Positions 1 through 64,000 of a stretch of DNA of 64,000 nt are shown here, piece after piece. Every line of letters begins with the position of its first letter. The first letter of the stretch is position 1. The position numbers and the translations under genes were made by a program. The notes below the pieces were generated by a model, which saw only the letters and a program-made list of their open reading frames with translations, was not told the origin of the DNA and did not search any database. The stretch is taken from assembly GCF_026013615.1 (NCBI RefSeq), contig NZ_JAPDPI010000001.1:62001-126000 (forward strand). Direction: 5' to 3'. Origin of the DNA: Plebeiibacterium marinum. Its GTDB lineage: Bacteria > Bacteroidota > Bacteroidia > Bacteroidales > Marinilabiliaceae.

Positions 1-501
1 ACCATATATGCCGTTCCACCTTTTAGTTCCGTGATTGAATTAAGCGAATATTTTAAAGAAACCTGGGAAACAACAGATTCTGAACCTCCTGCCCCACACA
101 CTGAACTGCTCTCTCTTGAACAGCTCGCTATAAAACTTGAACATATTAGCCTTGAACAAATTGAAAACAAACTAAAGCATAGCAATATAAAATACAACAG
201 TACTACAGAAAGCCTAACCGAAATTGGTAAGCATAACGACATGCCTCCTATGGATATTTACAATAAAATAGTAAACGGTAATAGCAATTTAAAACAGGGA
301 ACTAACATAAGTGGCAAAGCTGGTGCCGGCATGGGCAGGAAGACTCTGGAACAATTGGCTGTTGATTACAACAAAGACATTCAGGACCTGATCAATATTT
401 TAGAAAGTCATCATATCAATGCTACTAAAGATCAAACATTAAGATCTATTGCCGAAGAACACGATATGGCGACCAGGGATCTGGTGGAGATGCTAAAGTA
501 G
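1..501 (+). CDS. C-terminal part of a probable DUF4405-type membrane protein (5' end outside window)
   Basis: The frame is open from the first base, so the gene starts upstream of the window and only about 166 C-terminal residues are visible. The first residues read TIYAVPPFSSVIELSEYF, which resembles the segment following the last membrane helix of DUF4405 (flavinylation-associated cytochrome) proteins; this is recalled, not searched. The rest is soluble and built of repeated helical units of the type TLEQLAVDY...LINILE and TLRSIAEEH...LVEMLK, about four in all, with a Gly/Ala-rich linker (GKAGAGMG) in the middle. The membrane part that would settle the family is not in view. The next gene, a urea-transporter fusion, starts 142 bases downstream on the same strand and may be co-transcribed. 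Confidence 0.45.
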   Translation, partial: TIYAVPPFSSVIELSEYFKETWETTDSEPPAPHTELLSLEQLAIKLEHISLEQIENKLKHSNIKYNSTTESLTEIGKHNDMPPMDIYNKIVNGNSNLKQGTNISGKAGAGMGRKTLEQLAVDYNKDIQDLINILESHHINATKDQTLRSIAEEHDMATRDLVEMLK

Positions 502-643
502 CTTGTAGCAAATAACGATTAGTAATTAGGACGCTACATTTTAGGATTTACAAGATTTAAGCAATCTTGATACATGATACTTATACCTTGTAACTTCTTC
601 TTTTTACTAAAGACTAACAGCTAAAAGCCAATTATATACAAAA

Positions 644-2863
644 ATGAATCAAATAATAATAAATATCAGAGAAAACAGGGTGCACTTTTGGGATAGCATA
701 CTAAACAGCTACTCCCAGATATTTTTCTCTACTCATAAATCATTTGCTATTTTAATTATGCTGGTGTCATTTATTGATATCTACACTGGTTTAATGGGCG
801 CTTTAGCTGTTATCACCACTTCTTTAGCAGCATTTTCACTAAACCTCAACAAGCCCACTATTGCCAAGGGATTATTTGGTTTTAATGGTTTGTTGGTGGG
901 ACTGGGCTTGGGCATTTATTATACTCTAAGCTGGCACCTGGTATTTATTATTATTCTATCTGCTATTTTCACTTTATTGGTTTCGGTTTCTTTACAAGGT
1001 GTAATAGGAAAATATCACCTCCCCTATCTAAGTGTACCTTTTTTATTAGGGATGTGGACTTTTACAATTGCAGCAAAACATTTTGAGGCACTGGGTATCA
1101 GTGAAAGGGGAATTTATTATATGAATGAACTGTATGTGGTTGGAGGGCACTCTCTGGTTAAAGTATATGAATTCTTTAACCAGGCAGAAATCCCTTCCAT
1201 AATCAAATCATATTTTATTTCACTAAGCGCCATATTGTTTCAATATAATGTATTGTCTGGTTTCATTATCGCTGTAGGACTATTGTTATTTAGCCGTATT
1301 GCTTTTGTGTTATCTATTTTGGGTTTTTCAATTGCTTTTGGGTTTTACAATATGATTGATGCCAATATTACTATGATAGAATATAGTTACATTGGTTTTA
1401 ATTATATACTGACATCCATAGCCATTGGCGGATTTTTCCTTATTCCTTCAGCGCGATCCTTTATCAGTGTTGTTTTATTGGTTCCTTTAGTGGCAATACT
1501 TTCCATAAGCCTGAGTACCATTTTCTACTATTACCACCTGGCCATATATTCACTTCCCTTTAACGCTGTTGTTTTGCTGTTTTTATACGTACTTAAATTC
1601 AGGATGACTTATTCCGAAAAGCTCACAGAGGTATATTTTCAATACAATTCTCCTGAAAAAAACCTGTACACCTTTGTCAACAACAAGCAGCGTTACAAAC
1701 ATTTGGATTACATTCCCCTAAAACTTCCTTTCATGGGAAAATGGACTGTTTCGCAAGGACATGACGGGGATTATACACACCAAAACCAATGGCGTCATGC
1801 ATGGGATTTTGTAATAACCAACATAGAAGGGAAACAATTTAGAGGTGAAGGCAATTATGTTGAAGACTATTATTGTTTTAACAAACCGATAACTGCTCCG
1901 GCTGATGGTACAATTGAGGAGGTGGTAAACTATGTAGATGACAACATTATAGGCAATATTAACCTGGAACACAACTGGGGAAACACCATCATTATCAAAC
2001 ACGATGATGAAACTTATTCAAAATTGAGCCACTTAAAAAAGGATTCTATTAAAGTAAAAAAAGGTGATAATGTAAGTACTGGACAGATTTTGGCAAAGTG
2101 TGGTAATTCAGGCCGCTCACCATATCCCCACTTGCACTTCCAAGTGCAGGCCACGCCTTATATTGGTTCTGGCACTTTGCTCATGCCGTTTAGCAACTAT
2201 ATGGTTGGCGAAGGCGAAAACGCCTCATTAAAATCATTACAAGTGCCCCAGCATGGCGAAACTATCGCCAATAGCGAAACCAATCACTTATTAGCCTCTG
2301 CCTTCAATTTTATTCCGGGACAAACACTCGAATTTGAGACCATAAACAACAATAAAAAAATCGATTTGGTTTGGAATGTAAAAATAAACTCTATCAACCT
2401 CACCTATTTAGAGTGCAGAAAAACAAAAGCAAAAGCCTATTTCGATTGCAAGGGTGATCTGTTTTATTTTACGCATTTTGAAGGCAAAAAAAATAATTTA
2501 CTTCATGATTTTTTTATAGGCTGTTTTAAGGTGCAGAAATGTTTTTACCCTGATTACATCCTTAAAGATTATATCCCCTTGCACCAAATATTCCCACGAA
2601 AAATTTTGTGGCTCCACGATTTCACAAGTCCCTTTATACAATGGGCTACATCATCATTCCGCGTAAATTATTCATCAAGCAACGATTTGTTAAACCCGAC
2701 AGAAATTGAATTAAACTCTTCATATCAAAACTACATATTCAAAAAGAAAATAAACCAGACCAATTACTCAATCAAGATCGATACTTTGGGAATAAAGAAA
2801 TTTTCAATTATGTCAGGAGAACAATTAAGAGTCATCATTAGAAAAGAAAACCATGAAGCTTAA
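644..2863 (+). CDS. Urea transporter (UT family) fused to an M23 (LytM-type) peptidase domain
   Basis: A 739-residue two-part protein. Residues about 15-320 are very hydrophobic, with around ten membrane segments and the UT-family signature GLFGFNGLLVGLGLG, so this half is a urea-channel-like domain. Residues about 360-520 look like an M23 metallopeptidase: a first His/Asp site in RHAWDF near residue 385 and the second HLHFQVQ near residue 495, together with the SKLSHL and KKGDNVSTGQ segments usual for LytM folds. The last 200 residues are a beta-rich tail with no family I recognise. The peptidase half presumably faces the periplasm and acts on peptidoglycan or binds a cell-wall ligand. The gene overlaps the following TPR/barrel gene by 11 bases, implying co-translation. 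Domain identity is strong; the physiological role is unknown. Confidence 0.85.
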   Translation: MNQIIINIRENRVHFWDSILNSYSQIFFSTHKSFAILIMLVSFIDIYTGLMGALAVITTSLAAFSLNLNKPTIAKGLFGFNGLLVGLGLGIYYTLSWHLVFIIILSAIFTLLVSVSLQGVIGKYHLPYLSVPFLLGMWTFTIAAKHFEALGISERGIYYMNELYVVGGHSLVKVYEFFNQAEIPSIIKSYFISLSAILFQYNVLSGFIIAVGLLLFSRIAFVLSILGFSIAFGFYNMIDANITMIEYSYIGFNYILTSIAIGGFFLIPSARSFISVVLLVPLVAILSISLSTIFYYYHLAIYSLPFNAVVLLFLYVLKFRMTYSEKLTEVYFQYNSPEKNLYTFVNNKQRYKHLDYIPLKLPFMGKWTVSQGHDGDYTHQNQWRHAWDFVITNIEGKQFRGEGNYVEDYYCFNKPITAPADGTIEEVVNYVDDNIIGNINLEHNWGNTIIIKHDDETYSKLSHLKKDSIKVKKGDNVSTGQILAKCGNSGRSPYPHLHFQVQATPYIGSGTLLMPFSNYMVGEGENASLKSLQVPQHGETIANSETNHLLASAFNFIPGQTLEFETINNNKKIDLVWNVKINSINLTYLECRKTKAKAYFDCKGDLFYFTHFEGKKNNLLHDFFIGCFKVQKCFYPDYILKDYIPLHQIFPRKILWLHDFTSPFIQWATSSFRVNYSSSNDLLNPTEIELNSSYQNYIFKKKINQTNYSIKIDTLGIKKFSIMSGEQLRVIIRKENHEA

Positions 2864-4166
2864 AAATATTGTTTCGGTATTATTTGCAGCTCTGTTTTGC
2901 ACATCCCTTTTTTCTCAGGCGAAAATGACCGCTGCAGAAGTGGATTCACTAACGTATGCCCAATACTTAAAAGGAGATTGGGACAACCTAATTAAATCAG
3001 GAACCAAAGCCCTGGAACATGGTATTGACTTTTATTATTTACGGATGAGAATAGGATATGCCAACTACATGAAGCAAAATTATCGCAAAGCGATCCCCCA
3101 TTACCAAAAAGCCTTTAAGGAAAATCCCCAGGATGCCTATGCTCTTGCATACCTACTATACTCCTATCAGTTTTCGGGACGAAAGTATGATGCATTGGCC
3201 TTGTCGAATCAAATTGATTCTTTAAATAACCCGCAGCTCTACAGCAAATTTTCACCGGGCATTAAATCTTTTGGATTTTTCTTTACATACAATAATGCTA
3301 CTGCCAGCAACACACAACAAAAAGTTGGAAACGGGATTCAGGTAAGTACTGATGGAATTCAGAAAACTACCAACAATTACAATATCTCATCGATGTATTT
3401 ATCACATTCTCTGGGACGACATATCACGGTTTACCACAACATATCATACCTGCAAAAAAATGAACACAACTTTTCTATTCTCGACAACCAGGTATACGAA
3501 TCAGAAAACCAGGATTTAAATCAATGGGACTATAACTTACAATTTCAAATTAACCCGGCGAAAGGGATTACAATTACACCGATTTATAATTATGTAAGTA
3601 TTAAAATTCCCTTATCAGATGTGGGCTTAGATGATTTTAAAGATTCTTACTCCATGTATGGAGCAATACTTAGTGGTGACATTGGTAACTTTAAACTTGG
3701 AACATCTTATGTACTGGGCAAGATTAACAAAATAAATCAAAAACAACTGGGAATTCATGCCACCTATTACCCATTCGGAAACCTCAATTTGTATTATAAC
3801 CTGAATACTTTTTTTAAAAATCAGGAATACGAAAACCAGAACGAATCCGATTTTATTCACCAGCATACCCTGGGATTCAAAATTTCAAATTATTGGTGGG
3901 CTGAGCTTTCTGGAATATTTCCAAGATTTACCAACTTTTACAATCCTATTAGCGGAGGCATGTGGAATGGACTTGAAGGTGCCGGAAATGTTATAAATAT
4001 TAACAACATTTTCTTTATAAAGAATTCAAAGTTATCCTTAATTTTAAATACCGGTTTATATCAGTCTGTTTCCGAATTTGAGCCCATCGATACACCGATG
4101 AATCGCAGCAACAAACAAACATACTCTAACTTTAACATTACTGGAGGTTTATTATGGAACTTTTAA
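2853..4166 (+). CDS. Secreted TPR protein with C-terminal outer-membrane beta-barrel-like region
   Basis: 437 residues starting with a signal peptide (MKLKNIVSVLFAALFCTSLFS, cleavage near residue 22). Residues about 30-130 form TPR-like helical repeats (YRKAIPHYQKAFKENPQDAYALAY). From about residue 140 the sequence alternates polar and aromatic residues in short strands and ends in GGLLWNF with a terminal Phe, as in outer-membrane beta-barrels. It starts inside the 3' end of the UT-M23 gene (11-base overlap) and its own stop overlaps the next TPR gene by 13 bases. The three genes therefore look like one translationally coupled unit, perhaps an envelope complex. No specific family or substrate recognised. 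Confidence 0.7.
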   Translation: MKLKNIVSVLFAALFCTSLFSQAKMTAAEVDSLTYAQYLKGDWDNLIKSGTKALEHGIDFYYLRMRIGYANYMKQNYRKAIPHYQKAFKENPQDAYALAYLLYSYQFSGRKYDALALSNQIDSLNNPQLYSKFSPGIKSFGFFFTYNNATASNTQQKVGNGIQVSTDGIQKTTNNYNISSMYLSHSLGRHITVYHNISYLQKNEHNFSILDNQVYESENQDLNQWDYNLQFQINPAKGITITPIYNYVSIKIPLSDVGLDDFKDSYSMYGAILSGDIGNFKLGTSYVLGKINKINQKQLGIHATYYPFGNLNLYYNLNTFFKNQEYENQNESDFIHQHTLGFKISNYWWAELSGIFPRFTNFYNPISGGMWNGLEGAGNVININNIFFIKNSKLSLILNTGLYQSVSEFEPIDTPMNRSNKQTYSNFNITGGLLWNF

Positions 4167-4777
4167 AAAACACATTATTAGCAATAACCATATGTTTATC
4201 AAGCATGCAAACATATGCCCAGGATGCCAATTATACCAAACAGAGCAAAGCTTTTGGTATTAGTTATGAAAAAGAAACAGCTAAGGAATACGGAGCTGCC
4301 ATCTATGCTCTAAAAGAAGTGTATGACAAAGAATCATACGAAATCAACCTACGTTTAGGATGGCTTTATTACCTATCAGGCAACCAACAGGAATCTATAA
4401 TCCATTACAATATTGCCATAACCCTAAAGCCTTTTGCAATTGAGCCCAAATTCGGGTTAACTTATCCCCTTTTTGCTTTAAAAAATACGGAAAAATTAAT
4501 TGAAGCATATAACGACATACTCACTATTGCCCCAGGAAACACTATTGCCTTATACAAACTGGGAAGTGTATATTTTTACCAAGAACAATATGAAAAAGCA
4601 GAGAAATATTTTAGCAAAGTAGTAGACCTGTTTCCTTTTGATTACGATGGATTAATTATGTTGGCGCACACTAGCTTTCATTTAAAAAAAGTACGCGAAG
4701 CTAAAGTGTTATATCACAAGGTACTATTATTCAACCCTGGCGATGATGCAGCTTTAGAAGCATTAAAGCTATTGTAG
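4154..4777 (+). CDS. Secreted TPR-repeat protein
   Basis: 207 residues. A signal peptide (hydrophobic core LLAITICLSSMQ, likely cleavage after TYAQ near residue 22) is followed almost entirely by TPR-type helical hairpins, for example the segments around SIIHYNIAITLKPFA, YNDILTIAPGNTIALYKLG and AEKYFSKVVDLFPFD. It is the last gene of the overlapping three-gene set with the UT-M23 fusion. Its start lies 13 bases inside the preceding barrel gene. TPR proteins of this kind normally scaffold protein complexes; here the partner would plausibly be the adjacent barrel protein. The function is not known. Three consecutive hairpins lie just beyond the stop. Confidence 0.7.
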   Translation: MELLKNTLLAITICLSSMQTYAQDANYTKQSKAFGISYEKETAKEYGAAIYALKEVYDKESYEINLRLGWLYYLSGNQQESIIHYNIAITLKPFAIEPKFGLTYPLFALKNTEKLIEAYNDILTIAPGNTIALYKLGSVYFYQEQYEKAEKYFSKVVDLFPFDYDGLIMLAHTSFHLKKVREAKVLYHKVLLFNPGDDAALEALKLL

Positions 4778-4801
4778 TTTCAGGAAGCAATGGCCATAGT
4801 C

Positions 4802-4822
4802 GCTGATGATACAACCATCAGC
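4802..4822. other. Inverted repeat (7-bp arms) after the TPR gene
   Basis: GCTGATG at 4802-4808 pairs with CATCAGC at 4816-4822 across a 7-base loop. It is the first of three hairpins between convergent genes. No T-run follows on the plus strand. Confidence 0.4.
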
Positions 4823-4830
4823 CATTAAAC

Positions 4831-4849
4831 ATTGCCTATTTAAGGCAAT
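4831..4849. terminator. Hairpin between convergent genes
   Basis: ATTGCCT (4831-4837) pairs with AGGCAAT (4843-4849) over a 5-base loop, followed by six A on the plus strand. It sits 54 bases after the TPR gene stop and beside the ferredoxin terminator. Its direction cannot be assigned with confidence. Confidence 0.4.
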
Positions 4850-4851
4850 AA

Positions 4852-4882
4852 AAAACCCCACTTACCTTGTAAGCAGGGTTTA
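4852..4882 (-). terminator. Rho-independent-type terminator of the ferredoxin gene
   Basis: On the minus strand AAACCCTGCTTAC pairs with GTAAGTGGGGTTT (one mismatch) over a short loop, followed by a T-run (complement of the A-run at 4850-4855). It lies 21 bases past the ferredoxin stop codon. Confidence 0.75.
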
Positions 4883-4902
4883 ATATCTTTTGCAGCTGCA
4901 AC

Positions 4903-5070
4903 TTATGCAGGATGGATAGCCTCTGTAGGACAAACATCAGCACAAGTACCACAGTCAGTACAAGCTTCTGGATCAATTTTATAGATATCTCCTTCTGCAA
5001 TAGCATCTACAGGACATTCGTCAATGCATGTTCCACATGCAATACAATCTTCGTTTATAACGTAAGCCAT
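4903..5070 (-). CDS. Small 2[4Fe-4S] ferredoxin (clostridial type)
   Basis: A complete 55-residue protein from ATG to TAA. It has two classical CxxCxxCxxxCP cluster-binding motifs: CIACGTCIDECP near residues 9-20 and CTDCGTCADVCP near residues 37-48, arranged as the usual two-fold symmetric bacterial ferredoxin. It is a soluble low-potential electron carrier; in fermentative anaerobes it typically links pyruvate:ferredoxin oxidoreductase to hydrogenase or Rnf. The gene stands alone, with a good terminator directly downstream and a 141-base gap to the amidohydrolase gene upstream. The bifurcating-type hydrogenase encoded at 54.7-58.8 kb in this window would need such a partner; that link is inferred. 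Confidence 0.95.
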   Translation of the reverse strand: MAYVINEDCIACGTCIDECPVDAIAEGDIYKIDPEACTDCGTCADVCPTEAIHPA

Positions 5071-5173
5071 TTTTTTATTGTTTTTATTAGTATTACGAAA
5101 GCAAAATTATTTTCTTTTTTTTTATATGGAAATAAAAAATAGCGTTTTACCTTTATTTGAATTGTTTTTAAAT

Positions 5174-5191
5174 AACTGCTTTAGAGCAGTT
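5174..5191 (-). terminator. Hairpin downstream of the M20 amidohydrolase
   Basis: AACTGCT and AGCAGTT form a 7-bp perfect stem with a 4-base loop, 20 bases past the M20 stop codon on the minus strand. Only a weak T-rich stretch follows, so it is a possible rather than a strong terminator. Confidence 0.4.
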
Positions 5192-5210
5192 TTATAATGC
5201 CTTAAACAAG

Positions 5211-6401
5211 TTAATGTGCAAGTATATCAAGTGCAATATATGCCATTGCCCCTACGGAAGTTTCTAAAGATGATTCATTTAGATTAAACGACGGGGTATG
5301 TAACCCTCCTGTTGGCGTATTGTTCACTTGCTTCACTCCAAAGCGATAAAATGTGCAAGGATACTCCTGTGTATAGTAACCAAAATCTTCAGCAGTCATA
5401 CGTATATCCATTTTATGCACTTTATCGTGTCCCAGATAGTTACATGCTGCATTATGGGCAATTTCTGTAACTAACTCCGAGTTTGTAACAACCGGATAAC
5501 CGTCGTTAATTTTCACTTCACAACTAACACCCATACTTTCGGCCATTCCTGTAGCAATTTTACGGATATGCTTCTTTATTTTTGCACGCCACTCTTCGTT
5601 CATGGTACGCAGTGTACCGGCAATTTCAACCTTTTCGGGAATGATATTGGTAGCCCCCTCGGCAATAAAACGGCCAAATGATAACACGGTAGGTATATTT
5701 GCAGGAACCATCCGGGCAACAACCTGCTGCAACGAAACAATAATATTTGCTGCGATCAGTACATTGTCGTTAAGGGTATGCGGCATGGCTGCATGCCCCC
5801 CTTTTCCTTTTACCGTAAGGTAAATCTCATCACCGGATGCCATATACATTCCTTCTTTAAAACCAACATGACCTGTTTCCATATCAGGCAAAACATGCGC
5901 TCCTATAATGATTTCCGGTTTAGGGTTATCCAGTGCCCCTTCTTCCATCATAAGTTTAGCCCCTCCGGGGAATTTCTCTTCTCCCGGTTGAAATATCAAC
6001 AAAATAGTTCCTTCCCATTGATCTTTAAGCTCGTTTAATATTTTTGCAGTCCCTAACAACGAAGCAGAATGAGCATCATGGCCACAGGCATGCATCACTC
6101 CTGTATTACATGATTTAAAAGGATTTGCATCACTTTCTATAATCGGTAAAGCATCCATGTCAGCACGCAACGCAATTACTTTTTTATCCGGATTTTTGCC
6201 TTTTATGGTCCCAATAATTCCTGTTTTTACAAAACCAGCTTTGTATGGAATCCCCATCTCATCAAGCTTTGAACAGATATATTTTGATGTATTATATTCT
6301 TCAAATGACAATTCAGGGTTTTCATGCAGGTGTCGTCTGATTTCAACAATCTCAGGGTAATATTTTTGAGTTAAGTCTTTTATTTGCTGCTTAAAATCCA
6401 T
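5211..6401 (-). CDS. M20-family amidohydrolase (M20D; N-acyl-amino-acid hydrolase type)
   Basis: About 396 residues from the ATG at 6401. It contains the M20D hallmarks: ALRADMDALPI, the metal-site motif MHACGHDAHSASLLG, FQPGEE and the dimerisation-domain KGKGGHAAMPH. Members hydrolyse N-acyl amino acids, hippurate or related amides in the cytoplasm; the exact substrate cannot be read from sequence. A longer frame begins at a TTG (6423-6425), but that TTG is part of a TATCTTTG promoter box. The ATG eight codons later (MDFKQQIKDL) is therefore the better start. No signal peptide. It is flanked by ferredoxin and CHAD genes with gaps on both sides, so it is probably monocistronic. Confidence 0.9.
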   Translation of the reverse strand: MDFKQQIKDLTQKYYPEIVEIRRHLHENPELSFEEYNTSKYICSKLDEMGIPYKAGFVKTGIIGTIKGKNPDKKVIALRADMDALPIIESDANPFKSCNTGVMHACGHDAHSASLLGTAKILNELKDQWEGTILLIFQPGEEKFPGGAKLMMEEGALDNPKPEIIIGAHVLPDMETGHVGFKEGMYMASGDEIYLTVKGKGGHAAMPHTLNDNVLIAANIIVSLQQVVARMVPANIPTVLSFGRFIAEGATNIIPEKVEIAGTLRTMNEEWRAKIKKHIRKIATGMAESMGVSCEVKINDGYPVVTNSELVTEIAHNAACNYLGHDKVHKMDIRMTAEDFGYYTQEYPCTFYRFGVKQVNNTPTGGLHTPSFNLNESSLETSVGAMAYIALDILAH

Positions 6402-6422
6402 ATTGGTATGTTTTGTTCGGTG

Positions 6423-6430
6423 CAAAGATA
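6423..6430 (-). promoter_or_regulatory. Bacteroidota -7 box of the M20 amidohydrolase gene
   Basis: The minus strand reads TATCTTTG, a full match to TAnnTTTG, 22 bases upstream of the chosen ATG. A clear -33 TTG at the usual spacing was not found. Confidence 0.6.
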
Positions 6431-6497
6431 GTTTTTTTACGTAAGTGAATTCCTGTAGTGTAATAGAGTTATTACCGATTACTTATCAATCCTTTCT

Positions 6498-7253
6498 TTA
6501 TGATCCCCTCATCACTTCAATCAAATCTTGCGCCTCCCTGTGGATATCCATCAGAACCTGCTGATCTATCTTTATTCGCGAACCGGAGAGATGGTGATGC
6601 AGCACATTTAAATCATGCCAGTTTCCAAGTATACTTCCGGTTTCTTTTTTGAAAATTTTAAGTTGCTCCTCAATCTTATCATTAAATACTTCTTCCAATA
6701 ATACCAACAGGTAGTATTGTTCTTTCACCCACCTCCTGATTTTGTGGTAGTCGCAGGTTTCTGAATTAAATTCTTGTTGTATCAGATTTTCATTAGAGGC
6801 AACATAATCCTTGATTTTAAAGATAACATATTCCGGTCGCAACAGATCAATAGCCCTGAATACAATAATAACTTCTCTCTTTATATTTTTTACGGAATAG
6901 TTTGCGAGGTAGCTTGTCAGTTCAGAATAAGCATGGTTGATTTCTGTATTACATGTTCTCCTAAAACTATAATATTGCTTTTGAGGAAGCCTTTCCTTTG
7001 ACGCACCTATCATCAACTGGCAATCCCTGATTCTTCCTGAAATCTTAAAAACAAACCTTAAATCTTCAAAACGGGGAGCAAAGGATAATTTGTAATCTCT
7101 AACCAAAAATTTAAGAATCTTTTTAACAGCAAACACTTTTTTCAAAGCAACCCGTAAATCATGTATCGCTTCTTCATTTTTGTTTATTAGGGTAACATTA
7201 AGGTTGCTCTCAAAATCATTTAATCTTCTTAGTATGTAGGTACTTAATTTCAT
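6498..7253 (-). CDS. CHAD-domain protein
   Basis: 251 residues, helical and rich in basic residues. The N-terminal motif EEAIHDLRVALKKVFAVKK and a second helical half containing CDYHKIRRWVKEQYYLL and NWHDLNVLHHHLSG match the CHAD fold, whose conserved His and Arg/Lys residues bind polyphosphate. CHAD proteins often lie beside polyphosphate-metabolising genes or carry a CYTH domain; neither is present here. The stop codon is about 97 bases from the amidohydrolase start. Role: probably polyphosphate binding, not an enzyme. There is no signal peptide or membrane segment. Confidence 0.75.
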   Translation of the reverse strand: MKLSTYILRRLNDFESNLNVTLINKNEEAIHDLRVALKKVFAVKKILKFLVRDYKLSFAPRFEDLRFVFKISGRIRDCQLMIGASKERLPQKQYYSFRRTCNTEINHAYSELTSYLANYSVKNIKREVIIVFRAIDLLRPEYVIFKIKDYVASNENLIQQEFNSETCDYHKIRRWVKEQYYLLVLLEEVFNDKIEEQLKIFKKETGSILGNWHDLNVLHHHLSGSRIKIDQQVLMDIHREAQDLIEVMRGS

Positions 7254-7427
7254 AAAGGGGTATTTCCCTTAAAGGTAACGATTTTGGCTTTAGTGCCTAA
7301 ACTGTAATTTTCATGTTTTTTTGGCAGAATATCAGAAACTGCAAAAAGTAAAAAATCTTGATTCTTGGGTATTGAAACTCTTCTGGTTTATCCAAGATAG
7401 AGTTAAAAAGAGTTCCCACTTCCTTCT

Positions 7428-8240
7428 TCACTCAAAAACCTCTGCACTCATCTCATTCCTCAAGCCTGCCACATCTACAAAAACGGCTTTCACGGAACCA
7501 ATAAGAACTTTAGCCTCTACAACAATGGGTATCCGGCATTGGTCATCGGTTACCCAAACCGTCATGTCCTCGCCCGATTCAAAGATGGTACCAGGCACCA
7601 GAAGGGGAGAAAACTTCAGGCACCGGAACCTTCTTCCGTCCCTATTTTTTACTGTTTCTTTACCCAGATACCTGATGTATAAATCATGTATTTTCCCATC
7701 CACAATCATTCTGATTGGAATCTTATCTCCTGATTCATACTGCGAAAAATTAAGATTCCTGGCTTTATAAACCATGGTAAGCAAGTCGTTGGTACAATCC
7801 TGTAGTTGCAGGGTACTGTCTTTAAAAGATGACTCTTCGCCTCGTTTGATTTGTGTTTGAATCTGATTTGTATTGTGGTTAAAGTAATACTTGTGGTGCG
7901 ATTCGGTACTGCCCTCTTTGGTTACTCTGTTAAAAAACAAAGGATTAAAATCTTGCTTGTCCACATAAACCTCAAATGTATCACGTACTTTCATAAAGTG
8001 ATCGTAACCACTATACGTTCTTCCATAAGCCGAAAAAAACCAGGAATCCTTATCATCATAAGTTTTGTTTTCCACCTTAAAGTGAACAATACCTGCATTT
8101 AACCATAAAAAATGCCAGTTATAATATGCATGGTAAGTAACAGTTTCGCCAGACTGAAAAGAAAAATTATTGATATTACATTGGGAGTAGGCACGATTAC
8201 TGCACAACCAAATTAAAAGGAAAACAAATAGGTGTTTCAT
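7428..8240 (-). CDS. Secreted DUF3108 protein
   Basis: About 270 residues from the ATG at 8240. That start begins a clean signal peptide (MKHLFVFLLIWLCSNRAYS), whereas the longer frame from 8282 would put 14 extra residues before it. The mature part opens with the DUF3108 signature SGETVTYHAYYNWHFLWLNAG and continues as a beta-rich domain (VYVDKQDFNPLFFNRVTKEG, IRMIVDGKIHDLYIRYLGK). DUF3108 is a periplasmic or envelope family of unknown function common in Bacteroidota. The gene is separate from its neighbours, with an 80-base gap to the thiamine-binding gene. Confidence 0.85.
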   Translation of the reverse strand: MKHLFVFLLIWLCSNRAYSQCNINNFSFQSGETVTYHAYYNWHFLWLNAGIVHFKVENKTYDDKDSWFFSAYGRTYSGYDHFMKVRDTFEVYVDKQDFNPLFFNRVTKEGSTESHHKYYFNHNTNQIQTQIKRGEESSFKDSTLQLQDCTNDLLTMVYKARNLNFSQYESGDKIPIRMIVDGKIHDLYIRYLGKETVKNRDGRRFRCLKFSPLLVPGTIFESGEDMTVWVTDDQCRIPIVVEAKVLIGSVKAVFVDVAGLRNEMSAEVFE

Positions 8241-8320
8241 TGTTTTCCTTGCGTATTTATTTTTTACAAATATCATTAACATCAGATGGTACCCTGCATT
8301 GATTGAAAACAGCTGCTTAG

Positions 8321-8632
8321 TTAAGAATTTACTTTGCCAATCTTTTTTTCTACCGATTCAATCTTGCTTGACATCCTTCCCATATCTCCTTTTCTGGCAT
8401 CAATTGTAATGGTGGAGTAAACCCTTTCGTGATATGGTTCCAGAATTTTATAGGCACCGTTAATAATTTCCATGGCCTGCTCCATATTTTCTGCTTCAAA
8501 GGTAGTGGCCATAGGACTCAATTTATAGCTAAGACCTGAGTTTCTTACGAACTCAATTACCTTGCTCACCGATTCACTTTTACTTGTTCCTTTATCTGTA
8601 GGAAACATTGCAAAATTTACAAGTACTGACAT
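8321..8632 (-). CDS. UPF0045 / MTH1187-family thiamine-binding protein
   Basis: 103 residues with the compact ferredoxin-like fold pattern of the MTH1187/YkoF group: MSVLVNFAMFPTDKG at the start, the YKLSPMATTFEAEN strand-loop and the RVYSTITIDARKG strand. Family members bind thiamine or its pyrimidine moiety and are usually cytoplasmic tetramers. Immediately upstream lies a striking array of heptamer repeats whose end forms a TAACTTTG promoter box. No thiamine biosynthesis or transport genes are seen in the window. Confidence 0.85.
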   Translation of the reverse strand: MSVLVNFAMFPTDKGTSKSESVSKVIEFVRNSGLSYKLSPMATTFEAENMEQAMEIINGAYKILEPYHERVYSTITIDARKGDMGRMSSKIESVEKKIGKVNS

Positions 8633-8646
8633 ATCTTTAATAGTTA

Positions 8647-8654
8647 CAAAGTTA
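8647..8654 (-). promoter_or_regulatory. -7 box (TAACTTTG) at the edge of the heptamer array
   Basis: TAACTTTG on the minus strand matches TAnnTTTG, 14 bases upstream of the thiamine-binding gene ATG. It merges into the first unit of the repeat array, so the upstream promoter region is made of the repeat itself. Confidence 0.45.
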
Positions 8655-8738
8655 AAAGTTGAAAGTTAAAAGTTGAAAGTTAAAAGTTGAAAGTTAAAAG
8701 TTGAAAGTTAAAAGTTGAAAGTTGAAAGTTGAAAGTTT
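8651..8738. repeat. Heptamer tandem array (GTTAAAA/GTTGAAA), 12 units
   Basis: Plus strand: GTTAAAA and GTTGAAA alternate for five 14-base periods, then two more GTTGAAA units and a partial unit, about 88 bases in all. There are no spacers, so it is not a CRISPR. It lies between the start of the thiamine-binding gene and the end of the Ig-like lipoprotein gene. Confidence 0.95.
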
Positions 8739-8825
8739 ATCAAAACCATCTTAACTATTATTACCAATCACATACAAAAATCATTCAATAATTGTCATTG
8801 ATCACTGATAATTGTTACCTGTTCT

Positions 8826-10619
8826 CTATTCCCTCTTTTTAGCTTTCCTGTTTTTTGATACATAATCATAAATATCAAAATCCCTTAAATCCCATTCCAC
8901 CTGCTTTTCCCAGTTTTCCCTTAGGTCAATTTTACCCGGATAAAAATAAACTTGCTCAGGTTGTTGCTTGGTAGAATACTCTCCGGTATCCCATTTTCCA
9001 TTCCTGTTTCGGTCAATGATCAGTTTCAGTTCATAAGAACCTGCATTTATATATTGAAAACCAAACTTACCTGATTCAGGAACATATTTTTGAGCGATAG
9101 GTTCATCACCTTTTCCCCATAACTGAACTAACCAATTTTTTCCGGGATTAATCATGTTAATTAACATGGTACCATAGCTATCCAGTGATTTTACTGAAAA
9201 TTGCTTCCCTATGGAATCACAATACAGGTTATAAACATCATTTATGGCAGCAGAATCTACTGTTAATAAATATTGCCCTCCCGGAGTCCATTTTGTTTTT
9301 GTATTGATACTATATCTTCTTATATGAATGGAATCCTGATAATGTTTATATTCTATTTCATTCATTAATGTATCTACCATTTCAAAGAGTTTAACCCTGC
9401 TCCAGTCAATTTGTTTTACAGGTGTTGGCATTACAAAGTTAAAGCTTTCATAAACATCTACATTAGAAGATGACTTTTCCATTTTAAGCGTTTTGGCAGC
9501 AACAGGTTCCCCTTTCTTTTTCTTTCTTTTACTCTCCTTTTGGGGAGGGGCAAAATAATATAGAGTCAGTGTATCCTGGATTTGTATTGGATTTTGCAAA
9601 GTATCCAATCCCAGATACGAAAAAGCCATATCCAGGGTATCATTCTTATATAAAACACTATCGGTTAGCCAAATTTTAACCGTATCATTATTTATCGAAG
9701 GTTCAAATATTGCCCAGTTATCTTTATAATTTGTATTTATGGGCTCCACCGAAAAATTTTCTACCGGCAGGTTAAACATAAATGAAACGATGTTGGAATC
9801 TTTCCTTTCTTCGCTAATAAAGTATTGCTGTTTAGATTTTTCTTCAAACATGAATAATTTAAGGTCGTTAGGTGTATGAACCAATTCATCCTTAAATACA
9901 ACCGAATCATTTTCTAAAGTATCTGGCATTGCAACATACTTCATAGATGGAGAAACAATCGTATCAAACCAGGCAATAGCCTCACCGGGCTGGTCAAACA
10001 TATAGTTTCTGTTAGCGTCTTCAATGGCATAAATCCTGTATTCACCGGGGCTCAGGTTTCTGATGGCAAAATGCCCCTCCTCATCGGATTTGCCAAGGCG
10101 AACAGGCACATCATGCGTGAATGCTGTATCATTCAGGTTTTTGTGCGCTAAAATCAGTGCCCCATGGATTGGAGAAAGGTCAAAGCTATCCCAAAGATTT
10201 CCCATAATGGCAAACGAATCAACAACCTCCCCCGTGGAAAAAGAAAACACAAAGGACTCTATAGGGTTTCCTTCATTATTATCTTCGATGGCATCGGCAA
10301 AATCAAGCGTATAGGTGGTATTTTCCTGTAGCTCTTCCTCAAAATTGATAAATAGTTTCTGGGCTCTGGATTCTATTTTAGGGCGCTCTTTTAATGGTGG
10401 AGAAACAACCAACTTTTGGTTTACCTCATTAAGTTTGATGATCTCATCAAATTCAATCATCACCTCTTTTTTCTTATAGTTCATCTGACCATTAACCGGA
10501 ACCGACTTTTTAATTACCGGAGGAGTTTCATCTTTGGGCCCGCCAGTTGGATAACCAGGGTTTGCACATGAGTATACTATCAAAATCAATACGAAAGCTC
10601 CTAGAATATATTTTTGCAT
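8826..10619 (-). CDS. Lipoprotein with N-terminal Ig-like (SbsA-type) domain
   Basis: 597 residues. A lipoprotein signal (ILIVYSCANPGYPTGG, lipid Cys at residue 18) is followed by an Ig-like domain (residues about 30-135: DETPPVIKKSVPVNG, MIEFDEIIKL, NTTYTLDFADAIEDNN, FVFSFSTG). Then comes a segment resembling a carboxypeptidase-regulatory/prealbumin-like fold (DEEGHFAIRNLSPGEYRIYA, EDANRNYMFDQPGEA), a beta-rich middle and a C-terminal repeat of the same kind (YELKLIIDRNRNGKWDTGEY). The DxNxNxxxD-like loops may bind calcium. This Ig-like lipoprotein is widespread in Bacteroidota and of unknown function; it is probably anchored at the outer membrane. Monocistronic. Confidence 0.8.
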   Translation of the reverse strand: MQKYILGAFVLILIVYSCANPGYPTGGPKDETPPVIKKSVPVNGQMNYKKKEVMIEFDEIIKLNEVNQKLVVSPPLKERPKIESRAQKLFINFEEELQENTTYTLDFADAIEDNNEGNPIESFVFSFSTGEVVDSFAIMGNLWDSFDLSPIHGALILAHKNLNDTAFTHDVPVRLGKSDEEGHFAIRNLSPGEYRIYAIEDANRNYMFDQPGEAIAWFDTIVSPSMKYVAMPDTLENDSVVFKDELVHTPNDLKLFMFEEKSKQQYFISEERKDSNIVSFMFNLPVENFSVEPINTNYKDNWAIFEPSINNDTVKIWLTDSVLYKNDTLDMAFSYLGLDTLQNPIQIQDTLTLYYFAPPQKESKRKKKKGEPVAAKTLKMEKSSSNVDVYESFNFVMPTPVKQIDWSRVKLFEMVDTLMNEIEYKHYQDSIHIRRYSINTKTKWTPGGQYLLTVDSAAINDVYNLYCDSIGKQFSVKSLDSYGTMLINMINPGKNWLVQLWGKGDEPIAQKYVPESGKFGFQYINAGSYELKLIIDRNRNGKWDTGEYSTKQQPEQVYFYPGKIDLRENWEKQVEWDLRDFDIYDYVSKNRKAKKRE

Positions 10620-10743
10620 CTATAAAAATTTCAGTTTTTAATTGATGGCAAATTTAAATCAATTATCTAAAAAACAATTTAAAAATCGCCTTATAAAATT
10701 TAAATCCACCCCATGTTATTACATGAAGAATGCCAAAAAATGA

Positions 10744-10751
10744 TAAATTTG
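10744..10751 (+). promoter_or_regulatory. -7 box upstream of the coiled-coil gene
   Basis: TAAATTTG matches TAnnTTTG exactly and ends 29 bases before the ATG at 10781. No good -33 TTG was seen at the expected spacing. Confidence 0.5.
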
Positions 10752-10780
10752 TCGCTGATTAGAAAAATTATTGAAAAATT

Positions 10781-11677
10781 ATGAGTAATCAAGACAACAT
10801 ACATCCACAAAAATCACATAAAACAGCCATAATTGTCGGGAGTATATCGGCCGTTTTGCTTATCATTCTTGGGTTTTTATATTTTAAAAATAAAAGTGAG
10901 ATGCAAATGCTGGTAGATGAAATGGTTGAGGAAAAGGATATGCTCACCATGGAGTTTGAAACACTGGCATTGGATTATGACTCATTAAAAACCAGTAGTG
11001 ACACGTTGAATTTGATGTTGGAAAAGGAGCGCGAAAAAATTTCCCAGCTCATTGAAGAGATTCATACCATAAAAGCAACTAATTCATCTAAAATAAGGGA
11101 ATATAAAAAAGAGCTGACTTCGCTTCGTAAAGTGCTCAAAAACTATGTTGTTCAAATCGATTCCTTAAACCAGACCAACAAAGCACTGGAGCAGGAAAAT
11201 CAGCAATTTCGTAGAAAAGTAACTACCATACAGTCCTCCTACAAAGAACTGGAAAAAGAAAAAGAAAACCTGGAAGAGAAAGTAGACATTGCCTCTAAAC
11301 TCGAAACATACAATATGGAGGCATCAGGATTAAATTCAAAAGACAGAAGTACGACCAGGGCTTCAAGGGTTTCTAAAATCAGGATTTGCTTCACTATTCA
11401 AAAAAACATAACAGCCGAAGTTGGCGAAAAATTAGTTTACCTGCGTTTGCTCCGTCCTGACGGGGCTCTTTTATACCATTCAAAGCAAGACTTGTTTAAA
11501 CATGAAAATAAGGAAATTAACTTTTCTGCAAGCAGGATTGTAGAATATGGTGGCGATGAATTGGATGTATGTTTATATTACAAAGTTGATGCAGGTGAAC
11601 TTACCTCGGGTGATTATGTAGCTGATCTTTTTGCCGATGGTCATCACATTGGAAACATGACGTTTAATTTGAGGTAA
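10781..11677 (+). CDS. Membrane-anchored coiled-coil protein, function unknown
   Basis: 298 residues. There is one membrane helix near residues 15-33 (AIIVGSISAVLLIILGFLYF), then a long coiled coil (about 35-175, with heptads such as LEQENQQFRRKV and LEKEKENLEEKV), and a C-terminal beta domain (about 195-298) containing KIRICFTIQKNITAE, LVYLRLLRPDGALL and DVCLYYKVDAGELTSGDY. The C-terminal domain resembles one seen in many Bacteroidota coiled-coil proteins, but I know no assigned function. The next gene, a lytic transglycosylase, starts two bases after this stop, so the two are very likely co-translated and the product probably acts in the envelope. Confidence 0.7.
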   Translation: MSNQDNIHPQKSHKTAIIVGSISAVLLIILGFLYFKNKSEMQMLVDEMVEEKDMLTMEFETLALDYDSLKTSSDTLNLMLEKEREKISQLIEEIHTIKATNSSKIREYKKELTSLRKVLKNYVVQIDSLNQTNKALEQENQQFRRKVTTIQSSYKELEKEKENLEEKVDIASKLETYNMEASGLNSKDRSTTRASRVSKIRICFTIQKNITAEVGEKLVYLRLLRPDGALLYHSKQDLFKHENKEINFSASRIVEYGGDELDVCLYYKVDAGELTSGDYVADLFADGHHIGNMTFNLR

Positions 11678-11679
11678 CT

Positions 11680-12843
11680 ATGCCCATGCTTAATCCTAAA
11701 ATATTATTACTTGCTATTTTGCTTTTATGTGGTATAAGTGGTTATGCCCAGGAAAAATCCATCCCTCAGTTTCCGGAGTGGATGGTTAAAAAACGTATTG
11801 AAGCCTTAAATTACCAAACGCCTATCCAGCTTGATTATAACGAATCGGTACAGGCATATATCGATGTATACACTGTAAAACGCAGGGAACACCTGGCCAA
11901 TATCATCAGCCGATCAAAATTATATTTCCCTCTTTTTGAGGAATATCTTGACAAATACAACCTTCCAATGGAACTTAAGTACCTGGCAGTAATTGAATCA
12001 GCCCTGGATCCAAGGGCAAAATCAAGCTCAGGAGCCAAAGGCCTTTGGCAGTTTTTATACCATGCAGGAACCATGTTCGATTTAAATGTATCAACCTATG
12101 TAGATGAAAGGTGTGATCCCATACAATCAACGGAGGCTGCATGTAAATATCTGGAGTACCTGTTCCGAAATTTTAACGACTGGCAATTAGCGCTGGCTGC
12201 ATATAATGGGGGTGTTGGGATGGTTAAAAATGCTATTGAACGTTCCGGCGGCAAAAGAAACTACTGGGATTTAAGACCTTATTTACCAAACCAGGTAAAA
12301 GGATATGTTCCTGCTTTTATTGGAGCCATGTATTCAATGGTTTATTCCGAAAATTACGACATTGAAGAATTGCCTGCCAAATATAGTTTTCATGAAACAG
12401 ACACAGTAGTAATTCACCAAACATTGTCTTTCCAACAAATTGCAAATGCCTCTGGTACCACAATTGAAGAAGTGAGCTTTCTGAATCCTACATATACAAA
12501 GGGGGTTATTGCTGTTAAATCAAAACCTGTAAGTATATTTCTTCCTAAAAAAAGCATAGAACAGTTTGTTAAAAACGAGCCTGCAATTTATGGCAGGGAG
12601 CAGGTTCAAAATAATGTCAATGAACCTTCTAATCTAGAAAAGGTTTATCATTATGTTGAGAAAGGTGAGTACTTTCATAAAATAGCCATTAATTATGAAT
12701 GTACTATTGAAGATATTATGAAATGGAATAGTTTGAAAACAAAAAATCTGCATCCGGGACAAAAACTTGTAATATGGAAATCTAAAGATTATAACAGGTT
12801 TTTCTTTGTTCGGGATGAAGTGGACTACCTGGTTGAAAAGTAA
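11680..12843 (+). CDS. MltD-like lytic transglycosylase with LysM domain(s)
   Basis: 387 residues. A signal peptide (ILLLAILLLCGISGYAQ) precedes an SLT-type catalytic domain. The catalytic Glu lies in YLAVIESALDP, followed by SGAKGLWQF, the AACKYLEYL helix and LALAAYNGGVG. A LysM-like segment (TLSFQQIANASGTTIEEV) and a clearer C-terminal LysM (YVEKGEYFHKIAINYECT...WNSL...GQKLVIW) bind peptidoglycan. The enzyme cleaves the MurNAc-GlcNAc bond to 1,6-anhydro products in the periplasm. It starts two bases after the coiled-coil gene and is followed at 50 bases by the DUF4837 lipoprotein gene: an envelope operon. A second SLT enzyme is encoded at 17588. Confidence 0.9.
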   Translation: MPMLNPKILLLAILLLCGISGYAQEKSIPQFPEWMVKKRIEALNYQTPIQLDYNESVQAYIDVYTVKRREHLANIISRSKLYFPLFEEYLDKYNLPMELKYLAVIESALDPRAKSSSGAKGLWQFLYHAGTMFDLNVSTYVDERCDPIQSTEAACKYLEYLFRNFNDWQLALAAYNGGVGMVKNAIERSGGKRNYWDLRPYLPNQVKGYVPAFIGAMYSMVYSENYDIEELPAKYSFHETDTVVIHQTLSFQQIANASGTTIEEVSFLNPTYTKGVIAVKSKPVSIFLPKKSIEQFVKNEPAIYGREQVQNNVNEPSNLEKVYHYVEKGEYFHKIAINYECTIEDIMKWNSLKTKNLHPGQKLVIWKSKDYNRFFFVRDEVDYLVEK

Positions 12844-12893
12844 TCCTTATATAATTAAACTAACCATTTGAAAAATTGAAAAATATTAAAACC

Positions 12894-13910
12894 ATGAAGA
12901 AATCTATAGTACTGATATTAATTATTGCCTATGTAATTTCCGGATGCAAAACAACTCCTGACTCAAACAAACCCACTCCATCAGGTGCGGCCGGCGTTAT
13001 GGTGATTGTAATGAACGACAAAGTAAAAAATACTGAGGCCGGAAAAAAATTATGGGACATGATGGTTCAGCCAATGATTGGATTACCACAAGAAGAACCC
13101 ATGTTTGATGTTTCAGTAATCCCCTTCAGAGCTCTATCTGATTTTATGAAAACCTATCGAAACCTGATCACAGTTGAAGTTGGAGAAGGAGTTACCGAAG
13201 AAGGCATTAAGTTTTACAGGGGCACATGGGCAAAACAACAGGCTTTGGTTAGGATCTATGCCAAAACAATTGAAAGCTTTGAGCAAATGGTTGTGGAGAA
13301 TGAACTTAAACTTGTGGGCTTTTTTACAAAGGCCGAAAGGGAACGTTTATCTAAATATTACAGTAAGGCATTTAATCAAAAACTTACCGATAAAGTAAAA
13401 AATGATTGGGGCTTCTATATGACAGTGCCACGCGATTTTGACTTACGAAAAGAATCTGATGATTTTTTATGGATGTCGCATGAAACAGCAAAGTCAAGCC
13501 TGGGTTTGCTGGTTTATCAGTTTGATTATGTTGGAGAAGGATCCTTTTCTAAAGAATATCTATTGAATAAAAGAGATGAGATATTAAAGGAGCAGGTTCC
13601 CGGTGAACACGAAGGTTCCTATATGACAACAGAACACATCTTTCCTGTTAACTACCAGGTTATTAAAACTCCCCATGACACCAACACTGTTGTATTGCGA
13701 GGTTTGTGGAAAGTGCAGGGTGATATGATGGGAGGACCATTTATTAGCATGTCACATCTGGACAGAGAAAAGAATAAGGTAATTGTAACCGAAGGATATT
13801 CTTACAATCCTGAAAAACCAAAAAAACGCAATATGGTTCGTCAGCTTGAGGCCATCCTCCAGTCCTACAACCCTGAATACGACTTGAAAAAGAAAGACAA
13901 AAAGAAATAA
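12894..13910 (+). CDS. DUF4837 family lipoprotein
   Basis: About 338 residues from the ATG at 12894. That start gives a typical lipoprotein signal (MKKSIVLILIIAYVISGC, lipid Cys at residue 18); the longer frame from a TTG at 12876 adds only six residues before it. The body matches DUF4837 as I remember it: GAAGVMVIVMNDK, KLWDMMVQPMIGLPQEEPMFDV, FYMTVPRDFDL and a Lys-rich tail. DUF4837 is a Bacteroidota-specific lipoprotein family without known function. Gene order with the MltD-like enzyme and the coiled-coil protein suggests an envelope role. Confidence 0.85.
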   Translation: MKKSIVLILIIAYVISGCKTTPDSNKPTPSGAAGVMVIVMNDKVKNTEAGKKLWDMMVQPMIGLPQEEPMFDVSVIPFRALSDFMKTYRNLITVEVGEGVTEEGIKFYRGTWAKQQALVRIYAKTIESFEQMVVENELKLVGFFTKAERERLSKYYSKAFNQKLTDKVKNDWGFYMTVPRDFDLRKESDDFLWMSHETAKSSLGLLVYQFDYVGEGSFSKEYLLNKRDEILKEQVPGEHEGSYMTTEHIFPVNYQVIKTPHDTNTVVLRGLWKVQGDMMGGPFISMSHLDREKNKVIVTEGYSYNPEKPKKRNMVRQLEAILQSYNPEYDLKKKDKKK

Positions 13911-13993
13911 ACATCTGTTTCAAACAGTAGTTTTACGTTAATACAAACAAGCCTGGCTTGCGATCTTAAAAGTATGATCTAATTAGAAAACAT

Positions 13994-14392
13994 ATGAATT
14001 TTCCAGCAACCTCAAGAAAAGATCTTCAAAAAGCCTCGCGAAAAAATGAGCTGATTGTTGAAACTGGCTTCCAGATTCAAAAAGATTTTGCGGAGTTTGG
14101 TCTGGAGATTCAATTTTCAGGTAAAGCAACTGTGTTTTATGACGAATTGTTCGGACAAATGAAACATCACGTCGAAAACCTGATGACTGAAAGCATGGAG
14201 CGTTTTATGCATTTTTTATATCGGATTGATATCAGCCAAAAAGATATAAACCATTATCAACATGAAATGAAGGATGTTGAATTTGGCGAGATATTAACAG
14301 AGCTGATTATTCATCGGGAACTTAAAAAAGTGATTACCCGTGATTTTTTCAGGCAACAGAACAAGGGAACGCTAAACAAAGAACTGGAATAG
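13994..14392 (+). CDS. Conserved-looking hypothetical protein
   Basis: 132 residues, predominantly helical and charged, with no signal peptide or membrane segment and no motif I recognise. The N-terminus (SRKDLQKASRKNELIVE) is basic; the centre has FYDELFGQMKHHVENLM and the C-terminal half MHFLYRIDISQKDINHYQ. It sits between the DUF4837 lipoprotein gene and leucyl aminopeptidase on the same strand, with gaps of 83 and 152 bases. Base composition and codon use look like the neighbours, and the frame is free of a competing frame, so it is probably real. Function unknown. Confidence 0.6.
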   Translation: MNFPATSRKDLQKASRKNELIVETGFQIQKDFAEFGLEIQFSGKATVFYDELFGQMKHHVENLMTESMERFMHFLYRIDISQKDINHYQHEMKDVEFGEILTELIIHRELKKVITRDFFRQQNKGTLNKELE

Positions 14393-14544
14393 GAGTTTAT
14401 ATTTTAACAAATCATTTAATCGTAATTGCTCTGTAATTATGATGTTTTTCTTTATGAAACAGGTCTGTTTGTGACACCCAAATTTTAACAACAGCCAATA
14501 CTTAAGCACATAAAAAGATAGGCAAACTGCTAAATATTATCATT

Positions 14545-15999
14545 ATGCAACCAACTATAAAAAAAGAAATAGAGATAAAACAGGAAAACAACCTTGTTTT
14601 TCTTGTTAACAACATTGCCTTATTAAAGGATTTTAATTTTAGCAACGAAGAAATAAAATATATCAACAAAAAAACAGACAAAAGCAAATCGCTTGTTCAC
14701 TTTAACCGCTTATCGCAGCAAGTGTTTGTCCGTTTCTCATCAGATTCTGGAAATGATGAAAATGAAAAAATCAGGATGGATGGAAATGTGATTCTAAAAG
14801 AACTAAAAAAAGAAGAGGCTACTAATGTTTCCATTGTTGATTTGATAGGTTGTAAAGAAAGAACTATCGCTTTATGTGAAGGCATTGCCTTGAGTGCATA
14901 TTCTTTCCTTTATTATAAAAGCAAAAAAGAAGATCAGAAAACTGAGGAACTAAAAGAAATTTGTGTATCGAGCCCTGCTGTTACGGGGTGTGAAATAAAC
15001 GAACTAAACAATCTGCTTGAAGCCGTGTACATTACACGCAACCTCGTAAACGAACCTGTAGACAGGCTTAATGCAGTGCAATTAAGTGAATTTGTTGTAG
15101 AACAATCAAAAACGGACGGGTTTCATGTAGAGGTTTTTAACAAGAACAAGATAGAGTCTCTAAAATTCGGAGGCCTGTTAGGCGTAAATAAAGGAAGTAT
15201 TGATCCACCAACCTTTACGGTTATTGAATGGAAGCCGGCAAATGCAGTTAATGAAAAGCCTTATGTTTTAGTTGGAAAGGGAGTTGTATTTGACACAGGA
15301 GGAATCAACCTGAAAACACCTCCAGGAAGCCTGGACACGATGAAAAGTGATATGGGAGGGGCTGCCTCTGTAATTGGAACATTAAGTGCTGTGGCTAAAA
15401 ACAACTTGCCTGTTCATGTAATTGGTTTGGTTCCGGCCACCGACAACCGCCCGGGTGAAAACGCCATAGTTCCGGGAGATATATTAACCATGCATAACGG
15501 CATGACAGTTGAAGTGCTGAATACAGATGCCGAAGGCCGCTTGATTTTAGCCGATGCATTAAGTTACGCCAATAAATACAAACCAGAACTAGTAATTGAC
15601 CTGGCAACCTTAACAGGCTCTGCTGTAATGGCAATTGGTGAATATGGTACAGTTGGAATGGGAACTGCTGATGATAAAGTTTTTGATGAGCTGGAACAAC
15701 AGGGATATAAAACACATGAACGGGTTGTTAAGTTTCCGTTTTGGAATGATTACGATGAACTGATAAAATCGGATATCGCAGACATTAAAAACCTGGGAGG
15801 CAGAGAAGCCGGGGCTATAACAGCCGGTAAATTCCTGTCAAACTTTGTGGATTTCCCATGGATACACCTGGACATAGCCGGACCTTCATTTCACATGAAA
15901 GAAAGCAGCTACCGAGGAAAAGGAGGTTCCGGAGTTGGCGTTAGGCTATTGTACCATTTCTTCAAGTCTGTTGTTGAAAAAACGCTCCAACCTGTTTAA
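14545..15999 (+). CDS. Leucyl aminopeptidase (peptidase family M17)
   Basis: 484 residues, the usual length. The C-terminal catalytic domain carries the M17 signatures: VGKGVVFDTGGINLKTPPG, SDMGGAASVIGTL, VPATDNRPG and the diagnostic NTDAEGRLILADAL. Together these supply the Lys, Asp and Glu ligands for two metal ions. The N-terminal 150 residues are the regulatory macro-like domain. It releases N-terminal amino acids from peptides in the cytoplasm. It has no signal peptide. No promoter box was recognised. A 208-base gap follows before pdxA. Confidence 0.95.
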   Translation: MQPTIKKEIEIKQENNLVFLVNNIALLKDFNFSNEEIKYINKKTDKSKSLVHFNRLSQQVFVRFSSDSGNDENEKIRMDGNVILKELKKEEATNVSIVDLIGCKERTIALCEGIALSAYSFLYYKSKKEDQKTEELKEICVSSPAVTGCEINELNNLLEAVYITRNLVNEPVDRLNAVQLSEFVVEQSKTDGFHVEVFNKNKIESLKFGGLLGVNKGSIDPPTFTVIEWKPANAVNEKPYVLVGKGVVFDTGGINLKTPPGSLDTMKSDMGGAASVIGTLSAVAKNNLPVHVIGLVPATDNRPGENAIVPGDILTMHNGMTVEVLNTDAEGRLILADALSYANKYKPELVIDLATLTGSAVMAIGEYGTVGMGTADDKVFDELEQQGYKTHERVVKFPFWNDYDELIKSDIADIKNLGGREAGAITAGKFLSNFVDFPWIHLDIAGPSFHMKESSYRGKGGSGVGVRLLYHFFKSVVEKTLQPV

Positions 16000-16167
16000 T
16001 TCATGAATTAGCAAGCCAGAGTGAAAAAGTATGCTAAACAGGGTAATTCTTTGGTAAAAATTTCGATATTTACGCATTAATTAGTGATTTAAGCAACAAG
16101 AACTAAAGGTTCTGGTATAATAAGAGCGTTTGGGCTAAAGGCCAAAGTTGATAGCTTAAGTAATTTT

Positions 16168-16194
16168 ACTTCATGCTTCAGACTTCATGCTTCA
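16168..16194. repeat. 13-bp direct repeat (14-base period)
   Basis: ACTTCATGCTTCA occurs at 16168-16180 and again at 16182-16194, immediately upstream of pdxA (ATG at 16207). It is the same style of short intergenic repeat as elsewhere in this window. Confidence 0.8.
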
Positions 16195-16206
16195 AACTTA
16201 TAGAAT

Positions 16207-17310
16207 ATGAAAACGGATAAAATAAGATTGGGAATTTCCCATGGTGATATTAATGGAATCGGATACGAAGTGATTTTTAAAGCTTTGGGCGACGCAAGGA
16301 TGTTTGATATATGTACACCTATAATATATGGCTCATCAAAAGTGGCTGCATATCATCGCAAGACACTAAATATCACCAACTTTAGCCTAAACAATGTTAA
16401 AAGTGCAGCAGAGGCCCATCCCAAAAGGGTTAACATTATTAACTGTGTTGATGACAATGTTAGGGTTGAACTGGGAAAAGAAACCAAAATGGGTGGAGAG
16501 GCTGCCTATGCAGCATTAAGTTCAGCTGTGGCCGACTTAAAAGAAGGTAAAATTGATGTATTGGTAACAGCTCCTATACACAAAAAAAATATCCAGTCCG
16601 ACAGCTTTAATTTCCCCGGACACACCGAGTATCTCCAAACAGAGTTCAAGTCGAGGGAATCGCTAATGTTATTAGTAAGTGATGTATTAAAGGTTGGTGT
16701 GGTTACCGGGCATATACCCATTGCTGAAGTTCCACAGGCGGTAACAAAAGAGAAAATATTGTCAAAACTAAAAATCCTGAACAAAACACTGAAGGAGGAT
16801 TTTACCATTCGAAAACCTAAGATTGCAGTTTTAGGATTAAATCCTCATGCCGGTGATAACGGATTGATTGGAAAAGAAGAGCTCGAAACTATCATCCCGG
16901 CAATTGAAGAAGCAAAGCAAAAGGACATCGTTGCCTTAGGGCCATATCCTGCTGATGGCTTCTTTGGTTCCAATAACCTGTCAAAATTTGATGCAGTACT
17001 GGCCATGTATCACGACCAGGGATTAATCCCCTTTAAAACCATATCGTTTTCATCGGGAGTTAATTTTACGGCCGGGCTACCTATTGTCAGAACGTCACCG
17101 GATCACGGAACGGCCTTTGAAATTGCGGGACAAGGTCTGGCTGATGAGGAATCTTTCCGCCAGTCGGTATATTTGGCTGTTGATGTATTTAAGAACCGCT
17201 CTTCCTATAAAGACTTATCAAAAAACCCATTGAAATCATACGACATTAGTAAAATGGATGATAAACTGGACGAAACACTGCCGCAAGAATCAGAAGAAGA
17301 ACAAATATAA
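16207..17310 (+). CDS. pdxA: 4-hydroxythreonine-4-phosphate dehydrogenase PdxA
   Basis: 367 residues. PdxA motifs: ISHGDINGIGYEV at the start, TAPIHKKNIQ, FPGHTEYL, GLNPHAGDNG (His metal ligand), YPADGFF and MYHDQGLIPFK (His/Asp metal ligands), then SPDHGTAFEIAGQG. It oxidises 4-phosphohydroxy-L-threonine with NAD in the DXP-dependent route to pyridoxal phosphate. It usually pairs with pdxJ, which is not in this window. A good terminator follows at 17335, so it seems to be transcribed alone. The C-terminal 40 residues are acidic and variable. Confidence 0.95.
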   Translation: MKTDKIRLGISHGDINGIGYEVIFKALGDARMFDICTPIIYGSSKVAAYHRKTLNITNFSLNNVKSAAEAHPKRVNIINCVDDNVRVELGKETKMGGEAAYAALSSAVADLKEGKIDVLVTAPIHKKNIQSDSFNFPGHTEYLQTEFKSRESLMLLVSDVLKVGVVTGHIPIAEVPQAVTKEKILSKLKILNKTLKEDFTIRKPKIAVLGLNPHAGDNGLIGKEELETIIPAIEEAKQKDIVALGPYPADGFFGSNNLSKFDAVLAMYHDQGLIPFKTISFSSGVNFTAGLPIVRTSPDHGTAFEIAGQGLADEESFRQSVYLAVDVFKNRSSYKDLSKNPLKSYDISKMDDKLDETLPQESEEEQI

Positions 17311-17334
17311 GAAGACATTTAATATTATTTCAAG

Positions 17335-17366
17335 ATCCCATATTGCCTGGCGATATGGGATTTTTA
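17335..17366 (+). terminator. Terminator of pdxA
   Basis: ATCCCATAT (17335-17343) pairs perfectly with ATATGGGAT (17353-17361) over a 9-base loop, followed by a run of five T. It is 24 bases past the stop codon. Confidence 0.75.
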
Positions 17367-17558
17367 TTGCGACAAAGGGAGCCCATAAAATGTTTTTTTT
17401 AAAATAAATGCATTTTTACCCATTATCTGCAAAACAAAATTTGATATAAAGCGTATTTCTATTAGCAACACAACTTGCAGTTTTTAATCAAAAAGAATAT
17501 TTTAGCGAGTCTTTTACCAATACAGGGTATTTTTACCCTTTGAGATGGATATGTAGTG

Positions 17559-17566
17559 TAAATTTG
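17559..17566 (+). promoter_or_regulatory. -7 box of the second lytic transglycosylase gene
   Basis: TAAATTTG, an exact TAnnTTTG match, ends 21 bases before the ATG at 17588. It lies inside a longer frame starting at TTG 17540, which argues against that upstream start. Confidence 0.6.
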
Positions 17567-17587
17567 AGATTTTTTAATGTGGGGAAA

Positions 17588-18643
17588 ATGAACGAAAACA
17601 ATAACAAAACCAGTATATATATCAAAATACTAACCTTATCAACCAGTATTATAGCTGTATTTTTAGTCATTAATTTATTTGTATATTCCGGAGATCCGGC
17701 AACTAACAATACAGAAACAATGCTGCCTACCTTTAAAGATAGTTACTCCATATTTTCATTAAAAATACCGGATGACCTATCATTTGCCGGAGAACCGGTT
17801 CCCGTTGACAAACATTGGGTAAAAGAAAGTTTTGACCGTGAATTATTAATCAATACTTACTGGCAATCGCAAACTGTGTTGTTTGTTAAAAGAAGTAATC
17901 GTTATTTCCCGATAATTGAACCCATATTAAAAGAACAGGGTGTACCCGATGATTTTAAATACCTTGCTGTCATTGAAAGTGGATTGATGCCCCGATCTGT
18001 TTCTCCGGCAGGAGCTTCCGGAATCTGGCAGTTTATGTCTGCAACTGCAAAAGAATATGGTTTGGAGGTGAACAGCGAAGTTGATGAAAGATATCACCTC
18101 GAAAAAGCCACCGTGGCAGCTTGTAAATATCTAAAAAAGGCTTATGCGAAATATAACAACTGGACCCTGGTTGCTGCATCTTACAATGCCGGCAAAAGGG
18201 GAATAAGCAACCAATTGGACCGACAAAAAGCGGACAGCTATTACAATTTACTTCTGGGTGAAGAAACCGGACGTTATGTATATCGCATCCTTGCCATTAA
18301 AGAAATCCTTTCACACCCTGTGGAATATGGATTTCATGTGGATGACAATGATAAATATCCAACCATTGCTACCCAAACAATACAAATAGATAGCACACTG
18401 GCTAACATTGCCAACTTTGCAGCCAACTATGGAATTTCTTATAAGGAATTTAAAGATTTAAACCCATGGCTACGCGAAAACAACCTGACCAACAGGTATA
18501 AGAAAACGTACCAAATAGCTTTGCCCAAAGGTCTTATTAAAGAAGAAAAAACTTTAGCACAGGACAATGAGGCTGCAAAACCTATCTCTATAGAAAACAA
18601 GGAGATGAAAATGGAAAAACAATCGCTTATCATTAAGCAATAA
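17588..18643 (+). CDS. Membrane-anchored SLT-type lytic transglycosylase
   Basis: 351 residues from the ATG at 17588, chosen because the upstream frame runs through a TAAATTTG promoter box. An N-terminal membrane anchor or signal (residues about 12-33, ILTLSTSIIAVFLVINLFVY) is followed by the SLT domain with catalytic Glu in AVIESGLMPRSVSP, AGASGIWQF, ACKYLKKAY and VAASYNAGKRG. Around residues 265-315 there is a LysM-like stretch (SYKEFKDLNPWLRENNL). It probably cleaves peptidoglycan glycan strands from the inner-membrane face. It is a paralogue of the enzyme encoded at 11680 but lacks a clear C-terminal LysM. Monocistronic, followed by uvrA after 113 bases. Confidence 0.88.
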   Translation: MNENNNKTSIYIKILTLSTSIIAVFLVINLFVYSGDPATNNTETMLPTFKDSYSIFSLKIPDDLSFAGEPVPVDKHWVKESFDRELLINTYWQSQTVLFVKRSNRYFPIIEPILKEQGVPDDFKYLAVIESGLMPRSVSPAGASGIWQFMSATAKEYGLEVNSEVDERYHLEKATVAACKYLKKAYAKYNNWTLVAASYNAGKRGISNQLDRQKADSYYNLLLGEETGRYVYRILAIKEILSHPVEYGFHVDDNDKYPTIATQTIQIDSTLANIANFAANYGISYKEFKDLNPWLRENNLTNRYKKTYQIALPKGLIKEEKTLAQDNEAAKPISIENKEMKMEKQSLIIKQ

Positions 18644-18719
18644 TTTTTTAGTAACCGGCTTTTATTGGAGTATTGCTTCGTGAAGCACCCATGCATTATT
18701 TAATATCTATTTTCTATTG

Positions 18720-18727
18720 TATATTTG
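18720..18727 (+). promoter_or_regulatory. -7 box of uvrA
   Basis: TATATTTG matches TAnnTTTG and ends 29 bases before the uvrA ATG. No obvious SOS (LexA-type) palindrome was recognised next to it. Confidence 0.5.
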
Positions 18728-18756
18728 TTTTCTCAATTTAACGGGCAAGTTATAAT

Positions 18757-21624
18757 ATGGAAAACAACAAGGTAACATCAAGGACCGAATCGGAGGAGTT
18801 TGTGGAAGAAGGTGCTGTAACCGTCATGGGTGCACGGGTACATAACCTGCAAAATATAGATGTTGAATTCCCAAGGAATAAATTAGTTGTAGTTACAGGC
18901 CTGAGTGGTAGCGGAAAGTCCTCGTTGGCTTTTGATACCATCTATGCAGAAGGACAAAGAAGGTATATTGAAACATTTTCAGCCTATGCCCGGCAGTTCC
19001 TGGGCAATATGGAAAGGCCGGAGGTTGATAAAATTACCGGATTAAGCCCTGTTATTTCCATTGAGCAAAAAACAACCAATAAAAATCCCCGCTCAACCGT
19101 TGGTACTATTACCGAAATATATGATTTTTTAAGACTCCTTTTTGCCAGGGCCTCTGATGCCTTTTCATACAACACCGGCGAAAAGATGGTAAAATATACT
19201 ACCGAAAAAATATTATCGCTCATACAGGAAAATTTCAAAGGAAAGAAAGTGATGATCTTAGCTCCATTGGTTCACAATAGGAAAGGTCATTACAAAGAGC
19301 TTTTTGAACAAATAAGGAAGAAAGGGTATTTGCATGCCAGGGTAGATGGAGAAGTAATTGAGTTAAGCCATGGTTACAAACTGGATAGATATAAAAACCA
19401 TAGCATTGAAATGGTGGTGGACCGAATAAAGGTCTCCGAAAAAGACACCAAGCGTTTATCCGACTCTGTTGATCTGGCCATGAAAAACGGGAAAGGAATC
19501 ATGATGATTCTGGATACTCAAACCGATGAGGCCAAGTTCTACTCCCAAAAACTGATGTGCCCTACAACCGGGATTTCATATAACGAGCCCGCCCCCCACT
19601 CCTTCTCTTTTAATTCGCCGCAAGGAGCATGTAATAAGTGTAAAGGGCTTGGGGTAATCGACAATGTTGACATTGAAAAAGTAATCCCTGATGACTTAAT
19701 AACCATTCATGCAGGAGGGATTGCGCCTTTAGGAAAATATAAGAATACCCTTATCTTTTGGCAAATGGAAGCCATTGCCGAAAAGCATGGCTTTACCTTA
19801 AAAACACCTATTAGGGATATTCCAGAGGAAGCACTGGACACTATTCTTCATGGCTCAAGCGAACCTATTACCCTAAAAAACACCCCACTTGGAACCAATT
19901 CTAATTATTTTATAAGTTTTGAAGGGGTTATAAAATATATTCTTCAACAGCAGGCTAACGACACTTCTAAAAAAGCAAAAAAATGGGCCATGCAGTTTGT
20001 TACCAACTCTAAATGCCCTGAATGCAATGGCCAAAGACTTAACAAAGAAGCACTACATTTTAAGCTGAATGACAAAAATATTGCAGACCTCTCCGGGCTG
20101 GATTTAAGTCAGCTGACAGAATGGTTTGAGGATGTAGAGATGCATATGAGCCAAAAGCAAAAAGCCATAGCGGTTGAAATACTAAAAGAAATCCGGAGCA
20201 GACTAGGCTTTTTGCTTGATGTAGGGCTGGGCTACCTATCGTTAAACAGGAGTGCCATGACCCTTTCGGGTGGTGAAAGCCAACGGATCAGACTGGCTAC
20301 ACAAATTGGATCACAGCTGGTAAATGTACTGTACATCCTGGATGAACCAAGTATTGGTTTACATCAGCGCGATAACCATAAGCTGATCCATTCTCTCCAA
20401 CAGTTAAGAGACACTGGCAATACGATTCTGGTTGTGGAGCATGATAAAGACATGATGCTCCAGGCCGACTATTTAATTGACATGGGACCTTATGCCGGTA
20501 GACATGGGGGTGAAATTGTTGCCCAGGGAACTCCTTTAGAAGTGATTCAAAACAACACCTTAACTGCAGATTACCTCAACAATAAAAGAAAAATAGTAAT
20601 CCCAGAAAAAAGACGGAAAGGAAATGGTAAAAACCTGGTTCTGCATAAAGCCTCAGGAAATAATTTAAAAGGGATAACCGCTACTTTCCCTTTAGGTACA
20701 TTAATTTGTGTTTCAGGCGTTTCCGGTAGTGGAAAGTCCACATTGATTAATGAAACATTATATCCAATCTTAAATCAACATGTATACAATGCCGTAAAAG
20801 ACCCCCTCCCCTATAAAAAGATTGATGGACTAGAAAATATTGATAAAGTGGTTGATGTTGACCAGTCACCTATTGGAAGAACACCAAGGTCGAACCCGGC
20901 TACATACACCAAGATATTTGATGAAATAAGGAAGCTATTTACCGGACTACCTGAATCTAAAATCAGAAACTACAAACCGGGTAGGTTCTCTTTTAACATG
21001 GCTGGCGGAAGATGTGAAACATGTAAAGGTGGCGGGGTTCAGATAATAGAAATGAATTTTCTGCCGGATGTAATGGTTGAGTGCCCTGAATGCCACGGCA
21101 AACGCTATAACCGGGAAACCCTGGAAGTTAGGTATAAAGGTAAATCAATAAGCGACATACTAAACTTGACTATTAACCAGGCGGTTGATTTTTTTGAGAA
21201 CATCCCACAAATAGCCAGAAAACTAAAAGTACTGCAAGAGGTTGGCTTGGGCTACATAACATTAGGACAACCCTCAACCACTCTCTCCGGAGGTGAATCG
21301 CAGCGGGTAAAACTGGCAAGCGAACTCGCCAAGAAAGATACCGGAAAAACCATTTACATACTGGATGAACCTACAACAGGATTGCACTTTGAAGACATCC
21401 GGGTTTTGCTGGAAGTATTAAACAGGCTGGTTGACAAAGGCAACACTGTGATTGTAATTGAGCACAACCTTGATGTAATTAAAGTGGCAGATTATATTAT
21501 TGATATTGGCAAGGAAGGTGGCAGATTTGGTGGAGAAATACTTTGCGAAGGCACACCAGAACAAGTTGCTAAAAACAAAAAGAGCTATACAGCAAAGTAC
21601 CTTAAAGAAGAACTAAAAGGATAG
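18757..21624 (+). CDS. uvrA: UvrA, excinuclease ABC subunit A
   Basis: 955 residues. There are two ABC ATPase modules: Walker [10 protein letters not shown] near residue 50 and GVSGSGKST near 655; signature [16 protein letters not shown] and [16 protein letters not shown]; Walker [11 protein letters not shown] and [11 protein letters not shown]. The second zinc module has CETCKGGG and CPECHGKRY. In the first, CPTTG replaces the usual CxxC before [10 protein letters not shown], so one cysteine is Thr; I recall the same in other Bacteroidota. UvrA dimers recognise bulky DNA lesions and load UvrB in nucleotide excision repair. Transcribed alone; uvrB is not in the window. Confidence 0.97.
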
Positions 21625-21738
21625 CGGTAGGAAAGCGATATCAAAGAAATATAGAAAGCTGAATATTGCTATCTATTGCAGAATTACATCATGCAAAAAA
21701 AATGCTTACTTTAGTTCTTATTAATACAATCAGAAAAT

Positions 21739-23403
21739 ATGGGACAAAAAGTAAAAATAAGGTGTATCAATAACAACACATATAAAAAATACAATAGGGG
21801 AATTACACTAGAAGACATTGCCAAAGACCAGGGAGTATCCTTACGAGGTAAAGTTTTAGGCGCCTTGGTAAACAACAAACTGGAGCAACTATCATTCGAA
21901 GTTTTCAACCCGCTTACTATCGAGTTTATCGACATTACCCATCCGGATGGGATGCGCATGTATATCCGCAGCCTTTCTTATTTACTTTATTATGCCATTG
22001 AAGAAGTATTGCCCGGAGTCAAACTAAGGGTAGAACATTCTGTATCAAAAGGAGTGTATTGCGAACTTCAGGGATGTGATGAAGTAACGGTGGATAATGT
22101 AAATTCCATAGTTGAATACATGCGCAGCCTGATAGAAAAAGATCTTCCGTTTCTATATCATGAAAAAGAAACCCCCAATGTTATAAAACGCTTTAAACAG
22201 TATGGTTTTGAAGATAAAATAGGACTATTGGAAAGCAGGGGACAGTCTTATTCATCATATTACTCCTTAAACGGTAGTATTGCTTCATTTTATGGCTATT
22301 TGGTTCCTTCAACTGGTTACCTTGAAGTATTTGATGTTAACAAATATTACAATGGGATATTGCTACAGATCCCCAAGAGGTTTATGCCCGAAGAGGTGGA
22401 GGGGTTAATTATCCAAAAGAAGATGTTCGAGATTTTCCAGGAATACAGCAACTGGAATAGGGTATTGAAAGTAACCAATATAAACGATTTAAATGTTCAA
22501 CAGCAAATTGGGGGTACAGAACAACTCATAAAGGTATCGGAGGCTTTACATGAAAAAAAAATAGCACAGATTGCAGATATGATAGCCGACAGAAAGGACA
22601 AAGTCAAGATTATTCTGATAAGTGGTCCATCTTCAAGCGGCAAAACCACCTTTAGCAAACGCTTAGCCATACAGCTGATGGTAGCAGGCTTGAGACCACA
22701 AACCCTTTCTTTGGATGATTATTTTGTTGACCGGGACCAAACCCCGCTTGATGAAAACGGAGAATTGGATTTTGAGGCACTGGAAGCGCTGGATGTAGAG
22801 CAGTTTAACGAAGACCTAAGCAGGCTTTTAAAAGGTGAAGAGGTTGAGATACCCAGGTTTTCATTTGAAACAGGTTCACGCTTTTACGATGGAACAAAAG
22901 TACAGCTTGAGGATGATCAAATTTTGGTGATCGAGGGAATTCATGGTCTGAACCCTAAATTAACCCACTCAATATCTGATTCATTTAAGTTTAAGATTTA
23001 TGCTTCGGCATTAACCTCAATAAATATTGATGACCACAACAGAATCCCAACTACCGACAACAGACTGATCAGGAGGATTGTTCGGGATTACCGTTACCGA
23101 AATTATTCAGCTGCCGAAACCATTTCGAGATGGCAAAGCGTACGAAGGGGGGAAGAAAAACATATTTTCCCATACCAGGAAGAAGCTGATGTGATGTTTA
23201 ACACTGCTTTACTATACGAATTTGCCGTTCTAAAACATTATGCAGAACCAATTTTACTTGAAGTGGAAAACATCAAACCGGAATATGCAGAAGCAAACAG
23301 GCTGCTGTATTTTTTCAGTTATTTTAAGCATATTAACGATGCAAACATCCCTCCTACTTCTATAATCCGCGAATTTTTAGGAGGCAGTAGCTTTAAATAT
23401 TAA
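21739..23403 (+). CDS. Nucleoside (uridine-type) kinase with ThrRS-like TGS/SAD N-terminus
   Basis: 554 residues. The N-terminal 60 residues form a TGS domain (YNRGITLEDIAKDQGVSL), followed by a threonyl-tRNA-synthetase-like second additional domain (residues about 60-200; YIRSLSYLLYYAIEEVLPG). The C-terminal half is a PRK/uridine kinase: P-loop SGPSSSGKTTFSKRL near residue 297, SLDDYFVDRDQTP, IPRFSFETGSR and VIEGIHGLNP. It should phosphorylate a nucleoside or a related small molecule; the substrate is not certain. Fusion of a TGS/SAD module with a kinase is a known Bacteroidota and Firmicutes architecture. It has no synthetase catalytic core. A strong terminator follows. Confidence 0.9.
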   Translation: MGQKVKIRCINNNTYKKYNRGITLEDIAKDQGVSLRGKVLGALVNNKLEQLSFEVFNPLTIEFIDITHPDGMRMYIRSLSYLLYYAIEEVLPGVKLRVEHSVSKGVYCELQGCDEVTVDNVNSIVEYMRSLIEKDLPFLYHEKETPNVIKRFKQYGFEDKIGLLESRGQSYSSYYSLNGSIASFYGYLVPSTGYLEVFDVNKYYNGILLQIPKRFMPEEVEGLIIQKKMFEIFQEYSNWNRVLKVTNINDLNVQQQIGGTEQLIKVSEALHEKKIAQIADMIADRKDKVKIILISGPSSSGKTTFSKRLAIQLMVAGLRPQTLSLDDYFVDRDQTPLDENGELDFEALEALDVEQFNEDLSRLLKGEEVEIPRFSFETGSRFYDGTKVQLEDDQILVIEGIHGLNPKLTHSISDSFKFKIYASALTSINIDDHNRIPTTDNRLIRRIVRDYRYRNYSAAETISRWQSVRRGEEKHIFPYQEEADVMFNTALLYEFAVLKHYAEPILLEVENIKPEYAEANRLLYFFSYFKHINDANIPPTSIIREFLGGSSFKY

Positions 23404-23459
23404 TTCAGGTTGTGTTAAAAACAGTATAACAAAGAACCTTGCAATAGCAAATTCATGTA

Positions 23460-23520
23460 CCAGGCAGGAATATTATCCCAATTTACCAGATCCTATTCCT
23501 GCCTGGTCTATAAGTTTTTT
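23460..23520 (+). terminator. Terminator of the nucleoside kinase gene
   Basis: CCAGGCAGGAATA (23460-23472) pairs perfectly with TATTCCTGCCTGG (23494-23506) across a 21-base loop, followed by T-rich sequence from 23515. The stem is 13 bp. Confidence 0.75.
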
Positions 23521-23639
23521 CTTTTTTCTAATTGATAATCTGTAATCATTTAATATATGACACATTGTATTTTGAACTTTTCAGATACTAGACATAGCCA
23601 TATTTTTTTGCTATATTGATTAAAAAAGCGGTGTAAAAT

Positions 23640-25529
23640 ATGAAAGTCTCATTCAGCCATCCTTTGTTTCTCTTTTTGTTGTTTTGGAGCTTTATTGAAC
23701 TAAAGGCCAGCAACAACCAAAGAAATGTATTGGTAATTAACTCTTACCACATGGGATATTCATGGACCGACGAAGTGGTGGAAGGAATAAGATCCAAATT
23801 AGACTCAGCCGGGAACATTAATTATTTCCTTGAGTTTATGGATACCAAAAGGTTTTTAGACGAAACCACGTTTATAAATTTCCACAACTACCTCACCACA
23901 AAATATCAAACCGTTAATTTTGATGTTATTGTAGTATCCGACAATAATGCGATGGATTTCTACCTTACTTATAGAGATTCTTCCCTTTTTCGAAACAAAC
24001 CCTTTGTTTTTTCCGGCCTAGCCAATGTTGATAATTATCCAGTCGAAAAACTGGGTGCTTATGGTGTTGCCGAGCTTAGGGGTTTACCTCTGATTTTTTA
24101 TACAATGCATCGTTTTTTCCCGGATAGGGATACAATTACAGTATATTTAGACAGTACTGTAACAAGTAAAACATATGCCGAGTTAACCAGGACTTACCAA
24201 GAGGAGCATGAGGAGCCTGTTTTTAATTTAGTTTATGATGTTCCATCAGATTCAATTAAATACCACCTATCTACATTGTCGGATAACAATATGGTTTTTC
24301 TTTTTAACCTCAATTATTTCTCAAAGCGTGGCTATATTCCCTTTGAAGAATATTTGCGTTTACTGGGCGACTCCTGTAATATCCCGATATTTTCCAGTCA
24401 GTTTAAAAACATTAAAGGAATTGTGGGCGGTGAAAAAAACATGGGCCGGGAACATGGTGAAGTTGCAGCCCAATTGGTTATCAAAATTCTTAATGGAGAA
24501 TTTATAGATCAGCGAATTATTTACCCAACACCTAAATTGTATTTTAATGATATTGAGCTTCGCAAATTTGGAATCAAGGAGCCATTATTACCAAGAAATT
24601 CAACTATTGTCAATACCAAAAAATCATGGATTGTCCTGTATGGCAAGCTATTCTTTGTAAACTCAATGATTGTTTTGGCTGTAGTGCTGATAATAATAGC
24701 CCTCATTGTCAGCAACAGAAAGTTAAAACGTTTTAAACTGATTCTTGAAGAAGCCAGGGACAAGGCCATCCAATCAGAATCTGTGAAAACAGCACTTATT
24801 GCAAATATTTCCCACGAGCTCCGTACTCCTTTAAATTCCATCATAGGTTTCTCTGATATTCTGGCAGCGGAATTCGAAAATAAAGATAACGCAGAAGCTG
24901 AATATATCAGATGTATAAGCGATAGCTCAAAAATATTAGAAAGTCTTGTGAATGAACTACTTGATTTATCCTTAATTGACTCCAATGAAGTAAAATTAAA
25001 CTACAGCGAAGTTAATATACCTGAGTTTTTAGAAAGCCTTGCCCAGCAAAACACAATCCAAATTGACCACCAGCGAAAACCAAAACTTGGAATACGTGTA
25101 AGCAATTACGAAAACGAGCCCCAGATTATATATACAGATAAGATGAGGCTAAACCAGATATTACAGAACCTGGTAAGCAATGCAATCAAATATTCTTTTT
25201 CAGGCACTATTACTATTGGATACCATTTGATTACTAAAAACGAGGTTGCTGAAAAACTAGGTGATGATAGTAATTTGAGCCACGATTACTATTTTTTGTT
25301 TTTTGTTAAAGATTACGGTATTGGTATACCCCAGGAACTAAGGAGTTTCGTTTTTGAAAGATTCCGTAGGATTGACCAACTGTATGATGGCCAACACGGA
25401 GGCGTTGGATTGGGACTTAGTATTTCCAAATCCCTGGTACAAATTATGGGTGGTGATATGTGGTTTAAAAGTGTAGAAAAGAAAGGATCAACTTTTTACT
25501 TTGTAATTCCTCATGTCAACAGGGTTTGA
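23640..25529 (+). CDS. Sensor histidine kinase with ABC substrate-binding-like periplasmic domain
   Basis: 629 residues. A signal or first membrane segment (FLFLLFWSFIELKAS) is followed by a periplasmic ABC_sub_bind-like domain (about 28-320: VLVINSYHMGYSWTDEVVEG, FDVIVVSDNNAMDF). A membrane helix lies near 335-358, then HisKA with the phospho-acceptor in HELRTPLNSIIGFSDIL (His near 392), and a HATPase_c domain with NLVSNAIKYSF, DYGIGIP and GVGLGLSISKSL. It is predicted to autophosphorylate in response to a periplasmic ligand. No receiver domain is attached and no response-regulator gene adjoins, so it is an orphan kinase here. Confidence 0.92.
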   Translation: MKVSFSHPLFLFLLFWSFIELKASNNQRNVLVINSYHMGYSWTDEVVEGIRSKLDSAGNINYFLEFMDTKRFLDETTFINFHNYLTTKYQTVNFDVIVVSDNNAMDFYLTYRDSSLFRNKPFVFSGLANVDNYPVEKLGAYGVAELRGLPLIFYTMHRFFPDRDTITVYLDSTVTSKTYAELTRTYQEEHEEPVFNLVYDVPSDSIKYHLSTLSDNNMVFLFNLNYFSKRGYIPFEEYLRLLGDSCNIPIFSSQFKNIKGIVGGEKNMGREHGEVAAQLVIKILNGEFIDQRIIYPTPKLYFNDIELRKFGIKEPLLPRNSTIVNTKKSWIVLYGKLFFVNSMIVLAVVLIIIALIVSNRKLKRFKLILEEARDKAIQSESVKTALIANISHELRTPLNSIIGFSDILAAEFENKDNAEAEYIRCISDSSKILESLVNELLDLSLIDSNEVKLNYSEVNIPEFLESLAQQNTIQIDHQRKPKLGIRVSNYENEPQIIYTDKMRLNQILQNLVSNAIKYSFSGTITIGYHLITKNEVAEKLGDDSNLSHDYYFLFFVKDYGIGIPQELRSFVFERFRRIDQLYDGQHGGVGLGLSISKSLVQIMGGDMWFKSVEKKGSTFYFVIPHVNRV

Positions 25530-25559
25530 AAAGTATAAAATTATGGTAAGGCAATGGTA

Positions 25560-25595
25560 TACTTCCCTTTCCTAAATAAACAGAAAAGGGAAGTA
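25560..25595. terminator. Hairpin between the convergent histidine kinase and lpdA genes
   Basis: ACTTCCCTTT (25561-25570) pairs with AAAGGGAAGT (25585-25594) over a 14-base loop; the flanking T/A extends it to 11 bp. It lies between two converging stop codons, but neither side has a clear T-run. Confidence 0.55.
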
Positions 25596-25610
25596 ATATC
25601 TTATACGGTA

Positions 25611-27002
25611 TTATATATGAATCACTTCATCATAAGCAGCTGCAGCAGCCTCCATAATCGCCTCTGACATGGTTGGGTGGGGATGGATAGCTTTAATTAA
25701 CTCATGCCCCGTGGTTTCAAGCTTCTTGGCAACCACAAGCTCTGCAATCATTTCAGTTACATTGGCACCAATAAGGTGGGCACCCAACAACTCACCATAT
25801 TTGGCATCGAAAATCAATTTGACAAATCCATCTTTATGACCGGCAGCACTTGCCTTCCCTGAAGCAGTAAATGGGAACTTACCTATTTTCAATTCATATC
25901 CTGCTTCTTTTGCAGCAACTTCCGTCATCCCAACTGAAGCCACTTCCGGAGAGGTATAGGTACACCCAGGAATATTGCCATAGTTTATTGGCTCAGGTGT
26001 GTGACCTGCAATCTTTTCCACACAAGTAATGGCTTCAGCAGAAGCTACATGTGCCAAGGCCTGACCAGGCACTATATCGCCAATGGCATAGATTCCATCA
26101 ACAGAAGTCCGATAGAATTCATCAACCTTGATCTTTCCGTTTTCCATCTCAACCCCTACTTCTTCCAATCCGACTCCTTCAATATTGGGAGTTATCCCAA
26201 CAGCCGACAGTACAACATCTGCCTCATAGGTTTCTTCTCCCTTTTTTGACTTAATAATAGCTTTTACAGCATCTCCAGTAGTATCAACACTCAAAACTTC
26301 AGAAGATGTCATTACTTTGATACCTGCCTTTTTAAAGGAGCGACCTAATTGTTTGGAAACCTCTTCATCTTCCAAAGGTACAATATTAGGAAGGTATTCA
26401 ACCAAGGTAACTTTGGTTCCAATGGCATTGTAAAAATAGGCAAATTCACTACCTATTGCCCCCGATCCAACTACTATCATTGATTTTGGTTGTTTTTCCA
26501 GAGTAAGAGCCTTTCTGTACCCTATAACCTTAACTCCATCCTGAGGCAGGTTTGGCAACTCTTTGCTACGGGCTCCTGTAGCCAACAAAATATGCTTTGC
26601 AGAAACGGTTTCACTTGTGCCATCTTCTTTCTTTACTTCAACAGTTTTGTTGTCGATCAATTTTCCAAAACCATTGATAACCTCAATTTTGTTTTTCTTT
26701 AAAAGAAACTGGATTCCTTTACTCATCCCATCAGCAACTCCCCTGCTGCGTTGAACCATGGCTTCAAAATCAGCTTTGGTTTCCCCTTCTATTTTAACGC
26801 CATACGATTCAGCTTCTTTTAGATATTCAAATACTGATGCACTTTTTAACAGCGATTTTGTAGGAATACAACCCCAGTTCAGGCATATTCCACCAAGTTC
26901 TGATTTTTCAACAACAGCCACATTTAAACCCAATTGCGAAGCCCTGATAGCTCCTACATATCCTCCGGGACCACTCCCTATAACAACTAAATCGTATTGC
27001 AT
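25611..27002 (-). CDS. lpdA: Dihydrolipoyl dehydrogenase (E3)
   Basis: 463 residues. FAD-binding GSGPGGYVGAIRASQLG at the N-terminus, the redox disulfide in GGICLNWGCIPTKSLL (Cys40 and Cys45), NAD-binding VGSGAIGSEFAYFYN, YAIGDIVPG and the C-terminal HPHPTMSEAIMEA holding the catalytic His-Glu pair. It reoxidises dihydrolipoamide of 2-oxoacid dehydrogenase complexes or of the glycine cleavage system. No E1/E2 or gcv genes are nearby, so its partner complex cannot be read from context. A TAACTTTG box lies 52 bases upstream. Confidence 0.96.
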   Translation of the reverse strand: MQYDLVVIGSGPGGYVGAIRASQLGLNVAVVEKSELGGICLNWGCIPTKSLLKSASVFEYLKEAESYGVKIEGETKADFEAMVQRSRGVADGMSKGIQFLLKKNKIEVINGFGKLIDNKTVEVKKEDGTSETVSAKHILLATGARSKELPNLPQDGVKVIGYRKALTLEKQPKSMIVVGSGAIGSEFAYFYNAIGTKVTLVEYLPNIVPLEDEEVSKQLGRSFKKAGIKVMTSSEVLSVDTTGDAVKAIIKSKKGEETYEADVVLSAVGITPNIEGVGLEEVGVEMENGKIKVDEFYRTSVDGIYAIGDIVPGQALAHVASAEAITCVEKIAGHTPEPINYGNIPGCTYTSPEVASVGMTEVAAKEAGYELKIGKFPFTASGKASAAGHKDGFVKLIFDAKYGELLGAHLIGANVTEMIAELVVAKKLETTGHELIKAIHPHPTMSEAIMEAAAAAYDEVIHI

Positions 27003-27054
27003 ATTATAAAGTTTAATATTTTACACTTTTTTTCATTATTTCGCATATAACTAA

Positions 27055-27062
27055 CAAAGTTA
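27055..27062 (-). promoter_or_regulatory. -7 box of lpdA
   Basis: The minus strand reads TAACTTTG, matching TAnnTTTG, 52 bases upstream of the ATG. Confidence 0.5.
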
Positions 27063-27298
27063 AGGTTAAAAGGTTGGGTTGGATCACAAATCAAAATAAT
27101 TATATATTGTAACTAATTACAATGACATCGGTTAGCCTTGCCTCAAAAGCCTGGTTTCATTAGAAAATACATACATCCAACTTTGAGCATTACCATGTAA
27201 ACAATTTGATTACGGAAGTCAACAATCAGTATGCACTCTTTTGGTGTTAACAACTTGTTAATGTTCCAAAATTTTGTACTATAACTCATCTGTTTTAT

Positions 27299-27306
27299 TA
27301 GATTTG
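27299..27306 (+). promoter_or_regulatory. Probable -7 box of the DUF1573 gene
   Basis: TAGATTTG matches TAnnTTTG. A TTTG at 27273-27276 lies 22 bases upstream, close to the -33 position. The leader to the ATG at 27402 would be about 90 bases. Confidence 0.45.
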
Positions 27307-27401
27307 TATGACTTTTACTCATAAAACCAAACAAAACCATACTGAACCCGTAATAAAAAAGCGATTAAAACAAATATTGAATAAGCAAAATAATTCTGAA
27401 A

Positions 27402-28499
27402 ATGAAGAAGTTAATTTTAGGTTTTGTTGCATGTATATGCATAATGGCTGTTAATGCCCAACATAACAAACCAACCTTTTCTTTCGATACTACGCTCCAT
27501 AATTTTGGAGAAATCAAAGAAGAAAAAGGAAAAGTATCCCATCAATTTTCTTTCACCAACACAGGAGGCCAACCTTTGGTAATACATAATGTAAGGGCCA
27601 GTTGCGGATGTACCTCACCAGAATGGACTCAAAAGCCAATTCCTCCCGGAGGCACCGGCTTTGTAAAGGCTACTTTTGATCCTTCTAACCGTCCTGGAAA
27701 TTTTAACAAAACCATTACTATTACAGCAAACACAGAACCTCAAAACACCTTATTGAGGATTACAGGAAAGGTAGAAGCCCGTCCCAAAACCATTGAAGAT
27801 ATATATCCCCGACAAATTGGGGAATTAAGGATGAAAACATCACATATCAGCTTTACCAGGATTGAACCCAAGGGTAGTAAAACTGAAGAGGTGGATATCG
27901 TAAATCCATCGGATAAAGATCTGACTATCGGATTTACAAGGGTTCCGGATCACATTATTATAAAGGCAGAACCTGAAGTCCTTAAACCAGGCGAAAAAGG
28001 AAAATTAGTTGCCACTTATGATGCATCAAAGAAAAATGATTGGGGCTTTGTTTATGATCAGATCTTTATCACTTTTAATGGAGAGGTAAACTACAAAAAC
28101 AGGATTAGTGTAAATGCCAATATCCAGGAAGATTTCAATAAATGGAGTGCTGACCAAAAAGCAAATGCCGCCAAGATTAATGTTGACAACAAAATATTTG
28201 ATTTTGGCACCATCAAGCAAGGAGAAAAAGCATCTCACACTTTTTACATTACCAATACGGGCAAATCTGATTTAATTATCAGAAAAGTAAAAGCCTCATG
28301 TGGCTGTACTGCTATCAAGCCTGACAAAACAGTAATTGCTCCTGGTGAGAAGACAGCAATTAAAGCCGAGTTTAACTCACGTGGTAAAACAGGCAGACAA
28401 AACAAATCGGTAACAGTAATAACAAACGACCCATTGGCAAGCAATATCTTGTTAAGAATACAAGGAACTGTAGAAGTTCCTGCATCAGAGGTTAAGTAG
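27402..28499 (+). CDS. Secreted protein with two DUF1573 (ASH-like) domains
   Basis: 365 residues. A signal peptide (LILGFVACICIMAVNAQ) is followed by a first DUF1573 domain (about 23-125: FDTTLHNFGEIKEEKGKVSH, VRASCGCTSPEW, IPPGGTG), a middle Ig-like stretch, and a second DUF1573 copy (about 250-360: FDFGTIKQGEKASHTF, VKASCGCTAIKP, VIAPGEKTAIKAEF). The paired SCGCT motifs are the family hallmark. DUF1573 proteins are exported Ig-like proteins abundant in Bacteroidota, with no proven function. It is ended by a strong terminator and is therefore probably monocistronic. Confidence 0.9.
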   Translation: MKKLILGFVACICIMAVNAQHNKPTFSFDTTLHNFGEIKEEKGKVSHQFSFTNTGGQPLVIHNVRASCGCTSPEWTQKPIPPGGTGFVKATFDPSNRPGNFNKTITITANTEPQNTLLRITGKVEARPKTIEDIYPRQIGELRMKTSHISFTRIEPKGSKTEEVDIVNPSDKDLTIGFTRVPDHIIIKAEPEVLKPGEKGKLVATYDASKKNDWGFVYDQIFITFNGEVNYKNRISVNANIQEDFNKWSADQKANAAKINVDNKIFDFGTIKQGEKASHTFYITNTGKSDLIIRKVKASCGCTAIKPDKTVIAPGEKTAIKAEFNSRGKTGRQNKSVTVITNDPLASNILLRIQGTVEVPASEVK

Positions 28500-28521
28500 A
28501 ATATTAAAACACCGCAATACT

Positions 28522-28557
28522 AAAAACGGAGTGCCAGCAAAGGCACTCCGTTTTTTT
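28522..28557 (+). terminator. Strong intrinsic terminator after the DUF1573 gene
   Basis: ACGGAGTGCC pairs with GGCACTCCGT across a 6-base loop, preceded by an A-run and followed by seven T (28551-28557). Confidence 0.92.
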
Positions 28558-28631
28558 ATAAAATTTAATTAATTCAGGGTTTATCATTTATAAAATGTAA
28601 ATTCGCATCAAATAAACAGAAAGGATTTAGT

Positions 28632-29744
28632 ATGCAGCATGATGATCATATAGAAAACCATGACGATTTTAAAAATCTTGTTGTAAATAAAGGAGTAGAG
28701 CAGGTTCAAACGGTAAATTCAGCGGCAGCAAAACGTTTTCTTGCAAAAAAAAGAAAGCTGCCAACTGTAGACCAGTTTTTTGAAGGGATTAGAGAAGGAG
28801 ATATTACATTGTTAAGCCAGGCTGTAACCTTGGTTGAAAGTGCCAGGCCTGATCACCAGAAAATTGCCCAACAGATTATAGAAAAATGCCTGCCCTTTGC
28901 AGGAAATTCACTACGATTAGGTATCACAGGAGTTCCCGGAGCAGGTAAAAGCACTACTATTGAAGCACTGGGTATGCATGTTATTAACAAAGGGGGAAAG
29001 CTGGCCGTATTGGCTATTGACCCCAGCAGCGAACGCTCAAAGGGAAGTATTTTGGGAGATAAAACCAGGATGGAAGAACTATCAGCGCATCCCAAAGCTT
29101 ATATACGCCCTTCCCCCTCTGCAGGATCACTAGGTGGTGTAGCCAGAAAAACAAGAGAAACCATTATTCTTTGTGAGGCAGCAGGGTTCGATACTATTTT
29201 TATTGAAACAGTTGGAGTTGGCCAATCTGAAACTGCCGTCCACTCAATGGTGGATTTCTTTTTGTTGATTATGCTGGCCGGAGCTGGTGACGAACTACAA
29301 GGAATAAAGCGCGGAATTATGGAAATGGCCGATGCCATTGCCATCAATAAAGCCGATGGAAACAATGTAAGAAGAGCAAGCATGGCAAAAGCGGAGTATA
29401 CAAGTGCTTTACATTTGTTTCCTCCAACAAAATCAGGTTGGACACCTATAGTGAAGACCTGTTCTGCATTAGAAAATACTGGTATTGCAGAATTGTGGGA
29501 TATGGTATTGGAGTATGCTGACAAAACAAATAAAAATGGTTATTTTGCACAGCGCCGTAGCGAGCAATCAAAATACTGGATGTTAGAATCCATAAACGAA
29601 GCGCTGCAGTCCAGCTTTTATCACAATAGTGAAATAAAAAAAGCAATAAATACGTTTGAACAGAAAGTAACAGATAATGAGGTAAGTTCATTTGCTGCGG
29701 CACAAGAACTTTTAAATATGTATTTTAACAAGATCAATAAATAG
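28632..29744 (+). CDS. meaB: MeaB/ArgK-type GTPase chaperone of methylmalonyl-CoA mutase
   Basis: 370 residues. G3E-family motifs: P-loop GVPGAGKSTTIEALG near residue 100, DPSSERSKGSILGDKTRM, FIETVGVGQSE (switch/G3) and AINKAD (G4, in the NKxD position). MeaB uses GTP to protect and reload adenosylcobalamin on methylmalonyl-CoA mutase, which functions in succinate/propionate metabolism. The mutase genes mutA/mutB, often adjacent, are not in this window. An N-terminal extension of about 45 residues precedes the usual domain. A TlpA-type thioredoxin gene follows after 22 bases and may be co-transcribed. Confidence 0.93.
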   Translation: MQHDDHIENHDDFKNLVVNKGVEQVQTVNSAAAKRFLAKKRKLPTVDQFFEGIREGDITLLSQAVTLVESARPDHQKIAQQIIEKCLPFAGNSLRLGITGVPGAGKSTTIEALGMHVINKGGKLAVLAIDPSSERSKGSILGDKTRMEELSAHPKAYIRPSPSAGSLGGVARKTRETIILCEAAGFDTIFIETVGVGQSETAVHSMVDFFLLIMLAGAGDELQGIKRGIMEMADAIAINKADGNNVRRASMAKAEYTSALHLFPPTKSGWTPIVKTCSALENTGIAELWDMVLEYADKTNKNGYFAQRRSEQSKYWMLESINEALQSSFYHNSEIKKAINTFEQKVTDNEVSSFAAAQELLNMYFNKINK

Positions 29745-29766
29745 AAATCACTTAAATAATCAAATA

Positions 29767-30867
29767 ATGAAACAATTACTTTTAGTGGCTATCCTAGCCA
29801 TTTCTTTTGTTGCTTGTCAGCAAAAAACTTATACCATAGAGGGTACTATTGAAGGAGTAACCGAAGGACAGGCTGTACTTCAAAAGCTTGAAAACGGAAG
29901 ACCTGCTCCAATTGATACAGCCCAGATAGTTGAAGGAAAATTTACTTTTACGGGTAGCGAAGAGGTACCTCAGGTTTATTTAATATTTGTTGATGATAAC
30001 AAAGCGCCTATCATGTTCTTTGGCGAAAATGCCAATATCAACATAAAAGTTGCTGATATCAATAAAATGAGCGAAGCTGAAATTACCGGAACAGAGGCCA
30101 ATGAACTAATGGCTGGTTTTATGAAAGAGCTACCGGGAAGAGCAAGGCTGGAAGAATTGCAAGCGGATTTCCAAAAAGCAATGATGGCCAATGACAAGGA
30201 TAAAATGGGAGCTTTAAGAACTGAAGCTAACGAATTAATGGAAGAGCAAAAAGCTTTCTTTTTACAGTTTATCAAAAATAACACCGGAAGCATCGTAAGT
30301 GCTTACCTTGCCAATCAGGCTGCACGCGACATGGAGTTTGACGAGCTTAAAAGTTTAGTGGCTGATTTTGAAGCCAACCTGGGCGACCATATGTATGTAA
30401 CTAACTTAAAAGAATCTTTAGAAGCCGTAGAGAAGGCAGAAGCTGCAAAAAAAGCAACCGAAGTTGGTGCAATTGCTCCTGACTTTACACTAGAAAGCAT
30501 TAATGGGGCAGCTATTTCACTATCTTCTTTAAAAGGAAAATATGTATTAGTTGATTTTTGGGCTTCATGGTGTAAGCCTTGTAGAGGCGAAAACCCTAAT
30601 GTTGTTAAGGCTTTTAATGCTTACGCAAGCAAAGGATTTGATGTATTAAGCGTATCTCTTGACCGTGATTCTGCAGCATGGAAAAAAGCAGTTGAAGAAG
30701 ATGGATTGGTTTGGAACCAGGTTATTGACGCAAAAGGTGACATTGCCCAAACTTACGGAGTTCAAGGCATTCCTTTTACTGTACTTTTAGATAAAGAGGG
30801 AAAAATTATTGCTAAAAACCTACGTGGAGAAGCTTTGGATGAAAAGCTTGCTGAGTTATTGAATTAA
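29767..30867 (+). CDS. TlpA-type thioredoxin-like lipoprotein (DUF4369-like N-terminus)
   Basis: 366 residues. A lipoprotein signal (LLLVAILAISFVACQQ, lipid Cys at residue 17) is followed by a DUF4369-like beta domain (about 20-120: YTIEGTIEGVTEGQAVLQK), a helical linker (about 120-225) and an AhpC/TSA-type thioredoxin domain (about 230-366) with redox motif WASWCKPCRGENP and the cis-Pro in GVQGIPFTVLLDKEG. It probably reduces periplasmic disulfides or cytochrome/maturation partners. This architecture is one of the commonest in Bacteroidota. It ends at a bidirectional terminator. Confidence 0.9.
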   Translation: MKQLLLVAILAISFVACQQKTYTIEGTIEGVTEGQAVLQKLENGRPAPIDTAQIVEGKFTFTGSEEVPQVYLIFVDDNKAPIMFFGENANINIKVADINKMSEAEITGTEANELMAGFMKELPGRARLEELQADFQKAMMANDKDKMGALRTEANELMEEQKAFFLQFIKNNTGSIVSAYLANQAARDMEFDELKSLVADFEANLGDHMYVTNLKESLEAVEKAEAAKKATEVGAIAPDFTLESINGAAISLSSLKGKYVLVDFWASWCKPCRGENPNVVKAFNAYASKGFDVLSVSLDRDSAAWKKAVEEDGLVWNQVIDAKGDIAQTYGVQGIPFTVLLDKEGKIIAKNLRGEALDEKLAELLN

Positions 30868-30892
30868 TAAAACTCTGTTTTCATAAAGACTT

Positions 30893-30930
30893 AAAAGGGC
30901 GCCCTCAAAAGGGCGCCTTTTTTTTTATAT
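30893..30930. terminator. Bidirectional terminator between convergent genes
   Basis: AAAAGGGCGCCC pairs with GGGCGCCTTTT (one bulged G), followed by nine T on the plus strand and, in the other direction, a T-run from the leading A-run. It serves the thioredoxin gene and the converging DUF3857 gene. Confidence 0.85.
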
Positions 30931-32874
30931 CTGTTCTTCTTTTCTAATCACAATGCTTTGATTGAGCTTTTCTGTAAGGTTTTTATAGAATATCTTCAAA
31001 TCGCGATAAGCCTCTGCCGGATAAATAGCTTTTTTAATTAAATAATTGCCAGATATTACAATAGTATTACTGTTTTGTTTTATGGCCTTAAATTCAAAGG
31101 ATGCATTTTTGGTAACTTTTGAAAATAAATCAGGCATCTTTTCAATTTCATATCCCTCCGGTACATTTATATGGGCCTGGTATAACTTGAAGGACGGATA
31201 AACAAAATCAATACTATAGTCCCTTTTGTTCTGTTTAAAAGGATTTTCTTTTATCGGAAACTTAATAAAAGGACTAAAAATATATTGGTCTTCAATCTGG
31301 TCAACATGGCTGGTAAAATCAAATTCAAAATTAAAATTTTGGTCAGTTTCATTTGAAGTTATAGCAATTTCACCTTCCAAATCCAGTCCTTCAGCTTTTA
31401 TGCTATTTACAAATTTCTCTTCATCTTTAGTAAAGCTTTTTCTTTTATCTATAGCAATATGGCCAGTAGCATTAACAGTTGCTTTTCCTTCTAAAATAGC
31501 TTGTTCCGGATTAAAATTATAAACAAGAATAGTACTGTTTTTTGAGGGTGACGTATTATAAATGTTTACCCACTGTTCTTTTTCTTCATCAACTACAAAA
31601 CCTTTACCATTACAGCAGTTAGCTGGAATTATATTGGTAGGACAATAAGGATCTGTTGCATCAATAAGCATAGTTTCATTGTCAACCGTTGCCAATATCA
31701 GTACATCATTAAAAACATCGGCAAAGGGAAAGTCGTTGTATACTTTTCCGTGATCACGTGTACTTATGATTACAGGCCTACAATTAACCCCCTGACTTTT
31801 GAGAATTCCCAATGCCATCAGGTTTATATTTGCACTGTTTCCCGTTTTTTGAGAAGTAAATTCTTTAATACTCTTTAAAGCCCATTTATCATTTCTACCA
31901 TTGTGTTTATAGTTTAATTTCATATGCTGTACTACGGCTTCTATTTTTTCCATATCAGTTTTACCTGCAAGACTTGAAAAATTCTTGCTCCCCAGTTTTT
32001 CTGATTTTTTGATATACTTCCCAAACCATTCATGATCCATAAAATCTTTTGCCAGAGCAGGCCATGTGGTTAATACTTTTTGAGAGTAGCCTGAAGGATA
32101 ATTTATTTCAGATAGCTGGAAATCAATTTTCTTCACATAGTCTGATCGAGAGGATATAAAACTTTCGTCAGTAAATGAAGGAATATTTTTCATTCCAAAA
32201 GTGTATTCCAAATCTTTAAAAGAAAGGTTCATAAACTGCCTTTCCATACCTTTGGATTCCTGGCTTTCATAAACATCAAAGGAAGAAAATCCTTGCGCCC
32301 TGTAGGTATAGGAATAAAAAGGAATCATATAAGTTTTATATTCGCTGTAAATAGTGGGCAAGTCATTTTGAAATTCCCAATCCGGCAGATTAAATAAAAA
32401 TGGTGAATACACGGTATAACTATAATCAATGATACAGCCTTCTTTTAAGTCGGGCATTGCAAACTTTTTCATATACCAATGTTTATTGACCGGCTCTTTA
32501 AAAATTTGCTCCTGATCAAGTTGCGTTTGTTCCAGAGTACTCCCGTTAAAATAATATGTAGTGGCAGAAATATCCTTAACAGTTTCCATTTCACTTTCGC
32601 CTATATATAATGGAATCTCAACTTCCCCCTGGTCAAAAGCTGATTCTTTAAAGATCTTAACTCGTTTGTGCCTTGTGTATTTAATATCAAAACCAGCGTC
32701 GTTTCTTACAAAACTAACCTTCCCTTTGTCGAATATGACAACGGCAGGTGCTTTGGGTTCAAAAGAACACTGTGTTAACCGCATTCCTGAATCATGGTTT
32801 TCTTCAGGAGGCGTTTGAGCATTAGTAATAAAAATTGCTGTTAAAATGATTAGAGTTAAAAATAGTTTTCGCAT
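30925..32874 (-). CDS. DUF3857 / transglutaminase-like secreted protein with degenerate active site
   Basis: 649 residues. A signal peptide (LFLTLIILTAIFITNAQ) is followed by DUF3857 (about 50-200: YTRHKRVKIFKESAFDQGEVE), a transglutaminase-like core (about 280-420) and a C-terminal beta domain. In the core the position of the catalytic Cys is Ser (KTGNSANINLMAL). By alignment with the neighbouring DUF3857 protein the catalytic His is Asp (VFNDVLIL), while the Asp is kept (LIDATDPYCP). It is therefore probably not a transglutaminase or protease. It is exported, function unknown, and 48 bases downstream of the paralogous gene at 32923, likely one operon. Confidence 0.85.
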   Translation of the reverse strand: MRKLFLTLIILTAIFITNAQTPPEENHDSGMRLTQCSFEPKAPAVVIFDKGKVSFVRNDAGFDIKYTRHKRVKIFKESAFDQGEVEIPLYIGESEMETVKDISATTYYFNGSTLEQTQLDQEQIFKEPVNKHWYMKKFAMPDLKEGCIIDYSYTVYSPFLFNLPDWEFQNDLPTIYSEYKTYMIPFYSYTYRAQGFSSFDVYESQESKGMERQFMNLSFKDLEYTFGMKNIPSFTDESFISSRSDYVKKIDFQLSEINYPSGYSQKVLTTWPALAKDFMDHEWFGKYIKKSEKLGSKNFSSLAGKTDMEKIEAVVQHMKLNYKHNGRNDKWALKSIKEFTSQKTGNSANINLMALGILKSQGVNCRPVIISTRDHGKVYNDFPFADVFNDVLILATVDNETMLIDATDPYCPTNIIPANCCNGKGFVVDEEKEQWVNIYNTSPSKNSTILVYNFNPEQAILEGKATVNATGHIAIDKRKSFTKDEEKFVNSIKAEGLDLEGEIAITSNETDQNFNFEFDFTSHVDQIEDQYIFSPFIKFPIKENPFKQNKRDYSIDFVYPSFKLYQAHINVPEGYEIEKMPDLFSKVTKNASFEFKAIKQNSNTIVISGNYLIKKAIYPAEAYRDLKIFYKNLTEKLNQSIVIRKEEQI

Positions 32875-32922
32875 ATAACTTAATGGTTTATAATAAATAC
32901 TAAAAAAACGATGTAGGTATTA

Positions 32923-34761
32923 CTACATTTTAATCAGTATTTTTTTGTTATCTTCTTTTATTGATGTTTGTATGAATTGATAAAATTCTTTATAATCACT
33001 TTTGGGGTAGTTTCCCTGAAAAACCTCGAACGTACGAAAAACATATAGTTTATCTTCTTCTGTTTTGAACGATCTGATATACCTGCCAAAATTTGTTTCT
33101 ATATTGTTTTCTGTTAAACCTTTTACTTCAGTAATATTATGACTAAACTGATATATAACCGTGTCACACTTATTTATTGGGTAATAAACAAGAATGTCGT
33201 TTTTTCTGTCCTCTGGTTTATTAAGGTTATACCTGATCGGTTTAAAGGGCTTTAATAGTGTTTGTTGCGATAATTTTTCAGTTAAATCGTGCACAGCCCC
33301 GTCAAGGTGCAACCTGATATATGCAGAGTCTCTGTTAGCTCTGCTGATATCAAATTGCACAATATCGGTTTTGTCCATAATGCCCAACTCATCTATATAT
33401 TGCTCTTTGTCTTTACTCGAAAGCTGGGTATCAAAAGATTTCAACCTGTCAAATCCAAGACCATATACAATAGCATCACTGGTAAATCTTGCATCGCCTG
33501 CTTCTGTAAAAGAAATATGAGTAACATAGCTTTCCAGGGCATTTGAAATATCATGTTGCGGGGTTTTTACCAGCTTGCTGTCATTTTCCCTTACTACCAA
33601 CGACAACCGGTTTTGAGTATATCCTCCAAGGTAATTAAAGGGTGCTGTTTTATCTGTACATTCAAGCCATATGGTATCCTGATCTAAAGGGACGCAAAGA
33701 ATAATATGGTTTGACTGATGCGATGGGAAGTCCCTGTTCACTTTATCAGGTTTAATACCAGAGTAAATGGTTGTATAATAAGCATCAATATTGATCTCTT
33801 TTAGTAAAGCCTTCATATAGTTTGACAAAGCCTTACAATCGCCAAAACGGTTTTCACAGACATATGTTGCAGGATAAGGTACAAGTCCCCCATTATCAAG
33901 CGACACTAAAATATAACGTGTGTTATCTTGCAAATAATGATATAGTATTTTAACCTTTTCCTTTGTTGATGAAACTGAATCAGTAAGTTGATGTACCTTA
34001 TTTACCTCATCCTGCGAAAGGTCATCAAGCCCCTCGATTAGTTTATACTTCCATTTTCCAAATTCCTTCCACGATGTACTATTGCCAGCTATTCCATACC
34101 TAAACTCTTTGGGCATAACTTCTACATAAGGCGATACATCTTGTTGATGAGGAGAAAACGACTCTGGTTTATCTGGTACATAATCAACAATATCCCATGT
34201 ATAGGAATCCACATCATTCAAACTTACTATTTGAGCAGAGTCCACTTTGTGCTGATTTATACTAATAGGTGTTCCTAACGGTATATTTAATGTCAACCTG
34301 GATTTCCTTGTGCTGAGCCTGGTATCTCCACTTGGTTTCCAATCTGCCAGGGAAATAAAATCATTAAATATTGTTGAATAACTATATTTTATAATGTAAG
34401 GAAACCGGTTATGTATCAAGTCAAATTTCAGCAAGCGGTAATCTGTATGAAACTCTATTCCACTTTGTGCTGTAGTATTAATTATTTCTTTCTTTTTTAA
34501 GGTGCGGATTTTGTTACCGGACATATCATAAATTTCGGCAACCAGGTTATTTGGATTATTCCCCTGCTGATAAAAGATTTCAATTTCAGCGTATTTTGTT
34601 CCGGCACCATTGTTTATCTGTATTTCATATTCATAAGTTTCTTTTATATTCCTGCCGTTGTAATTTATGATAGTGTTGAAATTGACAATTTCCGCATCGT
34701 ATTTTTGAGCCAATAAGCTAGTTGAAATAAATAGTAAGAGTAGGGGTATTTTTTTCCACAT
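32923..34761 (-). CDS. DUF3857 / transglutaminase-domain secreted protein (triad intact)
   Basis: About 612 residues from the ATG at 34761. That start begins a signal peptide (MWKKIPLLLLFISTSLLAQ); a longer frame to 34818 would bury it. DUF3857 lies around 25-190 and a transglutaminase-like core around 260-400 with all three catalytic residues: Cys in RFGDCKALSNYMKALL, His in SNHIILCV and Asp in LECTDKTAPF. It is a paralogue of the next gene downstream, which has lost Cys and His. It is probably a periplasmic Cys peptidase or transamidase acting on envelope peptides; the substrate is unknown. Confidence 0.87.
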   Translation of the reverse strand: MWKKIPLLLLFISTSLLAQKYDAEIVNFNTIINYNGRNIKETYEYEIQINNGAGTKYAEIEIFYQQGNNPNNLVAEIYDMSGNKIRTLKKKEIINTTAQSGIEFHTDYRLLKFDLIHNRFPYIIKYSYSTIFNDFISLADWKPSGDTRLSTRKSRLTLNIPLGTPISINQHKVDSAQIVSLNDVDSYTWDIVDYVPDKPESFSPHQQDVSPYVEVMPKEFRYGIAGNSTSWKEFGKWKYKLIEGLDDLSQDEVNKVHQLTDSVSSTKEKVKILYHYLQDNTRYILVSLDNGGLVPYPATYVCENRFGDCKALSNYMKALLKEINIDAYYTTIYSGIKPDKVNRDFPSHQSNHIILCVPLDQDTIWLECTDKTAPFNYLGGYTQNRLSLVVRENDSKLVKTPQHDISNALESYVTHISFTEAGDARFTSDAIVYGLGFDRLKSFDTQLSSKDKEQYIDELGIMDKTDIVQFDISRANRDSAYIRLHLDGAVHDLTEKLSQQTLLKPFKPIRYNLNKPEDRKNDILVYYPINKCDTVIYQFSHNITEVKGLTENNIETNFGRYIRSFKTEEDKLYVFRTFEVFQGNYPKSDYKEFYQFIQTSIKEDNKKILIKM

Positions 34762-34950
34762 ATTAAAATAAGGTTGTTTTCTTTCTTTGCTAAACCAAGA
34801 TACTAAAAAAACAAACAATATGTGTCGAATATTTTACGAAGGTATACATTCGAACTATAAACATTAAATATACTCAGGTTAGTTGTTGATTAATGGCACA
34901 AATAAACATTGAATTGGCACTCAAATGCAGTTTGACCAAGCTCTATAAAC

Positions 34951-34997
34951 GTTGCGAGGATACAACAAAATTCAAAAATATTGTATCCTCGCATAAC
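34951..34997 (-). terminator. 12-bp perfect hairpin downstream of the scramblase-like gene
   Basis: GCGAGGATACAA (34954-34965) pairs with TTGTATCCTCGC (34981-34992), 15-base loop; GTT/AAC flanks extend it past a 2-base bulge. It is about 30 bases past the stop at 35024 on the minus strand. The T-run is weak, so it may be a terminator or an mRNA-end stabiliser. Confidence 0.6.
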
Positions 34998-35023
34998 AAA
35001 CTGGAATATTTTTACCCCTGTCA

Positions 35024-35611
35024 TTATTCTTTCAGTACCATATCAATACACATAACAGCAGCCAAAATCATTAATCGGATAGGACTTCCGGAAGGTACCC
35101 TTTCATCTATCTGAAGCATGTAATTATCAGCTGTAGTGAACATTTCTTTTCCTAATCCTGCCCACTTTTTGCTAACATGAGCAAATTCCACTTCATCTTT
35201 TATAAATTTAAAGTCCCAACTAGTCCATTTTCCTTTCAAGGCGCAAAGCATATTATCGTTTGCATCAAATAAATTAAACTTGCCTCCTATCGAAAAAAAG
35301 CGTTGCTTAAACCTTCCTACAAGGGCATCGTTTTCATCAAACACCTCCACTGTAGAAACAAAAAAAGCAATGCCCCTTTTAACAGTTAACACTTTTTCTC
35401 CAGCCTCCGTCCTTATCTCCACACAAAATGGAGTCATTCTTTTATAATCTGTAAAACGCAGTAATTTGGTAAAAAATCCAAGGTTGTTTTCCCTGCAAGT
35501 CATTATCATTTCCTGAGTGTCGGGATTATAGATATCATAGTTATTGGCCGCTTTAAACATGCCAACATGTTCTTTTACAAAGAATAGATTTTTGTTTAAT
35601 ATGGAATTCAT
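35024..35611 (-). CDS. Phospholipid scramblase / LURP-one-related family protein
   Basis: 195 residues. It begins NKNLFFVKEHVGMFKAANNYDIYN and continues as a single 12-stranded-barrel-like domain (FCVEIRTEAGEKVLTVKRG, VEVFDENDALVGRFKQRF, FNLFDANDNMLCALKGKW). It ends with a hydrophobic helix (IRLMILAAVMCIDMVLK) as in scramblase and Tubby/LURP-one-like proteins. Bacterial members have no proven lipid-flipping activity. There is no signal peptide, so it is probably cytoplasmic and possibly membrane-associated through the C-terminal helix. It is divergent from the barrel gene at 35754. A family-level call only. Confidence 0.75.
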   Translation of the reverse strand: MNSILNKNLFFVKEHVGMFKAANNYDIYNPDTQEMIMTCRENNLGFFTKLLRFTDYKRMTPFCVEIRTEAGEKVLTVKRGIAFFVSTVEVFDENDALVGRFKQRFFSIGGKFNLFDANDNMLCALKGKWTSWDFKFIKDEVEFAHVSKKWAGLGKEMFTTADNYMLQIDERVPSGSPIRLMILAAVMCIDMVLKE

Positions 35612-35753
35612 GTTTTTGTGATTTATAAAATTTCTTTTTGAAATTATTTAATGAGTAATCGTGCCAAAATAACGAAAGTTTTTTAAGTCGGCTATTTTTA
35701 TTTGTAACTTGTAGCGTATATTTAAATTTACAACCTGAATAACAATAGTTATT

Positions 35754-36380
35754 ATGAGAATCTTCTTTACAACCATAATTTTTCTTTTTGCATTAGCGCT
35801 TAATGTGCCTGGGCAAGAAATCAATACTGTTTACGCATCGGATTCAAAACCAATATACTTTGGTTTTGGTATTGGATTTGGTTTTTTTTATCCGGATGAT
35901 GTTAACGATTATATAAGCGAACAGTTACAGGGGTATGATATATATTCGGGAACAAAGGAAATATATATGAATTTTAGTGGAAGGGCATCATTGTATTTTA
36001 AAATGACTCAAAATATTGATCTGGGTATTTTTTTAGAAGCAGCCTGGGCTCCTAAATGGATATATGATGAGGCAGACTATTATTTTTCTTTCTCCAGGGT
36101 TTCGCCGGGAATTGCTCCCAAAATTTATTTCCCTGTTGGTTCTGGGAAAAATGCTTTCTTTATTTCGCCCGGAGTGATGTACAACAATATGAAATTTGAA
36201 GGTTATCAAGCTTCAAATATTGGAGGAAAACTACAGGCCGGAGCTAGTTTAAAACTCGGCAGCATAAAACTTCAACCGTATGGAGCAATAAATATTGCCA
36301 ATGCTTCAGATAAAACTGCGATGGGAGATTTTGATTTGAATTATACCGATTTTCATATTGGAGTGGAAGTATTGCTGTGA
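35754..36380 (+). CDS. Small outer-membrane beta-barrel protein
   Basis: 208 residues. A signal peptide (FTTIIFLFALALNVPGQ, cleavage near residue 22) is followed by alternating aromatic/Gly-rich strands (YFGFGIGFGFFYPDD, IDLGIFLEAAWAP, KLQAGASLKLGSIKLQPYG) and ends with a short strand, HIGVEVLL. The pattern fits an 8-stranded barrel of the porin-like/OMP_b-brl type. Start ATG, no recognisable promoter box. No neighbours on the same strand. Ligand and function unknown. Confidence 0.7.
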   Translation: MRIFFTTIIFLFALALNVPGQEINTVYASDSKPIYFGFGIGFGFFYPDDVNDYISEQLQGYDIYSGTKEIYMNFSGRASLYFKMTQNIDLGIFLEAAWAPKWIYDEADYYFSFSRVSPGIAPKIYFPVGSGKNAFFISPGVMYNNMKFEGYQASNIGGKLQAGASLKLGSIKLQPYGAINIANASDKTAMGDFDLNYTDFHIGVEVLL

Positions 36381-36545
36381 AGTCTTTAATAAAAATTGTT
36401 CTATAATGCGATCAATCTCTTTTAACGGCAAATTGCCCCCTATTGGTTTCAACAAGATTCGTAAAAATTAATACAGTGAACTAATTCATTAAATGAAGGA
36501 GCTCGGATTGTACAATACGATTAGCCTCTCATTATTTTCATAAAT

Positions 36546-37094
36546 TTAATCATTGTCAGCCACTACCAAATCCAGTTTAACATCATGCTCCTCAACAGGC
36601 AACATGTCAACAAGCTGACATGAATACCCAATACCTACCTTGAAAGCATTTGGCAAACAAGGCAACAACTTATCGTAATAACCGCCCCCTCTGCCCATTC
36701 TATAGCCATCCCTTGTAAATGCCATTCCAGGGATCAGGGCGAAAGTAATATCTGACAAATCAGAAATTGCCTCACCTAAAGGTTCCAGAATCCCGTAAGC
36801 TCCCTTTTGCATAAAATCCATCCCTTTGTATGGAATAATCTCAACCTCATGCCCCACTACACGAGGCAAATAAAAAAGTTTATGCTTAAACCACCGCTCT
36901 ACAAACACATGGGTATCAAGCTCATCAGCCAACGACCAATAACACAGAACATGTTGAGTATTTTTAAACTCAGGCAAACTCTCTATAGCATAAAAAACAT
37001 TGGCAGACTCAGTTGCCCTTTGCTCTTGAGCCATTGTTTTCTTTTCGCTCTTTATGCGATCACGGAGCATTTTTTTTTGCGCAACAATATTCAT
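36546..37094 (-). CDS. 5-formyltetrahydrofolate cyclo-ligase
   Basis: 182 residues. Family motifs: basic N-terminal helix LRDRIKSEKKTM, YWSLADELDTHVFVERW, the substrate/phosphate loop RMGRGGGYYDKLLP near residue 130 and GIGYSCQLVDMLPVEEHDVKLD near the end. It converts 5-formyl-THF plus ATP to 5,10-methenyl-THF. Its ATG overlaps the gldB stop codon (ATGA, 37091-37094), so it is translationally coupled to gldB. This pairing has no obvious functional reason and may simply share expression. Confidence 0.93.
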   Translation of the reverse strand: MNIVAQKKMLRDRIKSEKKTMAQEQRATESANVFYAIESLPEFKNTQHVLCYWSLADELDTHVFVERWFKHKLFYLPRVVGHEVEIIPYKGMDFMQKGAYGILEPLGEAISDLSDITFALIPGMAFTRDGYRMGRGGGYYDKLLPCLPNAFKVGIGYSCQLVDMLPVEEHDVKLDLVVADND

Positions 37095-38101
37095 GGGCGA
37101 TAATGTGAAGCTGCTAAAATTTTTCTACCATCCCTATCCTCCATTAAGGCCTTCAAGGTCACCTCTTCATTCTTTTCCATGTATGATTTCACAATCTTAT
37201 ACCCCAGGTACTCCCCTGCCCTGGGGGCTGAATTTGCACCAAAATTTGCAGTAAAAGGTGCATCGCCAGTATATTTCTGAATCAACATTCGGTCGTTACT
37301 AAAGAGGTGCTTCCACTCTACTATTGACGCCCACATATCGGCTTCGTGATTTTTACACCATTTCATTTGGTATGCAGAGTAGTCAAACAACAAGGTATCC
37401 TGTAAATCCGGGAACATATGCTCTACAAAGTACCTTACTTTTCCGTTGAAGATCATATGATTTATCACATCATCTTTGGTCTCGTCATATCCAAAATTGG
37501 TTAAAGCCATAGCTCTTAAAACATCCGGAGCCATTTTTTCTTTGGTCATGCCTTTTCTTAGGTATTTTGAGATACCCAGCCACTCATAAAATTCACAATC
37601 CTCACCCAAATATTTCTCAACACTTACTCCTATCCAGGCCGAATCCACAGCAATACTCTGGCTAAAGCCTGAAATCATTAAATAGATATCCGGTATCGTT
37701 TCTTCGGGAAAATAATATTTATAATGTTGAAAGCCTTTATTCAATTCTTCGGTAAACGCATTATAATCCGGAAAAACTACTGCTGCTTTTTTTATAATAT
37801 CTTTATTGGCATCATAATTTACAAAACCCATCAGGCGCTGGGGGTAATCGGCTCTATCATAACCTCCCACTCCAATAATTTTCTTGTTATAAGCTTCCAC
37901 AAACCGGGGATACTTCTGCCGGATAGGTTCCATTGATGCCCTTACATTTAAAGAATCTACATTATTGAGTTCCTTATAAAAAGGGATCACATCAAAATCT
38001 ACCTGAATACTACTAACATCAGGATGACTGGTCTTTTCTCCACACGATGAAAAAATTACTGTCATAAAAGACAATACTACATACAAATAACGATTTCTCA
38101 T
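37091..38101 (-). CDS. gldB: Gliding-motility-type lipoprotein GldB
   Basis: 336 residues with a lipoprotein signal (VVLSFMTVIFSSCGEK, lipid Cys at residue 20). The body has the GldB pattern: PDVSSIQVDFDVIPFYKEL, GVGGYDRADYPQR, YFPEETIPDIYLMISGFSQ, VDSAWIGVSVEKYLGEDCEFY and a C-terminal GEYLGYKIVKSYM. GldB is an inner-leaflet or periplasmic lipoprotein needed for gliding and type IX secretion in Flavobacterium; it is conserved in non-gliding Bacteroidota too. A -7 box TAAGTTTG sits 20 bases upstream. The overlapping cyclo-ligase gene follows. Confidence 0.9.
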   Translation of the reverse strand: MRNRYLYVVLSFMTVIFSSCGEKTSHPDVSSIQVDFDVIPFYKELNNVDSLNVRASMEPIRQKYPRFVEAYNKKIIGVGGYDRADYPQRLMGFVNYDANKDIIKKAAVVFPDYNAFTEELNKGFQHYKYYFPEETIPDIYLMISGFSQSIAVDSAWIGVSVEKYLGEDCEFYEWLGISKYLRKGMTKEKMAPDVLRAMALTNFGYDETKDDVINHMIFNGKVRYFVEHMFPDLQDTLLFDYSAYQMKWCKNHEADMWASIVEWKHLFSNDRMLIQKYTGDAPFTANFGANSAPRAGEYLGYKIVKSYMEKNEEVTLKALMEDRDGRKILAASHYRP

Positions 38102-38121
38102 GATGACTAAATTTTGAAAAG

Positions 38122-38129
38122 CAAACTTA
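38122..38129 (-). promoter_or_regulatory. -7 box of gldB
   Basis: The minus strand reads TAAGTTTG (TAnnTTTG match) 20 bases upstream of the gldB ATG and 28 bases from the divergent box at 38158. Confidence 0.55.
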
Positions 38130-38157
38130 AAAAAAATTCATCTGACTTCTAAAGTAC

Positions 38158-38165
38158 TATCTTTG
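38158..38165 (+). promoter_or_regulatory. -7 box of the bile acid:Na+ symporter-like gene
   Basis: TATCTTTG, an exact match, 32 bases upstream of the ATG at 38198. The same octamer precedes the M20 amidohydrolase gene. Confidence 0.6.
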
Positions 38166-38197
38166 CATCTTTATAAAATGTGACTACAAATCAAATA

Positions 38198-39175
38198 ATG
38201 ACAAAGATTGCAATACTAAAAAAAATTGACGGATTTATTGCGGGCCTTTTATGCATGATTGCACTCGCCTATTGGTTCCCTGGAATTGGTGGCACAAACA
38301 GCACCATTAAGCTCGAAACCATCTCCGGAATAGGCATATCACTCATTTTCTTTTTCTATGGATTAAAGCTGAGTCCCCATGAAATGAAAAAAGGATTAAG
38401 CAACTACAGACTACATATTTTAGTACAAACAGCCACGTTTCTCATTTTCCCGATACTCGTATTAATACTTAAACCACTTATTCGTTCCGAAGAACAAAAC
38501 ACACTATGGCTTGCACTGTTTTTTATGGCCGCATTACCATCCACTGTTTCATCTTCGGTAGTAATGGTTTCAATTGCCAGGGGCAACATACCCGGAGCTA
38601 TATTTAATGCCAGCATTTCCGGGTTAATCGGCATCATTATTACACCTGTTTGGATAGGGCTTTTTATGGACACTACAAATGGGGATTTTAACTTTTGGGA
38701 TAGTATTTTAAGCCTGGTAATTAAAATACTTTTACCCGTATTTATTGGTTTATTATTAAACAAACACCTTGGCAAATATGCCCGCAAGCACAGCAAATTT
38801 TTAACCTTGTTTGACAAAAGCATCATCCTTTCCATTGTATACAACAGTTTTAGTAAATCGTTTTCAGCCAATTTATTTCAATCAATCAATTTGAGCTACT
38901 TAACAATTACAGCTTTAGTTATTATAATACTTTTCATTCTGGTTTATGGCATTATTTTTGGCATAACCCGGTGGCTTAAATTTTCGCGGGAAGACAGCAT
39001 TACTGCTATTTTTTGCGGATCAAAAAAATCGTTGGTACACGGAACTGTGATGACAAACGTACTTTTTAAAAACATGGCCACACAAGGGATATTTATTGTT
39101 CCCATTATGGTATACCACTCGTTGCAGCTTATTGCCATTAGCTTTATTGCTCAACGCATGGGAAAGAATAAATAA
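38198..39175 (+). CDS. SBF-like (bile acid:sodium symporter superfamily) transporter
   Basis: 325 residues from the ATG at 38198 (a GTG six codons upstream is less likely given the promoter position). Nine or ten hydrophobic segments, with the SBF_like signatures GIGISLIFFFYGLKLSP, AALPSTVSSSVVMV (the crossover Pro-Ser/Thr region) and FCGSKKSLVHGTVM near the C-terminus. It probably couples Na+ or H+ to uptake of an organic anion; the substrate is unknown and bacterial members are not necessarily bile-acid carriers. Alone on this strand, divergent from gldB. Confidence 0.85.
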   Translation: MTKIAILKKIDGFIAGLLCMIALAYWFPGIGGTNSTIKLETISGIGISLIFFFYGLKLSPHEMKKGLSNYRLHILVQTATFLIFPILVLILKPLIRSEEQNTLWLALFFMAALPSTVSSSVVMVSIARGNIPGAIFNASISGLIGIIITPVWIGLFMDTTNGDFNFWDSILSLVIKILLPVFIGLLLNKHLGKYARKHSKFLTLFDKSIILSIVYNSFSKSFSANLFQSINLSYLTITALVIIILFILVYGIIFGITRWLKFSREDSITAIFCGSKKSLVHGTVMTNVLFKNMATQGIFIVPIMVYHSLQLIAISFIAQRMGKNK

Positions 39176-39261
39176 TAGGAACCAACAATAAAGACATGAG
39201 TATTTAGTTATTCATAAACAGCTTTTTATTTAATTTGCACAATCAATAAAACTATTATAAC

Positions 39262-39885
39262 ATGAGAAAAACAACCTCACTTTTTTTACTGCTACTTGTA
39301 TTATCAGGTTCTGTATTTGCACAAAACACAAGAGAAACTGATTTTAGATTTGCTTTTGTATTAAGCCCGCAAATAAGTTGGTTAAAATCAGATAACAGCA
39401 CAGTAGATGGCAACGGTAGCCTGTTTGGCTATAACTTTGGCATTGAAATGGATAAATTCTTTGCAAAAAACTATGCTATTTCTTCAGGGCTAACCATTAA
39501 CACCACTGGGGGCAAACTAAAATATGATAACACAAACACTACAGAAGAATACAGGTTAAAGTATATAGAAGTTCCCTTTAGGTTAAAACTTCAAACAAGC
39601 GATTTTCAACGAAGCAGTTTTTACGGTGTATTTGGCTTATCTTCAATGTTTAACATCAAAACCAACGATGGTTCGGGAAATAATATCAACGACGATATTA
39701 ACTTTTTCAATGTGGGATATCAATTTGGTGGAGGAATGCAGTACTCCATTGGAGGTGATGCCTACTTAAAATTTGGTTTAACCTATAACCAGGGTCTAAC
39801 GGATGTAACGGATGATAGTTCGGTGAATGTAAACGACAAAGCAACTTTAAACAGGCTGGTATTTAATTTTGGCATTATCTTTTAA
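39262..39885 (+). CDS. PorT-like / porin-family outer-membrane beta-barrel
   Basis: 207 residues. A signal peptide (LFLLLLVLSGSVFAQ) is followed by beta-barrel strands typical of PorT-like OMPs: FAFVLSPQISWLK, GYNFGIEMDKFFAKNYAISS, YIEVPFRLKLQTS, RSSFYGVFGLSSMFNIK and YLKFGLTYNQGLTDV, ending in RLVFNFGIIF with a terminal Phe. No Bacteroidota -7 consensus match, although TTTAATTTG precedes it. Followed by a strong terminator. Function unknown; the family includes adhesin-like and secretion-associated barrels. Confidence 0.78.
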   Translation: MRKTTSLFLLLLVLSGSVFAQNTRETDFRFAFVLSPQISWLKSDNSTVDGNGSLFGYNFGIEMDKFFAKNYAISSGLTINTTGGKLKYDNTNTTEEYRLKYIEVPFRLKLQTSDFQRSSFYGVFGLSSMFNIKTNDGSGNNINDDINFFNVGYQFGGGMQYSIGGDAYLKFGLTYNQGLTDVTDDSSVNVNDKATLNRLVFNFGIIF

Positions 39886-39923
39886 CAAGAGAAAGTTCGA
39901 AAAAATAAAATGATATTGATATC

Positions 39924-39961
39924 AAGAGCTACAATCATAAAAAAGTTGTAGCTCTTTTTTT
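39924..39961 (+). terminator. Intrinsic terminator after the porin-like gene
   Basis: AAGAGCTACAA pairs with TTGTAGCTCTT across a loop of about 11 bases, followed by a T-run (39955-39961). Confidence 0.9.
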
Positions 39962-40138
39962 ATGAAATATACGATCTATTACTTTATAAGCGAATTGTTA
40001 AATTCACCCCCTTTAGTCCTTTGCAAGTTCAATACTTTTGATGTTTCTTTGTGTTTTTAAAAATAGAGTCAGATAACAGTAAGAATCATTTGACAATTAG
40101 TTCTTATTTAGTGTCTCTCTTCTTAACACCCAGAAGGT

Positions 40139-41788
40139 ATGAAAATAGCTCTTGCTCAGTTAAATTATCACGTTGGCAATTTTCAGTCCAACACCGAAAA
40201 AATAATAAAAGCCATTAACAACGCCCAAAACGACGGTTGCGACCTGATTGTTTTTAGCGAATTGGCCGTTTGCGGGTATCCCCCTCTTGATTTACTGGAA
40301 AGGGAAGAGTTTATTGAACAATGCTTACTGCAGGTTGATATTATTGCTACAGAATGCAAAAGCATCATGGCCATAGTTGGGTGTCCAAGCATCAACCCGG
40401 AACCAATGGGCAAAAAGCTTTTCAACTCGGCTTTTGTTTTGGCAGAAGGTAAAGTTCAATCGGTTCACCACAAAACACTCCTCCCCAATTATGATGTGTT
40501 TGATGAATACCGATATTTTCAGCCCAATAGTGAATTTTCATTGGTTGAATTAAAGGGAAAGAAACTGGCCATAACGATATGCGAAGACTTATGGGACGAG
40601 CAACCCGTTTTTAATTCATTTGCAAAAAGCAAGCTGTATAAAAAATCGCCAATGAAGGAGTTAAAACAATTAAATCCTGATTTGGTTATTAATATTGCAG
40701 CCTCACCATTTTCATACAACCAAGGTCAAATCCGCCAGCAGATCATATCACAAAAGGCGGCAAAAAACAACATCCCGTTTTTCTATGTAAACCAGATTGG
40801 TGCCAATACCGAGCTGGTCTTTGACGGAAGCTCTTTAGCTGTTAACTGCAAAGGGGAAATTATAAAGCAACTAAACTCTTTTAAAGAAGACATCCAATAT
40901 TGCGAATTAAGCCATATGGATTCTTCACCAACAATCCATGCGAAACCCCGCGAAAAGCTTTCTCTTATACATGACGCGTTGGTTTTGGGTGTTAAGGATT
41001 ACTTTAACAAAATGGGCTTTACCAAAGCCACATTAGGTTTATCGGGAGGCATTGACTCGGCCGTAACCGTGGTTGTTGCAGCAAGGGCACTGGGTCCTGA
41101 AAACGTAAGGGTACTGCTGCTCCCATCCAAGTACTCTTCTGATCATTCCATTAAAGACGCAGAGGATTTGGCCAATAATTTGGGAATTCAATACGATATT
41201 GTACCTATCAAAGGCATTGTAGATGGATTTGACAACACGCTTGCTCCCTTATTCAAAGGACTGGATGCTGATGTTACCGAAGAAAACATCCAGGCCCGCA
41301 TACGCGGCACATTACTAATGGCTCTTTCCAATAAATTTGGACATATCTTATTGAACACCTCAAATAAAAGTGAAGCCGCCGTAGGATATGGAACACTTTA
41401 CGGTGATATGAATGGTGGACTGTCGGTTTTAGGTGATGTTTACAAAACCGACGTTTTTGCTTTGGCAAGATATATCAACAAGGATGAAGAGATTATTCCT
41501 GTAAATACCATTGTTAAACCGCCATCTGCAGAGCTTCGTCCCGACCAGAAAGACAGTGACTCTTTACCTGATTACGATTTGTTGGACCAGGTTTTATTTA
41601 ACTACATTGAAAAAAATGAGCACCCTCAAAAAATTATTGATGCAGGGTTTGATGCCGCTGTAGTTAATAAAGCAGTCCGCCTTGTTAACATGAACGAATA
41701 TAAACGTTTTCAGACAGCACCAATTATCAGGGTGTCATCAAAAGCCTTTGGCTTAGGCCGGAGGATACCTTTGGTTTCGAAATTTTAA
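40139..41788 (+). CDS. nadE: Glutamine-dependent NAD+ synthetase
   Basis: 549 residues, a two-domain enzyme. Residues 1-265 form a nitrilase-type amidase with the triad Glu41 (VFSELAVCGYPP), Lys112 (HHKTLLPNYDVFDE) and Cys148 (ITICEDLWD), which releases ammonia from glutamine. Residues about 285-549 are the NAD synthetase with PP-loop LGLSGGIDSAVT, TSNKSEAAVGYGTLYGD and DQKDSDSLPDYD. It amidates deaminoNAD to NAD in the cytoplasm. A TACTTTTG octamer at 40033-40040 could be a -7 box but would leave a leader of about 95 bases. It ends at a long hairpin that overlaps the next promoter. Confidence 0.96.
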   Translation: MKIALAQLNYHVGNFQSNTEKIIKAINNAQNDGCDLIVFSELAVCGYPPLDLLEREEFIEQCLLQVDIIATECKSIMAIVGCPSINPEPMGKKLFNSAFVLAEGKVQSVHHKTLLPNYDVFDEYRYFQPNSEFSLVELKGKKLAITICEDLWDEQPVFNSFAKSKLYKKSPMKELKQLNPDLVINIAASPFSYNQGQIRQQIISQKAAKNNIPFFYVNQIGANTELVFDGSSLAVNCKGEIIKQLNSFKEDIQYCELSHMDSSPTIHAKPREKLSLIHDALVLGVKDYFNKMGFTKATLGLSGGIDSAVTVVVAARALGPENVRVLLLPSKYSSDHSIKDAEDLANNLGIQYDIVPIKGIVDGFDNTLAPLFKGLDADVTEENIQARIRGTLLMALSNKFGHILLNTSNKSEAAVGYGTLYGDMNGGLSVLGDVYKTDVFALARYINKDEEIIPVNTIVKPPSAELRPDQKDSDSLPDYDLLDQVLFNYIEKNEHPQKIIDAGFDAAVVNKAVRLVNMNEYKRFQTAPIIRVSSKAFGLGRRIPLVSKF

Positions 41789-41810
41789 TGGCAAAAATTT
41801 AAAATAGGAT

Positions 41811-41860
41811 AAAAAAGTCTGCATTATATCCCTTTTTGTTGGTAGAATGTAGGCTTTTTT
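41811..41860 (+). terminator. Terminator hairpin of nadE
   Basis: Bases 41811-41825 (an A-run then GTCTGCATT) pair with 41846-41860 (AATGTAGGC then a T-run), 15 bp including two G-U pairs, about 20-base loop. The 3' arm's T-run (41855-41860) serves as the tail. Confidence 0.75.
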
Positions 41861-41869
41861 CTATTTTTG
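41839..41869 (+). promoter_or_regulatory. Promoter of the Crp/Fnr gene (-33 TTG and -7 TATTTTTG)
   Basis: TTG at 41839-41841, 20-base spacer, then TATTTTTG at 41862-41869, a very good match to the Bacteroidota consensus. The leader to the ATG at 41922 is about 45 bases. The -33 element lies in the loop of the nadE terminator. Confidence 0.65.
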
Positions 41870-41921
41870 GACGGAAATATGTGTTATAAAACATAATCAG
41901 CGAAAGCTAATTTTATAAACA

Positions 41922-42632
41922 ATGCCACAAAGAACAGATAAAAGCTTAAATTCAGAACCAACCATAAAAGACATAAAACAGATTTATGATGTTCTTACTG
42001 ATGAAGAAAAACTGAAACTAGAGAACAATCATAAGGTAAAGCATTTTAAAAAAAATGAAGTTATTTATGAAGAAGGTGAAGTTCCGGATAGTTTGTTGTG
42101 CCTTGGCTCAGGAAAAGTAAAAGTTTACAAAGTTGGATTTGGGGGGAGAGACCAGATTGTTCGTATGGCTAACCCAACGAGCTTCATAGGGTATCGTGCT
42201 TTTTTTGCCGAAGGTCCGCACGTTGCTTCTGCTGTTGTTATTGAACCCTGCACCATATTCTACATTCCCAAAACTATTGTGTTTGAATTATTGGAATGCA
42301 ACCACCAGTTTAGCTTAAATATCATTCGTTCATTAGCTCAGGAATTAGGTTTTTCGAGGTACAGAACAGTAACGCTTACCCAAAAACACATTAGGGGCAG
42401 GTTGGCAGAAAGCCTTTTGGTTTTAAAAGAAATCTATGGTTTTGAGGACGACGGAATGACTCTTAACGTATATTTATCAAGAGAAGACCTGGCTAATTTT
42501 TCAAATATGACTACTTCAAATGCCATTAGAACCTTATCTACTTTTGTAAACGAAAAAGTAATTACTGTAGATGGCAGAATCATTAAAATCCTGGATATAG
42601 AAACCCTGGAAAGAATATCTAAACTGGGCTAA
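41922..42632 (+). CDS. Crp/Fnr-family transcriptional regulator
   Basis: 236 residues. A cyclic-nucleotide-binding-type beta-roll (about 20-140: FKKNEVIYEEGEVPDSLLCLGSGKVKVYKVG, here with no FNR-type cysteine cluster) is followed by a long dimer helix and a C-terminal HTH_Crp domain (about 165-225: RLAESLLVLKEIYGF, LSREDLANFSNMTTSNAIRTLS). The effector is not predictable. Its own promoter is well defined. The gene is convergent with the small protein at 42695. Targets unknown. Confidence 0.9.
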   Translation: MPQRTDKSLNSEPTIKDIKQIYDVLTDEEKLKLENNHKVKHFKKNEVIYEEGEVPDSLLCLGSGKVKVYKVGFGGRDQIVRMANPTSFIGYRAFFAEGPHVASAVVIEPCTIFYIPKTIVFELLECNHQFSLNIIRSLAQELGFSRYRTVTLTQKHIRGRLAESLLVLKEIYGFEDDGMTLNVYLSREDLANFSNMTTSNAIRTLSTFVNEKVITVDGRIIKILDIETLERISKLG

Positions 42633-42694
42633 CAACCCAGATAAATTGATCATTATCGGTTATTAAAGTCAGGCTGTACATCATTCAGCCCAAC

Positions 42695-43045
42695 TTACTG
42701 ATTGTTTGCCTTTTCAAAAACAAAAACCCCGCAAATACCCTGTTCATCTTCACTTGAACCAACAATCTGTCCCTTAGCATTAATAATCCCTTCACGTATT
42801 TCAGGAAAATACTCAATTGGTTCAACAGAAATAACCTCAATATCTACCATTTCCATTTTCACTTTATCACCAATAACACTCCCCTCTATTTTGCACTTCA
42901 CCTGAAATGGAGTTTCTTCATCAATATATTCAGTAAAATCGAGCATGCCATAAACCCGCTCTCCCGCATGTGCCAATATTGCAATACCTTCATCTTTTCC
43001 TGAATCAAACTCTTCTTTAAAATTCCATCTACCTGTTAAGTCCAT
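42695..43045 (-). CDS. Small beta-rich hypothetical protein
   Basis: 116 residues with strand-like alternation: MDLTGRWNFKEEFDSG, EGIAILAHAGERVYGMLDF, FQVKCKIEGSVIGDKVKME, VGSSEDEQGICGVFVFEKA. The opening LTGRWNF and the overall pattern recall lipocalin-like or avidin-like small barrels, but no family is assigned. No signal peptide. Acidic. It lies between crp (convergent) and tex (same strand, 133 bases upstream). Probably a real gene, function unknown. Confidence 0.6.
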   Translation of the reverse strand: MDLTGRWNFKEEFDSGKDEGIAILAHAGERVYGMLDFTEYIDEETPFQVKCKIEGSVIGDKVKMEMVDIEVISVEPIEYFPEIREGIINAKGQIVGSSEDEQGICGVFVFEKANNQ

Positions 43046-43178
43046 ATATCCAATTGTTTTAGGTAAGTTAATGTAATAGCTCTATATAAATTTAATAAAA
43101 CTAAAGATAAAAAATATAGTAATCTTTTTCCAGGCACACATATAACATATCTAGTGTGCCTGGTAAAAATCCATTCAC

Positions 43179-45305
43179 TTATACATCTTTCATTGATAAC
43201 TGAATTCTTTTACGAACCTTGTCAACCTCCATCACCTTAACTTTCACATGCTCATGCAGGGTAACAATTTCATTTGGATCACTTATAAACCGGTCTGCCA
43301 TCTGAGATATATGAACCAGGCCATCCTGCTTCACACCCACATCTACAAATACACCAAAATTTGTAATATTGGTAACTATACCCGGCAATACCATCCCCAC
43401 ATGCAAATCTTCTATTGAAAAGATATTTTTATCAAACTCAAATACCTTGATGACCTGACGAGGATCGCGCCCCGGTTTTTCAAGCTCGCCCATAATATCT
43501 TTCAAGGTTGGCAATCCTACTGAGTCTGTAATATAATTTTCTAGTTTTATGCTCTTTCTGGCTTCGGCCTTTTCAATCAGATCCTGCACTTTACATCCCT
43601 GGTCTTCAGCCATTTTTTCTACAATACTGTATACTTCCGGGTGTACTGCCGAGTTATCCAGCGGATTCTTAGAATCAGAAATACGCAAAAAACCTGCTGC
43701 CTGTTCAAATGCCTTGGCACCAAGCCTGGGTACTTTTTTAAGCTGGTTCCTCGAAGTAAAAGCTCCATTCTCTTTTCTGTAGGCCACAATATTTTTTGCC
43801 AGTTGAGGCCCCAATCCGGAAACATAAGTCAACAAGTGCATACTGGAAGTATTCAAATCAACCCCCACTTTATTTACACAAGACTCCACTACCTGATCCA
43901 ATGAAGACTTTAAACTATTCTGGTCTACATCATGTTGGTATTGCCCCACACCAATAGACTTAGGGTCAATCTTTACCAATTCTGCCAGTGGGTCAATCAA
44001 CCGGCGACCTATAGAAACAGCCCCTCTAACCGTAACATCATACTCCGGAAACTCTTCACGAGCCACTTTACTAGCCGAATAAACAGACGCACCATCCTCA
44101 CTCACCACAAAGACCTGTACATCACGGCTATACTTTAAATTTCTGACAAACGACTCGGTTTCCCTTGAGGCTGTTCCGTTTCCTATCGCTATAGCTTCAA
44201 TACGATAGGCATCAACCAATGAACTTATCTTTTTTGCAGATTGCTTTGTTTCCCTTTGAGGCGGATGGGGATAAATATTTTCGTTATGCAACAAGTTACC
44301 CTGAGCATCCAAACAAACCACCTTACAACCAGTTCTATAGCCCGGATCAATTGCCAGCACCCGTTTTTGTCCCAAAGGCGACGAAAGCAACAACTGGCGA
44401 AGGTTTGTTGCAAACACCTTAATTGCCTCATCATCTGCCTTTGTTTTTGAACTGTTGGCAAATTCAGTTTCAATGGAGGGCTTCAAAAGTCTTTTACCTG
44501 CATCCTTTAGGGCTTTTTCTACTTGCTCCGACGCTTCTGTATTTCCCTTTACAAAATATCTTCCCAAACGATGCACTACTTCCTCCTCTTCAGGAGAGAT
44601 CGTCACTTTTAAAAAACCTTCCTTTTCCCCTCTCCTTATGGCAAGCAACCTATGACTGGGACACCTTTTTAGTGGCTCACTAAACTCAAAGTAATCCTTA
44701 TACTTTGCACCCTCCTCTTCTTTACCCTTAACCAGGGTTGAAGTAATCACAGCCCCTCTTTCAAATACAGTACGAACAATATCTCGGGCCACACTGTTCT
44801 CGTTTATCCATTCAGCAACAATATCCCTTGCTCCCTGCAATGCTTCATCAACATCTGCAACCTCTTCATTTACAAACCCGGAAGCCTTGGATTCCACATC
44901 CCTTTCATATTGCTTCATTAATATCCTGGCCAAAGGCTCCAATCCTTTTTCTTTTGCTTTAACAGCCCTGGTCTTTCGCTTTGGTTTATATGGAAGGTAA
45001 ATATCTTCGAGCTCCGTCAGGTTATAGGATTCATTGATTTTCTTTTTCAAATCGGGAGTCAGCACTCCTTGATCATCCATAGACTTCAGTATGGTTTCTT
45101 TCCGCTTTTCTATTTCCAAAAGCTTTTCGTAACGTTCCTTTACGGCAGCTACATTCACCTCATCCATACTACCAGTCCTTTCTTTCCGGTAACGGCTTAT
45201 AAACGGAACTGTAGCACCCCCATCCAACAACTCGATGGTATTGTCGATGTGAATGAGCTGCAACTGCAACTCAGCTGCTATTATCTTATTGATTTGATTT
45301 AACAT
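43179..45305 (-). CDS. tex: Tex-family RNA-binding protein
   Basis: 708 residues. The order of domains is that of Tex: N-terminal helical region (GGATVPFISRYRKERTGSMDE), YqgF/RNase H-like core (VLAIDPGYRTGCKVVCLD), helix-hairpin-helix (YVSGLGPQLAKNIVAYRKENG, LKKVPRLGAKAFEQAAGFLRI) and a C-terminal S1 domain (VGMVLPGIVTNITNFGVFVDVGVKQDGLVHISQM). Tex binds nucleic acid and affects transcription and stress tolerance. The S1 domain ends right at the C-terminus. It follows the DEAD-box helicase gene on the same strand but is separated from it by a terminator-like hairpin. Confidence 0.95.
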   Translation of the reverse strand: MLNQINKIIAAELQLQLIHIDNTIELLDGGATVPFISRYRKERTGSMDEVNVAAVKERYEKLLEIEKRKETILKSMDDQGVLTPDLKKKINESYNLTELEDIYLPYKPKRKTRAVKAKEKGLEPLARILMKQYERDVESKASGFVNEEVADVDEALQGARDIVAEWINENSVARDIVRTVFERGAVITSTLVKGKEEEGAKYKDYFEFSEPLKRCPSHRLLAIRRGEKEGFLKVTISPEEEEVVHRLGRYFVKGNTEASEQVEKALKDAGKRLLKPSIETEFANSSKTKADDEAIKVFATNLRQLLLSSPLGQKRVLAIDPGYRTGCKVVCLDAQGNLLHNENIYPHPPQRETKQSAKKISSLVDAYRIEAIAIGNGTASRETESFVRNLKYSRDVQVFVVSEDGASVYSASKVAREEFPEYDVTVRGAVSIGRRLIDPLAELVKIDPKSIGVGQYQHDVDQNSLKSSLDQVVESCVNKVGVDLNTSSMHLLTYVSGLGPQLAKNIVAYRKENGAFTSRNQLKKVPRLGAKAFEQAAGFLRISDSKNPLDNSAVHPEVYSIVEKMAEDQGCKVQDLIEKAEARKSIKLENYITDSVGLPTLKDIMGELEKPGRDPRQVIKVFEFDKNIFSIEDLHVGMVLPGIVTNITNFGVFVDVGVKQDGLVHISQMADRFISDPNEIVTLHEHVKVKVMEVDKVRKRIQLSMKDV

Positions 45306-45324
45306 TGGGTAATATTATTATAAA

Positions 45325-45360
45325 ATAAAAAACCGCTCTTTAATAGATAAAAAACGGCTT
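45325..45360 (-). terminator. Terminator-like hairpin after the DEAD-box helicase
   Basis: On the minus strand AAGCCG pairs with CGGTTT over a loop of about 19 bases, followed by a T-run. It sits between the helicase stop and the tex start. Confidence 0.55.
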
Positions 45361-45371
45361 GTACTTATTTT

Positions 45372-46634
45372 TTATTTGACATTTCCTTTTTTAAATGGCT
45401 TTTTCCCTTTATACTTTTTGCCATTATTTTTTTTCCCATTGGGCTTTCTTCCCCATCCTTTGCCTTTTTTCTTCATTTTAGACTCAGGATTATATTCCGG
45501 ACCTTCATCATACTCTGGCGGAAGGGGAATTTTATAAATAGTACTTTCTATTAATTGTTCTATCTTATAAAAATCAACCTGATCATCTTCATTAATAAAA
45601 GTAATACCAACACCTTTTGTCTTTGCCCTGGCTGTACGCCCTATTCTATGTACATAATCTTCTGCATCATTAGGAACATCAAAATTAATGACCAGGTCAA
45701 TTTTCTCAATATCAATTCCCCTGGCTACAATATCCGTAGCAACCAAAATCTGTACATTTCGGTTTTTAAATTCCCTTAAAACCTCAATCCTTTCATTTTG
45801 ATCCAAATCTGAATGTATTGCAGCTGCATTAAACTCATTACGCTTTAATGCCCTCACAATTTCATTAACCATGGCTTTTCGGGAAACAAAAACAATGATA
45901 CTTTGAAGATCTTTACCTTTAAGCAGGTCTACAATTAAGTTTACCTTTTGGTAATCATAAACAACATAGGCAGCCTGCAAAATACCTTCGGCTGGTTTTG
46001 ATATGGCAATATTTATTTCTTCCGGATTGTTTAAAAGTGCCTTGGCCAGCTCCCTGATTTTAGGGGGCATAGTAGCTGAAAACAACAAATTTTGCCGGCT
46101 TTCTTTGGGTAGGAAACTTTCAATCTGCATAATATCCTCATGAAAACCCATATCAAGCATACGGTCTGCCTCGTCTAAAATAAAGTGCTTAACCGCACTA
46201 AAATCAACATAACCCATATTTAAATGCTGAATCATCCTACCAGGTGTAGCCACAATGATATCAGCACCTTGAGTCAAGGCTCGCTTTTGCTGATCCCACA
46301 AATCCTTGTCATTACCTCCAAAAACAGCTAGCGATGTAACCGACAAAAAGTAACTAAACCCTTCGATTTGCTGATCAATTTGCAAGGCCAGCTCGCGTGT
46401 TGGAACAAGGATAACAGTTGTAGTCCCTTTATGATCACCATTCACCAGGCGGTCCAAAACCGGAAGCAAATAGGCTGCCGTTTTTCCAGTGCCTGTTTGA
46501 GCACAAGCAATCAAGTCAACACCTTTTCGAATAACAGGTATCGTTTGGGCTTGTACTGGTGTGGCAGTCACAAAACGCATGGCATCAAGGCCATCCATCA
46601 CATCTGCTGTAAAACCAAAATCTTTAAACTTCAT
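45372..46634 (-). CDS. DEAD-box RNA helicase
   Basis: 420 residues. The motifs are complete: Q motif FKDFGFTADVMDGLDAMRFVTATPVQAQTIP region, Walker A AQTGTGKTAAYLLP, PTRELALQI, LDEADRMLDMGFH, FSATMP, IVFVSRKAMV, ATDIVARGID and HRIGRTARA. The tail (about 375-420) is Lys/Gly-rich and would bind RNA. It belongs to the RhlE-like group and probably works in ribosome assembly or RNA decay. Short direct repeats lie upstream. A hairpin separates it from tex. Confidence 0.95.
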   Translation of the reverse strand: MKFKDFGFTADVMDGLDAMRFVTATPVQAQTIPVIRKGVDLIACAQTGTGKTAAYLLPVLDRLVNGDHKGTTTVILVPTRELALQIDQQIEGFSYFLSVTSLAVFGGNDKDLWDQQKRALTQGADIIVATPGRMIQHLNMGYVDFSAVKHFILDEADRMLDMGFHEDIMQIESFLPKESRQNLLFSATMPPKIRELAKALLNNPEEINIAISKPAEGILQAAYVVYDYQKVNLIVDLLKGKDLQSIIVFVSRKAMVNEIVRALKRNEFNAAAIHSDLDQNERIEVLREFKNRNVQILVATDIVARGIDIEKIDLVINFDVPNDAEDYVHRIGRTARAKTKGVGITFINEDDQVDFYKIEQLIESTIYKIPLPPEYDEGPEYNPESKMKKKGKGWGRKPNGKKNNGKKYKGKKPFKKGNVK

Positions 46635-46653
46635 AAATTCTTTTTTAGATAAG

Positions 46654-46679
46654 AGATAAGAGACAACAGATAAGAGACA
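46654..46679. repeat. 12-bp direct repeat upstream of the helicase
   Basis: AGATAAGAGACA occurs at 46654-46665 and 46668-46679, with a further partial copy (AGATAAGAGA from 46647). It lies between the methyltransferase stop and the helicase start. Confidence 0.75.
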
Positions 46680-46737
46680 TTACTTCATGAATAAAACAAC
46701 CAATTCTCCAATGCCAATCATCTCATATCTAACCATA

Positions 46738-47922
46738 CTATTCTACATATAAAACCAACCCTTTCAGGTACTCACCTTCCGGATGATAAATATTTACCGG
46801 ATGATCTGCCGGCTGGGTTAACTGGTTTAATATCCTTACATTTCTACCTGATTTAGCTGCTGCAGAAAAAATTGTTTTTCTGAAAGCATCTTTACTAACA
46901 ACCTGTGAACATGAAAAAGTAAACAGGATACCCCCGGGCTTTATTTGCTCAAAAGCTTTAGCATTTAATCGCTTATATCCCTGAAGGGCATTATTCAACA
47001 CATTGTTGTGCTTGGCAAATGCAGGAGGGTCCAGGATGATTAAATCATATTTATCTTTTATATCATCTAAATATTTAAAGGCATCAACGGCAAAGGCATC
47101 ATGGCGGGAATCACCCGGGAAATTCAACTCCACGTTTTCTTTGGTAAGCTCAATGGCCCGCTCCGAACTATCCACTGAGTGTACCAGTTCTGCACCTCCG
47201 CGCATAGCATAAAAGGAAAAACCACCAGTGTAACAGAACATATTTAACACTGATTTACCCTTGCTATAATGTTCTAACAACGCTCTATTATCACGCTGGT
47301 CTACAAAGAAACCTGTTTTCTGCCCTTTTTCCCAATCCACTCTGAACTTCAAACCATTTTCAAGGGCGATACGGGTTTCTGATTTGCCGTAGGTATAACC
47401 ATTTTCAGGGTTTACTTTGGCTTTATAAGGGATGGTTCCTTCCGACTTATTATAGATGGCTTTTAATCCATCTCCAAATATTTTCTTTAATATCTCGTCA
47501 ATGGTGTCTTTAATGAGAAACATTCCAACCGAGTGCATCTGCACAACCGCAGTGTCGTCATACATATCGATAATTAATCCCGGCATATTGTCGCCCTCTG
47601 CATGAACCAATCGATATGCATTGGTGGTTTCATCTCCAACCAAACCCTGATCGATCCTCAACTGATAAGCTGTCCTGATTTTATCTTCCCAAAACTGCTC
47701 GTTAACTTCGATATCCTCAAAAGAAACAATACGAATGGCAATTGAGCCGATTTGATAATGCCCTAATCCCAAAAATTCGTCTTTATTGTCATAAACTGTA
47801 ACAATATCACCTTCGGCAGGTTCTCCATATATTTTTTTTATTGCTCCACTAAAAACCCAGGGATGAAATCTGCGTAAGGATTGGTCTTTACCAGATTTTA
47901 AAACAACTTTTATGTACGACAT
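46738..47922 (-). CDS. Class I SAM-dependent rRNA methyltransferase (RlmI-like, PUA domain)
   Basis: 394 residues. N-terminal PUA domain (LRRFHPWVFSGAIKKIYG, DEFLGLGHYQIGS), a linker domain and a Rossmann methyltransferase: VDQRDNRALLEHYSKGKSVL, MFCYTGGFSFYAMRGGA, VHSVDSSERAIELTKEN and the catalytic-loop DPPAFAKH. RlmI-type enzymes methylate C5 of a cytosine in 23S rRNA; the exact site here is not known. It lies in a run of minus-strand RNA-related genes (exonuclease, methyltransferase, helicase, tex). Confidence 0.92.
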   Translation of the reverse strand: MSYIKVVLKSGKDQSLRRFHPWVFSGAIKKIYGEPAEGDIVTVYDNKDEFLGLGHYQIGSIAIRIVSFEDIEVNEQFWEDKIRTAYQLRIDQGLVGDETTNAYRLVHAEGDNMPGLIIDMYDDTAVVQMHSVGMFLIKDTIDEILKKIFGDGLKAIYNKSEGTIPYKAKVNPENGYTYGKSETRIALENGLKFRVDWEKGQKTGFFVDQRDNRALLEHYSKGKSVLNMFCYTGGFSFYAMRGGAELVHSVDSSERAIELTKENVELNFPGDSRHDAFAVDAFKYLDDIKDKYDLIILDPPAFAKHNNVLNNALQGYKRLNAKAFEQIKPGGILFTFSCSQVVSKDAFRKTIFSAAAKSGRNVRILNQLTQPADHPVNIYHPEGEYLKGLVLYVE

Positions 47923-47964
47923 GTATAATATTTGAATTATTTTCTTTGAATATTAATTTAACCT

Positions 47965-48567
47965 CTATGCATCAGCATCCACTACCCGGCTGGAATCAAG
48001 CGTTACCAGCTTTTTATAAATTTCAAGAGCTACCCATGAATCTGTTGCTGCATAAATCATTTGCGCGTTTGTAAGGGTTGGCGCTTCCCAGTTTGATAAT
48101 CTTTGACGTTTTGACACTCTGAATTTCAATAGTATCCCTGCCAGTTTTTTAAGAGAAAAGTCTTTCAATCCCTTTTCTGTAGCCATTGTTTGTAACTCTA
48201 CAAACCCCTTTGGCTTTAACGGGGTCAGTTTCTGAAGCCCTCTTAAATCGTCCCGTATCCCCACTCCTACTTTTAACACAGATTCATTTTCAAGCAAGAG
48301 TTTCAATTCGCTTGTTACCCCGGTTTTATTTAGCCGGATCAGGTATGTTGCTTTATGGGTAGTTAACTGAAACAGGGCTATAGAGTTTGTAACTCCTTTT
48401 TTAAATGACGGGCGGGTTTCGGTATCAAACCCTACAATGCTCTCTCCATTGATTTCTTCCATCATCTTTACAATCCCAACTTCATCCTCAATCAGTACTA
48501 TTTCACCATCAAAATATTGTAAAGGCAATTCGTTTAAAACCTCGTTACTTATTGTGTTTTTTATCAA
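47965..48567 (-). CDS. 3'-5' exonuclease-domain protein (TTG start)
   Basis: 200 residues. DnaQ/RNase D-like fold: Exo I motif IVGFDTETRPSFKKG (Asp and Glu), Exo II region LKVGVGIRDDL and a C-terminal MIYAATDSWVALEIYKKL with the YxxxD catalytic pattern. No ATG exists upstream in frame before a stop; the only start that keeps Exo I is the TTG at 48565-48567, 11 bases past the DUF5063 stop. It probably degrades RNA or DNA from the 3' end. It has no HRDC domain. Likely one operon with the DUF5063 gene. Confidence 0.85.
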   Translation of the reverse strand: MIKNTISNEVLNELPLQYFDGEIVLIEDEVGIVKMMEEINGESIVGFDTETRPSFKKGVTNSIALFQLTTHKATYLIRLNKTGVTSELKLLLENESVLKVGVGIRDDLRGLQKLTPLKPKGFVELQTMATEKGLKDFSLKKLAGILLKFRVSKRQRLSNWEAPTLTNAQMIYAATDSWVALEIYKKLVTLDSSRVVDADA

Positions 48568-48578
48568 AACTCTAAAAT

Positions 48579-49202
48579 TTAATTATTCTCATCATTCCAC
48601 TGCTCCTGAAAACGGTTAAACCAATCATTATCATCACTTTGATTATCGTTTTCAGCTCCTCCATATAACTCCCCATCAATATCTTTACCGCTATACAACA
48701 CGCTATGACAAGCCCTTAACACATTCACCAGCTTCTGCCCCCAATACATTTCAAAGGAATTTACCAGCTCTACCAAGGCATCATTCATAATATCTGTTAC
48801 ACCAATACGATAGGCAAACAAAAAGTCTTTTACATCCTGGTAAATATCGGTTAAATTTTCTGAAATACTGCTTGCCACTTCTTCCTGTTCCATATCATTA
48901 TCTGGTACAAAAACTTCAAGATAATCATCAAATTCACCAAACTTATTTAACAAAGTATGTTGTACGCGAATATAATCTTCCTCTCTTACAGTTTTCTCTA
49001 TATTCTCATCTAAAACAAACTCTGTTTTGGGCAATACTAAGGCTTTTACATAAAGAAGCGGAAGTATCCTAACCACAACTGTAAAGAGTTCTTTTGCAGA
49101 CCTGTCATAAGCATTTTCCAACTGATTACAATACTCATTTCCCACAGTTACAAACTCTAAAACTGTTTTAGAATAAACCAAATGATCTAACTCACCTTCC
49201 AT
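48579..49202 (-). CDS. DUF5063 family protein
   Basis: 207 residues, helical and acidic. The N-terminal VYSKTVLEFVTVGNEYCNQLENA and RILPLLYVKALVLPK are the DUF5063 pattern; further conserved-looking stretches are IYQDVKDFLFAYRIG and VELVNSFEMYWGQKLVNVLRA. Function unknown. The final residues are Asp/Asn/Glu-rich. The downstream exonuclease gene starts 11 bases after this stop, a frequent pairing in Bacteroidota as far as I recall. No promoter box was recognised in the 262-base upstream gap. Confidence 0.82.
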   Translation of the reverse strand: MEGELDHLVYSKTVLEFVTVGNEYCNQLENAYDRSAKELFTVVVRILPLLYVKALVLPKTEFVLDENIEKTVREEDYIRVQHTLLNKFGEFDDYLEVFVPDNDMEQEEVASSISENLTDIYQDVKDFLFAYRIGVTDIMNDALVELVNSFEMYWGQKLVNVLRACHSVLYSGKDIDGELYGGAENDNQSDDNDWFNRFQEQWNDENN

Positions 49203-49424
49203 TTATCAGGATAACTTTTAAAATTAATTTGCAAAACTAATAATTTTAAAAGCGAAATACTAATGACTAGGCTATAAACCTAATGCAATAATAATATTAG
49301 AATCAAGCCTAACCCATCTGAGACCCAGTCAAAACGCAACACATTTAGCAATTATGTTAAATCAATCATTAACTCCGTCATTTTTCAATTCAACACGCAT
49401 CGGTCAGCTTTTTAGCTCTATCTT

Positions 49425-49451
49425 ACCAATGACCAATGACCAATGACCAAT
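49425..49451. repeat. Heptamer repeat ACCAATG, 3.9 copies
   Basis: ACCAATG is repeated at 49425, 49432 and 49439, with a final ACCAAT at 49446. It lies 14 bases past the recQ stop codon, in the gap before the DUF5063 gene. Confidence 0.85.
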
Positions 49452-49464
49452 CTATTCAAACAAG

Positions 49465-51375
49465 CTAAATATCACCATCCCTGTTTTGCCACTTATCATC
49501 TTCCGTTTGATAGATGGCTTGATTATCTGCCAACCAATTAAAAACACCAATCCATTTCTGATAACTTTCATCCAGTTGGTCTTCTAGCTCTGATAAACTA
49601 CATGGCTGTTCTAATGCTTTCCTGATTTTTTCCTGGTACAAATCAGCATCTTTTGACTCAACCCCTCTTTTTTTCTTATCCAAACAAACATCGCAACAAC
49701 CACAATCCTTCGTATCTTTTTGTCCGAAGTAATTCAATAAAAACCGGCTTCGGCACACATGAGTATACTCAGCATAATCAACCATTGCAGTTACCCTTGT
49801 TTCCATATCCTTTTTGCGATGTTTATACACCTCATCCGGTAATTTCATATACCGCTCCTCCTCCCTTGGTAACATATACCTGATCAATGGAGTTTTTTTT
49901 GCCGGTATATAATGAATAATTTTGAGATGGTTTAACTTATTAAGATATTGATATACCAGCTGAATACTAACATTAGCGCGGGTTGCCAGCACTTTTTCGT
50001 TTATAACAACATATTCGGTAAAGAAACCTGTATAGGATCTCAGCAGCAGTTTTATAAAACCATCAAACTTTTCGTTTTTAACCTGAAAACGGTACAAATC
50101 GGTTTTCTGAACCAAAAAATGCACCCTCGATGGGTTATTGCTTTCTTCTTCATATTCGAGATACCCTGCCCGTTGAAGTATTTTAAGGCTATTGAAAACC
50201 GATAGCAGGTTAAAATGATAAGCTCCACAAAACGATACCATATCAAAATCAAAAACCAAATCTTCACCGTGCCCTGAGGCAATCTGAAAAAAGTTTCCTA
50301 AAGCATTATAGATCCTATAAATCACCTCCTTTTCGGGAAATGAAACAGTTACATTTTTTTTTAACCTTGTTTTATCAGCTCCGGACCATAGCAAAACGGC
50401 ATAAGCCTTTTTACCATCCCTCCCGGCACGACCTGCCTCCTGAAAATAAGCCTCTATAGAATCCGGTGCATCCATATGCACAACCAAACGCACATCGGGC
50501 TTGTCAATACCCATTCCAAATGCATTGGTACACACAATAACCTGCACTTTATCTTCCATCCATTCTTTTTGGCGCAAATCTTTTGACTCCTGGGTTAATC
50601 CAGCATGATAATTATGGGCTGTAATAGCGTGTTCCCTCAACCATAGGGTATATTCCTTGGTCTTTTTGCGGTTGCGTACAAAAACCACGGTACAACCATT
50701 AACAGATTTAACAATCTTAACCAACTGGTTTAACTTATCATCCGTTTCACGAACAATATACGCCAGGTTATCACGCTCAAAACCTTTTTGAACAACATTC
50801 TTCTTTTCAAAAAGCAGTTTCTCCTGAATATCATCCACTGTTTTGGGAGTGGCCGTTGCAGTTAGGGCCAACACAGGAACTTCAGGCAGCTCCCCCCTAA
50901 ACTCAGCTATTTTAAGGTAGGAGGGACGAAAATCATACCCCCACTGGCTAATACAATGCGCCTCATCAACAACTATCATGCTCACCTTAAAATAGGTCAG
51001 TTTCTCCCTGAACAATTCTGTTGAAAGACGTTCCGGGGATAAGTACAGGAACTTATAATCTCCAAAAATACAATTGTCGTAAGCAATATTTATCTCTTCA
51101 CGGGAAAGCCCCGAATAAACAGCTACAGCTTTTATATTTCTCTTTTTCAGATTAGCTACCTGATCCTTCATTAAAGCAACCAACGGAGTAACCACGATAC
51201 AAACACCTTCTTTTGCCAATGCCGGCACTTGAAAAGTGATAGACTTCCCTCCTCCTGTCGGCAACAGTCCCAAAGTATCTTTCCCGTCACCAATTGATTG
51301 CACTATTTGGTCTTGCATCGCCCTAAAGCCATCAAACCCCCAGTACTGCTTTAATATTTTCAGGTATTTATCCAT
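49465..51375 (-). CDS. recQ: RecQ-family ATP-dependent DNA helicase
   Basis: 636 residues. Helicase motifs: [17 protein letters not shown] (I), [17 protein letters not shown] (II with the aromatic-rich loop), TATATP (III), [11 protein letters not shown] (VI). The RQC zinc region has [11 protein letters not shown] and DCGCCDVC. The C-terminus lacks an obvious HRDC domain and instead has a short domain ([19 protein letters not shown]). It unwinds recombination and replication intermediates 3' to 5'. It is shorter than two-domain RecQ proteins elsewhere, and other RecQ copies may exist outside the window. Confidence 0.93.
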
Positions 51376-51509
51376 ATGAAAAATAAAAACGTGAAGATAA
51401 TTTTTTTAACGCAAACTTTTTAACCAGTCCAGCCCATTGCCCTCATTTCACCTTGATGTATTAACAATTATTCCTTAAATTAGGTAAACTCACTTTATAT
51501 CTTAAAACA

Positions 51510-53468
51510 ATGCCACAGCGCCATAACTCAGAAAACAAATTCATTGAGAACCTCACTTCAATTGTTGAGGAGAATTTATCTGATGAAAATTTTGGAGTAA
51601 AGAAATTGGCGGAGAAGGCATGTATGAGTCGAGAACAGATATATCGCAAATTAAAAGCCTACAACAACTATTCTGCAAGTCAGTTTATCAGAGAAATACG
51701 CCTCAATAAGGCAAAAGAAATGCTTTTAAAGAGCGAGAAAAACATCTCAGAAATCGCATATTTAGTTGGCTTTAGCAGTCCTTCATATTTTATAAAATGC
51801 TTTCATGAACACTTTGGTCACACGCCTGGTGAATACATCAACCACCTGGAAGAAATTAAAACACAGGACATCCCCAAACCAACCACTTACAATCCTTTAA
51901 AAGAAATCAATAAAAAACCGATACGGGCAATTTCATTACTTATGGCCTGCAGTATAGCAATCATCACTATATTTTTCTGGCCAAAGAAGAATGGCACCCC
52001 ATCTGATATAAGCGAAAAATCGATTATTGTCCTTCCCTTTAAGAACTACAGCAACAATGCATCAAACCAATATTTAGCAGATGGAATAATGGAGGATTTA
52101 CTAAATTTTCTGTTCTGGATAAGTGATTTAAAAGTTGTAAGCAGAACTACCTCTGAACAATTCCGAGACACCAATCTTTCAACAAAAGAAATCTGTAAAA
52201 ACATGAATGTAAACTACATATTAGAAGGCAGCATACGCAAGCAAGATTCAGCACTTAAAATATGTACCCAATTAATTGACGGAAAAAAGGACAAACATAT
52301 ATGGTCTAAAGTTTTTGAAAGAGAAACAACAGATATCTTGGGCATTCAAAATGAAATAGCCATACAAGTTGCTAAAGAACTGAAGTCTGTTATTTCAAAT
52401 CAGGAGATGAAACAAATCAAGAAGTTACCCACCAAAAACTCCGAAGCATACGATGCCTATTTAAAAGGACAGTTTCTTCTCAACAAAACCAATAGCTCTT
52501 TACGGATTGATGTTGATGCTGATGCCATGTTTACAAGTATCAAATACTTTGAAAAAGCCATCGCCATGGATTCTGATTTTGTTCAGGCGTATATTGGGCT
52601 CGCCAATGCACACAGCGGACTCTCGGGCTGGGGCTATACTCCGGGCATCAATGACTGGATGATTGCAGATAGCATTATTGAAAAAGTATTAATTATTGAT
52701 CCCCTACTTGGTGAAGCGCATGCCATGAAAGGTGCAATTCACTTTTGGGGAGGCAAAAGAAACTTTGATGGCGCGTTAATTGAGTTCGAAAAAGCCCTTA
52801 AATTAAACCCAAACTACCCTCCTCTTTACCAGTGGTATGCCCAGCTTTTAATGATAACAGGACCAATGGAAGATGCCCGTAAATATGTAAACAAAGCACT
52901 TGAAATAGAGCCTTACTATTGGGTAACCCATAATTTAAGCGCATATATCCATTATTTTGAAGAAAAATACACTGAGGCCCTTAAAGATTGTCAAACAGCC
53001 CAGGATTTATACAAAGATTACATATTTAACAACTGGCTGTTTTTTTTAAACTACATCAAGTTAGGAGAAGATGAAAAAGCCATAAAAGAATTACAGACTA
53101 TACTGGAAAGCAACCCAAAAACGACTGAATATTCAAAACAAATTCCTGCCATATACAAATTGGGTGGCATCAAAGGAATAATCAAGTGGATTGCAGAAGC
53201 CCAGGCCCAAAGCACCAGTCCGGTAGCCGGGATCGGACGCTCCCCGTATATCATTTCCTGGTGGTACGCCATGCTAGGTGATAAGGACAATTGCATCAAA
53301 TGGCTTAATAAATGTACCGAACGCAAATCCATTGGTTACATGACCAGCTTAGCCGTATCAAACCCTGATTTCGACTTTCTCAGAGATGACCCACGCTTTT
53401 TAAAGTTTCTGGAGAAAATAGGCGTGTTAAAATATCATGTCAAAAATTCTGAAAAACAAAAAACTTAG
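51510..53468 (+). CDS. AraC-type HTH / membrane / TPR one-component regulator
   Basis: 652 residues. An N-terminal AraC HTH pair (about 10-115: FGVKKLAEKACMSREQIYRK and ISEIAYLVGFSSPSYF) is followed by one membrane helix (about 143-160, AISLLMACSIAIITIFFW). Then comes a FlgO/TolB-N-like domain as in CadC or adenylate-cyclase relatives (about 170-305: SIIVLPFKNYSNN, YLADGIMEDLL, VNYILEGSIRK), and TPR repeats to the end (about 310-640). The DNA-binding part is cytoplasmic and the TPR part would be periplasmic, so ligand or protein binding outside could act directly on transcription. It is divergent from recQ and 113 bases upstream of an alpha/beta hydrolase lipoprotein gene, a candidate target. 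Confidence 0.88.
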   Translation: MPQRHNSENKFIENLTSIVEENLSDENFGVKKLAEKACMSREQIYRKLKAYNNYSASQFIREIRLNKAKEMLLKSEKNISEIAYLVGFSSPSYFIKCFHEHFGHTPGEYINHLEEIKTQDIPKPTTYNPLKEINKKPIRAISLLMACSIAIITIFFWPKKNGTPSDISEKSIIVLPFKNYSNNASNQYLADGIMEDLLNFLFWISDLKVVSRTTSEQFRDTNLSTKEICKNMNVNYILEGSIRKQDSALKICTQLIDGKKDKHIWSKVFERETTDILGIQNEIAIQVAKELKSVISNQEMKQIKKLPTKNSEAYDAYLKGQFLLNKTNSSLRIDVDADAMFTSIKYFEKAIAMDSDFVQAYIGLANAHSGLSGWGYTPGINDWMIADSIIEKVLIIDPLLGEAHAMKGAIHFWGGKRNFDGALIEFEKALKLNPNYPPLYQWYAQLLMITGPMEDARKYVNKALEIEPYYWVTHNLSAYIHYFEEKYTEALKDCQTAQDLYKDYIFNNWLFFLNYIKLGEDEKAIKELQTILESNPKTTEYSKQIPAIYKLGGIKGIIKWIAEAQAQSTSPVAGIGRSPYIISWWYAMLGDKDNCIKWLNKCTERKSIGYMTSLAVSNPDFDFLRDDPRFLKFLEKIGVLKYHVKNSEKQKT

Positions 53469-53581
53469 CGGTATAAAAAAATATTTACACCCATAACAAC
53501 ATAATTGATAAGCACCCGCTCCTGGTGGGCTGTAACTTTGTTAACACTTAAGAAATTAGTATTAACAAAAACAGTACAGTC

Positions 53582-54574
53582 ATGAAAAATCTTTTGAAAC
53601 TATTGTTTTTTACTGCTTGTATTGGCTTATTTACGGGCTGTGAAAAACAAGATGAAATTGTGGCACCAGATGCCCTGTTAAAAAAAACGACAATCGTAAA
53701 CCATGAAGCCCCGGGTCTTGACCACGAACGGTTTGTTACAATGAAAGAAACCGGACTGAACATACACTACCGCATTATTGGCAAAGGCCCCATTGACATG
53801 GTGTTTATTCCCGGCTGGACTAATCCCCATACTGTTTATTCAAAACAATTTGACTATTTCAGGGACAAAGCAAGATGTATCTATATTGACTTACCTGGAA
53901 CCGGGTGGAGCGATGCGCCATCTCCTGCAACTCCCATCAAACCGGATGCTACAGGCCCCCAATACACCATGGAATTAATGGCTGAAGCAATGTATACCGT
54001 CATTAAAAAAGAAGGCATCCACAAATTTGTAGGTGTTGGATTTAGCATGGGACCAAAAGTGTTGGCCATGTTTGAACGCCAAAACCCGGGAATGATGTAC
54101 AAACTTATTGTGATTGATGGATGGCTTAACCCATGGCCAACAGATCCTGAAGAAAGAACTGCTTTAATACAAAACAATAACGACACATATAATTTCATGC
54201 TGACATGGGATTCAAATATTAAATCCGTTTTAGTAAAAAACCTGATTCCTGATTTTTTATCCGGCCCGGATGCAGAAGAATTAAAGGAATGGGGATCCTA
54301 CTTCGCCGACTTCCCAACGGACATCATGGCCAACACAGGCTATTACGTGAGAGACGAATACGTAAACTCTATTGTAAACTGGGACTACCCAAAACTATGT
54401 TTTTTCTCTTCTCCATTAAATGAAGAAAAAACCAACCTGGCAGACCTGGTTTTTCCAAACAATACAATTATCATTTATGAGGGAGGAGGACATGTTATTC
54501 AATGGATGTTCCACGATGACATGAATATGGAGATATGGAATTTTGTTAAAGATCGCCCTGGCAAAAAATACTAA
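53582..54574 (+). CDS. Alpha/beta hydrolase lipoprotein
   Basis: 330 residues. A lipoprotein signal (LLFFTACIGLFTGCEKQ, lipid Cys at residue 20) is followed by an alpha/beta-hydrolase fold: oxyanion region VFIPGWTNPH, PGTGWSDAP, nucleophile elbow GVGFSMGPK (Ser in GxSxG), and a late His in GGGHVIQW. The acid residue is probably in the segment FFSSPLNEE...DLVFP. It is probably an esterase-like enzyme at the outer membrane; the substrate is unknown. Located right after the AraC-HTH/TPR regulator, which may control it. Confidence 0.88.
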   Translation: MKNLLKLLFFTACIGLFTGCEKQDEIVAPDALLKKTTIVNHEAPGLDHERFVTMKETGLNIHYRIIGKGPIDMVFIPGWTNPHTVYSKQFDYFRDKARCIYIDLPGTGWSDAPSPATPIKPDATGPQYTMELMAEAMYTVIKKEGIHKFVGVGFSMGPKVLAMFERQNPGMMYKLIVIDGWLNPWPTDPEERTALIQNNNDTYNFMLTWDSNIKSVLVKNLIPDFLSGPDAEELKEWGSYFADFPTDIMANTGYYVRDEYVNSIVNWDYPKLCFFSSPLNEEKTNLADLVFPNNTIIIYEGGGHVIQWMFHDDMNMEIWNFVKDRPGKKY

Positions 54575-54604
54575 CTATAGTATGATCCATAATTTTATAT
54601 ATAA

Positions 54605-54634
54605 AAGTCCGTTCTACAGATGCAGAACGGACTT
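54605..54634 (-). terminator. Terminator at the end of the hydrogenase operon
   Basis: AAGTCCGTTCT pairs perfectly with AGAACGGACTT (11 bp, 8-base loop). On the minus strand TTTTAT follows the stem. It lies 47 bases past the hydC stop and also 30 bases past the converging hydrolase stop. Confidence 0.7.
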
Positions 54635-54680
54635 CAATATTCTAATCAGGCTCTATGCCAACAGCACTTTGCCCTACACT

Positions 54681-55157
54681 CTACTTATACTCGGCCAGGA
54701 TATCTTTAACATCCTCCGGAGCAACCCTACCGTAAACCTTTTCGCCTACCGTAACAACCGGTGCCAGACCACAAGCACCCACACAACGCAAGCTACTTAC
54801 AGAGAATTTACCATCGGGAGTTGTTTCACCAACCTTAACATCCAACAGGCGTTTAAATTCATCCAATACTTTCTCAGCTCCTCGAACATAACAAGCAGTA
54901 CCCATACAAATAGAAATAGGGTGCTTCCCTTTAGGAGTCATGGTAAAGAAAGAATAGAAAGTAACTACACCATATACATGAGCAATATTCACATTTAATT
55001 GATCGGCTACTACCTCCTGAACTTCAGCAGGCAAATATCCGAAGATCCCCTGTGCTGCATGAAGTACATTTATTAATTCGCCTTTATCGTAATTAAACTT
55101 TTTGCAAACCTCTTTTAGTTCCTGAACTTTGCTTTCAGCTAATTTTATTTCTGCCAT
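54681..55157 (-). CDS. hydC: HydC, NuoE-like [2Fe-2S] subunit of NAD-linked [FeFe] hydrogenase
   Basis: 158 residues, thioredoxin-like NuoE fold. N-terminal helices (GELINVLHAAQGIFGYLP, VNIAHVYGVVTFYSFF) are followed by the four [2Fe-2S] cysteines as CMGTAC (Cys84, Cys89) and RCVGACG (Cys125, Cys129). It passes electrons between HydB flavin and the complex. Its ATG is 5 bases after the hydA stop. It is the last gene of the hydrogenase run. Together with HydB and HydA it forms the trimeric, electron-bifurcating-type enzyme known from Thermotoga and Moorella; bifurcation here is inferred from composition. Confidence 0.93.
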   Translation of the reverse strand: MAEIKLAESKVQELKEVCKKFNYDKGELINVLHAAQGIFGYLPAEVQEVVADQLNVNIAHVYGVVTFYSFFTMTPKGKHPISICMGTACYVRGAEKVLDEFKRLLDVKVGETTPDGKFSVSSLRCVGACGLAPVVTVGEKVYGRVAPEDVKDILAEYK

Positions 55158-55162
55158 AACTG

Positions 55163-56938
55163 TTAGTCGTTATTAATTTCAACTTTCTTTTTCTTATCAA
55201 AATAGTGAGTATGAAGCAATTTATGCGACAGCTCTCCACAAGGTTCCCCTAAAAATTCTTCGTATAATTTTACGATGAATGGATTTTCGTGCGACTTACG
55301 GATTTCTTTCCCTTCATCTTCACGATAGATAGCCTCTGCCCTTTTCTTTAAAATAGTTGTATCGCCATGGTGATAAGGTTGACCAGCACCACCAATACAT
55401 CCTCCAGGACAAGCCATAATTTCAATGGCATGGAATTCTGACTTCCCGGCCTGAACATCTTCTAATAACTTGCGGGCATTACCCAATCCATGCGCAATAC
55501 CAATCTTAATCGGAAGACCATCAAAATCTACAGTTGCCGAACGAATTCCTTCAAACCCACGAAGTTCTTCAAAATCAACTTTTTCGAGTTTCTTTTTCGT
55601 TTGAACTTCATAGGCAGTACGCACTGCAGCTTCGATAACCCCTCCGGTGTTAGCAAAAATAACAGCTGCTCCGGTTGATTCTCCCATAGGATTATCGAAC
55701 TCCTCGTCTGTTAAGTCGTCAAAATTAATATTTGCTCCTTTAATCATTTGAGCCAACTCTCGTGTTGTAATTGAAAAATCAACATCAGGATTACCATCCA
55801 CTGCAAACTCAGGACGACCTGACTCATATTTCTTAGCAACACAAGGCATCACTGAAACCACAATCATGTCTTCTCGCTTGATACCCATTTGATCGGCCAA
55901 ATACGTTTTTGCTACAGCACCAAACATTTGCTGCGGCGATTTAGCCGTTGATGGCACGTCTAGCATATCAGGGAAATTACTTTCAAAGAAATTTACCCAT
56001 CCCGGGCAACAAGATGTCAGTATAGGAAGCTTAACATCCTTATCTCCGGCCAAATGCTTTTGCAAACGTCCCAATAACTCCGTACCCTCTTCCATAATGG
56101 TAAGGTCGGCAGCAAAATCGGTATCAAATACCTTATCAAAGCCTAACTTTTTAAGTGCCGAAGTCATCTTACCAGTCACCAAAGTACCCGGCTCCATATC
56201 AAACTCTTCACCTAGAGCAGCACGAACTGCAGGAGCCGTTTGTACAATAACTGTTTTAGAAGGATCAACCAATGAAGCAATCACTTTTCTGGTATTATCT
56301 ACCTCAGAAAGTGCTCCTGTTGGACAAACCGCCACACACTGACCGCAATAAGTACAGGTTGACTTCTCAAGATCCATTTCAAAAGCAGGAGCCACAACCG
56401 ATTCAAACCCTCGGTTTATAGCAGAAAGACATCCTACAGTTTGAACCTCATTACACACCATTTCACATCTGCGACACATGATACATTTGTCCATATCGCG
56501 AATAATAGATGGCGACTTATCTTCTTTATAGTGCGATTGCTCACCTTCAAAAGGAATCTCACGTATTCCTAAATCCTGAGCCATTGTTTGCAAATCACAC
56601 TTTCCGTTTTTTACACATGTTAAACACTCTGCCGGGTGGTCTGAAAGAATTAACTCCATCACTGTACGACGGGCATTGATAACCCTTAAAGAATGGGTAT
56701 TAATATCCATTCCCTCTGTACATTCCGTTTTACATGCAGGAGCCAGGTTTCTTCTTCCTTCAACCTCTACCACACAAATACGACAACCTCCGGGATTATT
56801 CTCGTAGCCAACATCGTGAAGTTTCATATGGCACAAGGTAGGCACATTAACACCTACAGACTTTGCCGCTTCCAAAATTGTAGTACCTTTTTCAACTACT
56901 ACAGGTTTGTTATCTATATTTAATTTTACAATATCCAT
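55163..56938 (-). CDS. hydA: HydA, catalytic subunit of [FeFe] hydrogenase
   Basis: 591 residues. N-terminal NuoG-like [2Fe-2S] domain (Cys36, 52, 55, 69), His101-Cys105-Cys108-Cys114 cluster, two [4Fe-4S] clusters (Cys152-162 and Cys195-205), then the H-cluster domain. The catalytic signatures are complete: TSCCP (308-312) with the proton-relay Cys310 and ligand Cys311, MPCVAK (364-369) and EIMACPGGC (506-514). It reduces protons to H2 in the cytoplasm, or the reverse. It sits between hydB and hydC with gaps of 20 and 5 bases. The maturases hydE, hydF and hydG are not in the window. Confidence 0.96.
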   Translation of the reverse strand: MDIVKLNIDNKPVVVEKGTTILEAAKSVGVNVPTLCHMKLHDVGYENNPGGCRICVVEVEGRRNLAPACKTECTEGMDINTHSLRVINARRTVMELILSDHPAECLTCVKNGKCDLQTMAQDLGIREIPFEGEQSHYKEDKSPSIIRDMDKCIMCRRCEMVCNEVQTVGCLSAINRGFESVVAPAFEMDLEKSTCTYCGQCVAVCPTGALSEVDNTRKVIASLVDPSKTVIVQTAPAVRAALGEEFDMEPGTLVTGKMTSALKKLGFDKVFDTDFAADLTIMEEGTELLGRLQKHLAGDKDVKLPILTSCCPGWVNFFESNFPDMLDVPSTAKSPQQMFGAVAKTYLADQMGIKREDMIVVSVMPCVAKKYESGRPEFAVDGNPDVDFSITTRELAQMIKGANINFDDLTDEEFDNPMGESTGAAVIFANTGGVIEAAVRTAYEVQTKKKLEKVDFEELRGFEGIRSATVDFDGLPIKIGIAHGLGNARKLLEDVQAGKSEFHAIEIMACPGGCIGGAGQPYHHGDTTILKKRAEAIYREDEGKEIRKSHENPFIVKLYEEFLGEPCGELSHKLLHTHYFDKKKKVEINND

Positions 56939-56958
56939 TGTTATACGATCTTTTTGAA

Positions 56959-58752
56959 TTACTGGATGCTGATTGCATTGAACTTACATTTCTCCATACA
57001 AGCACCACACTTAATACAAACAGTTGTATCAATCTCATGAGGTTGCTTTTTATCTCCTGAAATAGCATCAACCGGACAAACTCTTGAACACAATGTACAA
57101 CCCACACAGGTTTCCGGATTAATAACATACTCCATTAAGTCTTTACACTGACCTGCAGGGCATTTAGCATCCTTAACGTGAGCAAGATATTCATCTGCAA
57201 AGTTATCCATTGTTGAAAGAACCGGATTAGGAGAGGTTTGTCCCAAACCACAAAGAGACGTATCTTTAATTACATTCGCCAGGTTGCGAAGAATTCCCAG
57301 ATCATCTTCAGTAGCATTTCCTTTGGTAATTTTATCCAGCATTTCGTACAAACGCTTATTACCAATTCTACAAGGCGCACATTTACCACATGACTCCTCT
57401 ACTGTAAAATCAAGATAAAACTTAGCTACAGACACCATACAGTCATCCTCATCCATAACAATCATACCTCCGGATCCCATCATCGATCCCGAGGCTATCA
57501 GGTTATCGTAATCAATAGGAATATCAAGATGTTTTTCGGTTAAGCAACCACCAGAAGGGCCTCCGGTTTGAACTGCTTTAAACTTTTTACCATCTTTGAT
57601 TCCTCCTCCAATATCAAAAATCACTTCACGAAGAGTAATTCCCATTGGCACCTCAATTAAACCAACATTATTGATTTTACCAGCAAGGGCAAACACTTTG
57701 GTTCCCTTACTCTTTTCCGTTCCAATTGAGCTAAACCATTTAGCACCATTGTTTATTATTACAGGAATATTGGCAAATGTTTCAACATTGTTTACGTTAG
57801 TTGGCTTACCCTTATACCCACTCACTGACGGGAATGGTGGTTTTACCGTAGGCTCCCCTCGCAAACCTTCCATTGAGTGGATTAACGATGTTTCCTCACC
57901 ACATACAAAAGCACCAGCACCATAACGTAACTCTACATCAAAATCGAATCCTGTTCCAAAAATATCTTTACCTATAACACCTAATTCACGTGCTTGCTCA
58001 ATAGCTATTTTCAAACGCTCAATCGCCAATGGATACTCGGCACGGATATAAATTAAACCATTACTTCCGCCTATACAATATCCACAAATAGCCATTGCCT
58101 CAAGTACTGAATGCGGATCTCCCTCAAGAATTGAGCGATCCATAAATGCACCCGGGTCTCCCTCATCTGCATTACAAACTACATATTTCTCATCTCCTTC
58201 AACATTGTGCGTGATTTCCCACTTTAAACCTGTTGGAAATCCACCGCCCCCACGTCCGCGAAGACCAGAATCCTTTATTTCTTTAATAGCTTCTTCCGGA
58301 GTCATTTCAGACAACACCTTTCCCAGGGCAGCATATCCATCCCGAGCTATATATTCATCAATATTTTCAGGATTAATAAAACCACAGTTACGTAAAGCAA
58401 TACGTATCTGTTTTTTATAGAATCCCATATGCTTAGAGTCTGCAATATGCTCATTGTTTTCAGGATCCGTAAAGAGCAAACGTTCCACTTTACGACCTTT
58501 CACAATATGTTCAGAAATAATTTCTCCGGCATCTTCCGGGGTTACCTGAACGTAAAAAGTGTTATCAGGGATCATTTTAACAATAGGTCCTTTTTCACAG
58601 AACCCAAAACATCCTGTTCGAACTACCTGGATTTCATTCTCAAGGCTATTGTCAGAAACTGCCTGTTTTAAGTTTTCGACAATTTCTTCACTTTGCGAGG
58701 CACGGCATCCCGTTCCCCCACAAACTAATATGTGATTATTATACTTGGCCAT
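56959..58752 (-). CDS. hydB: HydB, NuoF-like NADH-oxidising subunit of [FeFe] hydrogenase
   Basis: 597 residues. An N-terminal thioredoxin-like [2Fe-2S] domain (Cys11, 16, 48, 52) is followed by the NuoF 51-kDa domain with FMN/NADH loop LRGRGGGGFPTGLKWE near residue 165, CNADEGDPGAFMDR and GAGAFVCGEETSL. Then come SLBB, the ESCGKCAPCRIG [4Fe-4S] site, and a C-terminal ferredoxin-like pair (CVGCTLCSRVCP and CIKCGACMEKC). This is the flavin subunit that exchanges electrons with NAD(H) and probably with ferredoxin. Its stop is 20 bases before hydA and its start 9 bases after the small [2Fe-2S] gene. Confidence 0.96.
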   Translation of the reverse strand: MAKYNNHILVCGGTGCRASQSEEIVENLKQAVSDNSLENEIQVVRTGCFGFCEKGPIVKMIPDNTFYVQVTPEDAGEIISEHIVKGRKVERLLFTDPENNEHIADSKHMGFYKKQIRIALRNCGFINPENIDEYIARDGYAALGKVLSEMTPEEAIKEIKDSGLRGRGGGGFPTGLKWEITHNVEGDEKYVVCNADEGDPGAFMDRSILEGDPHSVLEAMAICGYCIGGSNGLIYIRAEYPLAIERLKIAIEQARELGVIGKDIFGTGFDFDVELRYGAGAFVCGEETSLIHSMEGLRGEPTVKPPFPSVSGYKGKPTNVNNVETFANIPVIINNGAKWFSSIGTEKSKGTKVFALAGKINNVGLIEVPMGITLREVIFDIGGGIKDGKKFKAVQTGGPSGGCLTEKHLDIPIDYDNLIASGSMMGSGGMIVMDEDDCMVSVAKFYLDFTVEESCGKCAPCRIGNKRLYEMLDKITKGNATEDDLGILRNLANVIKDTSLCGLGQTSPNPVLSTMDNFADEYLAHVKDAKCPAGQCKDLMEYVINPETCVGCTLCSRVCPVDAISGDKKQPHEIDTTVCIKCGACMEKCKFNAISIQ

Positions 58753-58761
58753 GATTCAAAT

Positions 58762-59172
58762 TTACTTTTCGTTTTCATCTTCATTAGGAGTTGTGTAGCT
58801 GACCGGAATAACACCATCAACAAGCTCACCACCAATAATATGCTTAGTGATGATCTCTTCAGCTTTTTTGGTATCTACATGACCGTAAACCACAGGTTCT
58901 GTGCCCGGCACATGCACTTCAATGGTTGGTTCGGAATGACAATATCCCATACAACCAGTCTGTGTAACAACCGCATCAACCGCACGGTTATCCAACTCTT
59001 CAATCAGATAATTCATTGTTTCCTTAGCTCCTGATGCAATACCACAAGTTGCCATTGAAACCTTAATCTGAACCATTTTTTCCGGATGATCACTTTTTTC
59101 ACGAAGAGTAAGCTTCGATTGAAGCTCATTCCTCATTTTTTTTAGATCGTCTAAGGTTTTAACTTTCGTCAT
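58762..59172 (-). CDS. Small thioredoxin-like [2Fe-2S]-type protein of the hydrogenase cluster
   Basis: 136 residues. A helical N-terminus (about 1-30) is followed by a thioredoxin-like ferredoxin fold: VSMATCGIASGAKETMN and VVTQTGCMGYCHSEP, then VVYGHVDTKKAEEIITKHI. Only three cysteines exist (43, 74, 78), whereas NuoE-type centres use four, so either a non-Cys ligand completes the cluster or no classical [2Fe-2S] centre is formed. The gene starts the hydrogenase structural part (9 bases before hydB). It probably docks on HydB, whose N-terminus has the same fold. Upstream is a 154-base gap with A/T-rich repeats. Confidence 0.85.
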   Translation of the reverse strand: MTKVKTLDDLKKMRNELQSKLTLREKSDHPEKMVQIKVSMATCGIASGAKETMNYLIEELDNRAVDAVVTQTGCMGYCHSEPTIEVHVPGTEPVVYGHVDTKKAEEIITKHIIGGELVDGVIPVSYTTPNEDENEK

Positions 59173-59218
59173 TTTGCATTTATTATAGTTTGTAAATAGT
59201 TTCTCTTATTCAGTTTGT

Positions 59219-59277
59219 ATAGTTTATAAAGTTGAAAGTTCTTAAAGTTCTTAAAGTTTATAAAGTTCTTAAGGTTT
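59219..59277. repeat. A/T-rich short repeats (about 9-base period)
   Basis: Variants of AAGTTCTTA and AAGTTTATA are repeated five or six times in the gap between the GHKL ATPase gene and the hydrogenase structural genes. Confidence 0.7.
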
Positions 59278-59326
59278 GCACTGTAAAGCCACCCACTATA
59301 TGAACTTTCTACTCTTCGCTTTCTAC

Positions 59327-59875
59327 TCACAGCTCAACCCCAATATCAATCAAATTCTCTTCTATCATCTGCTTTAAAAACTTAACCACCCCCGGCTCTG
59401 TAATTTCCACACCTTCCAATATGCTTTTCACCTCTCTGGTATCAAAAACATACTCCTCTTTATCAAGCACATGTTTATAAATAAATTCCACTGCAGGATT
59501 TCCTGATGCCATCAAGCTGATAGTACCAGGCAAATCTCCAAGTGGAGGCCTGTCAATGTGGGATCTCACAAAAACAGCCTCAAGCTCCGTTCCCTGGCCT
59601 GGCTCCGACTTAATTATCAACCGGCCATCAGAAAGCTGGGCATTTTGCTGTAGCAAAGGAATTCCCAATCCTACTTTTCTGGTTTTGCGCGATGTAAAAA
59701 ACGGATCCAAAGCATTTTTTATGGTAGCTTCATCCATACCACAGCCATCATCCTTTACTTTTAACACCAGAGTATCCTCTTTTGTCTTTTCAACAACAGA
59801 CACCTCAACCAATGAAGCCTTAGCCCTCACCGAGTTTCCTGAAATATCGAGGATATGCATTGAAATATCACGCAT
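59327..59875 (-). CDS. GHKL-type ATPase (histidine-kinase-like ATP-binding protein)
   Basis: 182 residues. It begins RDISMHILDISGNSVRAKAS (N-box region), then VKDDGCGMDEATIKNALDPFF (G1) and RKTRKVGLGIPLLQQNAQ (G2), so the ATP-binding fold is complete. There is no HisKA domain, phospho-acceptor His or membrane helix. It continues with a short C-terminal domain (residues about 125-182). It lies 2 bases after the PHP gene and 154 bases before the hydrogenase structural genes. Proteins of this type accompany [FeFe]-hydrogenase clusters in Firmicutes; it probably acts in signalling rather than as a full kinase. Confidence 0.82.
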   Translation of the reverse strand: MRDISMHILDISGNSVRAKASLVEVSVVEKTKEDTLVLKVKDDGCGMDEATIKNALDPFFTSRKTRKVGLGIPLLQQNAQLSDGRLIIKSEPGQGTELEAVFVRSHIDRPPLGDLPGTISLMASGNPAVEFIYKHVLDKEEYVFDTREVKSILEGVEITEPGVVKFLKQMIEENLIDIGVEL

Positions 59876-59877
59876 GG

Positions 59878-60630
59878 TTATCTTTTTAAACTGACATTTA
59901 TAATTCTTCGCCCATCTTCATTATTCAAGGCCTTTTTTATTTCATTAATACTAGGTTCCTCCAGCAAATAGGTTGTATATGCCACTCCTATATCTTCTGG
60001 TGTATGCGCATCTGAATTGGTAATTATTGAATAATTACAAACCCAGGGATACCGGATTACCACATCCTGATAATTTGCCACCCTGCTTATTTCTATACCA
60101 GATACTTTTAAATCCGGTGATAAAAAACCAAGCTGACTATTGATACTATTCCTGGGACGATCAATGTGCGCAGGGATAAAAATCCCGTTCATACTATCCA
60201 CCTTTTCTGCCACTTCATCTATTGATTGATCTAAGCCAACAATCAACAAACGCTCTTCTTCTCCTAAAATATTCCCTTTATCATCCACCCACACCTGATC
60301 TCCGAACAATTCTGCTTTATTGTGCACTACTGGCAAATGCTCATCAAGGTAATTCTGAAATTCCTTTAATTGCCCGGGACTCTCAAAAAATGCCAAACAA
60401 TGAACGTCTTCTCTGGTATTCACCTCTGCCCCACACAAAACCACAATACCAAACTTTTCTCCCAACTTTCTGATAACCTCACTTTGCCTGGTACTGTTAT
60501 GGTCGGCGATTCCTATTATGTCTAATTTCTTGCTTAGTGCCTCCTCTATAATAACTTCAGGACTCATTTCCAGGCTCCCACAGGGTGAGAGCACTGTATG
60601 AATATGTAAATCAGCCCTGAATTCTTTCAT
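59878..60630 (-). CDS. PHP-domain protein of the hydrogenase cluster
   Basis: 250 residues from the ATG at 60630 (a TTG two codons upstream is the alternative). Metal-binding PHP motifs are present: ADLHIHTVLSPCG (HxH), IGIADHNSTRQ, VLCGAEVNTREDVHCLAFF, IPAHIDRPRNSI and ITNSDAHTPEDIG. A Mg/Mn- or Zn/Fe-dependent phosphoesterase activity is likely, on a nucleotide or phosphoprotein. It sits between the DRTGG protein and the GHKL ATPase, in an operon-like run. Its role in hydrogenase regulation is inferred from position. Confidence 0.85.
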   Translation of the reverse strand: MKEFRADLHIHTVLSPCGSLEMSPEVIIEEALSKKLDIIGIADHNSTRQSEVIRKLGEKFGIVVLCGAEVNTREDVHCLAFFESPGQLKEFQNYLDEHLPVVHNKAELFGDQVWVDDKGNILGEEERLLIVGLDQSIDEVAEKVDSMNGIFIPAHIDRPRNSINSQLGFLSPDLKVSGIEISRVANYQDVVIRYPWVCNYSIITNSDAHTPEDIGVAYTTYLLEEPSINEIKKALNNEDGRRIINVSLKR

Positions 60631-60664
60631 AACCAAAAGAAAATTATTACAATTTTATCTTATC

Positions 60665-61024
60665 TTAAAAAGCACCATACTTTCCTTTCTCTTCATTTAG
60701 GAGTGTGAACAAAACCCCGGAAGCCTCAAAGGTTTCCATGTCCGTTCCTAATATCGGAATGCCTTCCTCATTGCTTTGATCAATGGCTGCCTGTTCAGGC
60801 TTATATCCCTTAACCAAAATAATAGCCGCAACTTCCTTTAAAGAGGCAATAGCCATAATATTTCTGTGTGTTTGCAAGGTAATCCAAACCTGTCCCTCGT
60901 CCACATTACCCATAACATCACTTAACAAATCTGATGTATAGGCACCTTCCACCTCGTTGTTTATACCTTGTTCACCACAAAAAACTGTTAAATTGAGTTT
61001 TTCAACTAAATCACATACCTTCAT
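60665..61024 (-). CDS. DRTGG-domain protein (second copy)
   Basis: 119 residues from the ATG at 61024. The longer frame to 61099 would run 25 codons into the hydrogenase-like gene without similarity to the other DRTGG protein; from 61024 the two copies align (MKVCDLVEKLNL versus MKISEIVRILNA). Motif YTSDLLSDVMGNVDEGQVWIT, hydrophobic strands and EEGIPILGTDMETFEASGVLF. It overlaps the hydrogenase-like gene by 14 bases. DRTGG domains are found in CBS-PTA regulators and have no proven ligand. Role inferred as regulatory. Confidence 0.8.
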   Translation of the reverse strand: MKVCDLVEKLNLTVFCGEQGINNEVEGAYTSDLLSDVMGNVDEGQVWITLQTHRNIMAIASLKEVAAIILVKGYKPEQAAIDQSNEEGIPILGTDMETFEASGVLFTLLNEEKGKYGAF

Positions 61025-62387
61025 TTTTTGCTCCTTTTTTACTGCAATCCTTATCCAGTCGCTGATTTCCCCAGGTTTTTTCGATAATACGGGTAGCATG
61101 CTCCCCGCTTAACTTCCTGTTTTTCTCCATCATACGTTGCATAAACACGCAATTAGACAAGTTTGCTTTACGTTGAACAATATCTTCAGCCAACGATTGG
61201 CAATTTGGCGACCCACATGCTCCACAATCTATCCCAGGCAAATAGCACATTAAGTTACGAATTCGCTCCATTTTTTTCAATGCTTCATTAAAATCCTGAT
61301 CCAATGACATTGCCGGAAGCGGGTCTATTTTTGTAATAAATAAATCTTTATCCTGTAGAATATCTTTATATTCCTGTAAATCATCATTCTGCTCATCATC
61401 ATTCTCTAACTGATTAGCCCTAATTTTTAAACGCTCTACAGTTAAAAACCGGTTCCCTTGCAACAGGGCACCTCCGGCACACCCCTGGTCACACGCCCTG
61501 AGTTCCAGAAAATCCAGTTCGGGTATTTCTTCATCCTCTAACCGGCCTAAAAACTCTATCACATTATGAATTTCATCCACGGCCAGAGAACGACCATTCA
61601 TATGGTCAGACTCCCCGTGCGTAAGGCTCCACTGAACAGCTTTACTCGACAAGTGGGGAAGAACCGGTAAATCCTTTAATGAGTCTTTTCTGTTTTTTAT
61701 TTTATGATATAGCTTATTGGAGATATAGCTCATATTGATCACTCCATCAATAACTTCATTGGTATTCTGACCAAAGCCTTTTATTGCAGCAATTTTTGCG
61801 GCACATGGCGTAATGTAGAAAATTCCGATTTGACTCTCTGGGATACCCTGCTTGCAAAGCATCTTTTTGTAGAAAGCAGCAGAGGCATCGACTGGAGGTT
61901 TTACTGCGGCTATATTATCAATAAGTGCCGGAAATTTAACTTGAATTAATCGAACGATGGCAGGACAAAAAGTTGAGATCAATGGCTTTTCATCATTTTG
62001 GGCAATCTGTTCATTCATCAGATTGTTGATCATATCCACCATAAATTCAGCCTGAAACACATGGGTAAACCCAAGTTCTTTCATTTCGCTAAAAATCTCT
62101 TCCTCGGTAATAGCTGTTGGAAACTGTCCTGTAAAAACGGCTGGCACAAGGGCTACCCTGCACTCATAATCAAAAATCTTTTCAAGGTCATCCTGTTCTA
62201 CATAGATAGCATCTACCGGACAAACCTTTAAGCACTCACCACAGTCTACACAACGTTTTTTCAGGATACGTGCTTTTCCTTCATTGATGCGAATAGCTTC
62301 GGTAGGACACACGTTCATACAATGTGTACAACCATAACAAATATCCTGGTCAACCTTTAAGGCATGATATATTTGTTGTTTTGCCAT
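61011..62387 (-). CDS. Putative sensory [FeFe]-hydrogenase-like protein (HydS-like)
   Basis: 458 residues. An N-terminal 2[4Fe-4S] ferredoxin domain (Cys17-27 and Cys46-56) is followed by an H-cluster-type domain with ligand cysteines 141, 195, 299 and 303, and a C-terminal CYLPGIDCGACGSPNC [4Fe-4S] site (residues 381-396). The catalytic signatures are altered: TSCCP reads STFCP (proton-relay Cys is Phe140), MPCxxK reads TPCAAK (Met is Thr193; the Glu after it is Ala), and EIMAC reads ELRAC (Met is Arg297). The H-cluster can therefore probably bind, but turnover should be impaired, as in HydS-type putative sensors. It overlaps the DRTGG gene by 14 bases. Confidence 0.88.
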   Translation of the reverse strand: MAKQQIYHALKVDQDICYGCTHCMNVCPTEAIRINEGKARILKKRCVDCGECLKVCPVDAIYVEQDDLEKIFDYECRVALVPAVFTGQFPTAITEEEIFSEMKELGFTHVFQAEFMVDMINNLMNEQIAQNDEKPLISTFCPAIVRLIQVKFPALIDNIAAVKPPVDASAAFYKKMLCKQGIPESQIGIFYITPCAAKIAAIKGFGQNTNEVIDGVINMSYISNKLYHKIKNRKDSLKDLPVLPHLSSKAVQWSLTHGESDHMNGRSLAVDEIHNVIEFLGRLEDEEIPELDFLELRACDQGCAGGALLQGNRFLTVERLKIRANQLENDDEQNDDLQEYKDILQDKDLFITKIDPLPAMSLDQDFNEALKKMERIRNLMCYLPGIDCGACGSPNCQSLAEDIVQRKANLSNCVFMQRMMEKNRKLSGEHATRIIEKTWGNQRLDKDCSKKGAKNEGM

Positions 62388-62397
62388 TCAGCTTTTT

Positions 62398-62808
62398 TTA
62401 TAAATAAGTTTTCATCTCTACTTTAGTTCCTTTATCAACCTCACTGGATACCTTTAAATCATCAACATTTTTTTTAATGTTTGGCAACCCCATTCCTGCC
62501 CCAAAACCCATTTCCCTAACTTTAGAAGATGCCGTGGAATATCCTTCCTGCATAGCCAGGTCAATATCCGGGATTCCAGGCCCAACATCATCCAACACTA
62601 TATGGATCTGATCCTGATTGATATTTACACTGATAGTCCCTTTATAGGCATGTGCTACAATATTCACTTCTGCTTCATAAAGAGCAACAACTATTCGCTT
62701 TACAATTTTAGGACTGACATTAAGCTGCTTCAGTGTTTTTTTTACAGCACTTGAAGCATTACCTGCCTTTGTAAAATCACCGCCTTCAACTTCGTATACA
62801 AATTCCAT
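62398..62808 (-). CDS. RsbW-like GHKL ATPase (anti-sigma-type kinase fold)
   Basis: 136 residues: a minimal GHKL domain. ALYEAEVNIVAHAYKG (N-box), LDDVGPGIPDIDLAMQEG (G1) and EMGFGAGMGLPNIKKNVD (G2) are all present. The similarity is to RsbW/SpoIIAB-type serine kinases rather than histidine kinases, since no HisKA precedes it. Its start is 9 bases after the first DRTGG gene and its stop 10 bases before the hydrogenase-like gene. With the SpoIIE-type phosphatase upstream it could form a phosphorylation switch; the substrate is not identified. Confidence 0.85.
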   Translation of the reverse strand: MEFVYEVEGGDFTKAGNASSAVKKTLKQLNVSPKIVKRIVVALYEAEVNIVAHAYKGTISVNINQDQIHIVLDDVGPGIPDIDLAMQEGYSTASSKVREMGFGAGMGLPNIKKNVDDLKVSSEVDKGTKVEMKTYL

Positions 62809-62817
62809 ATATAAACC

Positions 62818-63162
62818 CTAATAAACTGGTTTCAACCCGGCTTCGTAAAGCATACCTACCGCATTAAACATTGAGTATTTACATTGTAGCAAAATCATGT
62901 CGTGTTCCTTTGCCAGCTCTAACATATCGGCACTAATTTGTTTATTCCTAACAAACAGCACACACTGAACATCAGCCATCTCAACCGTTCTTATCGTTTG
63001 CATATTAGCAAGTCCGGTTATTAAAACCATCTTATCTGTATCCAATGTAAGGACATCACTCATAAGATCGCTTGCAAAACCACGCTCTATATCCATATCA
63101 ACATGTGCTTGACCACATGCAACCTTAGCATTCAGGATTCTGACAATCTCACTAATTTTCAT
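62818..63162 (-). CDS. DRTGG-domain protein (first copy)
   Basis: 114 residues. MKISEIVRILNAKVACGQAHVDMD, then the shared motif FASDLMSDVLTLDTDKMVLIT, and LAKEHDMILLQCKYSMFNAVGML. It aligns over its length with the protein at 60665; the common pattern is SDLxSDV. Small, no membrane segment. First gene of the tight run DRTGG - GHKL - hydrogenase-like - DRTGG - PHP. A 326-base gap with possible operator sequences separates it from the upstream phosphatase gene. Confidence 0.82.
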   Translation of the reverse strand: MKISEIVRILNAKVACGQAHVDMDIERGFASDLMSDVLTLDTDKMVLITGLANMQTIRTVEMADVQCVLFVRNKQISADMLELAKEHDMILLQCKYSMFNAVGMLYEAGLKPVY

Positions 63163-63488
63163 TCAATAAAGGACTTAATTCTTTTAAAATAAACTTGATA
63201 ACTTCAATTAAAGAAATTTTTCAAGAATTGACTTGCAAAATACGCGGTATCCTGTGAAAAAAAAAAGAGGATTTTGTTCATTAACGTAATAAATAACCAA
63301 TCTAAATAACTTAACAATTGTTAAAACTTACATCATTATGTTTTTGCATATTTATGCACTTTTACACACCTCCCAAAACACACACACACACCTGAAAACC
63401 TGAACATTACACACACCACCCAAAGCATTCCATTTTAAAACCAATATATACCTGCCCTTATACCCATATAATTTTGATTGATTATAAA
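63163..63488. other. 326-base gap upstream of the hydrogenase regulatory genes
   Basis: It contains a perfect 14-bp palindrome TTAACAATTGTTAA at 63311-63324, a second inverted repeat TGCATA-TT-TATGCA at 63345-63358, and a CA-rich tract around 63363-63420 (GT-rich in the direction of transcription). No convincing TAnnTTTG promoter box and no Rex-type (TTGTGAA/TTCACAA) site were found. Confidence 0.55.
63311..63324. promoter_or_regulatory. Perfect 14-bp palindrome, candidate operator
   Basis: TTAACAATTGTTAA equals its own reverse complement. It lies about 150 bases upstream of the first DRTGG start. It is not the Rex arrangement (there the half-sites are in the opposite order). The binding factor is unknown. 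Confidence 0.4.
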
Positions 63489-64000
63489 TTATACATATTC
63501 AATGGAGACTTCCTTTAAAAACTTTTCTTCGAGCAACCTGGCAATTCTTTTCACCACAGTACGACGTATTTCTAGTTCTACCGGAAGGTTTGGATCCTGA
63601 TGTGCAACATTAATCCTGGTACCATTAATGATATGAATCTTATCACTTTCCAAAAACATCTTAACAATTTGAAAAGCAGGCCCTTTACCCAAAACATCAT
63701 CTTTATAAAAGTTTTCGAGGATACGCACTACTTTCCCTAAGGTCAATATGCCTTCTGTTACCAGATCAACCCCTTCCATTTGGGCAGTCGGTGGTAAATC
63801 CGGATCCAGCATTTCCAGGCTGGCCGAAAACTTCAACCCCAACTCTCTGGCAACAATTTCGGCTGTGGTTCCTCCACTAACAATTTTCTTCCCACCAAAC
63901 CTTTGAACTTTAATCGAAAAATCTGCATCTTTTTCTTCTTCATATGGCGGACCAGTTACAAACAAAAGTTTCCGAGGTTCCCTGAAATAGATAATTCCGC
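63489..64000 (-). CDS. C-terminal part of a SpoIIE-like protein phosphatase (5' end outside window)
   Basis: Open to the window edge on the minus strand, so about 170 C-terminal residues are visible. They read GIIYFREPRKLLFVTGPPY, FGGKKIVSGGTTAEIVAREL and MEGVDLVTEGILTLGKVV, then SDKIHIINGTRINVAHQD. This resembles the C-terminus of the SpoIIE/PP2C-type phosphatases found with [FeFe]-hydrogenase gene sets in Firmicutes (recalled, not searched). The phosphatase active-site Asp residues would be upstream, outside view. It is probably transcribed with or just ahead of the regulatory genes, across a 326-base gap. Confidence 0.65.
   Translation of the reverse strand, partial: GIIYFREPRKLLFVTGPPYEEEKDADFSIKVQRFGGKKIVSGGTTAEIVARELGLKFSASLEMLDPDLPPTAQMEGVDLVTEGILTLGKVVRILENFYKDDVLGKGPAFQIVKMFLESDKIHIINGTRINVAHQDPNLPVELEIRRTVVKRIARLLEEKFLKEVSIEYV

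Follow-up and report, generated by a model that had tools for sequence, protein, structure and literature searches.

Six genes in the order DRTGG1-RsbW-HydS-DRTGG2-PHP-GHKL appear, on balance, to form one phospho-signalling cassette, with a redox or H2 input, for complexes that have the electron-bifurcating HydBC (Bfu) core as their base. They lie near the end of the window, the whole 64,000-nucleotide stretch of Plebeiibacterium marinum DNA analysed here, beside a predicted bifurcating-type HydABC (54681-59172) in which a group A6/A3 HydA stands with HydB and HydC. The initial annotation listed seven genes with regulatory domains between 59327 and 64000; all seven were found on the minus strand, and Pfam agreed.

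63489-64000, minus strand: SpoIIE/PP2C-like phosphatase, truncated by the window end (PF07228, 25.5 bits; cut-off 25)
62818-63162, minus strand: DRTGG1, 114 aa (PF07085, 25.5 bits; cut-off 25.2)
62398-62808, minus strand: RsbW/SpoIIAB-like GHKL kinase, 136 aa (Pfam HATPase_c_2)
61011-62387, minus strand: HydS, 458 aa, group D (M2e)-type sensory [FeFe]-hydrogenase-like protein (Fe_hyd_lg_C and FeS)
60665-61024, minus strand: DRTGG2, 119 aa (Pfam DRTGG)
59878-60636, minus strand: PHP-domain metal phosphoesterase (Pfam PHP)
59327-59875, minus strand: GHKL ATPase, 182 aa (Pfam HATPase only)
58762-59172, minus strand: Fd2, [2Fe-2S] thioredoxin-like ferredoxin of the hyd operon
56959-58752, minus strand: HydB, 597 aa, with a ferredoxin-like C-terminus (by position and length)
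55163-56938, minus strand: HydA, group A6 [FeFe] hydrogenase, 591 aa (NF040763, 904 bits; cut-off 765)
54681-55157, minus strand: HydC, 158 aa (by position and length)

Conservation of the cassette and its link to hydABC

The full SpoIIE protein has 397 aa (L007:11490-12683, equal to window 63489-64682). A second, 617-aa sensory-type hydrogenase lies upstream of SpoIIE, and a second hydC-hydB-hydA-ferredoxin set lies upstream of that, beyond the window. The array is composed of a hydABC trimer on each side of the 617-aa hydrogenase and SpoIIE, then the six genes. Tight spacing had been noted for most of the set. It was found from DRTGG1 to GHKL, where the gaps range from -14 to 28 bp, but not between SpoIIE and DRTGG1 (326 bp) or between GHKL and ferredoxin (154 bp). 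By its 326-bp gap, SpoIIE is spaced with the upstream unit and not with the six genes. At 61024 a Met is found in 103 of the 108 aligned rows, which makes this the probable start of DRTGG2 in place of 61099. A Bacteroidota-type promoter pattern had 6 matches in the window, against an expectation of 5.7, and all of them lay before 54681.

Conservation was investigated in 112 loci of the order Bacteroidales (111 plus L007). We counted the 82 with 6 kb on both sides and excluded the other 30 and G347 (L046); the genomes are related, and the counts are not independent events. For annotation we used profiles derived from six loci (L007, L010-L013, L044) and set the bit thresholds ourselves. In all four named Marinilabiliaceae relatives the same 16 genes occurred in identical order, which exceeds what chance would give. 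With its own locus counted, DRTGG1-RsbW-HydS was found in 79/82 well-flanked loci. All six genes were in order in 67/82 loci, own locus included, and hydA was nearby in 62/82; no HydA lay within ~9 kb in the other 20, whose genomes all encode a group A HydA. The hydABC linkage is not strict. Inside the cassette the median gaps were -4 to 4.5 bp; ahead of the ferredoxin the median was 86 bp.

Whole genomes were then compared, with at most four HydS, three HydA and ten RsbW candidates scored in each. HydS was present in 113 of the 393 sampled genomes of the order; the set, remarked on beforehand for its presence in a Bacteroidota genome, is thus not confined to a single one. Of the genomes with HydS, 107/113 encode a HydA ortholog of the one here, versus 41/280 without it, and any group A HydA in 111/113 versus 127/280. 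The RsbW ortholog accompanied HydS in 113/113 genomes. These results support the earlier suggestion of a single functional unit, for the six genes and in conserved form, together with its coupling to bifurcating hydABC. RsbW orthologs occurred in 120/393 genomes with one match each; at E<=1e-20, with at most ten candidates scored per genome, no genome showed a further copy in a different setting. The seven further genomes had RsbW with no HydS match, and five of them have the HydA ortholog. Conversely, 36/148 genomes with the HydA ortholog had no RsbW ortholog, indicating that the enzyme can manage without it. Halves of the cassette that have come apart are retained as well: the PHP ortholog was present in 9/11 genomes with atypical loci, and in 7 of the 8 atypical PHP loci read, DRTGG2, GHKL or RsbW adjoins it. 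The cassette was also retained as DHG-dWS, with divergent trimers or as split halves. The Firmicutes sample consisted of one plasmid record (L045) and published tables; the plasmid search returned 21 records, 5 at 80% coverage.

HydS and the other cassette proteins

HydS carries two N-terminal [4Fe-4S] motifs (C17/20/23/27 and C46/49/52/56), an H-domain (PF02906, 90 bits) and a C-terminal FeS motif, C388-C391-C396-C413 (Cx2Cx4Cx16C), with 45 residues beyond it and no PAS. The four cubane-ligand cysteines were present in all readable rows of 122. The C299 position was Phe in 112 rows, Tyr in 9 and Ala in 1; the M353 position was Thr in 113, Ser in 7, Ala in 1 and a gap in one; the M497 position was Arg in 112/120. 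Mapped by numbering offset onto E252/E289/S249/D265 of TamHydS, the group D relay residues were retained as E259 in 116/122 rows (116/121 readable), E295 in 120/122, T/S256 in 111/122 and D271 in 116/122. In layout, in the cubane cysteine, C299 and M353 positions and in the proton relay, HydS fits group D (M2e). HydE, HydF and HydG scored over cut-off in this genome. Since the cubane cysteines, the K358 equivalent and the relay residues are retained and HydEFG are encoded, H2 chemistry of HydS is likely here. We dropped a dead H-cluster plugged by Arg297/Phe140, as all these elements are present. The AlphaFold model (mean pLDDT 39.6) was too poor for use. Nearly all HydS proteins may in fact read H2; in one genome (G395), HydE, HydF and HydG are retained although HydS is the sole PF02906 protein.

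Some lineages have lost or altered HydS. Four genomes (G426, G482, G538, G541) lack it and keep the other five genes, showing that HydS is dispensable to the cassette. One of them (G482) has a molybdopterin head, and two (G538 and G541) have an ordinary [FeFe] HydA downstream, so HydS loss needs no head swap. In one clade, the HydBC core is combined with Hdr/[NiFe] or molybdopterin heads and HydS has no group D relay glutamate; the head swap in G172, G337 and G180 combines HydC-Fd-HydB with [NiFe]-hydrogenase genes and a subunit that lacks an H-domain. HydEFG were missing in three of the five genomes of this clade. They were likewise all missing in four genomes (G679, G596, G347, G397) with group A HydA and relay-intact HydS, so that their absence speaks only weakly for a dead HydS. 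Repeated loss of the relay glutamate with head swaps was rejected, as the tree holds one change and the correlation has n = 1. In G724, HydS keeps all 16 cluster cysteines, yet its H-domain is beyond Pfam detection; the K358 position is Glu and the third-motif Glu is His, while the relay Glu is kept in an uncertain alignment. Only HydS of the [NiFe]/molybdopterin clade and of G724 look dead. The idea that the hydrogenase-like protein reads H2 or redox state is consistent with the relay Glu in 116/121 readable rows, but the sensor was dispensable in four genomes and is not plausibly H2-reactive in at least two lineages.

The RsbW residues E45, N49, D74, G76, G78, G101, G103, G105 and G107, which bind ATP in GHKL proteins, were present in 120/120 rows. 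RsbW scored below both curated families, TIGR01925 (66.9 bits; cut-off 135) and PRK04069 (35.6; cut-off 145). No STAS protein was found on the cassette contig (C99), and all five hits in the genome were on other contigs. DRTGG1 has the conserved motif SD(L)MSDVL...TG and is fused to RsbW in a single 272-279 aa protein in two genomes (G462 and G537; L168/L169). DRTGG2 is 25% identical to DRTGG1, and a PDB search with it gave no match with E below 0.5. His/Asp/Glu residues of PHP, which we take to be metal ligands, were conserved in 106-107 of 107 rows. Pfam found no phospho-acceptor histidine domain in the 182-aa GHKL ATPase and no DNA-binding domain in the cassette.

Proposed mechanism and alternatives

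HydS is an iron-sulfur protein, and most members have an H-cluster site; in the mechanism we favour, it would report H2 or low-potential redox state and gate the RsbW kinase. DRTGG1 would be the direct partner and likely substrate of RsbW, and PHP the opposing phosphatase, with SpoIIE also acting so in some genomes. The remaining half, DRTGG2 with the second GHKL ATPase, may provide the coupling to the enzyme. Since the cassette has no recognised DNA-binding gene, a linked promoter is a less likely target of the output than the enzyme itself or a regulator acting in trans. The set accompanies the enzyme in many anaerobes, and some lineages altered or lost HydS but kept the other five genes; together this suggests control of the enzyme by the cassette, with hydrogen as just one of the inputs it may take. 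A wider reading is conceivable, though tentative. The DRTGG1-RsbW-DRTGG2-PHP-GHKL core would be a general phospho-switch for Bfu-type complexes, with DRTGG in the STAS role and an exchangeable FeS sensor derived from [FeFe] hydrogenase. In the [NiFe]/molybdopterin clade and in G724, at least, this sensor would read cell redox state and no longer H2.

An alternative is that the cassette aids assembly or cofactor insertion of HydABC/Bfu complexes and is not for signalling, HydS being a structural or electron-donor factor. The cassette adjoins HydBC cores with several catalytic heads, the G724 cluster cysteines outlast the H-domain signature, and the available text of PMC3315566 assigns the A. 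woodii HydE ATPase a possible part in assembly or signalling. We consider this alternative unlikely: 36 of the 148 HydA-ortholog genomes lack the RsbW ortholog, the RsbW-type kinases described so far are signalling proteins, and T. maritima HydABC has reportedly been made active in E. coli.

The linear scheme of the initial annotation has HydS sensing H2, a SpoIIE/RsbW phosphatase/kinase pair acting on DRTGG and an output that sets hydABC expression. In Bacillus, SpoIIE opposes SpoIIAB; here its gene precedes DRTGG1-RsbW by 326 bp, and the relay Glu is widely retained in HydS. However, SpoIIE was found in just 9/82 well-flanked loci, PAS-type HydS ('PAS-type' being a label taken from layout, not from a detected domain) in 8/82, and on contig C118 of the same genome SpoIIE stands beside a PAS-type HydS without RsbW. 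We rejected SpoIIE and RsbW as a conserved pair. The survival of the five genes without HydS and the lack of a STAS gene on the contig and of a DNA-binding domain also count against this scheme, which we regard as improbable. Mere co-inheritance of neighbouring operons is a very remote reading: an ancestral arrangement may be widely inherited and kinship inflates the counts, but the genome-level association outlives unlinking, since 20/20 loci without nearby HydA are in genomes that encode a group A HydA, and the cassette persists in rearranged forms.

How the putative sensory [FeFe] hydrogenases of group D transfer their signal was raised as a question in the available text of PMC8163306. Likely signalling partners of the putative sensor can now be named, and they form a portable cassette. 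Sensor deletions, the DRTGG-RsbW fusion, an unlinked Parabacteroides copy and head swaps provide natural experiments. Bifurcating hydrogenases contribute to the H2 release of fermenters, so a dedicated control cassette would bear on H2 in gut and sediment.

Comparison with known systems

The SpoIIAB/RsbW partner switch is the textbook system for comparison. The RsbW-like kinase has an intact ATP site here, whereas the contig has no STAS antagonist and the cassette no sigma factor, and DRTGG takes the adjacent position. The Bfu enzymes share a HydBC core with various third-substrate heads, as do the loci here; the available text of PMC9304861 does not describe a shared regulatory cassette, and a figure legend leaves regulatory genes uncoloured.

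The available texts of PMC5037454, PMC6776011 and PMC11837493 describe phosphatase-linked group C3 [FeFe] hydrogenases, R. albus HydS and Thermoanaerobacterium hfsBCD. The 617-aa hydrogenase, with its adjacent SpoIIE/PP2C gene (11-bp overlap), and the C118 locus share this layout. The 617-aa type has CxxC in place of CxxxC at the H-cluster motif in 10/10 readable rows (L007, L010-L013, L059-L061, L063, L148), four partial rows not showing the motif, whereas CxxxC is intact in the C118 protein. In the 617-aa protein Pfam gave no PAS match at E<=0.01, and the AlphaFold model of a relative (mean pLDDT 38.6) was too poor for use.

Table 6 of PMC3561251, as far as available, places sensory hydrogenases upstream of trimeric bifurcating ones in Caldicellulosiruptor, Clostridium phytofermentans and Caldanaerobacter, with the M2e gene four gene numbers from hydABC and 'often separated by a histidine/serine kinase'. 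The genes in between go unnamed there. Our locus further has another trimer, and SpoIIE accompanied by a PAS-type HydS.

Group D HydS has earlier been proposed as a sensor beside a bifurcating hydrogenase. According to the available text of PMC8163306 and PMC10407848, the TamHydS locus of Thermoanaerobacter mathranii lies upstream of bifurcating hydABC and, like ours, has a histidine-kinase-like ATPase alongside HydS. Both proteins have two N-terminal [4Fe-4S] motifs, an H-domain and Cx2Cx4Cx16C without PAS, lack C299 and carry a hydroxyl at the M353 position. They differ at C299 (Phe/Tyr in 121/122 rows here, Ala in TamHydS) and at M497 (Arg in 112/120, Leu in TamHydS). Compared with that locus as described there, our cassette has no AraC-type regulator, and RsbW, two DRTGG proteins and PHP belong to the conserved set.

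Composition and conservation of the six-gene cassette

The window lies on contig C99 in a genome of 5.6 Mb, and the hydrogenase array extends past the window end. The initial annotation had described seven regulatory genes beside a bifurcating-type hydrogenase, and all seven were present, on the minus strand. In transcription order, the array opens with HydC, a short HydB (393 aa) and HydA; a [2Fe-2S] protein, then a 617-aa sensory-type hydrogenase and SpoIIE complete its upstream part. The downstream part comprises DRTGG1, RsbW, HydS (a 458-aa sensory [FeFe]-hydrogenase-like protein), DRTGG2, PHP and GHKL, followed by ferredoxin, HydB, HydA and HydC. Gaps of 326 bp and 154 bp separate SpoIIE from DRTGG1 and GHKL from ferredoxin, respectively. 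The two HydA proteins are 52% identical, and each scored above the A6 cut-off. All 16 genes were found in identical order in 4/4 named relatives; the closest HydS among these was that of Plebeiobacterium sediminum (89% in the best segment).

HydS was searched in 393 genomes of the order (E<=1e-50) and was found in 113. All 112 HydS loci other than our own were retrieved, 111 in one set plus that of genome G347, and were annotated using profiles from six loci. Counts were made on our own locus and the set of 111: the 82 with at least 6 kb on each side, including our own, were used, and 30 with shorter flanks were excluded. DRTGG1-RsbW-HydS was found in 79/82 loci, and the six genes were complete and in order in 67. 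Any HydA lay within the stretch in 62 loci and downstream ferredoxin-HydB-HydA in 59; a second trimer was located upstream in 29, of which 27 also had the downstream genes. SpoIIE was present in 9/82 loci and the second HydS form, labelled PAS-type from its layout, in 8/82. Median gaps within the cassette were -4 to 4.5 bp, versus 86 bp to the hyd ferredoxin. Other arrangements were DRTGG2-PHP-GHKL ahead of DRTGG1-RsbW-HydS, split halves and divergent trimers. DRTGG1-RsbW-HydS-DRTGG2-PHP-GHKL is one unit.

Other sensory proteins were also observed. In the 617-aa hydrogenase (12673-14526 of our own locus, L007, past the window end), CxxC replaces CxxxC in the third H-cluster motif, as in all 10 readable rows, our own included. 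The C-terminal half of SpoIIE (L007:11490-12683) is strongly conserved, with GTRIN, AHQDP and PVELE, and nearly all positions are kept in 15/15 rows; this stretch lies outside the sole Pfam match. A second sensory locus (L009/L054, contig C118) carries a PAS-type HydS, SpoIIE and a 482-aa hydrogenase in an hfsBCD-like layout, with a sigma-54-type regulator upstream, as judged by sequence reading. In another class, a 654-aa HydS-histidine kinase fusion (HisKA and HATPase) was found at L050:8252-10216, and open frames of HydS type, 656-710 aa long, were seen repeatedly. Group C1 proteins bearing HATPase have been described (PMC11406978).

Association with the bifurcating hydrogenase and loci without HydS

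The genomic distribution suggests that the cassette is coupled to the bifurcating hydrogenase beyond mere adjacency. A HydA ortholog was found in 148/393 genomes (identity at least 64% among the matches listed). It was present in 107/113 genomes with HydS versus 41/280 without, and any group A HydA (E<=1e-120) in 111/113 versus 127/280; Fisher values for this co-occurrence overstate the evidence because the genomes are related. The 20 loci without HydA inside about 9 kb were all in genomes encoding a group A HydA. RsbW orthologs occurred in 120/393 genomes, namely all 113 with HydS and seven others. Each of these genomes gave a single RsbW match, and no copy was seen in an unrelated context, contrary to the outcome that was to refute the proposed coupling. 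No RsbW ortholog was found in 36 of the 148 HydA-ortholog genomes. In a Parabacteroides distasonis record the six genes stand on their own, flanked by unrelated genes, and the same was observed in G347. In G444 (locus L148), the cassette accompanies ferredoxin-HydB-HydC, but no HydA lies between; none of the three matches in this genome to the H-domain family PF02906 reached E<=1e-120 to the HydA of our own locus.

Six of the seven genomes with an RsbW ortholog but no HydS match were examined at the locus, all but G639 (76% complete). In G426, G482, G538 and G541, DRTGG1-RsbW was directly followed by DRTGG2-PHP-GHKL, and HydS was absent. No PF02906 match in these four genomes had a length and score resembling those of HydS. 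By length, a 481-aa protein of G482 came nearest, and it scored 188 bits, the level of group B-type proteins, versus about 76-106 for HydS. The HydS of G724 has diverged and was undetected as a hydrogenase by Pfam, yet it keeps all 16 cluster cysteines. Only DRTGG1-RsbW was visible in G644 (66% complete). HydS, the presumed sensor, is optional in the cassette.

Other catalytic heads and residues of HydS

G172, G337 and G180 belong to different classes within the phylum from that of our own genome. Downstream of their six genes come HydC-ferredoxin-HydB and a subunit of 586-588 aa that has ferredoxin domains and lacks an H-domain. Adjoining [NiFe]-hydrogenase genes belong to the small-subunit family in L047 and L048 and to the large-subunit family in L049. 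HdrB/HdrC-like genes, recognised by sequence reading only, lie on the opposite side. In G462 and G537, HydC-HydB and a molybdopterin subunit have DRTGG2, HydS and a DRTGG1-RsbW fusion in their vicinity. The head in G482, where HydS is missing, is a 900-aa molybdopterin protein that reads as formate-dehydrogenase-like.

HydS agrees with the group D criteria presented in PMC8163306: no PAS, Cx2Cx4Cx16C, and replacement of C299 and M353. In TamHydS, the group D HydS of Thermoanaerobacter mathranii, E252 variants nearly abolished H2 oxidation (PMC10407848). The equivalent relay residue, assigned through a numbering offset, is Glu in 116/121 readable HydS rows. The five rows without it coincide exactly with the loci that have [NiFe]/Hdr heads (L047-L049) or molybdopterin heads (L168-L169). 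These five group in a single clade (SH-aLRT 96), whose neighbour, the Firmicute L045, retains the Glu. By parsimony the loss was one change, on a quickly built 44-row tree whose outgroup branches are long. TamHydS differs from this HydS family at the M497 and C299 positions, which are Arg in 112/120 rows and Phe or Tyr in 121/122, respectively.

HydS is the sole PF02906 protein of G172 and G337, where HydE, HydF and HydG all scored below cut-off. All three are also missing in G180, though a 646-aa HydA is present, and all three are present in G462 and G537. Their absence alongside a relay-less HydS carries little weight because G679, G596, G347 and G397, with a group A HydA and relay-intact HydS, also lack them. 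These four genomes and G180 are 98-99% complete and have group A-type HydA, although none of HydE, HydF and HydG exceeded the cut-off. G395 (L154) keeps HydE, HydF and HydG although HydS is its only PF02906 protein, as if HydS were their client.

Proposed mechanism and relation to known systems

The ATP-site residues of RsbW were invariant (120/120 rows), and the PHP residues taken as metal ligands were kept in 106-107/107. Ser35 and Thr49 of DRTGG1 (116/116) and Ser60 and Thr74 of DRTGG2 (108/108, numbered from the longer start) were also invariant. DRTGG1 and RsbW are fused in two genomes, and no STAS match was found on the contig of the cassette. We propose that RsbW may act on DRTGG1 and that PHP may undo this action. 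HydS would set the balance between the two, and the target would be the bifurcating complex.

A literature search for DRTGG with hydrogenase returned only an unrelated lactate gene, and a wider search gave no mention of DRTGG among the papers listed. The literature searched contained no description of the cassette as defined here, of the dispensability of its sensor or of its occurrence next to non-[FeFe] heads; Calusinska 2010, Zheng 2014 and Greening 2016 may name some of the genes. In outline, this layout is already known. M2e sensory hydrogenases upstream of bifurcating trimers, often with a kinase in between, are listed in Table 6 of PMC3561251, and a sensory role has been proposed for group D, which has a kinase-like ATPase close by (PMC8163306). 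In Hydrogenedentota, sensory group C hydrogenases lie beside bifurcating ones (PMC11406978). The electron-bifurcating Bfu family is described as a HydBC core with varying third-substrate heads (PMC9304861), and the head-swapped cassette loci fit this combination of core and exchangeable heads.
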